From positions 19,149 through 64,276 of the forward strand of contig JAUNQH010000006.1 in the NCBI GenBank assembly GCA_030536295.1: 45,128 nt of DNA, written 5' to 3'. The position numbers and the translations under genes are program-made. The stretch's first letter is position 1. Each line of letters opens with the position of its first letter. The notes beneath the pieces were generated by a model, which saw only the letters and a list, made by a program, of their open reading frames with translations, did no database searches and was not told the origin of the DNA. Below are positions 1-45,128 of the stretch, in pieces. The stretch comes from Clostridia bacterium (GTDB lineage: Bacteria; Bacillota; Clostridia; Christensenellales; Aristaeellaceae).

Positions 1-2310
1 GGTCACCTTCAGCTTGGATTCCGCCTTATCTGTAGGATCATCGGTCTTGGCGTCATCATCATAGATGTTGCCATCCGGCAGCGGGTCATTGTTCGGATCC
101 TTCGCTTGTGAAACAGTTGCTTCGTTTTTCACATAGCCATTCGTGACATCCGCTTCGGTCACTTCGTAGGTCGCGATGATCTCCTTGCTCGCGCCGGGCG
201 CCAGGCTGGTGATCGTCCAGCTGTATCCGGTAGCCAGCTTAACGGAGGCGCCATCACGTCCCATTGTGTCGGACACGATGATGTCCTTCACTGTCTGATT
301 GCCGATATTCTCGACCGTGATCGTATAGGTGATGATATCCCCGGCAGCTGCTTCGGTCTTTCCGTCCGGCAGTTCACTGGTCTTGCTCAATTCGATCGCT
401 GCTCTTGTAAAATACGCGTAATAGGTCGCAGCCTTGTATACTTTGTCAGTCGCGTCCTTTACCGGAACAAACTTCGCTTCCTCGCTCAGCAGTATGGTGC
501 AGTCCTCATCCGCATACCAGCCACTGAACTTGTAGCCGTCCGATGTTTCCGCCGTGGCTGTTGAGCCTTCCGGTTCTCCTGTCGCGGGCGCGATATCCTT
601 ATCCTGATCATTGTCTACGCTGCCGCCTTCCAGGGCCACATATTTGATCGTTACAGGGTCATTCTCGGCAAAATGAGCCGTATAGACGGCCGCTACATTC
701 CTGCCGTCCGTCTTTGATGGAACAAACTTCGGTTCGTTTCCGACCGATGTACCGGTTCCGTCTGTCCAGTTCACAAAATGATATCCGGGTTTTGCTGCAG
801 CTGTTGATCCTTTTGCGGTCCCGGTGAAGACCGCGACTTCTTCAGACCCCGGATTCACGCTGCCCATTGATGAATCTTCGGTTTTATATTGGATCTCAAC
901 GATATCCTCTTCAAAGTACGCGGTGTATGTAGCTGCCACATTCTTGCCGTTTTTCTTGACCGGTTTGAAAACGGCATCTTCGCTGACCGTGGTGCCGCCT
1001 TCGTCTTTCCAGCACACAAAGTGATAGCCGGATTCCGCTTCGGCAGCCGAACCGTCTGCCGTTCCGTTGACCTCTCCCAGCGTTTCGCTGTCCCGTTCCA
1101 CAGTTCCCTTGGATTCATCCTCCGACTGATAATTGATGGTGATCTGTTTATCATAATAGAAAGTAATGATATTTTTCGTTTTATCGAGTACAAGCGTAAT
1201 GTCTTTAATTGCTTCATCAGGCGCGTACCCTTCCTTGGCCGGAGCAACCTCCTCATAAGACGTTCCGGCCTGTTTGCCCGTAACGGTCTTGGAATCGAAG
1301 ACCTTGTCAGTGGTGCCCTGATAGTAATAATTCACGGTATAATCGGTTCTCTTATCATCACTATACGGTTCCTTGAGCAGGGTCAGCGTATAGATCGTAT
1401 CCGCGCGGAAACCGTTGCCGTCGCTGCTCGATGTATGACCGTTATCGTCAAAAGTATGTATACCTTTGCTGATTATCGCCTGCAGCTGACTTCTGCCGGT
1501 CTTCGTATTTCCGTTATAAAGGTCCTTTAAATTCCAGTCAATGGCGGATCCGCTGTCCACAGTCCAGTCCTGATAGGCGAATTCCACATGATAGCCCGTA
1601 TCCGGTTCGATGTAATCGGCCGGCTTTTCAGTCGCGCTCTTGTCGCCCAGAATGGCAAGCAGGACCTTTTCCATGGAAAGGCAATTGGTGTTGTTGATGA
1701 TCGCGTCATGTGTTCTGGAGCAGTTGAAATAATACATTCCGGATTTATTTGATATGGTGTCCGGATATGTTGTGAATGTAATGGTGGTACCGTCTTCAGA
1801 CACGTTCAGTGCTGAGATCTTCTCGCCGTTGACAGTATATTCCTTTTTCCATGTACCGTTTACAATACGGAACTGCACGGTACTGCTGACGCCCGCGCTC
1901 TTCTTTACCGTTATTTTAAATGTCTTATCGCTCTGTTTTTTACCATCCTTGGTATAGCTTACCGTGAGTGTGACTGTGGTATCTTTCGTTACCGGATTCG
2001 GAAAGATCTCGACGCCCCAATATGAATCGCTCTTTGTGCTGTCATTCGTTACATACACGAGACTTACACTATCTTCAGGTATGACTGCCGTATTACTGGA
2101 AGTGAATCCGGTAAGCACATACTTGTTGCTGGTCGAACTTGAATTTTTCTCGATCTGCAGGCACGCGCCGGCTTCATTATCATAAATTGACCCGCCGTTC
2201 GTAACGCCGCCTGCCGCCTTTGCCTCCGGCGGCAGCAAGCCGCAGATCAGTACGATCGCGGCAAACATCAGCAGGATCTTCCAAAGAATATGACTTGTGA
2301 AGCTTCTCAT
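1..2310 (-). CDS. Large secreted repeat surface protein, N-terminal 770 residues (partial)
   Basis: The reading frame is open from an ATG at 2310 to the window edge, so the C terminus is missing. AGAAGGAG precedes the ATG at good spacing. Residues 1-31 form a signal peptide (charged start, hydrophobic ILLMFAAIVLICGLL, then PPEAKAA). Residues 330-388 resemble a MucBP-type segment (VNYYYQGTTD...FYYDKQ). Three tandem repeats follow at about 389-470, 471-551 and 552-635, each with the pattern G-Y-x-F...W...F-x-P...A-x-Y-x-A-x-F, like Listeria-Bacteroides/InlB B repeats. Residues 637-770 resemble a DUF11/isopeptide domain (YTITVENIGNQTVKD). The architecture is that of a cell-wall adhesin or matrix protein. 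A sortase signal or S-layer domain would lie beyond the edge. The domain names come from pattern recognition only. Confidence 0.85.
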   Translation of the reverse strand, partial: MRSFTSHILWKILLMFAAIVLICGLLPPEAKAAGGVTNGGSIYDNEAGACLQIEKNSSSTSNKYVLTGFTSSNTAVIPEDSVSLVYVTNDSTKSDSYWGVEIFPNPVTKDTTVTLTVSYTKDGKKQSDKTFKITVKKSAGVSSTVQFRIVNGTWKKEYTVNGEKISALNVSEDGTTITFTTYPDTISNKSGMYYFNCSRTHDAIINNTNCLSMEKVLLAILGDKSATEKPADYIEPDTGYHVEFAYQDWTVDSGSAIDWNLKDLYNGNTKTGRSQLQAIISKGIHTFDDNGHTSSSDGNGFRADTIYTLTLLKEPYSDDKRTDYTVNYYYQGTTDKVFDSKTVTGKQAGTSYEEVAPAKEGYAPDEAIKDITLVLDKTKNIITFYYDKQITINYQSEDESKGTVERDSETLGEVNGTADGSAAEAESGYHFVCWKDEGGTTVSEDAVFKPVKKNGKNVAATYTAYFEEDIVEIQYKTEDSSMGSVNPGSEEVAVFTGTAKGSTAAAKPGYHFVNWTDGTGTSVGNEPKFVPSKTDGRNVAAVYTAHFAENDPVTIKYVALEGGSVDNDQDKDIAPATGEPEGSTATAETSDGYKFSGWYADEDCTILLSEEAKFVPVKDATDKVYKAATYYAYFTRAAIELSKTSELPDGKTEAAAGDIITYTITVENIGNQTVKDIIVSDTMGRDGASVKLATGYSWTITSLAPGASKEIIATYEVTEADVTNGYVKNEATVSQAKDPNNDPLPDGNIYDDDAKTDDPTDKAESKLKVT

Positions 2311-2438
2311 CGGCTTTTTCTCCTTCTCATTCTCAAGCTTGCAATATGCGTGAATAACAGTTTATTGATCTGCAATGTGTCCCGTAAATGACACTGCTCA
2401 AAGTTCCATATAAGGACCCTATATTAATGTTCATTGAT

Positions 2439-2466
2439 AATATATTCCAACATCTTTTTTTGTCAA
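2439..2466 (-). promoter_or_regulatory. Promoter of the surface protein gene
   Basis: On the minus strand TTGACA (2466-2461), a 16-bp spacer and TATATT (2444-2439). Transcription would begin near 2432, leaving a leader of about 120 nt that contains a small hairpin (GTGTC/GACAC). Confidence 0.7.
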
Positions 2467-3324
2467 CAACGGCCGGGCACCGTATTCACAATACTGATCG
2501 CGTTTCCTGCCCTTTGGCTGATCCCGCCCGCACATTTTGCGTCTTTTGTTAATTTCATATTTCATCAAAGCTGGTACAATTTTAACAATTGTTAATAATT
2601 GGAAAACGATAGTATAAACGGAAGACCGGTATATTTCAACAAAAACGGCATCCGGCAAAGCCGCATTCCGTGTAACTCATCCTGCGCGTTATGTAATCAG
2701 CGTTTCATTGTTATTAAATATTATTAAGGATTGTCAAATTTTTCCGCATGCATCAGGTAAAATCCGGCAGCCCGGAACTGCCGGATCCGGCCGGCGGAAG
2801 GTTCCGGTGCTTTTATGATCTCCGTGATCGTACACGGCATGATCCCAAAGTGTTCCCATGATCTTCCGGACGCTTCCGAACATTGAATTGCCATATCTGT
2901 TCCCGTTATGCCGGCAGTCAACAGCGGTCTGCTTATTATGTCAGTCGTCCCCGGCTCCAATTTCAATTCAGGTTACGGCCTGATTTTATCTTTGCATATC
3001 TGCACTCGCGTCTGATATAATATGCGTATAGAGATCAACTTTCATTACACCGGACAGCGCTGAACCGGGAATAACGGATCCGGGGTTTCGCGTATGAACA
3101 GGAACAAGGAAGCCTGCCATTTACAGGAATATCCCCTGCGGCTGATCGGGGCTGTGGTCAGCTGACCGCAGCAGTGCTCCCCGGCTCATATGCCGGGCGG
3201 TATCTCCTGAAAAACCGGTCTGAATATCCATATCCGGATACAGATGTACTGACGGTGATCAACAGCCCGTGTGTTTCGGTCCCGTGGAGCGAAAACGCAG
3301 AACTACACATCAGGAGGTGTTTTT
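2467..3324. other. Gene-free region between divergent genes
   Basis: No reading frame here has both a ribosome site and protein-like composition. It holds a 9-bp perfect hairpin (ATCCGGCAG/CTGCCGGAT, 2762-2786) followed on the minus strand by TTTTACC, which looks like a terminator with no clear gene upstream. It also holds the promoter and long leader of the lipoprotein gene, which contains two strong inverted repeats (3151-3172 and 3180-3197). Confidence 0.5.
2992..3021 (+). promoter_or_regulatory. Promoter of the lipoprotein gene
   Basis: TTGCAT (2992-2997), 18-bp spacer, TATAAT (3016-3021). The predicted start near 3028 gives an unusually long leader of nearly 300 nt before the ATG at 3325. 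Confidence 0.65.
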
Positions 3325-4245
3325 ATGCGCAGTTGTTCATTTCATTCCGCCGGCGCGACCCATTACAGGATCACGTCGAACCGCATCGGATTTCTTCTTT
3401 CCTTAATGGCTGTTCTGCTGCTTCTCCCGCTGCTGTCCTGCTCCGGGGAGGAAGCGAAGATCGCGGCTGTTGACGCCACGAACTGGATCATCGGTAAGGA
3501 TCCGTCTGCCTATATTCCGGAAAAGATGATCGACGGAGACGAAACCACCGCTTTTCAGTTCTCGACAGCAGCCGTCCCGCTCGGTCAGGAGTACCTTTTT
3601 TTCACGCTGGACGCGCCGTCTGACATCGACACTTTATGGATCAAAAACGGCTTCTGGAAAAAGACGAACGGCAATGACCAGTATGTCCGGAACAGCCGTG
3701 TCAAAAGGATGACCGTTGACTTCCTGTACAGTGGAGCTGCCGACTATGCCGACGGGATCACGGTGACCGTTCCGGACGATAGATCCAGGAAGGATTGGAC
3801 GACCATTGATCTTCAGCCGCACAGCGATGTGATCGTTGTCCGTTTTCTGATCGAAGAGATCTATAAAGGCAGCAAATACAAGACCGATGTATGTATCTCG
3901 GAAGTAAGGTTTACAAGCGGTGATTCCGCGCGTCCGGAAGAGCTTTACGGGCTCGCGACGGATAAGCTCGCGACGCGAAGCGGTCCCGGAACCCAGTATG
4001 CCGGAAAAGGTACGTACAGTGTAGCCGGGCAGTATATCCGGGTCCTGAGCCGCGCGTGGGACAGCCGCAACGGGATCTGGTGGGTCAAATGCGCCATTCC
4101 CTATAAAAAGGAAACACGTATACTCTGGACCGGATACAAGCGTTTTGACAGTGAGACGCTTCCGCTGGAATCCATCCCGATCGAAACCGTGACCTATACG
4201 GCAGATGTACCGGCCGCATCAGATTCACAGGATCCTCATCCGTAA
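3325..4245 (+). CDS. Lipoprotein with glycan-binding-like and SH3-like regions
   Basis: A 306-aa protein. The ATG at 3325 was chosen because AGGAGGTG lies 5 nt upstream; the frame could open at 3271 but no ribosome site is there. Residues 18-36 are hydrophobic and end in the lipobox LLSC, so it should be a membrane-anchored lipoprotein. Residues 50-200 look like the NADase-type glycan-binding (discoidin-like) domain found in Clostridia (WIIGKDPSAYIPEKMIDGDETTAF...FLIEEIYKGSKYKTDVCISEVRF). Residues 215-285 look like an SH3 domain (KLATRSGPGTQYAGKGTY). It probably binds cell-wall or host glycan at the surface; no catalytic motif is visible. It is a single-gene unit with its own promoter and terminator. 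Confidence 0.8.
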   Translation: MRSCSFHSAGATHYRITSNRIGFLLSLMAVLLLLPLLSCSGEEAKIAAVDATNWIIGKDPSAYIPEKMIDGDETTAFQFSTAAVPLGQEYLFFTLDAPSDIDTLWIKNGFWKKTNGNDQYVRNSRVKRMTVDFLYSGAADYADGITVTVPDDRSRKDWTTIDLQPHSDVIVVRFLIEEIYKGSKYKTDVCISEVRFTSGDSARPEELYGLATDKLATRSGPGTQYAGKGTYSVAGQYIRVLSRAWDSRNGIWWVKCAIPYKKETRILWTGYKRFDSETLPLESIPIETVTYTADVPAASDSQDPHP

Positions 4246-4249
4246 AGGC

Positions 4250-4275
4250 AGAACCGCGGCAGCCGCCGCGGTTCT
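4250..4275 (+). terminator. Terminator after the lipoprotein gene
   Basis: Perfect 11-bp stem AGAACCGCGGC (4250-4260) with GCCGCGGTTCT (4265-4275) and a 4-nt loop. The following U tract is weak (CTTAT). Confidence 0.7.
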
Positions 4276-4339
4276 CTTATAAGCAAAGCAGATCTTGTTT
4301 TTCGAACATTTCCGTTATTCCCTGCCGTTTCCGGCCGTG

Positions 4340-4850
4340 TCACTGCAGTTTCGCGATAAAATCCAGTATCCTGTCCGCGGTCTCTTCTTCCGTCAGTTCA
4401 CTGTTATCGATGAACAGTGGAAATTTGCTCCGGTTCCGGCGAAACCATCCGTTATACTCCACGTGCGGCCGGATAGCCTCTTCTGTCGTAAAGCCGCGTT
4501 CCGGAGGCCGGTCCTGCAGCCGCCGGCGTATCACGCCGTCATCCGGACACAGTACTACAAACACAGTGGAGGAGACCTCCGCCGGAACAGTGTGCCGGCC
4601 GATGTAATCCTGCGGATTGATACAGGACACAAAGATCAGATCACGCCCCCCCGGCCCGGCGTACAGCCTCCGCCAGACAGTCGTCACTGAACCGCTCCTC
4701 ATGATCTGTTCCAGCATAATCCCACCAGTTGATACCGACCTCGTCCGTATCAATGCAGGCATACCGGGCCGGATCCAGATGCTGCGCAAGATGATCCCTG
4801 ACAGTGGACTTTCCCGCTCCGCAGGTACCTGTAATGATCATCAGTTTCAT
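4340..4850 (-). pseudogene. P-loop AAA-type nucleoside/shikimate-like kinase, frameshifted at a G7 run
   Basis: The first frame starts at ATG 4850 (GGGGAGG 9 nt upstream; an ATG at 4856 is also possible). It encodes MKLMIITGTCGAGKST, a clear Walker A motif, and a D-x-D-E segment (CIDTDEVG), then stops at 4641 after AVRRAGGA. The rest of a small P-loop kinase continues in another frame (RDLIFVSCINPQDYIGRH, then VVLCPDDGVIRRRLQDRPPERGF, a lid-like segment). On the coding strand the break lies at GGGGGGG (4647-4653). Removing one G joins the frames into one protein of about 170 residues (AGGRDLIFVSC). Three explanations are possible: sequencing error, recent pseudogene or slippage-controlled gene. 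The substrate is unknown. Confidence 0.75.
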
Positions 4851-4968
4851 AGGCATAGACCTCCCCTGATCTTATGAACGGATCGTTCCCGGGCCATTTC
4901 GGATACGATTCCGGTTTTTGCGCCCGCAGCCGTTCATTCCGTCCGTTCCCGCCGGACATTGCCCCGTG

Positions 4969-4977
4969 ATTATATCA
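4969..4977 (-). promoter_or_regulatory. Extended -10 promoter for the kinase gene
   Basis: On the minus strand TGATATAAT, a TGn-extended TATAAT (4974-4969), with no good -35. It faces away from the liv promoter. Confidence 0.45.
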
Positions 4978-5040
4978 TAAAACGATCTTCATTTCACTTG
5001 TCCGTCATTTGTTCTTCTCGCGTTCCTGACCATTGTTTTC

Positions 5041-5070
5041 TTGACATCGGCAGGGTAAAAAAAGTAAAAT
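5041..5070 (+). promoter_or_regulatory. Promoter of the liv operon
   Basis: TTGACA (5041-5046), 18-bp spacer, TAAAAT (5065-5070). The predicted leader is about 30 nt, leaving no room for a riboswitch. Confidence 0.75.
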
Positions 5071-5104
5071 GTAAACAACATTTTGGAGAAAGAGGGTTAT
5101 TCGT

Positions 5105-6277
5105 ATGAAGAGATTGATCGCTTTGCTCCTGGCACTGACAATGGCACTCGGGATCGCCGGTGCTTTTGCCGAGGACACTATCAAGATCGGTATCATCGTT
5201 CCTTTTACCGGCACAATGTCCCTTTACGGCGAATGCATGTTCAAGGGCGCCACCATGGCCGTTGATGAGATCAACGCCAACGGCGGTCTGCTCGGCAAGC
5301 AGGTCGAACTGATCAAGTATGACAACCAGAACGATGAGACCGAATCCAGAAACGGTTTCAACTGGCTCATCAAGCAGGATGTTGAACTGATCATCGGGCC
5401 GCTGAGCTCCGGCACGACCAAGGCGATCGTCGATATGGCCAATGATGAGGAGATCGTTCTCCTTACCTGCACCGCCACAAATGACGCGCTGGATGAAGAA
5501 GACAACTATGTCTTCCGCTGCTGCTACAAGGATTCCTTCCAGGGCACGATCGGTGCCGCGTTCTGCTATCTGAACGGTTATAAGAAAGTCGGCGCCATCT
5601 ACTGCGCGGCTGACACGTATTCCAAGGGGCTGTATGATTCCTTTGCCGCCGGCTGCGAAAAATACGGCATTGAGATCGTGGAAACGGCTTCCACCGCCAG
5701 CTTTGACTCCATGGATGTGACCAATCAGTTCACCGCGATGATCGAAAAGGGCGCTGAGCTGGTTTATACCCCGTATTATTACAACACCATCGGTCCGCTG
5801 GTCGTTCCGCAGGCGCGTTCCGCCGGATACACCGGTGTGATCCTCGGCGCTGACGGCTTTGACGGCGTGCCGGACTATGTCGTTCCCGGTGCCGATCTGG
5901 ATATCTACAACAATGTTTACTGGAACAACCATTTCGATCCCAATGCCGACAGTGACATCGTCCGTTCCTTCGTTTCAAAATATCAGGCGCTGTACAACAA
6001 CGAGACCCCCAACGCGCTGAGCGTGCTGCCCTATGACGCGGTATACATGTTCGCGACGGCGATCAACAACGCCGGTGCCGCCGATGCGGAATCCGTCCGC
6101 GAGGCGATGGCCGACACAAGCGCCGTTTATGAGCTTGTCACGGGCACATTCACCCTGAATGAAGACGGTTCCCCGAACAAGGGCGCTACCATGTTTGAGT
6201 TCTATCATGACACGGAAAACGATCGGGTCGATTTCCGCGCGATCTCTGTCATCGATGAACTGCCCGAAGTCAAGTGA
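5105..6277 (+). CDS. livK: Branched-chain amino acid/amide ABC transporter substrate-binding protein
   Basis: A 390-aa periplasmic-binding-protein type I of the Leu/Ile/Val family. The ATG follows GGAGAAAGAGGG. Residues 1-22 form a signal peptide ending AGAFAEDT. No lipobox is present, which is unusual for a Gram-positive binding protein and shared with the sugar-binding protein at 31105. The mature N terminus has the family pattern IKIGIIVPFTGTMSLYGE with GATMAVDEINANGGLLG and a ligand-loop GPLSSGTTKAI. First gene of a five-gene set followed directly by both permeases and both ATPases, so it delivers the substrate to LivHM. The ligand (leucine-type, urea or short amides) cannot be decided from sequence. 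Confidence 0.93.
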   Translation: MKRLIALLLALTMALGIAGAFAEDTIKIGIIVPFTGTMSLYGECMFKGATMAVDEINANGGLLGKQVELIKYDNQNDETESRNGFNWLIKQDVELIIGPLSSGTTKAIVDMANDEEIVLLTCTATNDALDEEDNYVFRCCYKDSFQGTIGAAFCYLNGYKKVGAIYCAADTYSKGLYDSFAAGCEKYGIEIVETASTASFDSMDVTNQFTAMIEKGAELVYTPYYYNTIGPLVVPQARSAGYTGVILGADGFDGVPDYVVPGADLDIYNNVYWNNHFDPNADSDIVRSFVSKYQALYNNETPNALSVLPYDAVYMFATAINNAGAADAESVREAMADTSAVYELVTGTFTLNEDGSPNKGATMFEFYHDTENDRVDFRAISVIDELPEVK

Positions 6278-6298
6278 CCGCGATCCGTCATTCACCGG

Positions 6299-6318
6299 AG
6301 GGAAGCGCAAGGCGCTTC
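6299..6318 (+). terminator. Intra-operon hairpin between livK and livH
   Basis: GAGGGAAGCGC, AAG loop, GCGCTTCTCTC: an 11-bp stem with one G-U pair, followed by a weak CTTATTCT. It probably stabilises livK mRNA or terminates partially, giving more binding protein than permease. Confidence 0.55.
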
Positions 6319-6350
6319 TCTCCTTATTCTGTTAATGAGGCTGTATAACC

Positions 6351-7250
6351 ATGACGATTTTTCTTTCAACACTGATGGTCGGGCTGCGGCTCGGAAGCAT
6401 CTATGCCCTGATCGCGATCGGATATACCATGGTTTACGGTATTATCCGCATGATCAATTTCGCGCACGGAGACTTTATCATGGTCGGCGGATACACGCTC
6501 GTATTCACTATGCCGGTCATGACCGAAAAGCTCGGGCTTCCCGCATGGACGGGCGTTGTGTTTGCCGTGATCGTATGCGCGATCGTCGGCGTGCTTGTCG
6601 AGCTGCTTGCCTATCGCCCTGTAAGAAAAAAGGGGACCGGCATGAGTGCCCTGATCACCGCCATCGCGATGAGCCTGATCCTTGAAAATCTGGCGCAGGC
6701 CATTCCCGCGATCGGGCCGAACCCCAAGATCCCGCAGGTGATCTTCCCTGCCGGTTCGCTGACTTTGGCCGGTGTTGCCATTGACATGACAACGATCTAC
6801 ACGATCCTTGTAGCCGGAGCCATGATGGTCCTGCTGACGCTGCTCGTCAAAAAAACGAGCTTCGGCAGAGCCATGCGTGCGGTTTCCGAAAACAAGAAGG
6901 CTGCTGTTCTGATGGGTGTGAATGTGGACAGGACCATCCTGCTCACATTTGCGATCGGCGCTTCCCTGGCCGCTGTCGCCGCCCTGATGTATATCGCCCA
7001 GTATCCTCTTGTGTTTACAACGATCGGGTCGTCACTCGGTCTGAAGGCCTTTGTCGCGGCAGTGCTCGGCGGTATCGGCAGCCTTCCCGGGGCGATGCTC
7101 GGCGGGCTGATCATCGGCATGGCTGAATCGTTCACTGTCAGCTACATTTCCTCCGCCATGGCTGATACATTCGTTTATCTGATCCTGATCATCGTGCTGC
7201 TGATCCGACCCGTCGGTATTCTCGGGAAGAATGTGAGGGAAAAAGTATGA
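6351..7250 (+). CDS. livH: Branched-chain amino acid ABC transporter permease
   Basis: A 299-aa polytopic membrane protein of the LivH family. Family signatures are visible: GLRLGSIYALIAIGYTMVYG at the N terminus, RMINFAHGDFIMVGGY, and near the C terminus AAVLGGIGSLPGAMLGGLIIG, the loop that contacts the ATPase. About eight hydrophobic segments are present. It forms the membrane channel together with LivM. The weak site AATGAGG lies about 11 nt before the ATG. The stop overlaps the livM start (ATGA), indicating translational coupling. Confidence 0.94.
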   Translation: MTIFLSTLMVGLRLGSIYALIAIGYTMVYGIIRMINFAHGDFIMVGGYTLVFTMPVMTEKLGLPAWTGVVFAVIVCAIVGVLVELLAYRPVRKKGTGMSALITAIAMSLILENLAQAIPAIGPNPKIPQVIFPAGSLTLAGVAIDMTTIYTILVAGAMMVLLTLLVKKTSFGRAMRAVSENKKAAVLMGVNVDRTILLTFAIGASLAAVAALMYIAQYPLVFTTIGSSLGLKAFVAAVLGGIGSLPGAMLGGLIIGMAESFTVSYISSAMADTFVYLILIIVLLIRPVGILGKNVREKV

Positions 7251-8377
7251 GCAAAAAAGCAAAGGGATATCTCCTTAACACAGCGGTCATCGCTGCGGCG
7301 CTGCTGATCTTTTTCTTTTACAGGAACAGCATGATGGAAGCCAATAACAAAAACTTCAGGCTCAGTGTGATCCCTTCCATCTGGCAGTGCTGCTATCTGA
7401 TCATCCTCGCGGCCAGCCTCAATCTGGTGCTCGGCTTCATGGGGCAGCTGAGCATCGCGCAATGCGGCTTCATGGCCATCGGTGCCTATACTGCCGCCCT
7501 TATGTCTCTGGCTTTCGAACGCGCCGGTTTCTATACGGACAAATCCGGTCTGAACTTCACAGTCGCGCTGATCCTGTCCTTTATCAACGCCGGTCTTCTG
7601 TCCGCGCTGGTCGGGCTTGTGGTCGGCATTCCCGCGCTGAGGCTCAAAGGGGACTATCTGGCGATCATCACCCTCGGTTTCGGCATGATCATCGTCAATC
7701 TGATCAACAACCTGCCTTTTGCCGGTCAGAACGGTCTTGAACAGGGTTCAGCCAGCTCCTCGCTTTATGAAAACGGACTCGGTTTTTCATCAAAGCAGCA
7801 GGTCGCCTGGGTCTTCCTGGCCATTCTGATCACGCTGGCCGCCGTTACGGCAATGTTCATGTTTATCCGTTCCAAATACGGCCGTGCCATACGCGCGATA
7901 CGCGATGATGAGATCGCGGCTGAGGCATGCGGCATCAATGTCAGTCACTACAAAGTGCGCACCTTTGTCTACAGCGCGTTCTTTGCAGGCATCGCCGGCG
8001 CGCTGTTCGCCTGCTGCAACGGGTCGCTTTCCACCGGAACATTCACTTTCGCCAACAACTCCATTCTGAACTCGACGTTCATCGTCGTCATGGTCGTATT
8101 GGGCGGTATGGGCAGCCTGACAGGGTCGATCGTATCCGCTGTGCTGATGTTCCTGCTGAACCGCTTCATCAAGGAAGGCGCTTGGCTCTCATCGGCGCCG
8201 CAGTTTGTTCAGACGATCTTCGGCTATCCGATGCTGGTATACAGTATCATCCTCGTGATCGTGATCGTCTTCCGGCCGAAGGGCATCTTCGGACACAATG
8301 AGTTTTCCCTGATCAATCTGCCTGCGGATCTGAAAAGGATCTTCAGCAAGAAAAAGGGAAAGGAGGCGGGTGTATGA
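7247..8377 (+). CDS. livM: Branched-chain amino acid ABC transporter permease
   Basis: A 376-aa membrane protein of the LivM family, the second half of the heterodimeric channel. Signatures: LAASLNLVLGFMGQLSIAQCGFMAIGAY, PALRLKGDYLAIITLGF, SKYGRAIRAIRDDEIAAEACGI and VVLGGMGSLTGSIVSAVL (the last is the ATPase coupling loop). A long first helix and a lysine-rich tail (RIFSKKKGKEAGV) are normal for the family. It starts inside the livH stop (4-nt overlap) and ends inside the livG start (another 4-nt overlap), so the three cistrons are tightly coupled. Confidence 0.94.
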   Translation: MSKKAKGYLLNTAVIAAALLIFFFYRNSMMEANNKNFRLSVIPSIWQCCYLIILAASLNLVLGFMGQLSIAQCGFMAIGAYTAALMSLAFERAGFYTDKSGLNFTVALILSFINAGLLSALVGLVVGIPALRLKGDYLAIITLGFGMIIVNLINNLPFAGQNGLEQGSASSSLYENGLGFSSKQQVAWVFLAILITLAAVTAMFMFIRSKYGRAIRAIRDDEIAAEACGINVSHYKVRTFVYSAFFAGIAGALFACCNGSLSTGTFTFANNSILNSTFIVVMVVLGGMGSLTGSIVSAVLMFLLNRFIKEGAWLSSAPQFVQTIFGYPMLVYSIILVIVIVFRPKGIFGHNEFSLINLPADLKRIFSKKKGKEAGV

Positions 8378-9174
8378 ACGATCCCATCCTGACAGCGGAA
8401 CATATCAGCATCAGTTTCGGCGGCCTGAAGCCGGTCAATGATTTCAGCATGAGCCTTCACGCGGGCGAGCTTGTCGGTCTGATCGGCCCCAACGGCGCGG
8501 GCAAAACAACGGTGTTCAATCTTCTCAGCGGTGTCTATCACCCGGACGAGGGTGAGATCCGTCTCGTCGGAAAACGCATTGACAACATGCCTCCGCATGA
8601 GGTCGTCGCGGAAGGCATCGCGCGTACATTCCAGAATATTCGCCTCTTTAAGGAAATGTCCGTTCTGGATAATGTAAAGGTGAGCATGGTGCCGCACGCG
8701 CAGTATTCGTTTATGGACGCGACGCTTCGCACCCCGCGTTTCCGCCGTATCGAAAAGGAGCAGGACATCCGCGCGCGTGAGCTGCTGTCGCTCTTCGGTC
8801 TTGAGAACGTCGCGGATGAGCTTGCGGAAAACCTTCCCTACGGCCAGCAGCGGAAGCTGGAGATCGCGCGCGCTCTCGGAACCAATATGAAAGTGCTTCT
8901 GCTTGACGAACCGGCTGCCGGTATGAACCCCACCGAAACAGCCGAACTGCGTGAAAGCATTGACATGATCCGGGAAAGATTCGGTATCGCGATCCTTTTG
9001 ATCGAACATGATATGAGCTTTGTCATGAATATCTGCGAGCGGATCATGGTGCTGGATTTCGGTCAGAAGATCGCCGAAGGCACACCTGAAGTGATCGCGG
9101 CGGATCCGCGCGTCATTGCCGCGTATCTGGGCGAAGAGGAAACAAAGGAGGTTCCGCACAATGGCAATGCTTGA
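8374..9174 (+). CDS. livG: Branched-chain amino acid ABC transporter ATP-binding protein
   Basis: A 266-aa cytoplasmic ATPase. Walker A is GPNGAGKTT, the signature region is LPYGQQRKLEIARAL, Walker B is VLLLDEPAAGMNP and the H-loop is LLIEHDMSFVM. The insertion between Walker A and the signature (MVPHAQYSFMDATLRTP) and the GMNP motif distinguish LivG from LivF. GGAGGCGG lies 5 nt before the ATG. The last 14 nt overlap the livF start. Energises LivHM together with LivF. Confidence 0.94.
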   Translation: MNDPILTAEHISISFGGLKPVNDFSMSLHAGELVGLIGPNGAGKTTVFNLLSGVYHPDEGEIRLVGKRIDNMPPHEVVAEGIARTFQNIRLFKEMSVLDNVKVSMVPHAQYSFMDATLRTPRFRRIEKEQDIRARELLSLFGLENVADELAENLPYGQQRKLEIARALGTNMKVLLLDEPAAGMNPTETAELRESIDMIRERFGIAILLIEHDMSFVMNICERIMVLDFGQKIAEGTPEVIAADPRVIAAYLGEEETKEVPHNGNA

Positions 9175-9874
9175 GATTGAGGACCTCCAGGTCTATTACG
9201 GCCGTATCCACGCGATCAAGGGTGTCTCCCTCGCTGTTGATGAAGGTGAGATCATCTCCCTCATCGGCGCGAACGGAGCCGGAAAAACGACCATCCTGCA
9301 TACGATAACAGGGCTGACAAAAGCCAGATCCGGCAAGATCGTGTATGACGGACACGATCTGCTGTCCATTGCCCCGCATAAGATCGTGATGCTCGGTCTT
9401 GCGCATGTGCCTGAGAGACGTCAGTTATTCGAGCGGATGACCGTTGAAGAGAATCTGCTGATGGGCGCGTATTTCCGCACGGACAAGGCAGCCGTTCGTT
9501 ATGACCTCGGACGTATATACAAGCTGTTTCCGCGGCTCAATGAAAGAAAAAGCCAGATCGCGGGCACATTGTCCGGCGGTGAGCAGCAAATGGTTGCCAT
9601 GAGCCGCGCGATGATGAGCCAGCCGAAAATGATCGTCATGGATGAGCCGAGCATGGGACTCAGCCCCATTCTGGTCAAAGAAGTCTTCGGTATGATCAGG
9701 GAGATGCACGAGCTGGGCATTACCGTGCTGCTGGTCGAGCAGAACGCGAATATGGCGCTCGCCATCGCGGACCGCGGTTATGTGCTTGAAAACGGAAAGA
9801 TCACAATGACCGGAACCGCTTCCGATCTCGCGTCCGACGACGGTGTACGGAAAGCGTATCTCGGCGACAGATAA
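9161..9874 (+). CDS. livF: Branched-chain amino acid ABC transporter ATP-binding protein
   Basis: A 237-aa ATPase. The start at 9161 was chosen because AAAGGAGG lies 9 nt upstream and MAMLEIEDLQVYYG is the usual LivF N terminus. The frame opens earlier (9116), but that part duplicates livG coding sequence. Walker A is GANGAGKTT, the signature is LSGGEQQMVAMSRAM, Walker B is MIVMDEPSMGLSP and the H-loop is VLLVEQNANMAL, where a glutamine follows the glutamate as in other LivF proteins. Last gene of the operon. Confidence 0.94.
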   Translation: MAMLEIEDLQVYYGRIHAIKGVSLAVDEGEIISLIGANGAGKTTILHTITGLTKARSGKIVYDGHDLLSIAPHKIVMLGLAHVPERRQLFERMTVEENLLMGAYFRTDKAAVRYDLGRIYKLFPRLNERKSQIAGTLSGGEQQMVAMSRAMMSQPKMIVMDEPSMGLSPILVKEVFGMIREMHELGITVLLVEQNANMALAIADRGYVLENGKITMTGTASDLASDDGVRKAYLGDR

Positions 9875-9958
9875 CGTTTTTCCATCCGACAGCGCATACG
9901 GGATCATATTCCCGCCGTTTGATGCTGTTTTCCGTTTCTTCCTTTACCGTTGTTCCTT

Positions 9959-9986
9959 AAGGCACGCTGCGCAGGCGTGCCTTTTT
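9959..9986 (+). terminator. Terminator of the liv operon
   Basis: Stem AAGGCACGC (9959-9967) with GCGTGCCTT (9975-9983), loop of 7, followed by a T run to 9986. Confidence 0.88.
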
Positions 9987-10029
9987 CTTATAAAGCACAG
10001 TCTTTTTCCGGATCCGCGAATATGCCGTA

Positions 10030-10058
10030 TTGCGGAACAATGCCATGCATATTATAAT
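10030..10058 (+). promoter_or_regulatory. Promoter of the purine permease gene
   Basis: TTGCGG (10030-10035), 17-bp spacer, perfect TATAAT (10053-10058). The leader is only about 27 nt, so there is no purine riboswitch. Confidence 0.7.
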
Positions 10059-10091
10059 ATCTGTATCATATTGTTCATCGGGGTGAATAGC

Positions 10092-11513
10092 ATGTTTCGG
10101 TTAAAGGAAAACGGAACTACGGTCCGCACCGAGATCGTCGCCGGGCTGACCACTTTCATGACCATGAGCTACATCGTGGTCCTGAATCCGAATATACTGA
10201 CCAATTTCGGCATTGACGGCGGTCAGGGGCTCTGGAACGCGGTCTTTATGGCCACATGTCTCGCCGCGGCGATCGGCACGGCCGTCATGGCGCTGTATGC
10301 AAACAAGCCTTTTGTTATGGCTCCCGGAATGGGGCTGAACAGCTTTTTTGCCGTTGTTGTCGCAAATCTGGTGGCAATGACCGGTGCCACTTACCTTCAG
10401 TGCTATCAGGGCGCGCTGGTGATCATTCTGATCGAAGGTATTGTTTTTATTCTGCTTTCCGTACTGCGTGTCCGCGAAAAGATCGTTGAAGCGATCCCGC
10501 TGGGAATACGTTTAAGTATCGGTCCGGCCATCGGCATGATGCTGCTGAACATCGGTTTCGGTTCAAATGCCGGGATCTACGCGGCCGACGGCAGCGGTCC
10601 GTTCTATGTGCTTCGCGATTTCTTCGGCGCGCTTACGCCGTCCGCCATTGCCGGCAAGCTCGGTTCCGATTACGGCGCGCTCGTGCTCACGGTCGTTACA
10701 ATGCTGTTCGGTCTCTTCCTGATCATCATGCTTAATCTGAAGCATGTGAAGGGCTCCGTTCTGTTCGGCATGATCGGGGCATCCGCCTTTTATTGGGCGG
10801 GTGAAGCGATCTTTTTCGGCATAGATCCCTTTGAATCACTTGCCGGCGCATCCTTTATACCGCCTTTCGCGGACCTTGCGCAGCTGACGCTGTTCAAGCT
10901 CGACTTCGGTATGCTTTTTAATACCGGCGTCTTCACTGCCATCACGCTGATCATCACCTTCTGCATGATCGATATGTTCGATACGATCGGCACCCTCATC
11001 GGCGCGGCCGGCAAAGCAAACATGCTGGATGAAAGCGGAAACATGCCACGCATGAAAGAGGCGCTGACGGCTGACGCGGTCGGTACCATCGCCGGCTCGC
11101 TCACGGGAACGCCCACGGTCACCACCTTTGTGGAGTCCGCCACCGGTGTCGAAGCCGGCGGACGTACGGGGCTCACGGCATTGACCGGTTCCGTGCTCTT
11201 CCTGCTGTGTATTTTCATCTCGCCTCTGGTCGCGCTCATCCCGCCGGCAGCTACCAGTGCCGCGCTGATCTATACGGGTATTATCATGCTCGGCTCACTG
11301 AAGAACCTGAAGTTTGATGATCCCTATCAGCTGATCCCCGCGGCTCTCATGCTGATCGCCATGCCGGTCAGCGGCTCCATCGGTCAGGCGATCGGTCTCG
11401 GTATGATCTCCTTCACGGTCATGAAGCTGTTCTCGGGGAAAGCAAAGGAAGTCTCAGTGCTTACCTATGTGATCTCAGCCATTTTCCTTGTTAAATTCTT
11501 CCTTGTGGTCTGA
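10092..11513 (+). CDS. NCS2-family purine (adenine/hypoxanthine/guanine) permease
   Basis: A 473-aa polytopic membrane protein. ATG 10092 follows GGGGTGA; the same frame runs upstream to 9843, but that part crosses the liv terminator and promoter. It begins FRLKENGTTVRTEIVAGLTTFMTMSY as in AzgA/PbuG/PurP proteins. Other signatures: APGMGLNSFFA, the MFDTIGTLIG segment in the C-terminal half, and GTPTVTTFVESATGVEAGGRTG, which carries the substrate-site glutamate of this subfamily. It imports a purine base by proton symport. The convergent gene next door encodes adenine deaminase, favouring adenine or hypoxanthine as substrate. Confidence 0.92.
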   Translation: MFRLKENGTTVRTEIVAGLTTFMTMSYIVVLNPNILTNFGIDGGQGLWNAVFMATCLAAAIGTAVMALYANKPFVMAPGMGLNSFFAVVVANLVAMTGATYLQCYQGALVIILIEGIVFILLSVLRVREKIVEAIPLGIRLSIGPAIGMMLLNIGFGSNAGIYAADGSGPFYVLRDFFGALTPSAIAGKLGSDYGALVLTVVTMLFGLFLIIMLNLKHVKGSVLFGMIGASAFYWAGEAIFFGIDPFESLAGASFIPPFADLAQLTLFKLDFGMLFNTGVFTAITLIITFCMIDMFDTIGTLIGAAGKANMLDESGNMPRMKEALTADAVGTIAGSLTGTPTVTTFVESATGVEAGGRTGLTALTGSVLFLLCIFISPLVALIPPAATSAALIYTGIIMLGSLKNLKFDDPYQLIPAALMLIAMPVSGSIGQAIGLGMISFTVMKLFSGKAKEVSVLTYVISAIFLVKFFLVV

Positions 11514-11529
11514 TTCCGCAGATCCGTCG

Positions 11530-11557
11530 GGTAACCGTTCCGCGGTTACCTGTTTTT
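11530..11557 (+). terminator. Terminator of the purine permease gene
   Basis: Stem GGTAACCG (11530-11537) with CGGTTACC (11543-11550), followed by TGTTTTT. Confidence 0.85.
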
Positions 11558-11563
11558 ATGCCA

Positions 11564-11592
11564 AAAGAGCGTGCCGTTCAGACACGCTCTTT
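11564..11592. terminator. Second hairpin, possibly bidirectional terminator
   Basis: Perfect 10-bp stem AAAGAGCGTG (11564-11573) with CACGCTCTTT (11583-11592). A-rich on the left and T-rich on the right, so it could act on both strands. Confidence 0.6.
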
Positions 11593-11655
11593 CATATGTT
11601 TTCTTTGTTTTTTCACGGAAAGTCAGCTATTGTAAAGGTTATGATGCGAAGGTTT

Positions 11656-11745
11656 CCAAAGGGCGATCGCAAAGCCCTTTGGTCGCGCCCGCAGGCGCGA
11701 AATCTCTTTACTGCAATGAAGAACAGATTCACGGGTTTCCGTGAA
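11656..11745 (-). repeat. Three tandem perfect hairpins downstream of ade
   Basis: Three back-to-back inverted repeats: CCAAAGGGC/GCCCTTTGG (11656-11682), TCGCGCC/GGCGCGA (11683-11700) and TTCACGG/CCGTGAA (11728-11745). Read from the ade side, the first hairpin is followed by TCTGTTCTT and could terminate ade. The other two may block read-through or be RNA processing signals. Confidence 0.6.
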
Positions 11746-11763
11746 GAGCCTTTTCTTCAGTTC

Positions 11764-13470
11764 TTATGCTTTATCGGCGTTATCCGCAAACAGCGGGACC
11801 CGCTTCCACGCGTTCACATCCACAAGGCCCTGCGTGGTCATCTTGATATCCGGGATCACGGGCAGGCTGACAAAAGCCAGATTCATAAACGGTTCAATGC
11901 CGGGTGCGGAGCCGAGTCCGGCCGCCGCCTCACGGACCTTCCGGTTCTGCTCCGCCATTTCGGACGCGGTCCCGAGGCCCATCAGCCCGGCGATCGGCAG
12001 CGGCATGTCCGCCAGGACCCTGCCGTCACACACAACGGCAAGTCCGCCTCCGATCTCACGTATATGGTTCGCGGCGACCGTCATATCTTCATCCGTAACA
12101 CCGGCCACGATCAGATTGTGAGAATCATGGGATACGGATGAAGCGATCGCGCCTTTCCGTATTCCCAGCCCCGTTATGTAGCCCAGACCGATATGACCGG
12201 AATCCACATGCCGCTCGATCACAGCCAGCTTGATAATGTCTTTTTCCGTGTCCACACCGTTGTTTTCCGTAAGATCCAGTTCGGTCCTGTATTCCTTTGT
12301 GATCAGCTGGTCGGGGATCACCCTGATCACACGGCACGGACCGCGACCCGGTTCGATATGGAACATGGCACTGTCAAGCTTTCTGAGCATGACCGAATTG
12401 CGTACAGTCTTCCAGATATCAGGTCTTATCTGCGGATCCGCGAAGGGCAGCGTCTGTCCGTCCGTCACGACCTTCACGCCGCGGCGATACACATCCTTCA
12501 CCCTCATCGTTTCCAGATCATCCAGGATCAGCAGATCCGCCTGATATCCCGGAGCGATCGCGCCGAGATCATTCAGGCCGAATCTCTGCGCCGCCTGCAA
12601 TGTCGCCATTCTTACGGCAGTCAGCACCGGCGCGCCTTTCTGAACAGCCTGCCGGATGATACTGTCGATATGCCCGTTGTGCAGCAGATCCGCCGGGTGT
12701 TTGTCATCGGTCACAAGCAGGCACCGGCGTGACAGCGGCTCTTCAAACAGTGGAAGCAGCGCTTCCAGATCACGGGCGGCGGTCCCCTGCCGGATCATGA
12801 TCCATTGCCCTTTGTTCAGCCGTTCCAGAGCTTCCTCTATCGTTGAACATTCATGATCGTCAAAAATACCGGCAGCGATATAACGGTCGAGTTCCGCGCC
12901 GCTGATCATCGGAGCGTGTCCGTTGATCAGTTTGCCCGCCTTGTGTGCCGCGCCGATCTTTGCCATCACATCCGGTACGCCGGAGATAACGCCCGGAAAA
13001 TTCATCATTTCACCCAGCCCGATGACATACGGATCATTGAAAAGCACCGCGATATCCTGCGCGTTCAGCACGCCGCCGGATTCATCGAATTCCGTAGCCG
13101 GAACACAGGAAGGAACGACATAGTATACCGTCATCGGCAGTTTCCTGCTTGTTTCGATCATATATCCGATCCCGTACAAGCCGGATACATTGGCAATTTC
13201 ATGCGGATCCGCAATGACCGTCGTGGTTCCGTGCGGAAGGCATGCCCTTACGAATTCAGCAGGGTTAAGCATCGTGCTTTCAATATGGATATGCCCGTCG
13301 ATCAGACCCGGACAGATCACTTTCCCGCTGACATCCACAACGCTGTCCGCGTCCTCACAGGAGTACGCGCCCACACCGATGATCCGTTCACCATCGATCA
13401 GCACATTCGTTTCCTGCACTGTATCGGTAAAAACATTGATGATCCGGCCGTTTCGGAACAGAGTGCGCAT
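11764..13470 (-). CDS. ade: Adenine deaminase
   Basis: A 568-aa cytoplasmic amidohydrolase converting adenine to hypoxanthine and ammonia. ATG 13470 was chosen: GGGGAGGA lies 8-9 nt upstream and MRTLFRNGRIINVFTDTVQ is the usual N terminus; a GTG at 13500 has no site. The metal-binding GLIDGHIHIEST (H60, H62) is present, as is the DDHECSTIEEAL region. The C-terminal adenine-deaminase domain carries SHDSHNLIVAGV and GGLAVV. Length and order of motifs are normal for Ade. With the convergent NCS2 permease it forms an adenine uptake and salvage pair. Confidence 0.95.
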   Translation of the reverse strand: MRTLFRNGRIINVFTDTVQETNVLIDGERIIGVGAYSCEDADSVVDVSGKVICPGLIDGHIHIESTMLNPAEFVRACLPHGTTTVIADPHEIANVSGLYGIGYMIETSRKLPMTVYYVVPSCVPATEFDESGGVLNAQDIAVLFNDPYVIGLGEMMNFPGVISGVPDVMAKIGAAHKAGKLINGHAPMISGAELDRYIAAGIFDDHECSTIEEALERLNKGQWIMIRQGTAARDLEALLPLFEEPLSRRCLLVTDDKHPADLLHNGHIDSIIRQAVQKGAPVLTAVRMATLQAAQRFGLNDLGAIAPGYQADLLILDDLETMRVKDVYRRGVKVVTDGQTLPFADPQIRPDIWKTVRNSVMLRKLDSAMFHIEPGRGPCRVIRVIPDQLITKEYRTELDLTENNGVDTEKDIIKLAVIERHVDSGHIGLGYITGLGIRKGAIASSVSHDSHNLIVAGVTDEDMTVAANHIREIGGGLAVVCDGRVLADMPLPIAGLMGLGTASEMAEQNRKVREAAAGLGSAPGIEPFMNLAFVSLPVIPDIKMTTQGLVDVNAWKRVPLFADNADKA

Positions 13471-13563
13471 ACTGGATATCCTCCCCTGTTTCATAGTCAC
13501 GCGGGCACGATGAATGCAGTTCCATCATCCGTTCCATCGATGAAAAAGCGTACAGCAAACAAA

Positions 13564-13581
13564 CATCGGTCTTACCCGATG
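13564..13581 (-). terminator. Terminator after the STAS gene
   Basis: Small stem CATCGG/CCGATG (13564-13569 with 13576-13581), followed on the minus strand by TTTGTTTGC. Weak but correctly placed. Confidence 0.45.
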
Positions 13582-13610
13582 ATGATACGAATACCGTTGC
13601 CTGTCAGTAT

Positions 13611-13907
13611 TCACTCAATGGTCAGAATATCCGAGAAGCCCGTAATATCGAAGATCTCCCGGATGTCCGCATTCGGATTGCTCAGCACCAGACTGCCGCG
13701 TCCGTTCATCGTCTTCTGCAGGCTGAGCAGCACGCGAAGTCCCGCTGAAGAAATATATTCAAGCTCCGTCAGGTCCAGCCTGACCTCTGAAACGGTGTCG
13801 ACATCCGGATGCAGTGCAGCCTCAAGCTCCGGCGAAGTCATCGTGTCCAGTCTGCCCTTGATGGATACAGCCAGTTTGTTTCCTTCCAGTTTCTTTTCGA
13901 TCGTCAT
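13611..13907 (-). CDS. STAS-domain anti-sigma factor antagonist (SpoIIAA/RsbV type)
   Basis: A 98-aa single STAS domain. AGAGGAGG lies 8 nt before the ATG. The conserved LDLTELEYISSAGLRVLLSLQK contains S53/S54; one is the expected phosphorylation site, as in RsbV and SpoIIAA. Dephosphorylated, such proteins bind the RsbW-type kinase and release its client. The gene begins 21 nt after a protein that carries both a PP2C phosphatase and an RsbW-like ATPase, so the two are almost certainly partners. No sigma factor gene is present in the window. Confidence 0.92.
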   Translation of the reverse strand: MTIEKKLEGNKLAVSIKGRLDTMTSPELEAALHPDVDTVSEVRLDLTELEYISSAGLRVLLSLQKTMNGRGSLVLSNPNADIREIFDITGFSDILTIE

Positions 13908-13928
13908 AAACAGATCCTCCTCTGATCA

Positions 13929-15992
13929 TTAATGAAATTTTTTTGTCACAGTCAGGATATTTTCCCCGTCTTTCCGCTCATACCCGACATCATCCATCGT
14001 CTTCCTGACGATAAAGATCCCAAGACCGCCGATCTGTCTCTCGGACGCTTTCAGTGTCACATCGGGGGCTTTCTTCTCAAGCGGGTCAAACGGTATGCCG
14101 CTGTCCGTGAAGCGGAGCGTCACGCTGTCTTCACCGCACACAACACCCAGCTTCATATTCCCATTCCGGTCCGGATACGCGTATCTGGCGATATTCACGA
14201 ATAATTCTTCGACCACGATGGATATCGGCGTCATGATCTTGACCGGAGCATGATTTCTTTCAAGTTCTCCGTTAACAAAATCAATAACCTCCGGTAAGCG
14301 ATCCGTTTGCGCTTCAAAAGTACGTTCCTGCATATCTGCCATATTATTATACTCCTTGTTATATCCAAGAATCAACATGGTAATATCGTCAAACTGCTCG
14401 CGCGTTCCTGCAAACTCATCTATACTCTGCAGCAGACCGGACAGTACCTCATCAGTCGGCGCCATTCCGTTCGCGTTGAGGTATTCATTCAGCCGCGCCG
14501 TACCGTATAGTTCGTCACGATCATTAACGGCCTCCGTCACGCCGTCCGTATACAGGAATACCCGCTCGCCCGGCTGCAATGTCAATTCATTCTGCTTATA
14601 TACGATACCGTCCATGGCCGCCAGCACAAGCGCCGGCCTGGATTTCAGATACATAAAGCTGCCGTCATTCCTGCCGATCAGCGGCGGATTGTGACCCGCG
14701 TTCACATACTTCAGTGTGCCGTCAGCCAGATCCAGCACACCCATCCACGCCGTAACGAAGGTACTGGTCTCATTTCCTTCACACAGCAATTTATTCACTG
14801 CGGTAAACACATCACACGGTTCCATGCCCATCTGCGCGTGATTTTTGATCAGCATCTTGGCGGTTGCCATAAACAGCGCAGCCGGAACGCCCTTGCCGGA
14901 CACGTCCGCGATCACAACAGCCAGGTGCTGCTCGTCCACCAGGAAGAAGTCATAAAAGTCGCCGCCGACTTCCCTCGCGGGGACCATTCTGGCATAAATA
15001 TCAAATTCATCGCGTTCCGGGAATGCCGGGAACCTGCCCGGAAGCATATACCTCTGTATATTTGCGCCGGCCTCCAGTTCGCCCGCTATTCTCTCCTTTT
15101 CCTTCAGCGAGGCGGTCATTTCATTGATGCAGCTCGTCATCACACTCAGCTCGTCTTTTGTGTGCAGATCCAGCGGTTCTTCCGGAAAAACACCTGTGGA
15201 TATATCCGTCAGATAATGGTTCGCCTTATCCAGCTTTGTGATCCAGCGTGAGATCAGCACATTCAGCGCGACCGATACCGCCAGAACAAGTAAAAGCACA
15301 ACAACGGACAGGACCAGAACGGCGTTTCTGGAGATGTTGTTGATCTCATCAATGTCCCTGCCCACAACGATCACACCGATATCATCTCCGGACGTGTCCT
15401 GCAAGGTATGATAAAGGCAGAAGACCATCCTGCCGACAACATTCGCGGGTCCGAGGAACACCCCCGTCGCGTCGAGTTCATCAGCTACTTCTTTATCCAT
15501 ATATGTGCCGATGATCTTCTTGCCGTTGGGGCTGAGTGTGCTGCCGGATACGCGTTTGTAATGTCCCTGCTGCCATTCCTCCCCGCTCGGTTCATCATCC
15601 GGGCAGCGGACAAACGTGTATGAAAAAGTGCCTGTTTTTTGCTCCATTTCCAGAAACGGATCCAGATAGGCGTTTTCCTCCCTGCCGTCACCGATCAGCG
15701 TTTCACCGCAATACAGCGCGCCGTTATCCATATGCCAGGCGCTTTCGCCTATCAGGTCCTCAATGTAGTGGATATCGCCTTCCAGCCGCGATACCATGAT
15801 CTTTTCGACCGTCTGCTCCACCGTCCGTGTCACCGTCGTTTCAACAGCGACAAGCAGAAGCACGGCAATGATCAGGATCACGGCCCGGATCCTGAAACGA
15901 ATACTGTATATTCTCGGCACCTTGTTCTCTTTCACGCAGGAACACTCTCCCATCCTGAACTTTTTGCTGTACAGGCTGATATTTTCATTCAC
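13929..15992 (-). CDS. Membrane sensor SpoIIE-type PP2C phosphatase with C-terminal RsbW-like ATPase
   Basis: About 687 aa. GTG 15992 is preferred (TGAGGA 7 nt upstream, just after the small upstream gene); a GTG at 15935 (GGGAGAG upstream) or ATG 15953 are alternatives. The frame runs further up to 16178 but there overlaps another gene. Helices at about 36-54 and 221-246 flank an extracytoplasmic sensor region. A HAMP linker follows to about 300. The SpoIIE/PP2C domain occupies about 305-530 (NIQRYMLPGRFP, ADVSGKGVPAALFMA, NAGHNPPL, YTDGVTEA). The ATPase domain occupies about 556-687 with N box EELFVNIARYAYP, DSGIPFDP and GGLGIFIVRKTMDD. It should convert an external signal into phosphorylation state of the STAS protein. 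Confidence 0.9.
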   Translation of the reverse strand: MNENISLYSKKFRMGECSCVKENKVPRIYSIRFRIRAVILIIAVLLLVAVETTVTRTVEQTVEKIMVSRLEGDIHYIEDLIGESAWHMDNGALYCGETLIGDGREENAYLDPFLEMEQKTGTFSYTFVRCPDDEPSGEEWQQGHYKRVSGSTLSPNGKKIIGTYMDKEVADELDATGVFLGPANVVGRMVFCLYHTLQDTSGDDIGVIVVGRDIDEINNISRNAVLVLSVVVLLLVLAVSVALNVLISRWITKLDKANHYLTDISTGVFPEEPLDLHTKDELSVMTSCINEMTASLKEKERIAGELEAGANIQRYMLPGRFPAFPERDEFDIYARMVPAREVGGDFYDFFLVDEQHLAVVIADVSGKGVPAALFMATAKMLIKNHAQMGMEPCDVFTAVNKLLCEGNETSTFVTAWMGVLDLADGTLKYVNAGHNPPLIGRNDGSFMYLKSRPALVLAAMDGIVYKQNELTLQPGERVFLYTDGVTEAVNDRDELYGTARLNEYLNANGMAPTDEVLSGLLQSIDEFAGTREQFDDITMLILGYNKEYNNMADMQERTFEAQTDRLPEVIDFVNGELERNHAPVKIMTPISIVVEELFVNIARYAYPDRNGNMKLGVVCGEDSVTLRFTDSGIPFDPLEKKAPDVTLKASERQIGGLGIFIVRKTMDDVGYERKDGENILTVTKKFH

Positions 15993-16077
15993 CGCGGTAT
16001 CCTCAGCCGGTGATCCGGATCTGTGCCGGACGTTCCGTTTGCGCGGTTCCGCCGCCGCTGATCGGATTACGGACCGG

Positions 16078-16257
16078 TCATTCGCTTTCGTCTTCGGATA
16101 TGCCCATCTTTTCGATAAGATCCCCAAGGCTTTTTTCATACTGCCGGCGCGAGATGGCGCCGCGCTCAAGGAACACATCGAGCAGCCGCTTCTGATCGCG
16201 AAAAAGCCGCTTCTTCTTTTCTTCCTTTGTCAGGCATGTCCATTCTTCCGATTCCAT
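16078..16257 (-). CDS. Small SHOCT-like protein, 59 aa
   Basis: Starts at ATG 16257 after AAGGTG and stops at TGA 16080-16078. The sequence is highly charged: MESEEWTCLTKEEKKKRLF, then LLDVFLERGAISRRQYEKSL. The latter has the SHOCT pattern (two short helices around a G-x-I-x-x-x-x-(F/Y)-E turn) that occurs as a small oligomerisation or targeting module. No membrane segment or signal peptide is visible. It has an extended -10 promoter and lies 85 nt upstream of the phosphatase gene, so it is probably the first gene of that operon. Function unknown. Confidence 0.75.
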   Translation of the reverse strand: MESEEWTCLTKEEKKKRLFRDQKRLLDVFLERGAISRRQYEKSLGDLIEKMGISEDESE

Positions 16258-16293
16258 TCCGCAGCACCTTACATATGATCGATCGTCACATTT

Positions 16294-16302
16294 ATTATAT
16301 CA
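16294..16302 (-). promoter_or_regulatory. Extended -10 promoter of the SHOCT/phosphatase/STAS operon
   Basis: On the minus strand TGATATAAT, TGn plus a perfect TATAAT (16299-16294). No good -35 was found. Confidence 0.55.
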
Positions 16303-16366
16303 GAAAAATGCCGCGTATAACAGATGCATGTACGATTCATAAAAACTTCCGGTCGGAGCCATTCTG

Positions 16367-16375
16367 TGATAAAAT
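16367..16375 (+). promoter_or_regulatory. Extended -10 promoter of the flavin-binding protein gene
   Basis: TGATAAAAT, TGn plus TAAAAT (16370-16375). The leader would be about 130 nt. Confidence 0.45.
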
Positions 16376-16509
16376 AGTGATCAGGATATCTGTCCCGTTT
16401 TTTGTACGGAAACGGATCGTTTTTCCGCCCCGGCATGTCCGCGCGGCGGATCCGCGGTTCCGTCCGTACAGCGGGATCCATTCGTTCACATAAAAAGGAG
16501 GGTCTGTTG

Positions 16510-16902
16510 ATGAATGAAGTCTATGAGTTTCTGAAAGCCGCAGGTACCTATTACCTTGCAACGCTTGAAGGCGATCAGCCCCGCGTCCGTCCCTTCGGCA
16601 CCGTTGATCTGTTTGACGGCCGCCTGTATATCCAGACCGGGAAAAAGAAGGATGTGTCCAAGCAGCTTCACGCTTCTCCCAAAGCCGAGATCTGCGCTTT
16701 CATGAACGGAAAATGGCTTCGCGTTTCCGGTGAGCTGATCCCGGATGAACGGATCGAGGCAAAGCGGCATATGCTTGATCAGTATCCGAACCTGAAAGCA
16801 ATGTACAGCGCTGAAGACGATAATACCGAGGTGCTTTACTTCAGAAACGCCACCGCGATATTCAGTTCCTTTGGCGGCGCGCCGGTCACCGTCACCTTCT
16901 GA
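16510..16902 (+). CDS. Pyridoxamine 5'-phosphate oxidase-family (split-barrel flavin-binding) protein
   Basis: A 130-aa protein. The start was set by AAAGGAGGG 7 nt before ATG 16510; the frame extends to 16402 without a site. The fold pattern is that of small FMN-binding split barrels: YYLATLEGDQPRVRPFGTV, GRLYIQTGKKKDVSKQL, EICAFMNGKWLRVSGELI, and a C-terminal MYSAEDDNTEVLYFRNATA. These are usually flavin reductases or oxidoreductases of unknown substrate, not true PdxH. Monocistronic, with its own promoter and terminator. Confidence 0.85.
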   Translation: MNEVYEFLKAAGTYYLATLEGDQPRVRPFGTVDLFDGRLYIQTGKKKDVSKQLHASPKAEICAFMNGKWLRVSGELIPDERIEAKRHMLDQYPNLKAMYSAEDDNTEVLYFRNATAIFSSFGGAPVTVTF

Positions 16903-16915
16903 GGATCCGTTCAGC

Positions 16916-16952
16916 ACAGATCACGCCGTTCCTGCAGGGCGGCGTGATCTGT
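16916..16952 (+). terminator. Terminator of the flavin-binding protein gene
   Basis: Perfect 13-bp stem ACAGATCACGCCG (16916-16928) with CGGCGTGATCTGT (16940-16952). Only a short T tract follows (ATTTG). Confidence 0.75.
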
Positions 16953-16960
16953 ATTTGTCA

Positions 16961-17000
16961 CCGCACGGTCCTTGAGTTTTCGGATGCCGTGCGGTATACT
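16961..17000 (+). promoter_or_regulatory. Promoter and flanking dyad of the GH13 gene
   Basis: TTGAGT (16972-16977), 17-bp spacer, TATACT (16995-17000). A perfect inverted repeat CCGCACGG/CCGTGCGG (16961-16968 and 16987-16994) brackets the -35 and abuts the -10, a suitable place for a repressor. Confidence 0.6.
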
Positions 17001-17053
17001 TATATCCTTATCAGATGCACCGGTCACAAAGTCCGGCCGGTCGGAGGTACATG

Positions 17054-19123
17054 ATGAGCGTGAATCAGGATATTCTTTCCGCGGTATTCAGTGATGAGAC
17101 CGCGTTCTACCGGTCTCCTTCCGAGCCTGAGACCGGGGACACGGTCATCCTCAGGATACGCGTTCTCCGCGATTCCGCGAAGCGTGTCATGCTCATGTCC
17201 GTTCCTTATGAGCTGGCGCCGCTCATGTCCGTATGCCGTTCGGATCATCGTTTCGACTGGTATGAAACAAGTTTTGTCTGCGGTGACAGGCAGGTCTCCT
17301 ATTATTTCATGATCGAGTGCACTGACGGAACGTTCCTCATATATGACAAGCGCGGCGTCCGCATCGCCCCTGACAGCATGCCGGGAGCCGTTTCCCTGTC
17401 CGCTTTCCGTTTCGTGCCCGGTTTTCATGTTCCGGAATGGTCAAAGGGGGCTGTGCAGTATCAGATCTTCCCGGACCGTTTCCGCAACGGAGACCCGACA
17501 AACGATGTCGCTGACAATGAATACTACTATACGGCCGGGCATGTCCGTCATATAGCCGATTGGAACGCCGTACCCTCAGATACGGATTTCCGCTGTTTTT
17601 ACGGCGGTGATCTGCAGGGTATCATTGATAAGCTGGATTATCTGCAGGATCTGGGGATCGAGGTCCTGTACCTTAATCCCGTTTTTGTGTCTCCTTCCAG
17701 CCATAAATATGACACACAGGACTATGCGCATATCGATCCGCATTTCGGCGTGATCACTGACGATATGCCGCATGCCATGCAGTCGTGGGAAAAGCACAAC
17801 GGTTTCGCGCCGCGATATATCCGCCGCGTGACATCCCGTGATAACCTTGAACAGAGCGACGCGCTCTTTGCCAGGCTGTGCTCCGAACTGCACGCGCGCG
17901 GAATGCGCATCATCCTGGACGGGGTCTTCAATCACTGCGGTTCCTTCAACAAATGGATGGATCATGAAGGGATCTACCTCGGAAAAGAAGGGTTCCTGCC
18001 CGGAGCGTATCAGACGCCCCTGAGTCCCTACCGTTCCTTTTTCCGTTTTCACGAACCCGGGGACGATCCGGAACCTTCCTATGAAGGCTGGTGGGATTAT
18101 GCCACGCTTCCGAAGCTGAATTATGAGGAATCACCCATTCTGATGGAGGAGATCCTGAAGATCGCGGAAAAATGGGCATCCCCGCCGTACTCGATCGACG
18201 GCTGGCGTCTTGATGTCGCGGCTGATCTCGGGCACAGTGATGCGTTCAATCATCAGTTCTGGCAAAAATTCCGCGCCCGCGTGAAAGCAGTCAATCCGGA
18301 TCTGCTGATCATTGCCGAGCATTACGGCGATCCCTCGGCATGGCTTAACGGAAAAGAATGGGATACCGTAATGAATTACGATGCCTTTATGGAGCCTGTC
18401 ACATGGTTCCTGACCGGAATGGAAAAGCACAGTGATTCATATCGCGATGATCTTTATCAGAACGGAACGGCGTTTTTTGACAGCATGCTTGAATGCATGT
18501 CGCACCTGACATATCCCTCGGCGCTCTGCGCGATGAATGAACTTTCCAATCATGATCATTCCCGCTTTCTGACGCGGACCAACCGCACCGTCGGGCGTTC
18601 CGCCGTTCTCGGGCCGGAAGCGGCCGGCCGGAACATCAATAAAGGCGTTTTCCGCGAAGCTGCTGCCATTCAGATGACATGGCCGGGCGCGCCCACGATC
18701 TATTATGCGGATGAAGCCGGCCAGGTCGGATGGACCGATCCCGATAACCGGCGCACCTATCCGTGGGGGCATGAAGACGCGGAACTGATCAGCCTGCATC
18801 ATGATCTGATCCGGCTCAGAAAAAGCTGCCCTGTTCTGAAAACCGGTTCATTCAAACCGCTTCTGGCCGGTTACGGCAAGATCGCCTATGCCAGGTTTGA
18901 TGACAACGCCCGTGCGATCATCGCCATCAACAACACGGAAGACCCGTCCGATTTCCTGATCCGCGCGGCGGACTGCGGTGCCGAAGACGGTGAAGCTTTT
19001 ACGGCAAGGCTGACGACCTCCGTTTCCGGGCACAGCACCCGTGAAGCGCTCACCTGTACGGTTTCGGAAGGAAATATCGTCTTCCGGCTTCCGCCGTTTT
19101 CATCCGTTATTCTGGCAAATTAA
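17054..19123 (+). CDS. Neopullulanase/maltogenic amylase-type alpha-glycosidase (GH13)
   Basis: A 689-aa cytoplasmic enzyme. ATG 17054 is 6 nt after GGAGG; ATG 17051 is the alternative. Residues 1-130 are a CBM34-like N domain (CGDRQVSYYFMIECTDGTFLIYDKRG). The (beta/alpha)8 barrel starts at WSKGAVQYQIFPDRFRNGDP. The catalytic triad is intact: nucleophile D387 in GWRLDVA, acid/base E422 in IIAEHYGD, and D501 in SNHDHS. The C-terminal domain closes with FRLPPFSSVILAN. No signal peptide, so it acts on imported maltodextrins or cyclodextrins. The palindromic promoter suggests sugar control. Confidence 0.92.
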   Translation: MSVNQDILSAVFSDETAFYRSPSEPETGDTVILRIRVLRDSAKRVMLMSVPYELAPLMSVCRSDHRFDWYETSFVCGDRQVSYYFMIECTDGTFLIYDKRGVRIAPDSMPGAVSLSAFRFVPGFHVPEWSKGAVQYQIFPDRFRNGDPTNDVADNEYYYTAGHVRHIADWNAVPSDTDFRCFYGGDLQGIIDKLDYLQDLGIEVLYLNPVFVSPSSHKYDTQDYAHIDPHFGVITDDMPHAMQSWEKHNGFAPRYIRRVTSRDNLEQSDALFARLCSELHARGMRIILDGVFNHCGSFNKWMDHEGIYLGKEGFLPGAYQTPLSPYRSFFRFHEPGDDPEPSYEGWWDYATLPKLNYEESPILMEEILKIAEKWASPPYSIDGWRLDVAADLGHSDAFNHQFWQKFRARVKAVNPDLLIIAEHYGDPSAWLNGKEWDTVMNYDAFMEPVTWFLTGMEKHSDSYRDDLYQNGTAFFDSMLECMSHLTYPSALCAMNELSNHDHSRFLTRTNRTVGRSAVLGPEAAGRNINKGVFREAAAIQMTWPGAPTIYYADEAGQVGWTDPDNRRTYPWGHEDAELISLHHDLIRLRKSCPVLKTGSFKPLLAGYGKIAYARFDDNARAIIAINNTEDPSDFLIRAADCGAEDGEAFTARLTTSVSGHSTREALTCTVSEGNIVFRLPPFSSVILAN

Positions 19124-19148
19124 AACGCGGCTTTGCGCCGCGTTTTTT
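19122..19148 (+). terminator. Terminator of the GH13 gene
   Basis: AAAACGCGGC (19122-19131), TTTGC loop, GCCGCGTTTT (19137-19146), then TT. It overlaps the stop codon. Confidence 0.9.
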
Positions 19149-19181
19149 GTTATTCCGAAGTCATTTCAGCTGAGCAGCATA

Positions 19182-20387
19182 TCAGTCATGCGCGTCAGGT
19201 TCGCTTGAAAGCGGACCGATCCTGTAATTGAATACGATATTGCTGTTGGGATACTGGGCGTAGAAAATACGCTTGATGCGTTCCATAACAAGCGAACCCG
19301 TGTTGTAATTCACCGTGGGCAGCAGCAGCGCGAATATATTCGGCGCGAACCGTGTTACGGTATCACCTTTACGCAGATTCTTGCTCAGGATCTGCAGCAG
19401 GTTATTCATGATATTATCCTGCCTCAGCGTGTCCATCTCGGATTCATTATACGGGCTGACCATAATGATGCCCAGGAACATTGTCGCGCCGAGACGTTCA
19501 AGGTTCCGCATCTGCAGATTATAGATCTCCTTGAACACAGCGTATTCACAAACAAAGGCGCCGTGCCTCTCGCCGCTCTCCTGCAGTTCATTGCGGATCG
19601 AATCAAGGTTGAAATCAAGTGTCTTGCCGGCATTCACGATCTGCTTGTAGAATTCCTGCAGATCTTCGCTCGGCTGCACGCCGAGATAGCGGTAATTCAG
19701 CTGGACCACGTGCTTATACTGCACAAGAGCCTCTCCGGTGCGGTTGATCCGGATCAGCGCGGTCATCAGTTCCATATGCAGCCTGTCATCGAAGGAATCC
19801 ACTTCCTGCGCTCTTCTGCACACGGTGACGATCTCGTTATGCCGGTCTTCATTCTTCAGCATATCAACATATGAGTAGACCGCGGTCATATATTTGTTGT
19901 GCAGTGTTGTTGCTTTCGTCAGCGCCCAGTCATTCTGGTCCGCGTGCTGAAGCAGATCACCGCGATACAGTTCAAGGACCTGTTCATACAGCCGGCGCTG
20001 TTCATCATCGGGAATATTGTTTTCGGCAAGGCGGTCAAACACCTTATCCAGCTCAAACATGTCAACGGTCATGTTCGGCATGCATTCCCAGTGATATGCT
20101 CCGCGGTCCGCTACGATACAGTTGCCGAGATCCGGCGCGATCTGATTCAGAAGTACACGAAGCCTGGAGATCAGCGTTTTCAGCGCGTTCTCCGGGTTCA
20201 TGCTCTTATCTTCATCCCACAGCGTGGTCAACAGGCGGTGGTTCGGCACGGGTGCACCGTTATGAAGAAGCAGGAACTGGATCAGCGCGGCACCTTTTCT
20301 GGACTTGTTGCTCAGTTGGTCCATCTTCCGCTCATCAACATAGATCATAAAATGGTCCATCATCTGGATTCTGATATGATTCGGCAT
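19182..20387 (-). CDS. SARP/BTAD transcriptional regulator with C-terminal degenerate GGDEF-like domain
   Basis: A 401-aa soluble protein. ATG 20387 follows GGAGGAAGAAGC. Residues 1-100 are an OmpR-type winged helix of the SARP class (FMIYVDERKMDQLSNKSRKGAALIQFLLLHNG, LISRLRVLLNQI). Residues 105-260 are the bacterial transcriptional activation (BTAD) helical repeats (LYRGDLLQHADQNDWALTK, YLGVQPSEDLQEFY). Residues 285-395 match the shape of a diguanylate cyclase domain (LQILSKNLRKGDTVTRFAPNIFALLLP, then a helix with MERIKRIFYAQ). The GGDEF signature is replaced by APNIF, so it should not make c-di-GMP; it may bind a nucleotide or dimerise. Targets unknown; monocistronic. Confidence 0.82.
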   Translation of the reverse strand: MPNHIRIQMMDHFMIYVDERKMDQLSNKSRKGAALIQFLLLHNGAPVPNHRLLTTLWDEDKSMNPENALKTLISRLRVLLNQIAPDLGNCIVADRGAYHWECMPNMTVDMFELDKVFDRLAENNIPDDEQRRLYEQVLELYRGDLLQHADQNDWALTKATTLHNKYMTAVYSYVDMLKNEDRHNEIVTVCRRAQEVDSFDDRLHMELMTALIRINRTGEALVQYKHVVQLNYRYLGVQPSEDLQEFYKQIVNAGKTLDFNLDSIRNELQESGERHGAFVCEYAVFKEIYNLQMRNLERLGATMFLGIIMVSPYNESEMDTLRQDNIMNNLLQILSKNLRKGDTVTRFAPNIFALLLPTVNYNTGSLVMERIKRIFYAQYPNSNIVFNYRIGPLSSEPDAHD

Positions 20388-20453
20388 GCTTCTTCCTCCG
20401 TTACCTGCTGCATAAAAAACCATTACTTCCGGTCTAAGTCACTTTTCGGTTAC

Positions 20454-20482
20454 ATTATATCAGAAGGATCTGTTTTGTGCAA
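20454..20482 (-). promoter_or_regulatory. Promoter of the SARP-GGDEF-like gene
   Basis: TTGCAC (20482-20477), 17-bp spacer, perfect TATAAT (20459-20454) on the minus strand. Confidence 0.7.
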
Positions 20483-20508
20483 GCCGCAGCATGTAATTTA
20501 GACATAAC

Positions 20509-20541
20509 AAAAGCCGGAACACAAAACTGTGTTCCGGCTTT
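20509..20541 (-). terminator. Terminator of the tRNA operon
   Basis: Perfect 13-bp stem AAAGCCGGAACAC/GTGTTCCGGCTTT around a 6-nt loop. It lies just after the last tRNA, with TTTTG on the minus strand. Confidence 0.88.
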
Positions 20542-20546
20542 CAAGC

Positions 20547-20620
20547 TGGAGCGGGTGATGGGAATCGAACCCACGTTACCAGCTTGGAAGGCTGGAGCTC
20601 TGCCATTGAGCTACACCCGC
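20547..20620 (-). tRNA. tRNA-Gly(TCC)
   Basis: Acceptor GCGGGTG/CACCCGC, anticodon stem CCAGC/GCTGG with loop CTTCCAA (anticodon TCC), T-loop GGTTCGATTCC. The CCA end is encoded. Confidence 0.97.
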
Positions 20621-20623
20621 ATG

Positions 20624-20698
20624 TGGAGCGGTAGACGGGATTCGGACCCGCGACATCCACCTTGGCAAGGTGGCACTCTACCACTGAGCTACTACCGC
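20624..20698 (-). tRNA. tRNA-Gly(GCC)
   Basis: Acceptor GCGGTAG/CTACCGC, anticodon stem CCACC/GGTGG with loop TTGCCAA (anticodon GCC). The CCA end is encoded. Only 3 nt separate it from tRNA-Gly(TCC). Confidence 0.97.
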
Positions 20699-20724
20699 AC
20701 GTTCCACTTAGGGATCCTGATGAA

Positions 20725-20804
20725 TGCGGACGAAGAGACTCGAACTCTTACGCCTAAGGCACCGGAACCTAAATCCGGCGCGTCTGCCATTCCGCCACGC
20801 CCGC
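20725..20804 (-). tRNA. tRNA-Leu(TAG)
   Basis: Acceptor GCGGGCG/CGTCCGC, anticodon stem CCGGA/TCCGG with loop TTTAGGT (anticodon TAG), and a variable arm (GTGCCTTAGGCGT) as in class II tRNAs. CCA is not encoded. Confidence 0.95.
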
Positions 20805-20818
20805 AGGGCAGATGGGAG

Positions 20819-20891
20819 TGACCCATTGGAGATTCGAACTCCAGACACCTTGATTAAAAGTCAAGTGCTCTGCCTACTGAGCTAATGGGTC
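20819..20891 (-). tRNA. tRNA-Lys(TTT)
   Basis: Acceptor GACCCAT/ATGGGTC, anticodon stem CTTGA/TCAAG with loop CTTTTAA (anticodon TTT). CCA is not encoded. Confidence 0.96.
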
Positions 20892-20899
20892 ATAAAATG

Positions 20900-20971
20900 C
20901 TGGGGTGGCAGGGCTCGAACCTACGAATGCGGGAGTCAAAGTCCCGTGCCTTACCACTTGGCTACACCCCA
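20900..20971 (-). tRNA. tRNA-Gln(TTG)
   Basis: Acceptor TGGGGTG/CACCCCA, anticodon stem CGGGA/TCCCG with loop CTTTGAC (anticodon TTG). CCA is not encoded. Confidence 0.96.
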
Positions 20972-21008
20972 ACGTAGGTACGTTGTCTGCTGAACGAAAC
21001 GGAAAAGA

Positions 21009-21086
21009 TGGGGTGAGTAGTGGGACTCGAACCCACGGTCTCCAGAGCCACAATCTGGCGCGTTAACCAACTACGCTATACCCACC
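21009..21086 (-). tRNA. tRNA-His(GTG)
   Basis: Anticodon stem CCAGA/TCTGG with loop TTGTGGC (anticodon GTG). An extra G at the 5' end faces C73, the histidine identity feature. The CCA end is encoded. Confidence 0.96.
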
Positions 21087-21092
21087 ATAAAC

Positions 21093-21169
21093 TGGCGCGC
21101 CTGGAGGGGCTCGAACCCCCGGCCCACGGCTTAGAAGGCCGTTGCTCTATCCAACTGAGCTACAGGCGC
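21093..21169 (-). tRNA. tRNA-Arg(TCT)
   Basis: Acceptor GCGCCTG/CAGGCGC, anticodon stem ACGGC/GCCGT with loop CTTCTAA (anticodon TCT). The CCA end is encoded. First gene of the tRNA operon. Confidence 0.97.
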
Positions 21170-21242
21170 AAGCCTCAGAACCGGTCACTCCAAAGGGCTT
21201 TGGCGCACGGCGGATCGAAGTTCTCTCCGCTGACAGGAATGA

Positions 21243-21271
21243 ATTATATCATCTCAATTACGTGTTGTCAA
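21243..21271 (-). promoter_or_regulatory. Perfect consensus promoter of the tRNA operon
   Basis: TTGACA (21271-21266), exactly 17 bp, TATAAT (21248-21243) on the minus strand. A fully consensus promoter suits a stable-RNA operon. Confidence 0.93.
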
Positions 21272-21302
21272 CCGTTATTTATGTCATTTTCTCACCTTCA
21301 GC

Positions 21303-21331
21303 TTGCAACCTCTGTCAGGTAAAGATATAAT
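21303..21331 (+). promoter_or_regulatory. Promoter of the DUF951 gene
   Basis: TTGCAA (21303-21308), 17-bp spacer, TATAAT (21326-21331). It stands back to back with the tRNA promoter, 31 bp away. Confidence 0.72.
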
Positions 21332-21356
21332 AGGTTCCGACCCGGAGGTGATCATC

Positions 21357-21563
21357 ATGGTCGAGGAGATCAGGCTCGGCGATATCATAAAAACAAGAAA
21401 ACCCCACCCCTGCGGATGCGATGAATGGAAAGTGATCCGCACCGGCGCCGATATAAAGATACGCTGCAGCAAGTGCAGCCGTATCGTTATGCTGGACCGC
21501 GAAACATATCTCAAGCGGAAGAAGGCGCTGCTTGTCCGCGGACCGGAACCGGACATGCCCTGA
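21357..21563 (+). CDS. DUF951 family small zinc-ribbon-like protein
   Basis: A 68-aa protein. ATG 21357 follows GGAGGTGATC; the frame extends to 21303 but that part is promoter. The family pattern is complete: RLGDIIKTRKPHPCGCDEWKV, TGADIKIRCSKCSRIVML, and a basic helix ETYLKRKKALL. Four cysteines (CGC and CSKC) probably bind zinc. DUF951 is widespread in Bacillota, often beside ychF or rpsF; here neither is in the window. Function unknown. Confidence 0.92.
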   Translation: MVEEIRLGDIIKTRKPHPCGCDEWKVIRTGADIKIRCSKCSRIVMLDRETYLKRKKALLVRGPEPDMP

Positions 21564-21584
21564 CGCGCCGTTTGTATGCTTTGC

Positions 21585-21614
21585 TTGCAAAGTACGGCCG
21601 GATTATGGTAAAAT
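21585..21614 (+). promoter_or_regulatory. Promoter of the exported protein gene
   Basis: TTGCAA (21585-21590), 18-bp spacer, TAAAAT (21609-21614). Confidence 0.55.
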
Positions 21615-21668
21615 GTAAAGACTTCCGTTGATCTGTTCCTTTATTTAATGCAAAGGTCGGTGATCTGC

Positions 21669-23198
21669 ATGCGTAAATACGCGGTTATTATTTTGGTAAT
21701 ACTGACGATCGGGCTTCTGGCCTGTGCTTCAGCGGATACCTCCTACTCTTTTGAAGATATTTCCTCGACCGTGTCCCTGTCTGACAACTATATCGTTCTG
21801 ACCCCGGATAACCTTTCCGCGCATACGGAATGGCTGGAAAAGAAAGGGCTGGAAGCGGAAGCGCTGCTTACCGACTGGGCAGAGCGCGGCGTGCTTCTGC
21901 AAGCCTGGACGCAGGATGGCGACGCGTGTGCCGAGATCAGCGCCCTGCAGGATGATGACGCGGCAAAGTATTTTGATGTCGATCAGCAGACCACGCAAAT
22001 GCGTACGTCCTACCGTCTTGCCTATGCGAAAGGCGACGCTTTCAAGGCGCTCGGTTACAAGGTATCCGTTTGCGAATGGAAGAAAACAAAGGCCGGACGC
22101 TTCCTTCAGATCAAGTACAGCCGCAGCTTCGGCAGTGAGTCCTATAAAGGCTATATGCGCCGCACGATCCGCAACGGCTGGTCGATCGTCATTGATTACC
22201 GCGTCTACGGCCGCGCGACGGTTCGTAAGGATCAGACCAACGCGGATAACATCATGAACGCCTGGGTGTTCACGAAAACGGAGAAAATGCCTGAAGCAAC
22301 GGTCGGCGATCTGATCTTCACTTCGGAGCCTCCCGCCGAAACGATCTCCGGCAAGTTCTCCGTTGAAGGCACAAGCTATCCCGGCACCGTGCTGACCGGT
22401 GTTGCCATGCGTATGTCCAGCAATGATATCGTTCGTATTGAAGAGACTGCCGATAAAAAAGGCCATTTCAAAATGGATGTGAATCTCCCCGCGCAGGGGA
22501 TCTGGCTGCTCACAGTAACTGTGGAAAACAACGGTGCGGAGATCGCCTACAAAGTATTTGAAACAACGAACTATTCCTCCACGCTCCTGCCGGTCAACTG
22601 GACCAGCCCCGTACCCGAGCAGTTCACCGGTGATCAGACCACCATTTCCGGCAAGACCACAACGCATGTGACCGTGCAGTGCATCGTTGAAGGGCCGTCC
22701 GTCAACTATACAAAGCAGATCAAGACCAATAACAAAGGCACCTTCTCCTTTAAGATCCCGACCGCCAACGAAGGCGACTATAAAGTAACGATCGTTCTTT
22801 CAAAGAAGAAGTTTGACACCCGTCGTTTCACCTATACCGTAAACCGGACGCTGACCGTTGTTGACAAGATGAACCGCATCCGTGACGACGCGATCAAGCC
22901 CGCCTACAACACACTGAAGTCCAAGATCACGGGATATACCGGCAAATACATGGTCTATAAAGTCTATATCACGGATATCGAGACTTCCGGCGAGGAAACG
23001 ATCGTGTTCGCGGCGATGAAGAGCAGCACAAAGAACGGCTATTCGCAGAAGGTCGTGATCATCTGTGATGAGGAACCGTCTTTTGAGATCGGTTCGCAGC
23101 ATAAGTTCTACGGTCTTTGCACCGGTACCTACCAGATACAGTCCGAAAGCAGCAATGAGCTTCTTCCCTGCTTTGATCTGATGTTCTGGGAAGACTGA
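21669..23198 (+). CDS. Exported protein of unknown function with Ig-like repeats
   Basis: A 509-aa protein starting at ATG 21669 (GGTGAT upstream). Residues 1-22 are a signal peptide (YAVIILVILTIGLLACASA). The LLACAS motif could be a lipobox, so it may be a lipoprotein. An N-terminal alpha/beta part (to about 215, ending FTKTEKMPE) contains KYSRSFGSESYKGYMRRTI. Two Ig-like or carboxypeptidase-regulatory-like strands follow: EPPAETISGKFSVEGTSYPG with GHFKMDVNLPAQGIWLLTV, and GDQTTISGKTTTHVTVQCIV with GTFSFKIPTANEGDYKVTI. The C-terminal region (DKMNRIRDDAIKP) ends with an OB-like strand set. The family was not recognised. Monocistronic with its own terminator. Confidence 0.7.
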   Translation: MRKYAVIILVILTIGLLACASADTSYSFEDISSTVSLSDNYIVLTPDNLSAHTEWLEKKGLEAEALLTDWAERGVLLQAWTQDGDACAEISALQDDDAAKYFDVDQQTTQMRTSYRLAYAKGDAFKALGYKVSVCEWKKTKAGRFLQIKYSRSFGSESYKGYMRRTIRNGWSIVIDYRVYGRATVRKDQTNADNIMNAWVFTKTEKMPEATVGDLIFTSEPPAETISGKFSVEGTSYPGTVLTGVAMRMSSNDIVRIEETADKKGHFKMDVNLPAQGIWLLTVTVENNGAEIAYKVFETTNYSSTLLPVNWTSPVPEQFTGDQTTISGKTTTHVTVQCIVEGPSVNYTKQIKTNNKGTFSFKIPTANEGDYKVTIVLSKKKFDTRRFTYTVNRTLTVVDKMNRIRDDAIKPAYNTLKSKITGYTGKYMVYKVYITDIETSGEETIVFAAMKSSTKNGYSQKVVIICDEEPSFEIGSQHKFYGLCTGTYQIQSESSNELLPCFDLMFWED

Positions 23199-23210
23199 CA
23201 GTTTGTAACG

Positions 23211-23238
23211 AAAAAGGACGCGCTCAGCGTCCTTTTTT
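23211..23238. terminator. Bidirectional terminator between convergent genes
   Basis: AAAAAGGACGC (23211-23221), GCTCA loop, GCGTCCTTTTT (23227-23237). The nth stop codon lies inside the loop. Confidence 0.88.
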
Positions 23239-23853
23239 GTATTTGCACACATCTGCCAGCGGACATTCGTCGCACAGCGGATGCTGCGCTTTGCAGATCC
23301 TTCTGCCGTGCCATATCAGCCAGTGATGCGCCCTGCCCCATTTTTCCTTCGGCACGACACGGGTGACCTGTTTCTCGGTCTCTTCCACGGTATCGGCTGT
23401 ACACAGTCCAAGTCTGTTCGCGACGCGGAAAACATGCGTATCCACGGCAAAGGCAGGTATGCCGAAAGCGTTATACAGCACTACATTGGCGGTCTTCCTG
23501 CCGACGCCCGGCAGTTCCGTCAGTTCTTCCATCGTATCCGGCACCTGCCCGCCGTGCCGTTCGGCAATGATCCTGCAGGCCGCGATAATGTTCTTTGCCT
23601 TGTTCCGGAATCCGCAGCTTTTCACCAGCGGATACAGATCATCCTCCGACGCGTTCGCCATTGCCGCCGGATCCGGATACCGTGCGAAAACTTCCGGCGT
23701 CACCTTGTTCACCTGTTTATCCGTGCACTGTGCCGACAGGATCGTCGCCACGAGCAATTCATAAGGATCCGAGAATACAAGCTCGGCTTTGGCCTCCGGA
23801 TAGGTTTGCTCCAGGATCTCCAGGATGGCGGCTTTTCTTTCTTTCTGCGTCAT
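23224..23853 (-). CDS. nth: Endonuclease III
   Basis: A 209-aa DNA glycosylase/AP lyase that removes oxidised pyrimidines in base excision repair. The helix-hairpin-helix LPGVGRKTANVV carries catalytic K120; D138 lies in AVDTHVFR. The [4Fe-4S] cluster ligands C187, C194, C197 and C203 have the classic C-X6-C-X2-C-X5-C spacing. The start codon immediately follows the folT stop (TAA-ATG with no gap), so it is co-transcribed and probably coupled. Length is normal. Confidence 0.97.
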   Translation of the reverse strand: MTQKERKAAILEILEQTYPEAKAELVFSDPYELLVATILSAQCTDKQVNKVTPEVFARYPDPAAMANASEDDLYPLVKSCGFRNKAKNIIAACRIIAERHGGQVPDTMEELTELPGVGRKTANVVLYNAFGIPAFAVDTHVFRVANRLGLCTADTVEETEKQVTRVVPKEKWGRAHHWLIWHGRRICKAQHPLCDECPLADVCKYKKGR

Positions 23854-24399
23854 TTACATACCAGCTCTTTTCAATGCCTTAACAACAGGAGGGATCACAA
23901 ATCCCAGAACAACAGCCGTACCGATCCCCGTAAACAGACGGATCACAAAATCCCCGAATACATAAGCTTTTGAATAATATCCGAAAATAACGCTGTCAAG
24001 CCAGGTGATGCCTGTGTTGGCCAGTGTTGTCACAACAGCCGCGGCAACCAGCAGCGCAAAGAATGCGGCAGGCTGTTCCCAGGGCTCTTTTACTTTACAT
24101 CTGCGTCTGATCAGCATGCATCCGAACGCGACGATCAGCCCGCGTACAACAGGCGGCAGCAGCCACAGCGGCGTGGTGAGCGTAAGCCCCCAGCTCAACA
24201 GCTGATGAATAAATTCACCGAGCGCTGCCGCGACAGTGCTTTCCAGCGGGCCGTACAAGACCGCAAGGATCAGTATCGGCAAACTGGCCAAGGTAATGGT
24301 GATATTCCCGATACGGATCGTCAGGTACATCGTCAGCACAAAATAGAGCGCGGCAAAGACCGCGACCAGGCATAAACGTTTCGTTGTCATTTTTCCCAT
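23854..24399 (-). CDS. folT: Folate-family ECF transporter S component
   Basis: A 181-aa membrane protein with about six helices. ATG 24399 follows AAGGGGG. The family pattern is visible: TKRLCLVAVFAALYFVLT, then ITLASLPILILAVLYGPLESTVAAALGEFIHQLL and PLWLLPPVVRGLIVAFG. It captures folate and works with the shared EcfA/A'/T module, which is not in this window. The assignment to folate, not another vitamin, rests on a THF riboswitch in its leader. It lies between asd and nth. Confidence 0.9.
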   Translation of the reverse strand: MGKMTTKRLCLVAVFAALYFVLTMYLTIRIGNITITLASLPILILAVLYGPLESTVAAALGEFIHQLLSWGLTLTTPLWLLPPVVRGLIVAFGCMLIRRRCKVKEPWEQPAAFFALLVAAAVVTTLANTGITWLDSVIFGYYSKAYVFGDFVIRLFTGIGTAVVLGFVIPPVVKALKRAGM

Positions 24400-24405
24400 A
24401 ACAAA

Positions 24406-24450
24406 AAGCCCCCTTCTTCATCCTGTTCAGCAGATGATTCGCAGAGGCTT
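24406..24450 (-). promoter_or_regulatory. Putative expression platform of the THF riboswitch
   Basis: AAGCCTC (24450-24444) can pair with GGGGCTT (24412-24406), which includes most of the folT ribosome site. TTTTTG follows, so the hairpin could mask the site or act as a terminator. Confidence 0.5.
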
Positions 24451-24459
24451 CCTGCCGGA

Positions 24460-24564
24460 AAAAGCAGCGGGATGCGCATCTTCTACCGCACGGACCGGTC
24501 CGTTTCGTTTCATGACAACTCCCCGTTCATGAACACTTAACGCAGAAGACGCTACTCTGCCTTT
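24460..24564 (-). promoter_or_regulatory. THF riboswitch upstream of folT
   Basis: On the minus strand the conserved core GAGTAG (24557-24552) and GCGTTAAGTGT (24543-24533) is present. P1 is AAAGGCAG with CTGCTTTT. P2 is CGTCTTCT (24551-24544) with AGAAGATG (24484-24477). P3 is TTCATGA with TCATGAA. P4 is the perfect palindrome ACGGACCGGTCCGT (24490-24503). The 3' side holds GCATCCCGC, as in the tetrahydrofolate-I class. Known THF riboswitches control folT and folate biosynthesis genes, repressing when reduced folate is plentiful. Confidence 0.9.
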
Positions 24565-24587
24565 ACGAATCGTATAATATTCTCAGA

Positions 24588-25679
24588 TCATTTCGCGATG
24601 ATGTATCCCTTGCGGCACAGCAGTTCCGCGGTCAGGATCCCGCCGCCGGCCGCCCCGCGGATCGTGTTGTGGCTCAGGCACACAAAACGCCAGTCAAAGA
24701 TGCGGTCTTCACGCAGGCGGCCGATGCTGATGCCGAAACCGTTCTGGAAATCACGGTCAAGGCGCGTCTGCGGACGGGACGGATCCTCAAAATACTGCAG
24801 GAAAGGCTTCGGCGCGTTGGGCAGTTCAAGCTCCTGCGCGACAGTTGTATAATTCGCCCACCGTTCCAGGATCTGCTCCTTTGTCACTTTCTTTTTGAAG
24901 CTTACGGAAACGGCTGCCATATGACCGTCGCTGCAGGCGACGCGGAGGCACTGCGCGCTGATCACGGGCAGTTCCGCGTTCACGATCACCTTGCCGTTGC
25001 CCTTGTCTTCCAGGTGCCCCCACAGCTTAAGGGGTTCCTGTTCGCTCTTCTCATCCTCACCGCCGATATACGGGATCACATTGTCAATGATCTCCGGGAA
25101 GGACTTGAACGTTTTGCCGGCGCCGCTGATCGCCTGATAGGTGCATACGCTGACCTTTTCGGGTTCAAAATCCAGCAGGGGCGTCAGCGCGGGCACATAG
25201 CTCTGGATCGAGCAGTTGGGTTTTACCGCGATAAAGCCGCGCTTGCAGCCAAGGCGTTTACGCTGAGCCTCGATCGCTTCCAGATGGAACGCGTTGATCT
25301 CCGGCACCACCATGGGCACATCTTCAAGACCGCGGCAGGCACTGTTGTTGCTGACCACGGGGATCTCATGCTTCGCGTAGTTTTCTTCCAGCGCGCGGGT
25401 CTCTTCCTTGGACATAACGACCGCGCAGAAAACGAAATCGACTTTCTCGCCGATCGCGTCAATGTCCGCGGCATCCATAACGACCATATCCGCGATGTTC
25501 TCCGGAATCGGCCAGTCAAAAGCCCATCTGTCGCCTACCGCTTCACGGTAAGTCTTGCCGGCGCTGCGGGCGGAAGCCGCGACACACGTCACCCTGAACC
25601 ACGGATGATCCTTCAGAAGCGATATGAACCGCTGACCGACCATACCGGTTGCACCGATGATACCCACACGATACTGCAT
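24588..25679 (-). CDS. asd: Aspartate-semialdehyde dehydrogenase
   Basis: A 363-aa NADP-dependent enzyme making aspartate semialdehyde for lysine/diaminopimelate, threonine and methionine. GGAGGGG lies 6 nt before the ATG. N-terminal nucleotide motif GIIGATGMVGQRFI; catalytic C156 in AVKPNCSIQSY; substrate-binding ISGAGKTFKSFPEIIDN; C-terminal SIGRLREDRIFDWRFVCLSHNTIRGAAGG. The sequence belongs to the archaeal/fungal branch of the family, found in many Clostridia, unlike the E. coli type. It heads the run asd-folT-nth. Confidence 0.95.
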   Translation of the reverse strand: MQYRVGIIGATGMVGQRFISLLKDHPWFRVTCVAASARSAGKTYREAVGDRWAFDWPIPENIADMVVMDAADIDAIGEKVDFVFCAVVMSKEETRALEENYAKHEIPVVSNNSACRGLEDVPMVVPEINAFHLEAIEAQRKRLGCKRGFIAVKPNCSIQSYVPALTPLLDFEPEKVSVCTYQAISGAGKTFKSFPEIIDNVIPYIGGEDEKSEQEPLKLWGHLEDKGNGKVIVNAELPVISAQCLRVACSDGHMAAVSVSFKKKVTKEQILERWANYTTVAQELELPNAPKPFLQYFEDPSRPQTRLDRDFQNGFGISIGRLREDRIFDWRFVCLSHNTIRGAAGGGILTAELLCRKGYIIAK

Positions 25680-25728
25680 AGCAAACCCCTCCAGTCACCC
25701 TGCTTCATCGAGCCTCTGGGTTGCATTG

Positions 25729-25757
25729 AGTATAGCGGACAGCAACCTGCAAGTCAA
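25729..25757 (-). promoter_or_regulatory. Promoter of asd
   Basis: TTGACT (25757-25752), 17-bp spacer, TATACT (25734-25729) on the minus strand. The leader is short (about 45 nt), with no T-box or lysine riboswitch. Confidence 0.75.
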
Positions 25758-25768
25758 TCAAAGTACAC

Positions 25769-27307
25769 TCAAAATGCAGCCATCAGCACACTCTGTCCGG
25801 GCATGACCAGTTTCTTTCCGTCACAGCTTGCGCGGCCGCCGAAACTGTAGATCTCCCTGTCCGGTATGATCGCGCAATCGCACTCGCATGTCCGTGATGA
25901 CGGGTTGATCGCCACCAGAATACGCTCGTCCGCTTTTTCACGGACATAAACCAGCGGATATCCGTCATTGATCACTTCCGGAAGGCCGTCCGCCTGCAGC
26001 GCAGGATGCGCCATACGCAAAGCGATCAGGCGTCTGATCTCATTCCACAGCGAATCCGGGTCCGCCATCTGGGACGCGGCGTCCGGCCGGCTTTCCGGCT
26101 CATCCTGCCTGATATACAGTTTGCTTTCATCAGCCGTGCTGAATCCCGCGTTTCTGCTTTTATCCCACTGCATCGGCGAACGTGAGCCCGTCCGGCCGTA
26201 TCCGCCTTCAACGGAAGCGATATTCTCAATATAACGCATTCCGATCTCGTCGCCGTAATAGATGAACGGAGCTCCAGGCATGGATAACAGGAAGGCAAAA
26301 GCGATCTTCAGCTCATCACCGTTCAGCCTGCGCGCCAGGCGGTCCGTATCATGGTTTCCGGATATAAGGCAGATCAGCCCCTTGTTTCCGGACAGTTCCG
26401 CAGCCTCCAGATACCGTTTCATAAAAGCGGCGGCGCTGCCTTTGCCCTCGGCGGAAAAATACGGATGCTCCGCCCGAAAAAGATCGGTATAGTTGCTGAG
26501 GCCTCCGTTCAGCGTAAAATCCATATGGAACCCGCCCGCGATGCTGTGCTCCGGCTGATCCCATTCCGCGATCATGGCTGCTTCCGGATACTCATCATCA
26601 AGCATTTCGCGGATCTCAGTCCACAGCGCCATCGTTCCCTTGTGATCCGGGTCATTCTTCACCGGGCAGGCGGCCATGTCCACACGATACCCGTCGATCC
26701 CCATATCCAGCCAGAAACGCATGATCTTCTTCAGTTCGGCCACGGTCTCACGCGGACCTTCCGCGTCCGTCGGCTGCTCCCATGGTCTGCGCACTTCATA
26801 AAAGCCGTAATTCAGCGCCGGCTGGTGGCTGAAAAAGCTGACGATCGCCGATCCGTCCCGCTCGGAATATCCGCGCAGCGCGTTCAGTCCGTCCGTATCA
26901 TGCCAGATGCAGTCCGTCCAGATAAATCTGTCCGAATATTGGTTCCGTTCATGCTTTGAGGATGCGACAAACCACGGATGCGTCACCGCGGTATGACACG
27001 GCACAAGATCCAGAAGCAGGTGCATTCCGCGTTCATGGCACGCGGTGATCAGCTGCCGCATATCCTCATTGGTTCCGTATCTCGGCGCCACACGATAATA
27101 GTCCTCAACATCATATCCGGCATCTCCGAACGGCGAAACAAAGCACGGATTCAGCCAGAGCGCGCTGCAGCCGAGTTCCTTTATATAGTCCAGTTTTCCG
27201 ATGATCCCCTGCAGGTCCCCGATGCCGTCCCCGTTCGTATCCATGAAGCTTTGGGGATAGATCTCATAGAACACCGCTGTCTTCAGCCATTCAGGATAAT
27301 TGCTCAT
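25769..27307 (-). CDS. GH13 alpha-glucosidase-like enzyme
   Basis: A 512-aa cytoplasmic glycoside hydrolase. ATG 27307 follows GGAGGCAAAACA; the frame opens at 27370 without a site. N terminus WLKTAVFYEIYPQSFMDTNGDGIGDLQGI carries the calcium-binding DTNGDGIGD of oligo-1,6-glucosidase/trehalose-enzyme relatives. The catalytic triad is intact: D210 (GYRVDMAA), E248 (IAEWDQP) and D320 (SGNHDTDR). The active site is likely exo-acting on small alpha-glucosides. It starts 37 nt after the HAD gene and is probably co-transcribed with it. Substrate linkage cannot be read from sequence. Confidence 0.9.
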   Translation of the reverse strand: MSNYPEWLKTAVFYEIYPQSFMDTNGDGIGDLQGIIGKLDYIKELGCSALWLNPCFVSPFGDAGYDVEDYYRVAPRYGTNEDMRQLITACHERGMHLLLDLVPCHTAVTHPWFVASSKHERNQYSDRFIWTDCIWHDTDGLNALRGYSERDGSAIVSFFSHQPALNYGFYEVRRPWEQPTDAEGPRETVAELKKIMRFWLDMGIDGYRVDMAACPVKNDPDHKGTMALWTEIREMLDDEYPEAAMIAEWDQPEHSIAGGFHMDFTLNGGLSNYTDLFRAEHPYFSAEGKGSAAAFMKRYLEAAELSGNKGLICLISGNHDTDRLARRLNGDELKIAFAFLLSMPGAPFIYYGDEIGMRYIENIASVEGGYGRTGSRSPMQWDKSRNAGFSTADESKLYIRQDEPESRPDAASQMADPDSLWNEIRRLIALRMAHPALQADGLPEVINDGYPLVYVREKADERILVAINPSSRTCECDCAIIPDREIYSFGGRASCDGKKLVMPGQSVLMAAF

Positions 27308-27344
27308 TGTTTTGCCTCCGTTTTCAGGTCTCAGCCGCCTCGCT

Positions 27345-28046
27345 TCAGGCATTGCAGCCGAGTATGTCATTCAGTTCCCGCAGATCCCGGATCCTGTAGG
27401 TGATACGCAGCCCGGGATCCTCGCCTTCATGATCCGCGGCATACCAGCATGTATCAATGCCGGCATTCAGGCCTCCCCGGATATCGCTTGTCAGTGAATC
27501 ACCGATGATCAGCATCTGCGACCTGTCCGCATCTCCGAGCCGCGCGAATACATGATCAAAGAATGCAATGTTGGGTTTTTCCGCGCCGATGTCTTCCGAT
27601 ATAAAAATATGATCAAATACTTTGTCCAGTCCGGACGCCGCCAGTTTCTTGCTCTGTGCGGTCTTGGTGCCGTTTGTGACCGCGCACAGGGTATATTTTC
27701 CCTTCAGCGTGTTCAGCAGTTCATACGCGTGGTCACGGAAAACGATGGTGTCACCCAGTGCGATCTGATAATCGCTGTTGAAATCCTCCGCCTTTTCAGC
27801 AGGCAGACCCATTTCCCGGAAGAATTCGCGAAAGCGGCCGACCAGGATCTGCGGTTTTGTCATTTCATTGCGTTCCAGCGCTTCCCAATACTTAACGTTG
27901 ATCCGGCTGTACAGGGCGACATTCTCATCAGTGCACTCGCCGAAACCGTACCGGACAAAAAGTGTTTTGATGGCAGCCTTCTCGGCAGCCAGAAAATCCA
28001 GAACGGTTCCGTCAATATCAAAAAGCAGAATGCGGTAGTCCGCCAT
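27345..28046 (-). CDS. HAD-superfamily hydrolase, YjjG-like nucleotidase
   Basis: A 233-aa soluble phosphatase. Several ATGs lie in a row; ATG 28046 has the best spacing (7 nt) to GGAGG. Motif I is LLFDIDGTVLDF (nucleophile and general acid aspartates), motif II AVTNGTKTAQ, motif III SEDIGAEKPN, motif IV IIGDSLTSDIRGG. These fit the YjjG/YfnB pyrimidine nucleotidase subfamily, which clears non-canonical nucleotides. It is followed by the GH13 gene, but a metabolic link is not evident. Confidence 0.88.
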   Translation of the reverse strand: MADYRILLFDIDGTVLDFLAAEKAAIKTLFVRYGFGECTDENVALYSRINVKYWEALERNEMTKPQILVGRFREFFREMGLPAEKAEDFNSDYQIALGDTIVFRDHAYELLNTLKGKYTLCAVTNGTKTAQSKKLAASGLDKVFDHIFISEDIGAEKPNIAFFDHVFARLGDADRSQMLIIGDSLTSDIRGGLNAGIDTCWYAADHEGEDPGLRITYRIRDLRELNDILGCNA

Positions 28047-28120
28047 CATCATTCCTCCACGGATCATTTATAAATATTCAACGTTCATTTTTCGCGTATA
28101 ATGACCGCAATCGAACAACA

Positions 28121-28144
28121 GGAGCGGCACCGTAGTACCGCTCC
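28121..28144 (-). terminator. Terminator of the sugar ABC transporter operon
   Basis: Stem GGAGCGG/CCGCTCC (28121-28127 with 28138-28144), 18 nt past the permease stop. TGTTGTT follows on the minus strand. Confidence 0.65.
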
Positions 28145-28162
28145 CGTATGAATGAATTATTA

Positions 28163-29389
28163 TCAGATATGTTCCGTTTCTTTTTTCGGGAAGATCTTTG
28201 CAAGGAACCCAAAATCACGAAGGCTGATATTCTTCTTGCTCATCACATCCATCAGCACCGCAAGCAGCAGCACAAGTCCCTTAACGACCTGCTGCAGGTT
28301 CTGACTCATGCCCATCAGGGACATACCATTGTTCAGTACGCCCATGATCAATGCACCGATCAGAGCGCCGATGATGGTGCCTGTTCCGCCGTAAGCGGAA
28401 GCGCCGCCGATAAAGCAGCTCGCGATAGCGTCCATTTCAAAACTCTTTCCGGCCTCAGGGCTGGCAGCATTCAAACGGGCCGCAAATACAAGTCCGGCAA
28501 TCGCGGCGATGAAGCTCATGTTCGTATAGGCGAAAAACATCATCTGCTTGGTCTTGACACCCGACAGTTCAGCCGCTTTCATATTGCCGCCGATGGCATA
28601 CAAATGACGACCGCGCACTGTCTTTTGTGTGAAGAAGTTATAGACCACCAGAAGAACGCCCAGCAGGATCAGCACGGTCGGGATACCTCTGTTACGGCTC
28701 AGCAGATAGAAGATGCCGATGATCACCACGGATGTTACGATCATCTTTGCAGCCATGGATCCCAGACTTTCAAGTTCATATCCCTTTGCCTTACGGTTGC
28801 TGCGTGTAATGATCTGCAGCACACAGAATCCGATCGCCAGCAGAATACCGACAAAGAAACAGATCAGATTGATCTTCATGCCGAGGACTTCAACCGGGAT
28901 ATCGGGAATGAACCCTGTAGAGAGTCTTTCAAACTCATCCGGGAACGGATTGAGTGTCAGACCATTCAGAATAAGAAGCGTAGCTCCGCGGAACACAAGC
29001 ATACCGCTCAGTGTGGTAATAAACGGCGGAATGCCGACGTACGCGATCCAAAAGCCCTGCCACATACCGATCAGAATACCGATCAGCAGGCACAGGAAGA
29101 TGGCCAGATATACATTCATATGCCATACGATTATGAATGTACCTGCACACGCGCCGATCAACGCGACAGTGGAGCCGACCGAAAGGTCAATATTGCCGCC
29201 GGTCAGAATGCACAGCAGCATACCGATTGCAAGGATCACAACATAGGCATTCTGATTGATCAGGTTTCCGATGTTCATGGGTTTGAGCATTTTTCCGCCT
29301 GTGGTGAGGGTGAAGAGCGCTATAATCAGCACCAGCACCACTAGCATGCTCATTTCCTTCATGTTGCCGCCCTTAGCCTTCTTCTTCAT
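28163..29389 (-). CDS. mmsB: Multiple-monosaccharide ABC transporter permease
   Basis: A 408-aa membrane protein of the ribose/galactose permease family, GguB/MmsB branch. Visible: LINQNAYVVILAIGMLLCILTGGNIDLSVGS, YVGIPPFITTLSGMLVFRGATLLI, and the coupling region GGASAYGGTGTIIGALIGALIMGVLNNGMSLMG. The extended central part (GMKINLICFFVG...SRNRGIPTV) explains why it is longer than RbsC. GGGGAG precedes the ATG. Its start overlaps the ATPase stop by 4 nt (ATGA). Confidence 0.93.
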   Translation of the reverse strand: MKKKAKGGNMKEMSMLVVLVLIIALFTLTTGGKMLKPMNIGNLINQNAYVVILAIGMLLCILTGGNIDLSVGSTVALIGACAGTFIIVWHMNVYLAIFLCLLIGILIGMWQGFWIAYVGIPPFITTLSGMLVFRGATLLILNGLTLNPFPDEFERLSTGFIPDIPVEVLGMKINLICFFVGILLAIGFCVLQIITRSNRKAKGYELESLGSMAAKMIVTSVVIIGIFYLLSRNRGIPTVLILLGVLLVVYNFFTQKTVRGRHLYAIGGNMKAAELSGVKTKQMMFFAYTNMSFIAAIAGLVFAARLNAASPEAGKSFEMDAIASCFIGGASAYGGTGTIIGALIGALIMGVLNNGMSLMGMSQNLQQVVKGLVLLLAVLMDVMSKKNISLRDFGFLAKIFPKKETEHI

Positions 29390-30930
29390 GTGCCAATCTC
29401 CCCTTTATTGCTGTCACGCATGATGTATCCCATGATATCTTCCTGCGTCACACCGTCATTTTTCAGTTCCGCAATGATACGGCCCTCATTCATAACATAG
29501 ATCCTGTCGGCCATGCCGAGAATCTCCGGCAATTCGGATGAAACCATCAGTACCGATTTGCCTTCTTCGACCAAATTGTTAATGATCTCGTAGATCTCAT
29601 ATTTTGCGCCGACATCAACGCCGCGCGTCGGTTCATCCATCATCAGGATATCCGGTTTCGTAAAGATCCACTTGGCAACCAGAACTTTCTGCTGATTTCC
29701 GCCGGAAAGATTTCCGACTCCCCATTCAACGGATGGTGACTTGATGCCCAATTCCTTCCGAAGCTCAGCCGCCTTTATTGTTTCAAGATCCGGATCTATG
29801 ACTCCGCGTTCGGAAATAAATGCAGGTCTTGCCAGTGTGATATTCTTCTTGATGGTCTCGGAAATGATCAGTCCGTTGCCTTTACGATCTTCCGTAACAT
29901 AGGCCAGTCCTGCATCGATCGCCTGCGGAATATCGTGAAGTACGGCTTTCTGTCCGTTAATGTACAAGTTTCCGCTGATGCCGGTACCGTAGGCCTTTCC
30001 GAAGATAGACATACACAGTTCGGTACGTCCCGCGCCGATCAATCCCGCAATACCGACGACCTCGCCCTTACGCACATTGAAGGATACATGATCCACAAGC
30101 TTGCGATCCGGATAAAGCGGATGATACACATTCCAGTCTTCAACCCGCAGTGCTACTTCACCGATATTATGCTCGCGAAGGGGATATCTGTTGCTCATCT
30201 CGCGGCCGACCATTCCGCGGATGATGCGTTCCTCGGATGTGTCTTCGTTCTTGTCAAGCGTCTCGATCGTTTTGCCGTCCCGGATGATCGTGATCTTGTC
30301 AGAGCAATAGCTGATCTCGTTCAGTTTATGGGAAATCAGAATGCTGGATATTCCTTTTTCCTTGAATCCTATCAGCAGATCAAGAAGATTCTTGGCATCG
30401 CTTTCGTTCAGGGATGAAGTCGGTTCATCCAGGATCAGCAGTTTTACGTTCTTCGCAAGTGCTTTGGCGATTTCAACCAGCTGCTGTTTACCGACACCGA
30501 TATCCTTGATCAATGTCTGCGGGCTTTCCTCGAGCCCGACGATCCTCATATATTCAGCCGCTTTCTGATTTGTGGCATCCCAGTTGATCACGCCGTGACT
30601 GGCTTGTTCATTTCCCAGAAACATGTTTTCGGCGATGCTCAGATACGGCACAAGCGCCAGTTCCTGATGAATAATAACAATGCCCTTGTGCTCGGAATCC
30701 TTAATATTCCGAAAGCGGCAAAGATTGCCGTTGTAGTAAAAATCTCCGTCGTAGGAACCGTACGGATAGATACCGCTCAGGACCTTCATCAGCGTGGACT
30801 TGCCGGCTCCATTTTCACCGACCAATGCATGGATCTCACTTTCCTCCACCTGCATCGAAACATCATCCAACGCTTTTACGCCGGGGAACTCCTTGGTGAT
30901 ATGGCACATATCCAGAATGATGTTTGCCAA
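29386..30930 (-). CDS. mmsA: Multiple-monosaccharide ABC transporter ATP-binding protein
   Basis: A 514-aa duplicated ATPase. A TTG start at 30930 was chosen: GGGAGGAG lies 6 nt upstream and MANIILDMCHITKEFPGVKAL is the family N terminus. ATG 31020 in the same frame has no site and adds a non-homologous tail. The first domain has Walker A GENGAGKST, VGKQQLVEIAKALA and LLILDEPTSSLN. The second has degenerate Walker A GLIGAGRTEL, intact signature LSGGNQQKV and LMMDEPTRGVDVG, as usual for RbsA/MglA relatives. It energises the MmsB permease. Confidence 0.93.
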   Translation of the reverse strand: MANIILDMCHITKEFPGVKALDDVSMQVEESEIHALVGENGAGKSTLMKVLSGIYPYGSYDGDFYYNGNLCRFRNIKDSEHKGIVIIHQELALVPYLSIAENMFLGNEQASHGVINWDATNQKAAEYMRIVGLEESPQTLIKDIGVGKQQLVEIAKALAKNVKLLILDEPTSSLNESDAKNLLDLLIGFKEKGISSILISHKLNEISYCSDKITIIRDGKTIETLDKNEDTSEERIIRGMVGREMSNRYPLREHNIGEVALRVEDWNVYHPLYPDRKLVDHVSFNVRKGEVVGIAGLIGAGRTELCMSIFGKAYGTGISGNLYINGQKAVLHDIPQAIDAGLAYVTEDRKGNGLIISETIKKNITLARPAFISERGVIDPDLETIKAAELRKELGIKSPSVEWGVGNLSGGNQQKVLVAKWIFTKPDILMMDEPTRGVDVGAKYEIYEIINNLVEEGKSVLMVSSELPEILGMADRIYVMNEGRIIAELKNDGVTQEDIMGYIMRDSNKGEIGT

Positions 30931-31035
30931 AGACTTCTCCTCCCTGCCTGCTGCCGTTACACGCAGTACAGCGTGACGGATCACTTTTTCCCTTTTCGGC
31001 AGCTGATCTTTTGCACCCATTATGATTAAGAGCAG

Positions 31036-31069
31036 AAAAAAAGGGGAGCAGACGAGATATCTGCCCCCC
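31036..31069 (-). terminator. Strong internal terminator between the binding protein and ATPase genes
   Basis: On the minus strand GGGGGGCAGA (31069-31060), 7-nt loop, TCTGCTCCCC (31052-31043) with one G-U pair, then seven T. Read-through must supply the ATPase and permease, giving excess binding protein. Confidence 0.88.
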
Positions 31070-31104
31070 TGCTGTTTACATGGAGTTTACAATCTTAACC
31101 CGGA

Positions 31105-32160
31105 TTACAGGCCCAGCTCCTCAGCGGTGTAGTAGCCGGAGTCAAGCAGCAGTTCCTGATAGTTATCCAGATCAGCAAACACGGGCGTGCAGTTGAAGGA
31201 CGGAACTTCGAACACACCATTGTCATAGGTGGCATTGATTTCGGGAGCATTGCCTGCCAGCAGGTCCTTAACCATGGCGACAGTCTGAGCAGCCAGAGTA
31301 CGGGTATCCTTGAAGATGGACATGGCCTGCAGGCCGGCGAGCATGTTGATCACGCTGGCTTTGTCGCAGTCCTGACCGGTGATGACCGGGATGTTTTCGG
31401 CGGTGTAGCCGAACTGCTGCAGGGAAGCGGAAACACCCTGAGCGGTGGAGTCATTGGAGCACAGCGCGATATCCAGCTTCTGGCCGCCGGTCAGAGCGTC
31501 CGGATAGTAGCCGGTCAGAATGGCATCCATACGGGACTGGGCCTTAGCGGAATCCCAGTTGGGGGTAGCGATCTGGTCAAAGTTCACCTGACCGGAAACG
31601 CAAACCAGCTTGCCGGCATCCAGATAGGGCTTCAGCACATCGTAAGCGCCGCCGAAGAACAGACCCGCGTTGTTGTCGCCGGGGTCGCCGCCGGTGAACT
31701 CGATGGTGTAGACAGCATCAGTGTTGGCGAGGTCAAACTTCTGCTCAACATACTGACCCTGGATCTTACCAACGCCGTAGTTGTCGAAAGTGGTGTAATA
31801 GTCAACATTCTTGGTACCGGTCAGCAGACGGTCATACGCGATGATGATGCAGCCGGCATCCTTGGCCTGACCCAGAACGGTGTCCAGAGCGCCGCCGTCG
31901 ATAGAGGCAACGACCAGAACTTTGCAATCGTTCAGGATCATGTTTTCGATCTGGGAAACCTGCATGGCAACATCATTGTTGGCATACTGGAGGTCAACTT
32001 CGAAGCCGGCAGCTTCGAGCTGTTCCTTCATGTTGGCACCATCCTGGTTCCAACGCTGGAGGCTCTGAGTGGGCATTGCGACGCCAACTTTGTCAGCGAA
32101 CGCGGAGGCGCAGGTGATGCACAGCGCCAGGGCAAGAACCAGAGCAAGGATCTTCTTCAT
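31105..32160 (-). CDS. mmsE: Sugar ABC transporter substrate-binding protein (ChvE/MmsE type)
   Basis: A 351-aa periplasmic-binding-protein type I. Signal peptide at residues 1-22 (KKILALVLALALCITCASAFA); no lipobox at the cleavage site. Family motifs: VGVAMPTQSLQRWNQDGANMKEQLE, DGGALDTVLGQAKDAGC, AYDRLLTGTKNVDYYTTFDNYGVGKIQG, TGGDPGDNNAGLFFGGA, and CSNDSTAQGVSASL. ChvE-type proteins bind several aldopyranoses (glucose, galactose, arabinose, xylose). Codon use is strongly biased, as expected for a very highly expressed gene. First gene of the transporter operon. Confidence 0.94.
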   Translation of the reverse strand: MKKILALVLALALCITCASAFADKVGVAMPTQSLQRWNQDGANMKEQLEAAGFEVDLQYANNDVAMQVSQIENMILNDCKVLVVASIDGGALDTVLGQAKDAGCIIIAYDRLLTGTKNVDYYTTFDNYGVGKIQGQYVEQKFDLANTDAVYTIEFTGGDPGDNNAGLFFGGAYDVLKPYLDAGKLVCVSGQVNFDQIATPNWDSAKAQSRMDAILTGYYPDALTGGQKLDIALCSNDSTAQGVSASLQQFGYTAENIPVITGQDCDKASVINMLAGLQAMSIFKDTRTLAAQTVAMVKDLLAGNAPEINATYDNGVFEVPSFNCTPVFADLDNYQELLLDSGYYTAEELGL

Positions 32161-32253
32161 AGGTATGTACGCTCCTTTTTTTATTTTTATAGGGAAAACC
32201 CCTATAAATTCGGAAAATAACGACCCGTATTCAACATATCACCAAGCATTGCT

Positions 32254-32283
32254 ATTATATCCCTTGAAGAACACGTTTGTCAA
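32254..32283 (-). promoter_or_regulatory. Promoter of the sugar transporter operon
   Basis: TTGACA (32283-32278), 18-bp spacer, TATAAT (32259-32254) on the minus strand. The leader is about 85 nt. Confidence 0.82.
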
Positions 32284-32330
32284 TTCTACTCAGTTCGGAT
32301 ATTTTCATTTTTAGGTAATATTCGTACTGT

Positions 32331-32342
32331 TTGTACGTACAA
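32331..32342. promoter_or_regulatory. Perfect 12-bp palindrome upstream of the sugar transporter promoter
   Basis: TTGTACGTACAA, a LacI- or GntR-like operator shape, 48 bp upstream of the -35. An activator or upstream operator is possible. Confidence 0.4.
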
Positions 32343-32346
32343 AGTT

Positions 32347-32364
32347 GCATTTTAACCAAAATGC
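32347..32364 (-). terminator. Terminator-like hairpin after the 142-aa gene
   Basis: GCATTTT, AACC, AAAATGC: a perfect 7-bp stem just past the stop at 32368, followed by AACTTT on the minus strand. Confidence 0.5.
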
Positions 32365-32367
32365 CTT

Positions 32368-32796
32368 TTATGATCCGGACTTCAGAGCTTTCCATACCTC
32401 GCGCTGAACCGGCAGCCTTTCCCAGCGCTTGTACTTCCTGTCATATTCACGGAAAAGTGCTTGCGCCGCTTCCTTCGACAGGAATGGAATGAGCTTCAGG
32501 CTGTACCGCTCCGCCGCGCACAGCATCAGACCCGCTGAAACAGGATAGCGTGCGGGATCATGTGAAAACAGGAAACGGATGGCTGCTTCCGCCTCTTCCG
32601 ATGATGGATCTGCCGAAACAGCTTCATCAATAACCTTGCCGATTCCCGCGTCAAACTGTCCGTGACATGGGTCGTCCTTGATCGAATGCCCGAAACCGAG
32701 GACCCCGTCTGTCGGTTTGTACTTCGTCTCACATTCCTTCAGGGCCTGCAGATAACCGTCATATATTTCCCGCAGAAGATCAACCGTGCTGTTCAT
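32368..32796 (-). CDS. Unknown 142-aa protein, third gene of a sugar operon
   Basis: ATG 32796 follows GGGAGTG by 8 nt; the frame opens at 32841 without a site. No signal peptide or membrane segment. It appears largely helical and is rich in charged residues (LLREIYDGYLQALKECETKY, SSEEAEAAIRFLFSHDPARYP, SKEAAQALFREYDRKYKRWERL). A central segment GVLGFGHSIKDDPCHGQFDAGIG carries two histidines and a cysteine. The family was not recognised. It lies 101 nt after the FMN dehydrogenase in the same direction, so a shared transcript is likely but not certain. Confidence 0.65.
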   Translation of the reverse strand: MNSTVDLLREIYDGYLQALKECETKYKPTDGVLGFGHSIKDDPCHGQFDAGIGKVIDEAVSADPSSEEAEAAIRFLFSHDPARYPVSAGLMLCAAERYSLKLIPFLSKEAAQALFREYDRKYKRWERLPVQREVWKALKSGS

Positions 32797-32897
32797 TGAT
32801 GCGGCACTCCCTGTTCTTATCGTTTTTACGTTTTGCCTCACCGCGGAAATAATACGATCTCCGCAGCTTCCGTATGATCATGTACGCCCGCGTTCCG

Positions 32898-33800
32898 TTA
32901 CCAGTTCCGGAAATGCAGAGCGGACGGATCGATGTGCTTCAGGTCCTTCGCCCCCGTCATGCTCATTGTGTAGCACAGATCGCGCACGATGTTCGTCAGC
33001 GTTTCGCATACACCTTCCGCGCCTTTTTCCTTCAGGGGACCCATGATCGGCCGGCCGATGCAGCAGGCGTCAGCGCCGAAGGCAAGGCAGCGGTAAATAT
33101 CCTGCCCGTTCTGCAGGCTGCAGTCGGCAAACAGCGTCATCCCGTCCCCCACGGCTTTCCGGATATCCTGCAGCATCATCAGCGGCGGAACGCTGCAGTT
33201 CAGTCTTCCGTTATGGTGGCTGATCACCATCCCGCGGACACCGGCATTCACGCATTTCACGGCATCCTGCACGCTCAGAACACCTTTCACGATAAACGGC
33301 AGTGATGTTGACGCCGCCAGCTGCGCGATCTCCGCCGCGGTGATCGGCGCCATTGTTTCGCCATCCACGATATCATATACACTCTCGCGGTTGAACGCGT
33401 GATCGATATCGATACCCACAGCCATGGCGCCGTGTGCTTCCGCGTGTCTGATCCGTTTCCATATCAGCTCACGGTCGCGGTATGTCTTGATGATCTTGAT
33501 CACGGAAGCGCCGGTATCCGTCATACGCGCGAGTTCATCCTCGCCGCCCATACCGGTAAAGCACGGCAGACCGGCCATTTTCGCGCCTTCGGCCATCAGC
33601 ACCATACCGTCGCGTCCGTCCTCCAGACCGCAGAACTTGTTCAGATGCGAAAGCGCGCCGGTTGCCGCCGGACCGGCAAATTTCCTGCCGAACAGCTGCA
33701 CGGAAGGATCCGCGGCAACGGAATCAATATGCCGCACTTCAAAAAGCCATCTGTCAAGATAATCCCTTGTGATCTGATCCGATACTGTCATCCGTTCCAT
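32898..33800 (-). CDS. FMN-dependent alpha-hydroxyacid dehydrogenase/oxidase family protein
   Basis: A 300-aa TIM-barrel flavoenzyme; GGAGG lies 5 nt before ATG 33800. Family features: PAATGALSHLNKF (flavin contact near the N terminus), LPFIVKGVLSVQDAVKCVNAGV with the conserved lysine, MVISHHNGRL at the place of the catalytic S-N-H-G-G-R, FADCSLQNGQDIYRCLAFGADACCIGRP (phosphate-binding end). It is shorter than lactate or glycolate oxidases (about 350-380 aa), and SHHNGR departs from SNHGGR though one His and the Arg remain. It probably oxidises a hydroxyacid; the sugar isomerase neighbour suggests a sugar-derived substrate. Confidence 0.85.
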   Translation of the reverse strand: MERMTVSDQITRDYLDRWLFEVRHIDSVAADPSVQLFGRKFAGPAATGALSHLNKFCGLEDGRDGMVLMAEGAKMAGLPCFTGMGGEDELARMTDTGASVIKIIKTYRDRELIWKRIRHAEAHGAMAVGIDIDHAFNRESVYDIVDGETMAPITAAEIAQLAASTSLPFIVKGVLSVQDAVKCVNAGVRGMVISHHNGRLNCSVPPLMMLQDIRKAVGDGMTLFADCSLQNGQDIYRCLAFGADACCIGRPIMGPLKEKGAEGVCETLTNIVRDLCYTMSMTGAKDLKHIDPSALHFRNW

Positions 33801-33813
33801 AGGCGCCTCCGGC

Positions 33814-34653
33814 TCAAAGGAAACTCAGTCCGTTTTCACGGGCAAGTTCCTTCAGATATTCTGTTGAATACACGTAGTCCTCATGCTTCTCCAGGTGTTC
33901 CGTATACAGCGGGATATCCGGGTCAAGCCGGTTCGCGTGCTTCAGAACACGCGCAAGGTCAAGTTTTCCCTCTCCCACTCTCTTCTCCGCCACGGCAAAA
34001 GGCAGGATATAGTCATCCACTTTGCAATCCTTGATATGGATCGACCGGATGCGCGGACCGAGTTTTTCAAAGCACTCATCGATCAGCGCCGAGGAATGAT
34101 GATATCTTTCCAGCGAATTGATCATATTGCAGAAGTCCAGATGCACGGCAAAAGCATCCCTGTCCACATCACGGATCAGGTCCAGATAACTGTCCGGGCT
34201 GTCCGGCAGCATCCAGGGCATCGGTTCCAGCGAATAGCACGCGCGTGCCGGCTTTACGGCATCAATGATGCGTCTGGTCTGTTCAATGATCAGTTCACGC
34301 GTTTCCTCACTGTAATTGTCCGGATGATACCCGTCCCATACCGTTCCGTGGGATCCGCTGATATTGACGCAGCAGTTCGCGCCGACATACTCAGCCAGTT
34401 CCAGCTGGCGTACGGAGTACTCAACGATCTTTTCACGCTCACCGGGATCGGGCAGCATAAGGTTTTTCCATATGCCCACTTCACCGATCACAAGCCCGTT
34501 ATCATATATCCTGTCTCTCAGTTCCCGGATCAGTGCCTGCGGCGCGTTGCAATCCACCGGGAAGATCACCGCGCCGTACCCCAGTTCAAGGACCAGTTTC
34601 ATCCATTCATCCGCTGTCTTCCACTCTTTCAGAACAGAACCGCCGAGCCTCAT
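33814..34653 (-). CDS. Sugar phosphate isomerase/epimerase-family protein (xylose isomerase-like TIM barrel)
   Basis: A 279-aa protein; AAAGGATG lies about 9 nt before ATG 34653. Hallmarks of the AP-endonuclease 2/xylose-isomerase-like barrel are present: VIGEVGIWKNLMLPDPGEREKIVEYSVRQLELAEYVGA, SLEPMPWMLPDSPDSYLDLI (metal-ligand glutamate), VHLDFCNMINSLERY (aspartate), RSIHIKDCKV (histidine), and PLYTEHLEKHEDY (second glutamate). It likely isomerises or epimerises a keto-sugar or inosose. It heads an operon, 13 nt before the FMN dehydrogenase gene. Confidence 0.87.
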   Translation of the reverse strand: MRLGGSVLKEWKTADEWMKLVLELGYGAVIFPVDCNAPQALIRELRDRIYDNGLVIGEVGIWKNLMLPDPGEREKIVEYSVRQLELAEYVGANCCVNISGSHGTVWDGYHPDNYSEETRELIIEQTRRIIDAVKPARACYSLEPMPWMLPDSPDSYLDLIRDVDRDAFAVHLDFCNMINSLERYHHSSALIDECFEKLGPRIRSIHIKDCKVDDYILPFAVAEKRVGEGKLDLARVLKHANRLDPDIPLYTEHLEKHEDYVYSTEYLKELARENGLSFL

Positions 34654-35039
34654 TGATAATCATCCTTTCTTTTTTTATTTATTGCGCTGTTTGATTGCTT
34701 CATGGATTTGATATACATTTATTCATCATCCTGTCGTTCCATTCCTGCCGCCGTTTGCCGGAAGATGTGGCGTTCGATCCTTCCGGAAACCGGAAACGGG
34801 TGCGCGTCTGTTCTCAGAAAAGCCTTGTCACGATCGTGGACTTCCATATTCTCTTTTCCATGCATCTGTGCCATGGTCTCACTTCATTTGTTCTGCCGCT
34901 CTTACCTTTTTATTTTACGCTTCAACCGGCACCCGGTCAATCATCCGTTTCTCATTCCCTGTCTTTCTGAACCATACCGAGTATTCCGTACGGTCTCTCC
35001 GGTTTCTTCACGTTGCGACGCGCCGTGGCGTTTAAGGCA
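34654..35039. other. Gene-free intergenic stretch between divergent genes
   Basis: No reading frame with a ribosome site or protein-like composition was found on either strand. It should hold the promoter of the isomerase operon; a weak TATATC occurs near 34715 on the minus strand, but no convincing -35/-10 pair was found. Confidence 0.4.
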
Positions 35040-35068
35040 TTGACAATTCATCCGTACTCCGGTATACT
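35040..35068 (+). promoter_or_regulatory. Promoter of the metal-resistance operon
   Basis: TTGACA (35040-35045), 17-bp spacer, TATACT (35063-35068). Confidence 0.82.
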
Positions 35069-35073
35069 CATTG

Positions 35074-35103
35074 TGTTCACATGAACATTTGTTCATATGT
35101 TCA
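35074..35103 (+). promoter_or_regulatory. Phased metal-sensor operator array
   Basis: Four half-sites of the SmtB/CadC type: TGTTCA (35074), TGAACA (35082), TGTTCA (35090) and TGTTCA (35098), each beginning 8 bp after the previous. The central pair TGAACA-TT-TGTTCA is a canonical 6-2-6 operator. The array covers the transcription start, just after the -10. Confidence 0.85.
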
Positions 35104-35122
35104 TGTATGGAGGTGTTGCGAT

Positions 35123-35470
35123 TTGAATTCCGCTTGTGCATGCGGCGTCATGAATGACGCGGATATCGGCGCGCTGCGGCAAGATATGCCGGATTCGGAG
35201 CTTTTCGACATAAGCGCGCTTCTTTTCAAGGCGCTGAGCGATCCGACGCGCGCTAAGATCATCTGGGCGCTGGACCGCACCGAATTGTGCGTCGGCAATC
35301 TTTCCGCCCTGCTGGGCATGACGCAGTCATCAATATCCCACCAGCTTGCCGGGCTGCGGGCCGCGGGCATCGTCACAGCGAGAAAAAGCGGAAAAGAAGT
35401 GTTCTATTCCCTTGCGGATCATCACATTCGTGAGATCTTTGAAGCCGGTATGGAACACGCGAAGGAATAA
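35123..35470 (+). CDS. ArsR/SmtB-family metal-sensing repressor (CadC/ZiaR-like)
   Basis: A 115-aa winged-helix repressor. A TTG start at 35123 was chosen: GGAGGTG lies 7 nt upstream. Upstream frame to 35081 overlaps the operator. The recognition segment is MTQSSISHQLAGLRAAGIV. The alpha-5 zinc site is complete: D99, H101, H112 and E115, with the same spacing as SmtB D104/H106/H117/E120; E115 is the last residue. The N terminus has CACG (C5, C7) and C56 sits in ELCVGNL, the place of CadC ELCVCDL with only one of the two cysteines. This suggests Zn sensing, perhaps also Cd/Pb. Metal would release it from the operator. Confidence 0.92.
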   Translation: MNSACACGVMNDADIGALRQDMPDSELFDISALLFKALSDPTRAKIIWALDRTELCVGNLSALLGMTQSSISHQLAGLRAAGIVTARKSGKEVFYSLADHHIREIFEAGMEHAKE

Positions 35471-35486
35471 GATAAAGGAGTAAAGC

Positions 35487-37370
35487 ATGGAAGAGGAGAC
35501 CAGAAAGGATCTTGTACGCATCATTGCCGCGTCCGTTCTGCTGATCGCCGCGTGGCTGACGGACCGTGCGGCGCATCTTCCCCTTTGGGGAAGCCTGCTG
35601 CTGTTTGCCGTCCCCTGGCTCATCGCCGGTTATGATGTCATCGCCGAAGCGGCGGAGAACGCGCTCCACGGGGAGATCTTTGATGAAAACCTGCTGATGT
35701 TCATCGCAACAGCCGGCGCGCTGTGCATCGGTTTTCTGCCGGGTGCGGAGCCCGAATTCGCCGAAGCCGTATTCGTCATGCTGTTCTTCAAGGTCGGTGA
35801 ACTTTTTGAGGAGCTGGCGGAAGGAAAAAGCCGGCGTTCGATCTCTCAGCTCATGGATATCCGGCCGGATACGGCGGAAGTCGAGCGGAACGGCACGGTC
35901 ATCACCGTCGCGGCGCAGGATGTATCCATCGGTGAGATCGTTGTCATCCGGCCCGGCGGCAGAGTCCCGGCGGACGGTGTCGTGGTCGATGGCGTATCCA
36001 GCCTGGATACGTCCGCGCTGACCGGTGAAAGCACGCCGAGAGCGATCGCGGCGGAAGATGAGGTGATGTCCGGCTGCATCAATCTTTCCGGCGTGCTCCG
36101 CGTCAGGATCACCAGAAGCTTCGGCGAATCCACGGCTTCCAGGATCCTGTCCCTCGTGGAGAGCGCCGCCGGAAGCAAGTCCCGCAGCGAGACCTTCATT
36201 ACAAGATTCGCCCGTTACTATACCCCGGCCGTGGTCATCTGCGCGGTGCTGCTCGCCTTTCTTCCGCCGGCCCTGTCCGGTGATTTTTCCGGCACATTCG
36301 CCGTATGGCTGCATCGGGCGCTGACTTTCCTTGTCATCTCCTGCCCGTGCGCCCTGGTCATTTCCGTACCGCTGACCTTCTTCGGTGGGATCGGCGGCGC
36401 TTCCCGCCGCGGGATCCTTGTCAAAGGTTCCTCTTACCTTGAAACGCTTTCCCGCACCGGCACCGTTGTGCTTGATAAGACCGGCACGCTCACGGAGGGT
36501 GTGTTCGAAGTCTCCGCGATCCATCCGGAGCAATGCAGCGCCGATCATCTGCTCCATCTTGCCGCCCACGCCGAACGTTTTTCCACGCACCCCGTCGCCG
36601 TGTCTCTCCGGCAGGCATATCCGGATGAGGCGGATGACTGTGCCGTTACCGATGTTGAAGAGATCGCCGGGCTCGGCATCCGGGCCCGTGTGAACGGTGA
36701 CACCGTCTGCGTCGGCAATACCCGGCTGATGGATTCCGTCGGGGCAAAATGGCTGCCGTGCGAAAGTGCCGGCACCGTCATCCATGTTTCGGTCAACGGC
36801 GGATATGCAGGGCATATCGTGATCTCAGACAGGATCAAGCAGGACGCCGCGCAGGCGGTATCCGCGCTGAAGGCGTCCGGCGTCCGGAAGACCGTGATGC
36901 TCACGGGAGACCGCGCGGATACGGCAAAAGCCGTGGCGGACCGGCTCGGGATCGACGCGTATCACGCTGAACTGCTTCCGCAGCACAAGGTTGAGATCGT
37001 GGAACAGCTTCTTTCGGAGAAATCCGGCAATGAATCGCTGATCTTTGCCGGTGACGGCATCAATGACGCGCCGGTCCTTGCCCGCGCGGATATCGGTCTC
37101 GCCATGGGCGCCCTCGGTTCGGAGGCTGCCATCGAGGCGGCGGATATCGTGCTGATGGATGACAAGCCGTCAAAGATCGCGGAAGCGGTCCGGATCGCGC
37201 GCAGGACCGTAAGCATCGCACGGCAGAACATCATTTTTGCCATTGCCGTGAAGCTCGCGGTGCTGGTGCTTGCCGGATTCGGCATGGCGCCCATGGGGCT
37301 CGCCGTATTTGCCGATGTCGGCGTCACGGTCCTCGCCGTGCTCAACGCCTCAAGAGCGCTCCGCGGATAA
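35487..37370 (+). CDS. cadA: P1B-type heavy-metal ATPase (Zn/Cd/Pb exporter)
   Basis: A 627-aa efflux ATPase; AAAGGAG lies 6 nt before the ATG, 16 nt after the repressor stop. Motifs: TGES (179-182), transmembrane metal-binding SCPCAL (C286, C288), phosphorylated DKTGTLT (D330), HP-locus STHPV, TGDR and GDGINDAP. The last helix region contains FADVGVTVLAVLN with the aspartate typical of the Zn/Cd/Pb subgroup. The N-terminal heavy-metal-associated domain is absent; the protein starts directly with the first helices, so it is shorter than staphylococcal CadA. Controlled by the upstream SmtB-type repressor. Confidence 0.94.
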   Translation: MEEETRKDLVRIIAASVLLIAAWLTDRAAHLPLWGSLLLFAVPWLIAGYDVIAEAAENALHGEIFDENLLMFIATAGALCIGFLPGAEPEFAEAVFVMLFFKVGELFEELAEGKSRRSISQLMDIRPDTAEVERNGTVITVAAQDVSIGEIVVIRPGGRVPADGVVVDGVSSLDTSALTGESTPRAIAAEDEVMSGCINLSGVLRVRITRSFGESTASRILSLVESAAGSKSRSETFITRFARYYTPAVVICAVLLAFLPPALSGDFSGTFAVWLHRALTFLVISCPCALVISVPLTFFGGIGGASRRGILVKGSSYLETLSRTGTVVLDKTGTLTEGVFEVSAIHPEQCSADHLLHLAAHAERFSTHPVAVSLRQAYPDEADDCAVTDVEEIAGLGIRARVNGDTVCVGNTRLMDSVGAKWLPCESAGTVIHVSVNGGYAGHIVISDRIKQDAAQAVSALKASGVRKTVMLTGDRADTAKAVADRLGIDAYHAELLPQHKVEIVEQLLSEKSGNESLIFAGDGINDAPVLARADIGLAMGALGSEAAIEAADIVLMDDKPSKIAEAVRIARRTVSIARQNIIFAIAVKLAVLVLAGFGMAPMGLAVFADVGVTVLAVLNASRALRG

Positions 37371-37381
37371 CACAAGTTACA

Positions 37382-37420
37382 ACAACCCCGGCTGACATAC
37401 CGCAGCCGGGGTTGCCGTTT
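37382..37420 (+). terminator. Terminator of the metal-resistance operon
   Basis: Perfect 12-bp stem CAACCCCGGCTG (37382-37393) with CAGCCGGGGTTG (37402-37413), followed by CCGTTTT. Confidence 0.85.
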
Positions 37421-37438
37421 TCCGCATATGCACATATC

Positions 37439-37454
37439 ACGGACACATGTCCGT
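37439..37454 (-). terminator. Palindrome between convergent genes
   Basis: ACGGACACATGTCCGT, a 7-bp hairpin with 2-nt centre, 38 nt past the minus-strand stop at 37493. No T run; possibly an RNA 3' end signal. Confidence 0.3.
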
Positions 37455-37492
37455 TCCGATCACGCTCTTCAGCGCAGACTGTTCTGTCAGGA

Positions 37493-39682
37493 TCACCACA
37501 TGTTCTTCAGCATTTCCCGCTGTTTTTCAGGCGGGATCTTTCTGACATCCGCCACATCATAGCAGCCGAAGGTATCAAAGAAACGTGCGGAAGGATCCAC
37601 TTCCACAAACGTGCACCAGGGCAGCCAGTGATATCTGCCGCGGTACTCCTGTTCACTGAAGGCGCCGCCTTCATTGACAAGGCCGATATACCGGTAGCCG
37701 CAGCTTCCGTCGATATCATTGGCCTGTTTGCTGTTCAGATGTACAAACTCCGCGACATCGGCATAATGCTCATCACCGCTCAGCAGATACAGGCGGTAAT
37801 ACTCATATCCGCATGCCGCCATATATACGTCTCCGCCTCCCGTGCCGACGGTCACATTGCTTTGCCCCGTAATATGGTTCCGGACGAACGGATGGTTCGG
37901 GTACGGCATACGCACCGGGAAATTCCAGACAAAAGTGAATGTTTCCGTATAATCCGCCGCTCCGCATGCCGCTTCCAGCCACTTTGCCTCACCGGTGCAT
38001 TCATACAGCGCGTCGAACGCGAACATCGCGTACAATCCGGATTCCTTATCCATCACGTCGGACTGATCACACGTGCCTCCGCGATACTCAAACCCCTTGT
38101 ACATGTGCGTCCATGTCCATTCTCCCGCGCGTACGGCCGCATTCAGATACTTTTCCTCTGCCGCCGCTTTATACATCCACAGCAGGAATCTGATCACACA
38201 CGGCGTACTTGCTTTTGAATCCAGGCACGGCCGGTTATCATATGCGTACGCGCGGAAAAGGCTTCCGTCTTCATTCATGCGTTCAACGATCCAGTCCGCG
38301 GTGCTGACACAGCAGTTCAGCCAGTTGTCATGATCTCTCCCCCGCTGTTTTTCAAACCGCCACGCGTCCAGGATACCTTCCATGCCGTCCCCGATCTCGC
38401 GGATCCAGAAAGGCTGCGGTTCGAACTGATGGGCGGAAAGATGCTCCCATATCTTAGGGCAGCCTGTTTCCGTCATGGTATCATTCGCCCAGTGATTCAG
38501 AATGCCCAGACCCTTTTGGACAGCTTCGGGATCATTGAAAAGCGTGCCGTACCTCAGCAGCTGATAGCCGATCCCGGTCTGCTGCCCCACAAAGCCGATC
38601 TCGGCGGAAAAACTGTTCGGATCAAAATCCGGCAGCTGCGCGACAAACGGTGTTCCCCAGGTGTTGCCGAAGTTCTTCGTCACATCCTTGAGAAATCGCA
38701 TCATATTCAGATACAGCAGACCGTTGTCCACATCAAACAGCCGGTCCTTCAGCCGGTCATACACATGTCGCCAGGTACATTTCAGCATCGTCCCGAAATC
38801 CGTGTACCGTTCAAAGTTGACCGCAACGGCATAATGCTGCGCGAATCCTTCCCGCATCGGATGTACCCAGGTGATGTTGGACAGCGGCTGATCGACCGTC
38901 CACGGGCCGTGCTTTCCCGCCGGCTGCTGACCGTTTTCCGCCGGATACACATAGTCAGCGGCAAGGCCGTCACATTGCGTTTCCGGAAGCGGCACCGACA
39001 TTCTGTGCCCGTAATAAGTGTATACCTGCGCTTCCGGTCTCGCGCTGCTGATCCCGAACGAGCCGACCGTCATCTTCGGATCCACATACGCGTAGTTTTC
39101 CGTCGCGGTACGATCAAGCGACGGCAGCGTCGCGTCGGCAGCCCATCTGGAAAGTGTTACGGTCTCGCCTGTTTTCCTGTCCATCATGGAGAAAAGCGGG
39201 AGACCGGCATACGTTTCCTTTCTGCGGATATACTGCAGCGAGAGATCCTTTCCCATGGCATAGTCTGCCGCGTACTCGTTCTGCCTGTACCACTGACCCG
39301 GATAGAAATAATCAAATTCTTCCGGTCTGCGTTCTCCGGCATGATAAAAGCTGACTTTGGTGGAAAAGCCGAGGTCCTTCTCATCGGCCTTTTCCACGGT
39401 CACCTTTCTGTCGACCTTCAGGTCCGTGCCGCTCGCCGTCCACAGGTCACGGAAAAGCAGCACCGAACCGTTGTCCGACAGAAAACGGCCTTCGGCCTCG
39501 ATCCCTTCATCGGTCTTCCGCACACTGCCGTACGGAAGATCCCGGAAGCGGCAGATCGCTCCGTAATCCTTCACCGAGGCAAATACCGGCCGTTTATTGA
39601 AATACAGTGTTTTTCCGCCTTTGCTGACTTCTATTCCCCCGTTTTCGAAAGCAACAGAATACCCGCCGATATCAAAGCACAT
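37493..39682 (-). CDS. Large cytoplasmic protein, probable (alpha/alpha)-barrel carbohydrate enzyme of unrecognised family
   Basis: A 729-aa protein; GGAGG lies 8 nt before ATG 39682. No signal peptide. The first 330 residues are beta-rich (FDIGGYSVAFENGGIEVSKGG...VDRKVTVEKAD, YYGHRMSVPLPE), like the N-terminal sandwich of many GH and PL enzymes. From about 330 on it has helix pairs typical of an (alpha/alpha)6 barrel (WGTPFVAQLPDFDPNSF, WLNCCVSTADWIVERMNEDG, AAVRAGEWTWTHMYKG, FAFDALYECTGEAKWLEAA). Many W, D, E and H residues (HMYKGFEYRGGTCDQSDVMD; VGTGGGDVYMAACGYEYYRLY) fit a sugar cleft. It may be a glycosidase or unsaturated-uronide hydrolase relative. Monocistronic. Confidence 0.6.
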   Translation of the reverse strand: MCFDIGGYSVAFENGGIEVSKGGKTLYFNKRPVFASVKDYGAICRFRDLPYGSVRKTDEGIEAEGRFLSDNGSVLLFRDLWTASGTDLKVDRKVTVEKADEKDLGFSTKVSFYHAGERRPEEFDYFYPGQWYRQNEYAADYAMGKDLSLQYIRRKETYAGLPLFSMMDRKTGETVTLSRWAADATLPSLDRTATENYAYVDPKMTVGSFGISSARPEAQVYTYYGHRMSVPLPETQCDGLAADYVYPAENGQQPAGKHGPWTVDQPLSNITWVHPMREGFAQHYAVAVNFERYTDFGTMLKCTWRHVYDRLKDRLFDVDNGLLYLNMMRFLKDVTKNFGNTWGTPFVAQLPDFDPNSFSAEIGFVGQQTGIGYQLLRYGTLFNDPEAVQKGLGILNHWANDTMTETGCPKIWEHLSAHQFEPQPFWIREIGDGMEGILDAWRFEKQRGRDHDNWLNCCVSTADWIVERMNEDGSLFRAYAYDNRPCLDSKASTPCVIRFLLWMYKAAAEEKYLNAAVRAGEWTWTHMYKGFEYRGGTCDQSDVMDKESGLYAMFAFDALYECTGEAKWLEAACGAADYTETFTFVWNFPVRMPYPNHPFVRNHITGQSNVTVGTGGGDVYMAACGYEYYRLYLLSGDEHYADVAEFVHLNSKQANDIDGSCGYRYIGLVNEGGAFSEQEYRGRYHWLPWCTFVEVDPSARFFDTFGCYDVADVRKIPPEKQREMLKNMW

Positions 39683-39722
39683 ATACGTTTCCTCCGCAAA
39701 TATTCAATTCCCATATATACCC

Positions 39723-39751
39723 ATCATACGCATTCACCGCGGAAAGCGCAA
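39723..39751 (-). promoter_or_regulatory. Promoter of the 729-aa protein gene
   Basis: TTGCGC (39751-39746), 17-bp spacer, TATGAT (39728-39723) on the minus strand. Confidence 0.55.
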
Positions 39752-39783
39752 GAACATACCGCGTTTTATCGAAAAAAAGCATC

Positions 39784-39815
39784 AAAAAAAGGCCGTGAGC
39801 GCATGTCTCACGGCC
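39784..39815 (-). terminator. Terminator of the PAP2 gene
   Basis: GGCCGTGAG/CTCACGGCC (39791-39799 and 39807-39815), followed on the minus strand by seven T. Confidence 0.9.
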
Positions 39816-39828
39816 GTCACTCCGTTCT

Positions 39829-40755
39829 TCAGCCATTCTTTCCGTTTTTCTTTCCAAACCATCTGAAGGTGATGGGATACAACCCCACAAGCGCAAATAC
39901 GATCAGCGCGTATCTCACGGTCCTCACGGCAAAAGCGGCAGGTGTTCCGCTGTTCAGGAATTCCTTCGTGAACGGCAGTTTCAGCACCGTGTTCAGCAGG
40001 ATAAACAGACCCGCTCCCACAACCGTGCGCAGGATCACAGTGATCACATTGCGCGTTTCCTCAAAATGAACGTATTTTTCTTCAAACATGATCGCCATCG
40101 TTGAACCCAGCAGAATGCCGTACCCGGTATAATAATCGTTGGTCCTGGCGATCAGGAAGCCGGCGATCCCGATGATATCCAGCAGGATATAGGTCTTATA
40201 TCTTCCGATATTCTTTTCAATAAACCGGTACAATTGGATAGCCGCGTACGAGATCAGCCAGCCCGCAAGCACATCCGTCGGATAATGCACACCCAGCGCG
40301 AACCGTGAGATGCCGACAAGCAGCATCAGTACGATCAGTACCGCTTTCCATGCCTTTTTCCGGCTGTTTTTGGCGATCGTTCCGTAAATGGCTATGCAGT
40401 TGGCGGCATGACCGCTCGGAAAGGAATACTCCTGCGATACGACATCATAGATATCGCCTTCGGCGTTGACCGGCTTCAGGCATTTGATATCCGTATTGAC
40501 CATATAGGGACGCAGACGCTTCGCGACAGACTTGATGCACGGGTTGATAATATTGACAAAGCTCAGATAGACCGCGAGCTTTTTGCCGAGCTCCTTGTTC
40601 AGGGACCAGTAAAACAGCCCTAAAATGCCGATCAGGATGATCTCATCACCGAATTCCGTGATGAACCCGCTTACGGAGACCAGCGCCCCGGACATAAACT
40701 GCTGGATGAATATGATCAGCCGGTCTTCCCAGCCGAAGGAAAAAACATTGCCCAT
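39829..40755 (-). CDS. PAP2-family membrane phosphatase
   Basis: A 308-aa integral membrane protein with about seven helices. The three PAP2 motifs are intact: KSVAKRLRP, PSGHAANC and SRFALGVHYPTDVLAG (catalytic histidines in the second and third). The family dephosphorylates lipid phosphates such as undecaprenyl pyrophosphate or phosphatidylglycerol phosphate at the outer face. A basic tail (GKKNGKNG) ends the protein. GGAG precedes the ATG. It has its own promoter and terminator, with a hairpin in the leader. Confidence 0.92.
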   Translation of the reverse strand: MGNVFSFGWEDRLIIFIQQFMSGALVSVSGFITEFGDEIILIGILGLFYWSLNKELGKKLAVYLSFVNIINPCIKSVAKRLRPYMVNTDIKCLKPVNAEGDIYDVVSQEYSFPSGHAANCIAIYGTIAKNSRKKAWKAVLIVLMLLVGISRFALGVHYPTDVLAGWLISYAAIQLYRFIEKNIGRYKTYILLDIIGIAGFLIARTNDYYTGYGILLGSTMAIMFEEKYVHFEETRNVITVILRTVVGAGLFILLNTVLKLPFTKEFLNSGTPAAFAVRTVRYALIVFALVGLYPITFRWFGKKNGKNG

Positions 40756-40776
40756 AGTACGCTCCGCGATTTTACA

Positions 40777-40801
40777 GCTTCCCTTTCATTTTCCGGGAAG
40801 C
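40777..40801 (-). promoter_or_regulatory. Leader hairpin of the PAP2 gene
   Basis: Perfect stem GCTTCCC/GGGAAGC with an 11-nt loop between the -10 and the ribosome site. It may stabilise the mRNA. Confidence 0.4.
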
Positions 40802-40815
40802 ATTATGTAACCAAT

Positions 40816-40844
40816 AATATAGCATAAATATCACTTCCGTGCAA
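40816..40844 (-). promoter_or_regulatory. Promoter of the PAP2 gene
   Basis: TTGCAC (40844-40839), 17-bp spacer, TATATT (40821-40816) on the minus strand. Confidence 0.65.
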
Positions 40845-40915
40845 CCGCGGAAGCGCGCCGGAATGTTATTTTCTGTCTGTCATCATCCTCGCCGGCCTTT
40901 TTCCGTCATCACGCG

Positions 40916-42166
40916 TCACAAGCCGAGCGCGATGGCGACAAGCGTAGCCATATAGTTGCCGATCACATATCCGAGCGTTCCGATCAGCATCGCGGGACCC
41001 ACAAGATCACGCCACCCCTGAGAGATCGCCATGCCCGCGGCGGTCGTCGGCCCGCCGATATTCGCATTGGACGCGATGATCGCATCCTCGAGGTTGAACT
41101 TCAGCAGCTTCGCACCGATGAAGCAGAACAGCATATTGACCACTACCATGGTGCCGGTAAGGACCAGCAGCAGCGGGCTCTTTGTCACCACGGTATAGAT
41201 ATTCGCCGGTACACCGATCACAAAAAGGAACAGATAGATCAGATATGTGCCGATCTCCTGCGAGCCATGCAGCTCTTCCACCCGCCGTGAGGCAAATGTG
41301 GCCACCAGCACTGACAGCGTAGTGATCCACACATACTGGCTTCCCAGGAAGCGGACAACAAAGTTCATAAACGCGCCGTCCCCTGAAAGGCCGCTGAAAA
41401 TGCCGGCAATGAGTCTGGAAACAAAGACGATGGTGACCGAGAAGGCAACATTCAGCGCGATATCCCTGAGGGAGATATCCTTCCGGCTCCAGAAGGCCGC
41501 CGCCTGCGTCTGCGCGTCTTCCCTTCCGCTGCCGGCTTCCACTTCGTCGATCAGCGGATGCCTGAAATGTCTGCGCATGAAGCCGGCTCCCGCAAACGCG
41601 ATCAGCACGAAGAAATAGCCGGCCATCAGCAGATTGTCCGCCACGGTGGCGGCTGCCGTGATATCACCCCCGGCAGCATACTGGGATGCCATCGCGGCAA
41701 AATTCACACCGCCGCCGATGTACGAGCCGGTCATCATAACGGCGACCTTTGCCAGATCCTGCGCGTTGCCGAAGGCGCCTTTAAGCGCGAAATAAGCAAT
41801 GAACGCGCCGGCTACCGTACCGGCTGCACCGAGGAGGAAAATGACCAGCAGCCTTCCCGTCTCTGACCATATGCGCTTCAGGTTGCACTGAAGCAGCAGC
41901 ATCGGGATGGCCATCGGAACGATGATGTCCCACACTATATTATCGTACAGATCACAGGAGACCGGAATGATGCCGACATTTGCCATGATCATCGCCAGGA
42001 TCAGCGCGATGATCGCGCCGGAGACACGGGATGCCCACTTGTATTTCTGTTCGAGCCAAATGGAAAAGAAAACGCTGAGACACATGACGGCCAGCAGCCC
42101 CCACGTGTTATCGGTCGCGATGAGAGATTCCCTGCCGACCAGTGCAGTCCAGAATGAACCAAGCAT
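40916..42166 (-). CDS. DUF819-family membrane protein
   Basis: A 416-aa protein with about eleven hydrophobic helices. Two inversely related signature segments are visible: MMTGSYIGGGVNFAAMA in the first half and ASNANIGGPTTAAGMAI in the second, as in YjcL/DUF819. These suggest a two-fold transporter fold like CPA or gluconate permeases. A soluble loop (DEVEAGSGREDAQTQ) separates the halves. It begins 13 nt after the VanX-like gene, so both share a transcript. Substrate unknown; uptake or efflux of a D-Ala product or peptide is inference from context only. Confidence 0.88.
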   Translation of the reverse strand: MLGSFWTALVGRESLIATDNTWGLLAVMCLSVFFSIWLEQKYKWASRVSGAIIALILAMIMANVGIIPVSCDLYDNIVWDIIVPMAIPMLLLQCNLKRIWSETGRLLVIFLLGAAGTVAGAFIAYFALKGAFGNAQDLAKVAVMMTGSYIGGGVNFAAMASQYAAGGDITAAATVADNLLMAGYFFVLIAFAGAGFMRRHFRHPLIDEVEAGSGREDAQTQAAAFWSRKDISLRDIALNVAFSVTIVFVSRLIAGIFSGLSGDGAFMNFVVRFLGSQYVWITTLSVLVATFASRRVEELHGSQEIGTYLIYLFLFVIGVPANIYTVVTKSPLLLVLTGTMVVVNMLFCFIGAKLLKFNLEDAIIASNANIGGPTTAAGMAISQGWRDLVGPAMLIGTLGYVIGNYMATLVAIALGL

Positions 42167-42179
42167 GATTCTGCCCCCC

Positions 42180-42845
42180 TTATGAATGCTTCAGCGGCCA
42201 CGCCACGGGAAAATCAAAGTACGTATCCGGATAAGGCTCGTTTGCCAGCGTAAAATGCCACCATTCGGTCTCCAGCGGACGGAAGCCCGCGTCCAGCATG
42301 GCGCTTCTCAGCAGCTTCCGGCCGGCGATCTGGCTTTCGTTCAGATCTTCCGTGTGATCCGGATGGGAGCGAACGCCGAAATAATCAAAGCATCCGCCCA
42401 TATCCACGTCACGCCCCGTCTTCATATCAAACAGTGTCAGATCCACCGTGCTGCCGCGGCTGTGCCCGGAGCGCGGGGCAATGTACCCCTTGGGGATCAG
42501 GAACCTCTTGTCTTCATCCGGATAGAAGAAGGCCTTCATGCGCGTATCCCCTTCATCAAGGCTCCACCGCATGAAATGGTCCACCGCCCGCTGCGGACGG
42601 TAGGCATCAAAGACCTTGATGCCGTATCCCTGTTTTTCAAGCGTTTCCGCGGCTGTCTTCAGGGCTTCGGCCGCCTCCCGCGTCACCAGGATGACCGGCT
42701 GTTCATACCCGTCAATGCGTGAACCGACGAAATTGAAAGCACTGTAATAGCGCACTTCCATGATCGCGGACGGGATCACATCCGTCAGCAATACAAAAAC
42801 ATCCGTTTCGTTCGATTTGCTCATTCCCTGCACCCGCGGCGTCAT
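42180..42845 (-). CDS. D-Ala-D-Ala dipeptidase, VanX/DdpX-like
   Basis: A 221-aa M15D peptidase. ATG 42845 was chosen (GGAAAGGAAA upstream); ATG 42824 is an alternative. Zinc site H128 and D135 in SGHSRGSTVDLTL and H197 in ETEWWHF, with E194 as general base. FDAYRPQRAVDHF carries the conserved arginine. No signal peptide, so it acts in the cytoplasm, cleaving D-Ala-D-Ala. No vanH/vanA or VanS/R genes are nearby, so this is not a glycopeptide-resistance cluster; a role in recycling of wall dipeptide is more likely. Operon with the DUF819 gene. Confidence 0.9.
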   Translation of the reverse strand: MTPRVQGMSKSNETDVFVLLTDVIPSAIMEVRYYSAFNFVGSRIDGYEQPVILVTREAAEALKTAAETLEKQGYGIKVFDAYRPQRAVDHFMRWSLDEGDTRMKAFFYPDEDKRFLIPKGYIAPRSGHSRGSTVDLTLFDMKTGRDVDMGGCFDYFGVRSHPDHTEDLNESQIAGRKLLRSAMLDAGFRPLETEWWHFTLANEPYPDTYFDFPVAWPLKHS

Positions 42846-42902
42846 GCCGCTTTTCCTTTCCTGCTTGTTGATCCGGTCATCCGGCAAGGTCTGTTCTCCG
42901 GG

Positions 42903-43607
42903 TCACGCTCTCTGATCGCGTACCGTCTCATAGATCCCGCAGATCATCAGAATGAGCGCCAGGATCTGAACCACTCTTGTCAGCGGATGGGCAAATGCCG
43001 CCTCCGATCCCCGTGTCAGCAGGGCGATGCTGTTCAGCAGCATGCCGATCGCCAGCCAGACCGAGACCTGCTTTCTTCCGGGTTCGGGGATGCCTGTCTT
43101 GCGTTCCTTCAGATCGGCAATGATATTCCCGGTATGGAGGACGGCTCGCAAAAAGACGATCACAAGCGCCAGCAGCAGGCACGCGAATCCAAAGGGCGCG
43201 GACTTGCCGGTTTTGATACCTGCGATGATCTCGACAAACAGGCAGATCAGTTCAAAAACGCATACGATCTTGAACATACGCTTTATTTTTGTGTAATGAC
43301 CGATCTGGGAATCCACATCAGTATACAGCTGAAACTCCCCCTCCGACGCGGGTTTCCGCAGCACGACCCAATATCCCCAGGTCTGCACGATCCCGATACC
43401 GGCCTCAGTCATAAAGTCACGGTAATCATCGGTAACGCCGCAAAACCGGTCCCCGAAATCGATCTGATAACGGTACTGCCCCTTTTCACATGCCTCAAAG
43501 GTATAGAAGCCCATGAAAAAGCGCGTCATCGCCCATCCCTTGTCCGCCATCTCATTCAGCCACACGGTCTCCTTGTCCTTATCAAAGAAAAGCTTAAACA
43601 GTACCAT
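42903..43607 (-). CDS. DUF2812 domain membrane protein
   Basis: About 234 aa. ATG 43607 has better spacing to GGGGGCGG; ATG 43613 (two residues longer) is possible. N-terminal soluble DUF2812 part with KLFFDKDKETVWLNEMADKGWAMTRFFMGFYTFE and FCGVTDDYRDFMTEAGI. Four hydrophobic segments follow (CVFELICLFVEIIAGI, CLLLALVIVFLRAV, VWLAIGMLLNSIALL, VVQILALILMICGIY). DUF2812 proteins are typically paired with PadR regulators; here the gene overlaps the PadR stop by about 14-20 nt, indicating coupling. Function unknown, possibly envelope-stress related. Confidence 0.87.
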   Translation of the reverse strand: MVLFKLFFDKDKETVWLNEMADKGWAMTRFFMGFYTFEACEKGQYRYQIDFGDRFCGVTDDYRDFMTEAGIGIVQTWGYWVVLRKPASEGEFQLYTDVDSQIGHYTKIKRMFKIVCVFELICLFVEIIAGIKTGKSAPFGFACLLLALVIVFLRAVLHTGNIIADLKERKTGIPEPGRKQVSVWLAIGMLLNSIALLTRGSEAAFAHPLTRVVQILALILMICGIYETVRDQRA

Positions 43608-43926
43608 ATTCATCCGCCCCCATCATCTGACCGTCCCTCAGCATTTCCGCCAGTCTTTCATGTTCTTTCCGGAAAGCCTCGCGTCCTGCCCGTGTAATGA
43701 CATATTCCTTCTTTTTCCTTGAAGCTTCATCCGCGCTGTATACGCAGATCCAGCCGCGCTTTTCCAGTGTCTGCAGGGCACCGTACAGCGTCCCGGCGCC
43801 CAGCACGACCCGTCCGTGAGTCAGCGTATCGACCTCCTGTGTGATACCGTAACCGTGGTTCGGTCTTCTTACAGCCAGCAGGATGTAATAGAACGCTTCA
43901 GTCAGCGGCGTATCCTGATACGGCAT
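43594..43926 (-). CDS. PadR-family transcriptional regulator
   Basis: A 110-aa winged-helix repressor. ATG 43926 follows a perfect AAGGAGGT; the frame opens at 44115, but that part covers the promoter. Core: LTEAFYYILLAVRRPNHGYGITQEVDTLTHGRVVLGAGTLYGALQTLEKRGWI with the wing EEYVITRAG-like segment KKKEYVITRAGREAF. The C-terminal dimerisation helix is short (PadR-s2 group). It probably represses its own operon through the repeats in the leader. Confidence 0.93.
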   Translation of the reverse strand: MPYQDTPLTEAFYYILLAVRRPNHGYGITQEVDTLTHGRVVLGAGTLYGALQTLEKRGWICVYSADEASRKKKEYVITRAGREAFRKEHERLAEMLRDGQMMGADEYGTV

Positions 43927-43963
43927 GGTTACCTCCTTACGATCCCGTCTTATATATCTCGTT

Positions 43964-44018
43964 ACGATATATCGTGTTCCGTTATATCGTGTATCAAATA
44001 TATCGTATCCCGATATAT
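43964..44018 (-). promoter_or_regulatory. PadR operator repeats
   Basis: On the + strand TATATCGT occurs at 43968, 43983 and 43999 (steps of 15 and 16 bp), plus an inverted copy CGATATAT at 44011. One copy forms the 12-bp palindrome ACGATATATCGT (43964-43975). The last two face each other across the -10. Likely binding sites for the PadR protein. Confidence 0.7.
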
Positions 44019-44025
44019 TTGTCAA
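43997..44025 (-). promoter_or_regulatory. Promoter of the padR-DUF2812 operon
   Basis: TTGACA (44025-44020), 17-bp spacer, TATATT (44002-43997) on the minus strand, inside the operator repeats. Confidence 0.78.
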
Positions 44026-44045
44026 GCATCTTTTTACATAAAACA

Positions 44046-44069
44046 TCCGGTCCCATGTCCCGGACCGGA
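44046..44069 (-). terminator. Terminator of the right-edge gene
   Basis: Perfect 8-bp stem TCCGGTCC/GGACCGGA with an 8-nt loop, followed by TGTTTT on the minus strand. Confidence 0.65.
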
Positions 44070-44181
44070 GTATCTGGCAGTATACGTTTGTCAGCATTCC
44101 CGCATACGGGATCATCCTGAACTGTTCTGCCGTGTACGTTTACTGCAGAGCAACGTCTTGATCTTACATTCCGGTAAGCAA

Positions 44182-45128
44182 TCACCGGCTTACATCGTCC
44201 CATGTTTTGATTGGTAAGGCAACCCGGCGGAACTTTCCTGCTGCATTGTAATCAAGCAGTTTTCCGTTTTGTGCGTCAATAATCAAAGCACGGTGCTCCA
44301 TACCATCTCCCATCACTTCGCCAGTCTTATCGTTGATGATGGGCGTAAACTCATCGTTTTCGCTCCGTGTATATCCGCCCTCCAGATACCAAGCGGGACA
44401 AAGCCAGATCAGGTTTTTGTCTTTCTTATCCAAATATGGCACATAGCAAAGTATCACTTCATCTACGGAGCGAAGACGACCTGCTGTGATTTCGCTTGCA
44501 AATATATCGCGCGCCGAATCAAACGATATCATAGGTACATCGTCGGCGACAGCATCCTCAATAAGGAACAATGCAGCTCTGACTTTTGTGCATCCTGTAT
44601 CATCCACTACAACGCTGAATGTTGGTGTATGAAGGATAGTCTCGCTGCCGTTGCCATAGTTGGCATAGCATGATTTTCCGTCCTTCATAGGAATACCGGC
44701 AAACAATTGTGTAAACGACAGCCGATAGCAGCCTGTTTCGCTAATCTGTTTGCCCATAGAGACATCATTCTTTTTACCAGCATATGTATAGACACAGCCC
44801 AAAATGGTTGTCTGTTGAAGCATGAGCGAATCTTCGTCAAGACCAAAGAGATCCTGTGCAAGCTGTATAGCCAGTGCTACGGCCTCAGTATGAGACGTTG
44901 TCATGTTTTGCGGTAGAATATCCACGACTTGATCAGAAGTGAAAACTTGCGTTGACGCAGGCCGCTCATTTGCTTTCAAGTAGTCGTTTTTCCGCAGATT
45001 CGCGGTTAAATACCCCGTTTTGTTCATTGATACATCCTGCCACTCCGAGAGAACATCCTCTGACACGGAGGGTATCTGGCGGAAAGGAGAGGGGCCAGAG
45101 AACAGTACATTGATGGTTTGCAGGATAT
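44182..45128 (-). CDS. Unknown protein, C-terminal part (partial at window edge)
   Basis: The frame is open from the right edge to a stop at 44182-44184, so at least 315 residues are visible and the N terminus is missing. An in-frame GTG at 45066 has no ribosome site and is not a believable start. Features: TEAVALAIQLAQDLFG (helix), a pair of beta-rich segments (LGCVYTYAGKKNDVSMGKQI; TPTFSVVVDDTGCTKVRAAL), and a C-terminal LIWLCPAWYLEGGYTRSENDE with ALIIDAQNGKLLDYN. This resembles DUF6034-like exported Clostridia proteins, but only weakly. The base composition is AT-richer than neighbouring genes, hinting at later arrival. Confidence 0.7.
   Translation of the reverse strand, partial: ILQTINVLFSGPSPFRQIPSVSEDVLSEWQDVSMNKTGYLTANLRKNDYLKANERPASTQVFTSDQVVDILPQNMTTSHTEAVALAIQLAQDLFGLDEDSLMLQQTTILGCVYTYAGKKNDVSMGKQISETGCYRLSFTQLFAGIPMKDGKSCYANYGNGSETILHTPTFSVVVDDTGCTKVRAALFLIEDAVADDVPMISFDSARDIFASEITAGRLRSVDEVILCYVPYLDKKDKNLIWLCPAWYLEGGYTRSENDEFTPIINDKTGEVMGDGMEHRALIIDAQNGKLLDYNAAGKFRRVALPIKTWDDVSR

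Follow-up and report, generated by a model that had tools for sequence, protein, structure and literature searches.

A THF-I riboswitch and its predicted expression platform ahead of folT and nth in a clostridial genome

The window analyzed here, a stretch of 45,128 nucleotides from a Clostridia bacterium, carries in the gap between asd and folT an element resembling the tetrahydrofolate (THF) class of riboswitches. A riboswitch of this kind in front of a folate gene is an expected find and an ordinary member of its class; what the locus raises is the question of how the aptamer is connected to its output, and which genes that output covers. In the following sections we address this through the leader itself and its relatives in one bacterial family, and thereby give a comparative picture of the connection between a THF-I aptamer and its output, including a covarying helix formed with RNA upstream of the Rfam model. 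All features described lie on the minus strand, and positions are those of the window.

The aptamer and its relatives

The Rfam THF covariance model (RF01831) has a full-length match at 24561..24463 (model positions 1-99 of 99), with a score of 86 bits (E 1.1e-18), 50 bits above the gathering score of 36. The first-pass annotation, which named this search as its check, had proposed that the core and the four pairings of the class are present here, and the alignment bears this out: helices P1-P4 and the stretches GAGUAG, UUAAGUG, ACGGG..GUUG, ACGAA, CGGU, and CGCAUCC are all found. The aptamer (24463..24561) sits, as that annotation had also placed it, between asd (24588..25679; TIGR00978, 328.5 bits against a cutoff of 301.2) and folT (23854..24399), 5′ of the latter and on the same strand. 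Membership in the family is established by the model score, and on its sequence the element is a canonical THF-I riboswitch, with THF as its presumptive ligand. It is the sole RF01831 match in the source genome, which is 67% complete, and the THF-II riboswitch is absent from the eight gathering-level Rfam matches of the window. A fold of the plus strand of the region (z -1.26) was discarded, the element being on the minus strand. Elsewhere on that strand, positions 20550-21169 hold a cluster of seven tRNA genes.

The product of folT (181 aa) is assigned as the S component of a folate-family ECF transporter. By score this assignment is marginal, at 62.9 bits for TIGR04518 against an NCBIfam subfamily cutoff of 60; the same model matches at E ≤ 0.001 all 46 of the THF-linked proteins scanned (out of 103), the window FolT included. 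Directly after folT, with zero gap, comes nth (23224..23853), encoding endonuclease III (TIGR01083, 271.1 bits; cutoff 211.7), so that the two genes abut over 23224-24399.

For comparison, we searched 200 family genomes with RF01831. Matches were found in 108 of these at 110 places, all of which were taken with their surroundings to the contig limits and sorted by us, by their first ten bases, into four classes: 60 in class A, to which the window belongs, 25 in B, 11 in C, and 14 in D. Leader folds and duplexes were computed for 90 of the 110 matches (55 of 60 A, 25 of 25 B, and 10 of 11 C), which leaves out the 14 of class D, five lacking a called start, and one whose start lies 216 nt away. 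Outside the family, at the level of the order, 40 of 107 places were used for leaders and 20 for gene order.

The sample also holds some unusual aptamers. Ten THF-like leaders before folT-family genes (L100-L109, of genera g26 and g32; e.g. L100:1479-1603) score 33-41 bits with RF01831, seven of them reaching the gathering score of 36 bits. Here a small hairpin with flanking G-rich bases stands where GAGUAG would be, and L3 no longer has its GUUG, while the side of the three-way junction is retained. With a model derived from the ten, these members score 108-135 bits and all other places in the 200 genomes 57.4 or less. According to two papers, the pseudoknot or loop-receptor site weighs more in control than the junction site (PMC9881143, PMC6614920), and the remodeled site may therefore alter ligand recognition. 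Two further variants, L094 and L099, have GGAAAG instead of GAGUAG and score 52-60 bits. At L056 (G129:C223:1216-1314 and 1549-1644) two THF riboswitches lie on opposite strands, 234 bases apart, each preceding its own S-component-like gene.

The upstream end of the transcript

The asd stop codon lies just 26 nt before P1. This short distance is consistent with a leader that forms part of a longer asd-folT-nth transcript and acts within that operon, rather than one transcribed from its own promoter. A two-hexamer promoter scan points the same way, as it returned none in the asd-folT gap and, on the minus strand, two sites at and just before the asd start, with 1.0 (sd 1.0) expected by chance; and asd stands upstream of the riboswitch in eight of the 110 loci. 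These eight are, however, all of the window's genus (distance 29-256 nt), whereas nth is kept across ten genera. Against read-through from asd there is also an excess of -10-like boxes within 30 nt upstream of the aptamer, which occur in 41 of 60 class A matches versus 10 of 240 control windows. For class B the figures are 22 of 24 versus 9 of 96; no clear excess is seen in class C (3 of 11 versus 6 of 44) or class D (0 of 13 versus 1 of 52). The candidate in the window itself is weak: TATTAT (24574..24579), with five of six consensus matches and without a matching -35. A transcript starting 7 nt past it, near 24567, would lose four bases of the 5′ tail GAUUCGUA (24564..24571) discussed below. 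On balance, transcription of the leader from asd seems to us somewhat less likely than not.

Two alternative helices in the leader

Downstream of the aptamer, AAGCCUC (24450..24444) is complementary to GGGGCUU (24412..24406), the latter holding the folT ribosome site. Five U residues follow at 24407..24403, then GUU, and then the folT start codon at 24399. An AAGCCTC/GGGGCTT helix over the ribosome site with a T run behind it had been predicted in the first-pass annotation, and all its parts are found at the positions given there. The hairpin that results (24401..24455) contains an inner hairpin in its loop. As a 62-nt segment it has a predicted energy of -24.4 kcal/mol, which 2 of 200 dinucleotide shuffles equal; the fold of the 186-nt leader has a z of -3.13, equaled by 1 of 200. 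Followed by five U, the hairpin is a candidate intrinsic terminator, although its loop is long. A simple terminator scan of 23800..25900 listed five sites (2.3 expected), none of which is this hairpin, its loop exceeding the 8-nt limit of the tool.

The same architecture recurs in the relatives. At least four of the five ribosome-site bases are paired in 90 of 90 folded leaders of classes A-C, and for the downstream fold 48 of 55 leaders of class A, 19 of 25 of class B, and 5 of 10 of class C outdo 95 of 100 shuffles. T runs were counted between the ribosome site and the start at GGAGG sites 9-17 nt before ATG (42 A, 25 B, 10 C, and 14 D), with controls from the same fetched loci. A run of four or more T is present at 85 of 91 THF-linked starts, compared with 3 of 94 others. 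The window, with GGGGG in place of the GGAGG usual in the family, falls outside this set of 91. When any called ribosome site is allowed, such a run is found in 92 of the 105 THF matches with a called start, the five-T run of the window among them. In the order-level leaders outside the family the figure is 28 of 40, obtained with a crude method of calling starts, which left five of the leaders without one.

These counts bear on what the hairpin might do. It could act on translation only, masking the ribosome site while the U run is incidental and most transcripts read through in both states. The pairing of the site in every folded leader agrees with this, as does a window hairpin that is long-looped and unlisted by the terminator scan; masking, however, needs no T run, and the enrichment of T runs before THF-linked starts is hard to explain by masking alone. 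We therefore consider a purely translational switch unlikely. Alternatively, the hairpin could be a terminator, with the ribosome site falling in its 3′ arm by chance. The T-run enrichment suits this, and so does the retention of nth, beyond folT, in the unit (42 of 55 evaluable class A loci); but an overlap of 3′ arm and ribosome site in 90 of 90 leaders argues against chance, and any transcript that read through would be masked as well. A switch working on transcription alone seems to us improbable to much the same degree. The T runs favor a terminator as well as a mask, and the hairpin is a credible dual-purpose platform, its position allowing an effect on both transcription and translation, in line with the combined mechanism that the first-pass annotation had thought possible.

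The masking arm has a further possible partner, in a helix that competes with the hairpin. The 5′ tail GAUUCGUA (24564..24571), which forms the outer half of a putative antisequestor or antiterminator, pairs with UGCGAAUC (24443..24436), and AGGC (24559..24562), of which three bases belong to the P1 5′ strand and one does not, forms the inner half by pairing with GCCU (24448..24445). The 3′ strand, GCCU-C-UGCGAAUC (24436..24448), overlaps the 5′ arm of the masking hairpin, and the helix has 12 pairs in all. Duplex searches in the relatives yielded this pairing, and it replaced an earlier candidate antiterminator made of GCAGAG with CUCUGC.

In the window 2 of 100 dinucleotide shuffles give as good a duplex between tail and downstream strand. 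Of 55 class A leaders 41, with the window among them, have a duplex that outdoes 95 or more of 100 shuffles, and the other 14 fall short of this mark; one class A leader (L070) has only a weak, unrelated duplex. In classes B and C the numbers that reach the mark are 0 of 25 and 0 of 10. In 42 of 60 class A matches the motif GATTCG lies in the 24 nt before the aptamer; in the 40 order-level leaders outside the family it had no match shortly before a GAGTA-like start, which suggests that the tail helix is particular to this family. Within the family, an antisequestor of this form is, as far as the leaders compared indicate, limited to class A.

The two strands also change together. Strands paired with their own partners average -21.79 kcal/mol; with partners exchanged among leaders the mean is -20.42 (sd 0.33), and 0 of 10000 such permutations are as good. 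In an alignment of the 54 distinct sequences among the 55 class A leaders, with the strands aligned separately, 92.7% of cells pair, the permutation mean being 90.2% and the maximum 91.7%; conservation of both strands keeps this gain small. Changes on both sides of the helix number 18, where the maximum in 2000 permutations is 14. All of these permutation controls leave the relatedness among the sequences in place. Sliding the strands by one or two bases lowers the pairing to 32-37%. A pattern search of a genome collection gave 108 matching stretches, with record titles for 80 of them, and by the criterion of two short motifs 51 of the 108 contain the THF core. The downstream antisequestor motif is present in 46 of these 51 and in 0 of the 57 others, and the counts for a ribosome site with a T run are likewise 46 of 51 and 0 of 57.

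Predicted energies depend on how much of the leader has been made. For RNAs ending between 24436 and 24413, the antisequestor state is predicted to be the best one or to fall short of the best by no more than 0.2 kcal/mol, and it is ahead of the P1 state by 4.2-4.6 kcal/mol. For the full-length leader the predicted fold puts the state with P1 and hairpin ahead by 6.2 kcal/mol. The ON state would have to be kinetic, because at equilibrium the full-length fold favors OFF even without ligand.

From the aptamer membership, the presence and conservation of both alternative helices in the sequence, the T-run enrichment, and the gene order, we infer that the element is probably an OFF switch for folT, operated through two competing helices. 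This covers a translation-only or a transcription-only output as sub-cases, whichever output dominates; the ligand, the direction of switching, and the share of termination or masking are likewise inferred. Without ligand, during synthesis of the leader, the tail and the AGGC on the P1 side would pair with GCCU and UGCGAAUC. The antisequestor would then tie up the masking arm, leaving the ribosome site open and letting the polymerase read on. Binding of THF would presumably shift this early competition in favor of P1; by holding P1 shut it would prevent completion of the antisequestor helix. The freed AAGCCUC would pair with GGGGCUU and hide the folT ribosome site, and the same hairpin with its U run might also work as an intrinsic terminator immediately ahead of the folT start. 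Plentiful reduced folate would in this way turn off folT, and nth too if termination operates. That the aptamer is instead a degenerate or decoy one which has lost THF binding is most improbable, given a score which ranks seventh among the 110 of the family sample and conserved core stretches that are intact.

The folT-nth unit and related systems

Should termination operate, nth falls under THF control together with folT. The gene lies directly 3′ of folT on the same strand in the 42 class A loci mentioned above, which come from ten genera and represent 42 of all 110 family matches. The gaps between the two genes range from -34 to 111 nt, 40 of the 42 being within 35 nt and 36 within 16. The arrangement is found in 0 of 49 evaluable loci of classes B, C, and D, and nth had no match in the 20 order-level loci, each of about 2.5 kb.

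The transporter gene between these elements appears to have had a history of its own. In two genomes, G163 and G185 (loci L003 and L008), the block running from asd through the riboswitch and leader to 14 bases into folT is 98.3% identical over 1680 aligned bases, and a second, from 26 bases past the folT stop through nth, is 91.2% identical over 706 bases. The FolT proteins between these near-identical flanks share about 31%, and for this reason we conclude that within the genus the transporter gene appears to have been swapped at its site, with riboswitch and nth retained. The first block ends just past the start codon, as would fit a regulatory element that is complete in itself. Compared with the seven other class A FolT proteins that the sample includes for its genus, the window's own FolT reaches no more than 31% identity, where the values for the same genus members are 85-93% for the riboswitch, 85-87% for Asd, and 75-77% for Nth; the nearest FolT in the sample (50%) belongs to another genus, at locus L060. 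A second exchange is likely in genus g30, where nth is 86-89% identical and folT 28-35% over 40-67 residues. We rejected as a count of exchanges the 166 of 302 locus pairs in which nth reaches at least 70% and folT stays below 40% or aligns over fewer than 100 residues, since folT generally diverges faster than nth. As a separate observation, a 700-base stretch of locus L037 is found exactly in L163, a genus member (CADBEB010000025.1, uncultured Clostridiales isolate RUG13884).

Taken together, we tentatively propose, as a reading that may nearly as well hold as fail, that in this family the THF riboswitch governs a folT-nth unit in which folate shortage would raise both folate uptake and a base-excision repair enzyme, the leader and nth forming a fixed frame and the transporter gene having been exchanged more than once. 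The conserved neighbor raises the question of whether endonuclease III is induced by folate limitation. Endonuclease III also cleaves abasic sites, so that a link of nth to thymine shortage under folate limitation is conceivable. A search of the open-access literature for endonuclease III with riboswitch and folate led to a paper on heat stress whose matching passages do not link these terms, which is not proof of absence.

The platform and operon detail are what make this member of a familiar class useful. To the masking helix and U run of the first-pass annotation the present comparison adds the competing helix, the T-run enrichment, the nth neighbor, and the in-place exchange of the transporter. 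Among known systems the closest is the THF-I riboswitch (RF01831), with which the window shares a complete aptamer upstream of folT; it differs in that a 5′ tail outside the Rfam model joins a competing helix and in that nth follows folT. Riboswitches with the ribosome site inside a terminator arm are a general type, which the window resembles in that a single hairpin might serve both to end transcription and to conceal the start site. For the THF-II riboswitch (folE motif), OFF control through a blocked ribosome site has been proposed (PMC6800512). The likeness lies in the ligand group and in this proposed mode of OFF control. THF-II, however, has another fold and other hosts, and its ribosome site is within aptamer helix P1, whereas in the window the ribosome site stands apart from the aptamer and is followed by a U run.
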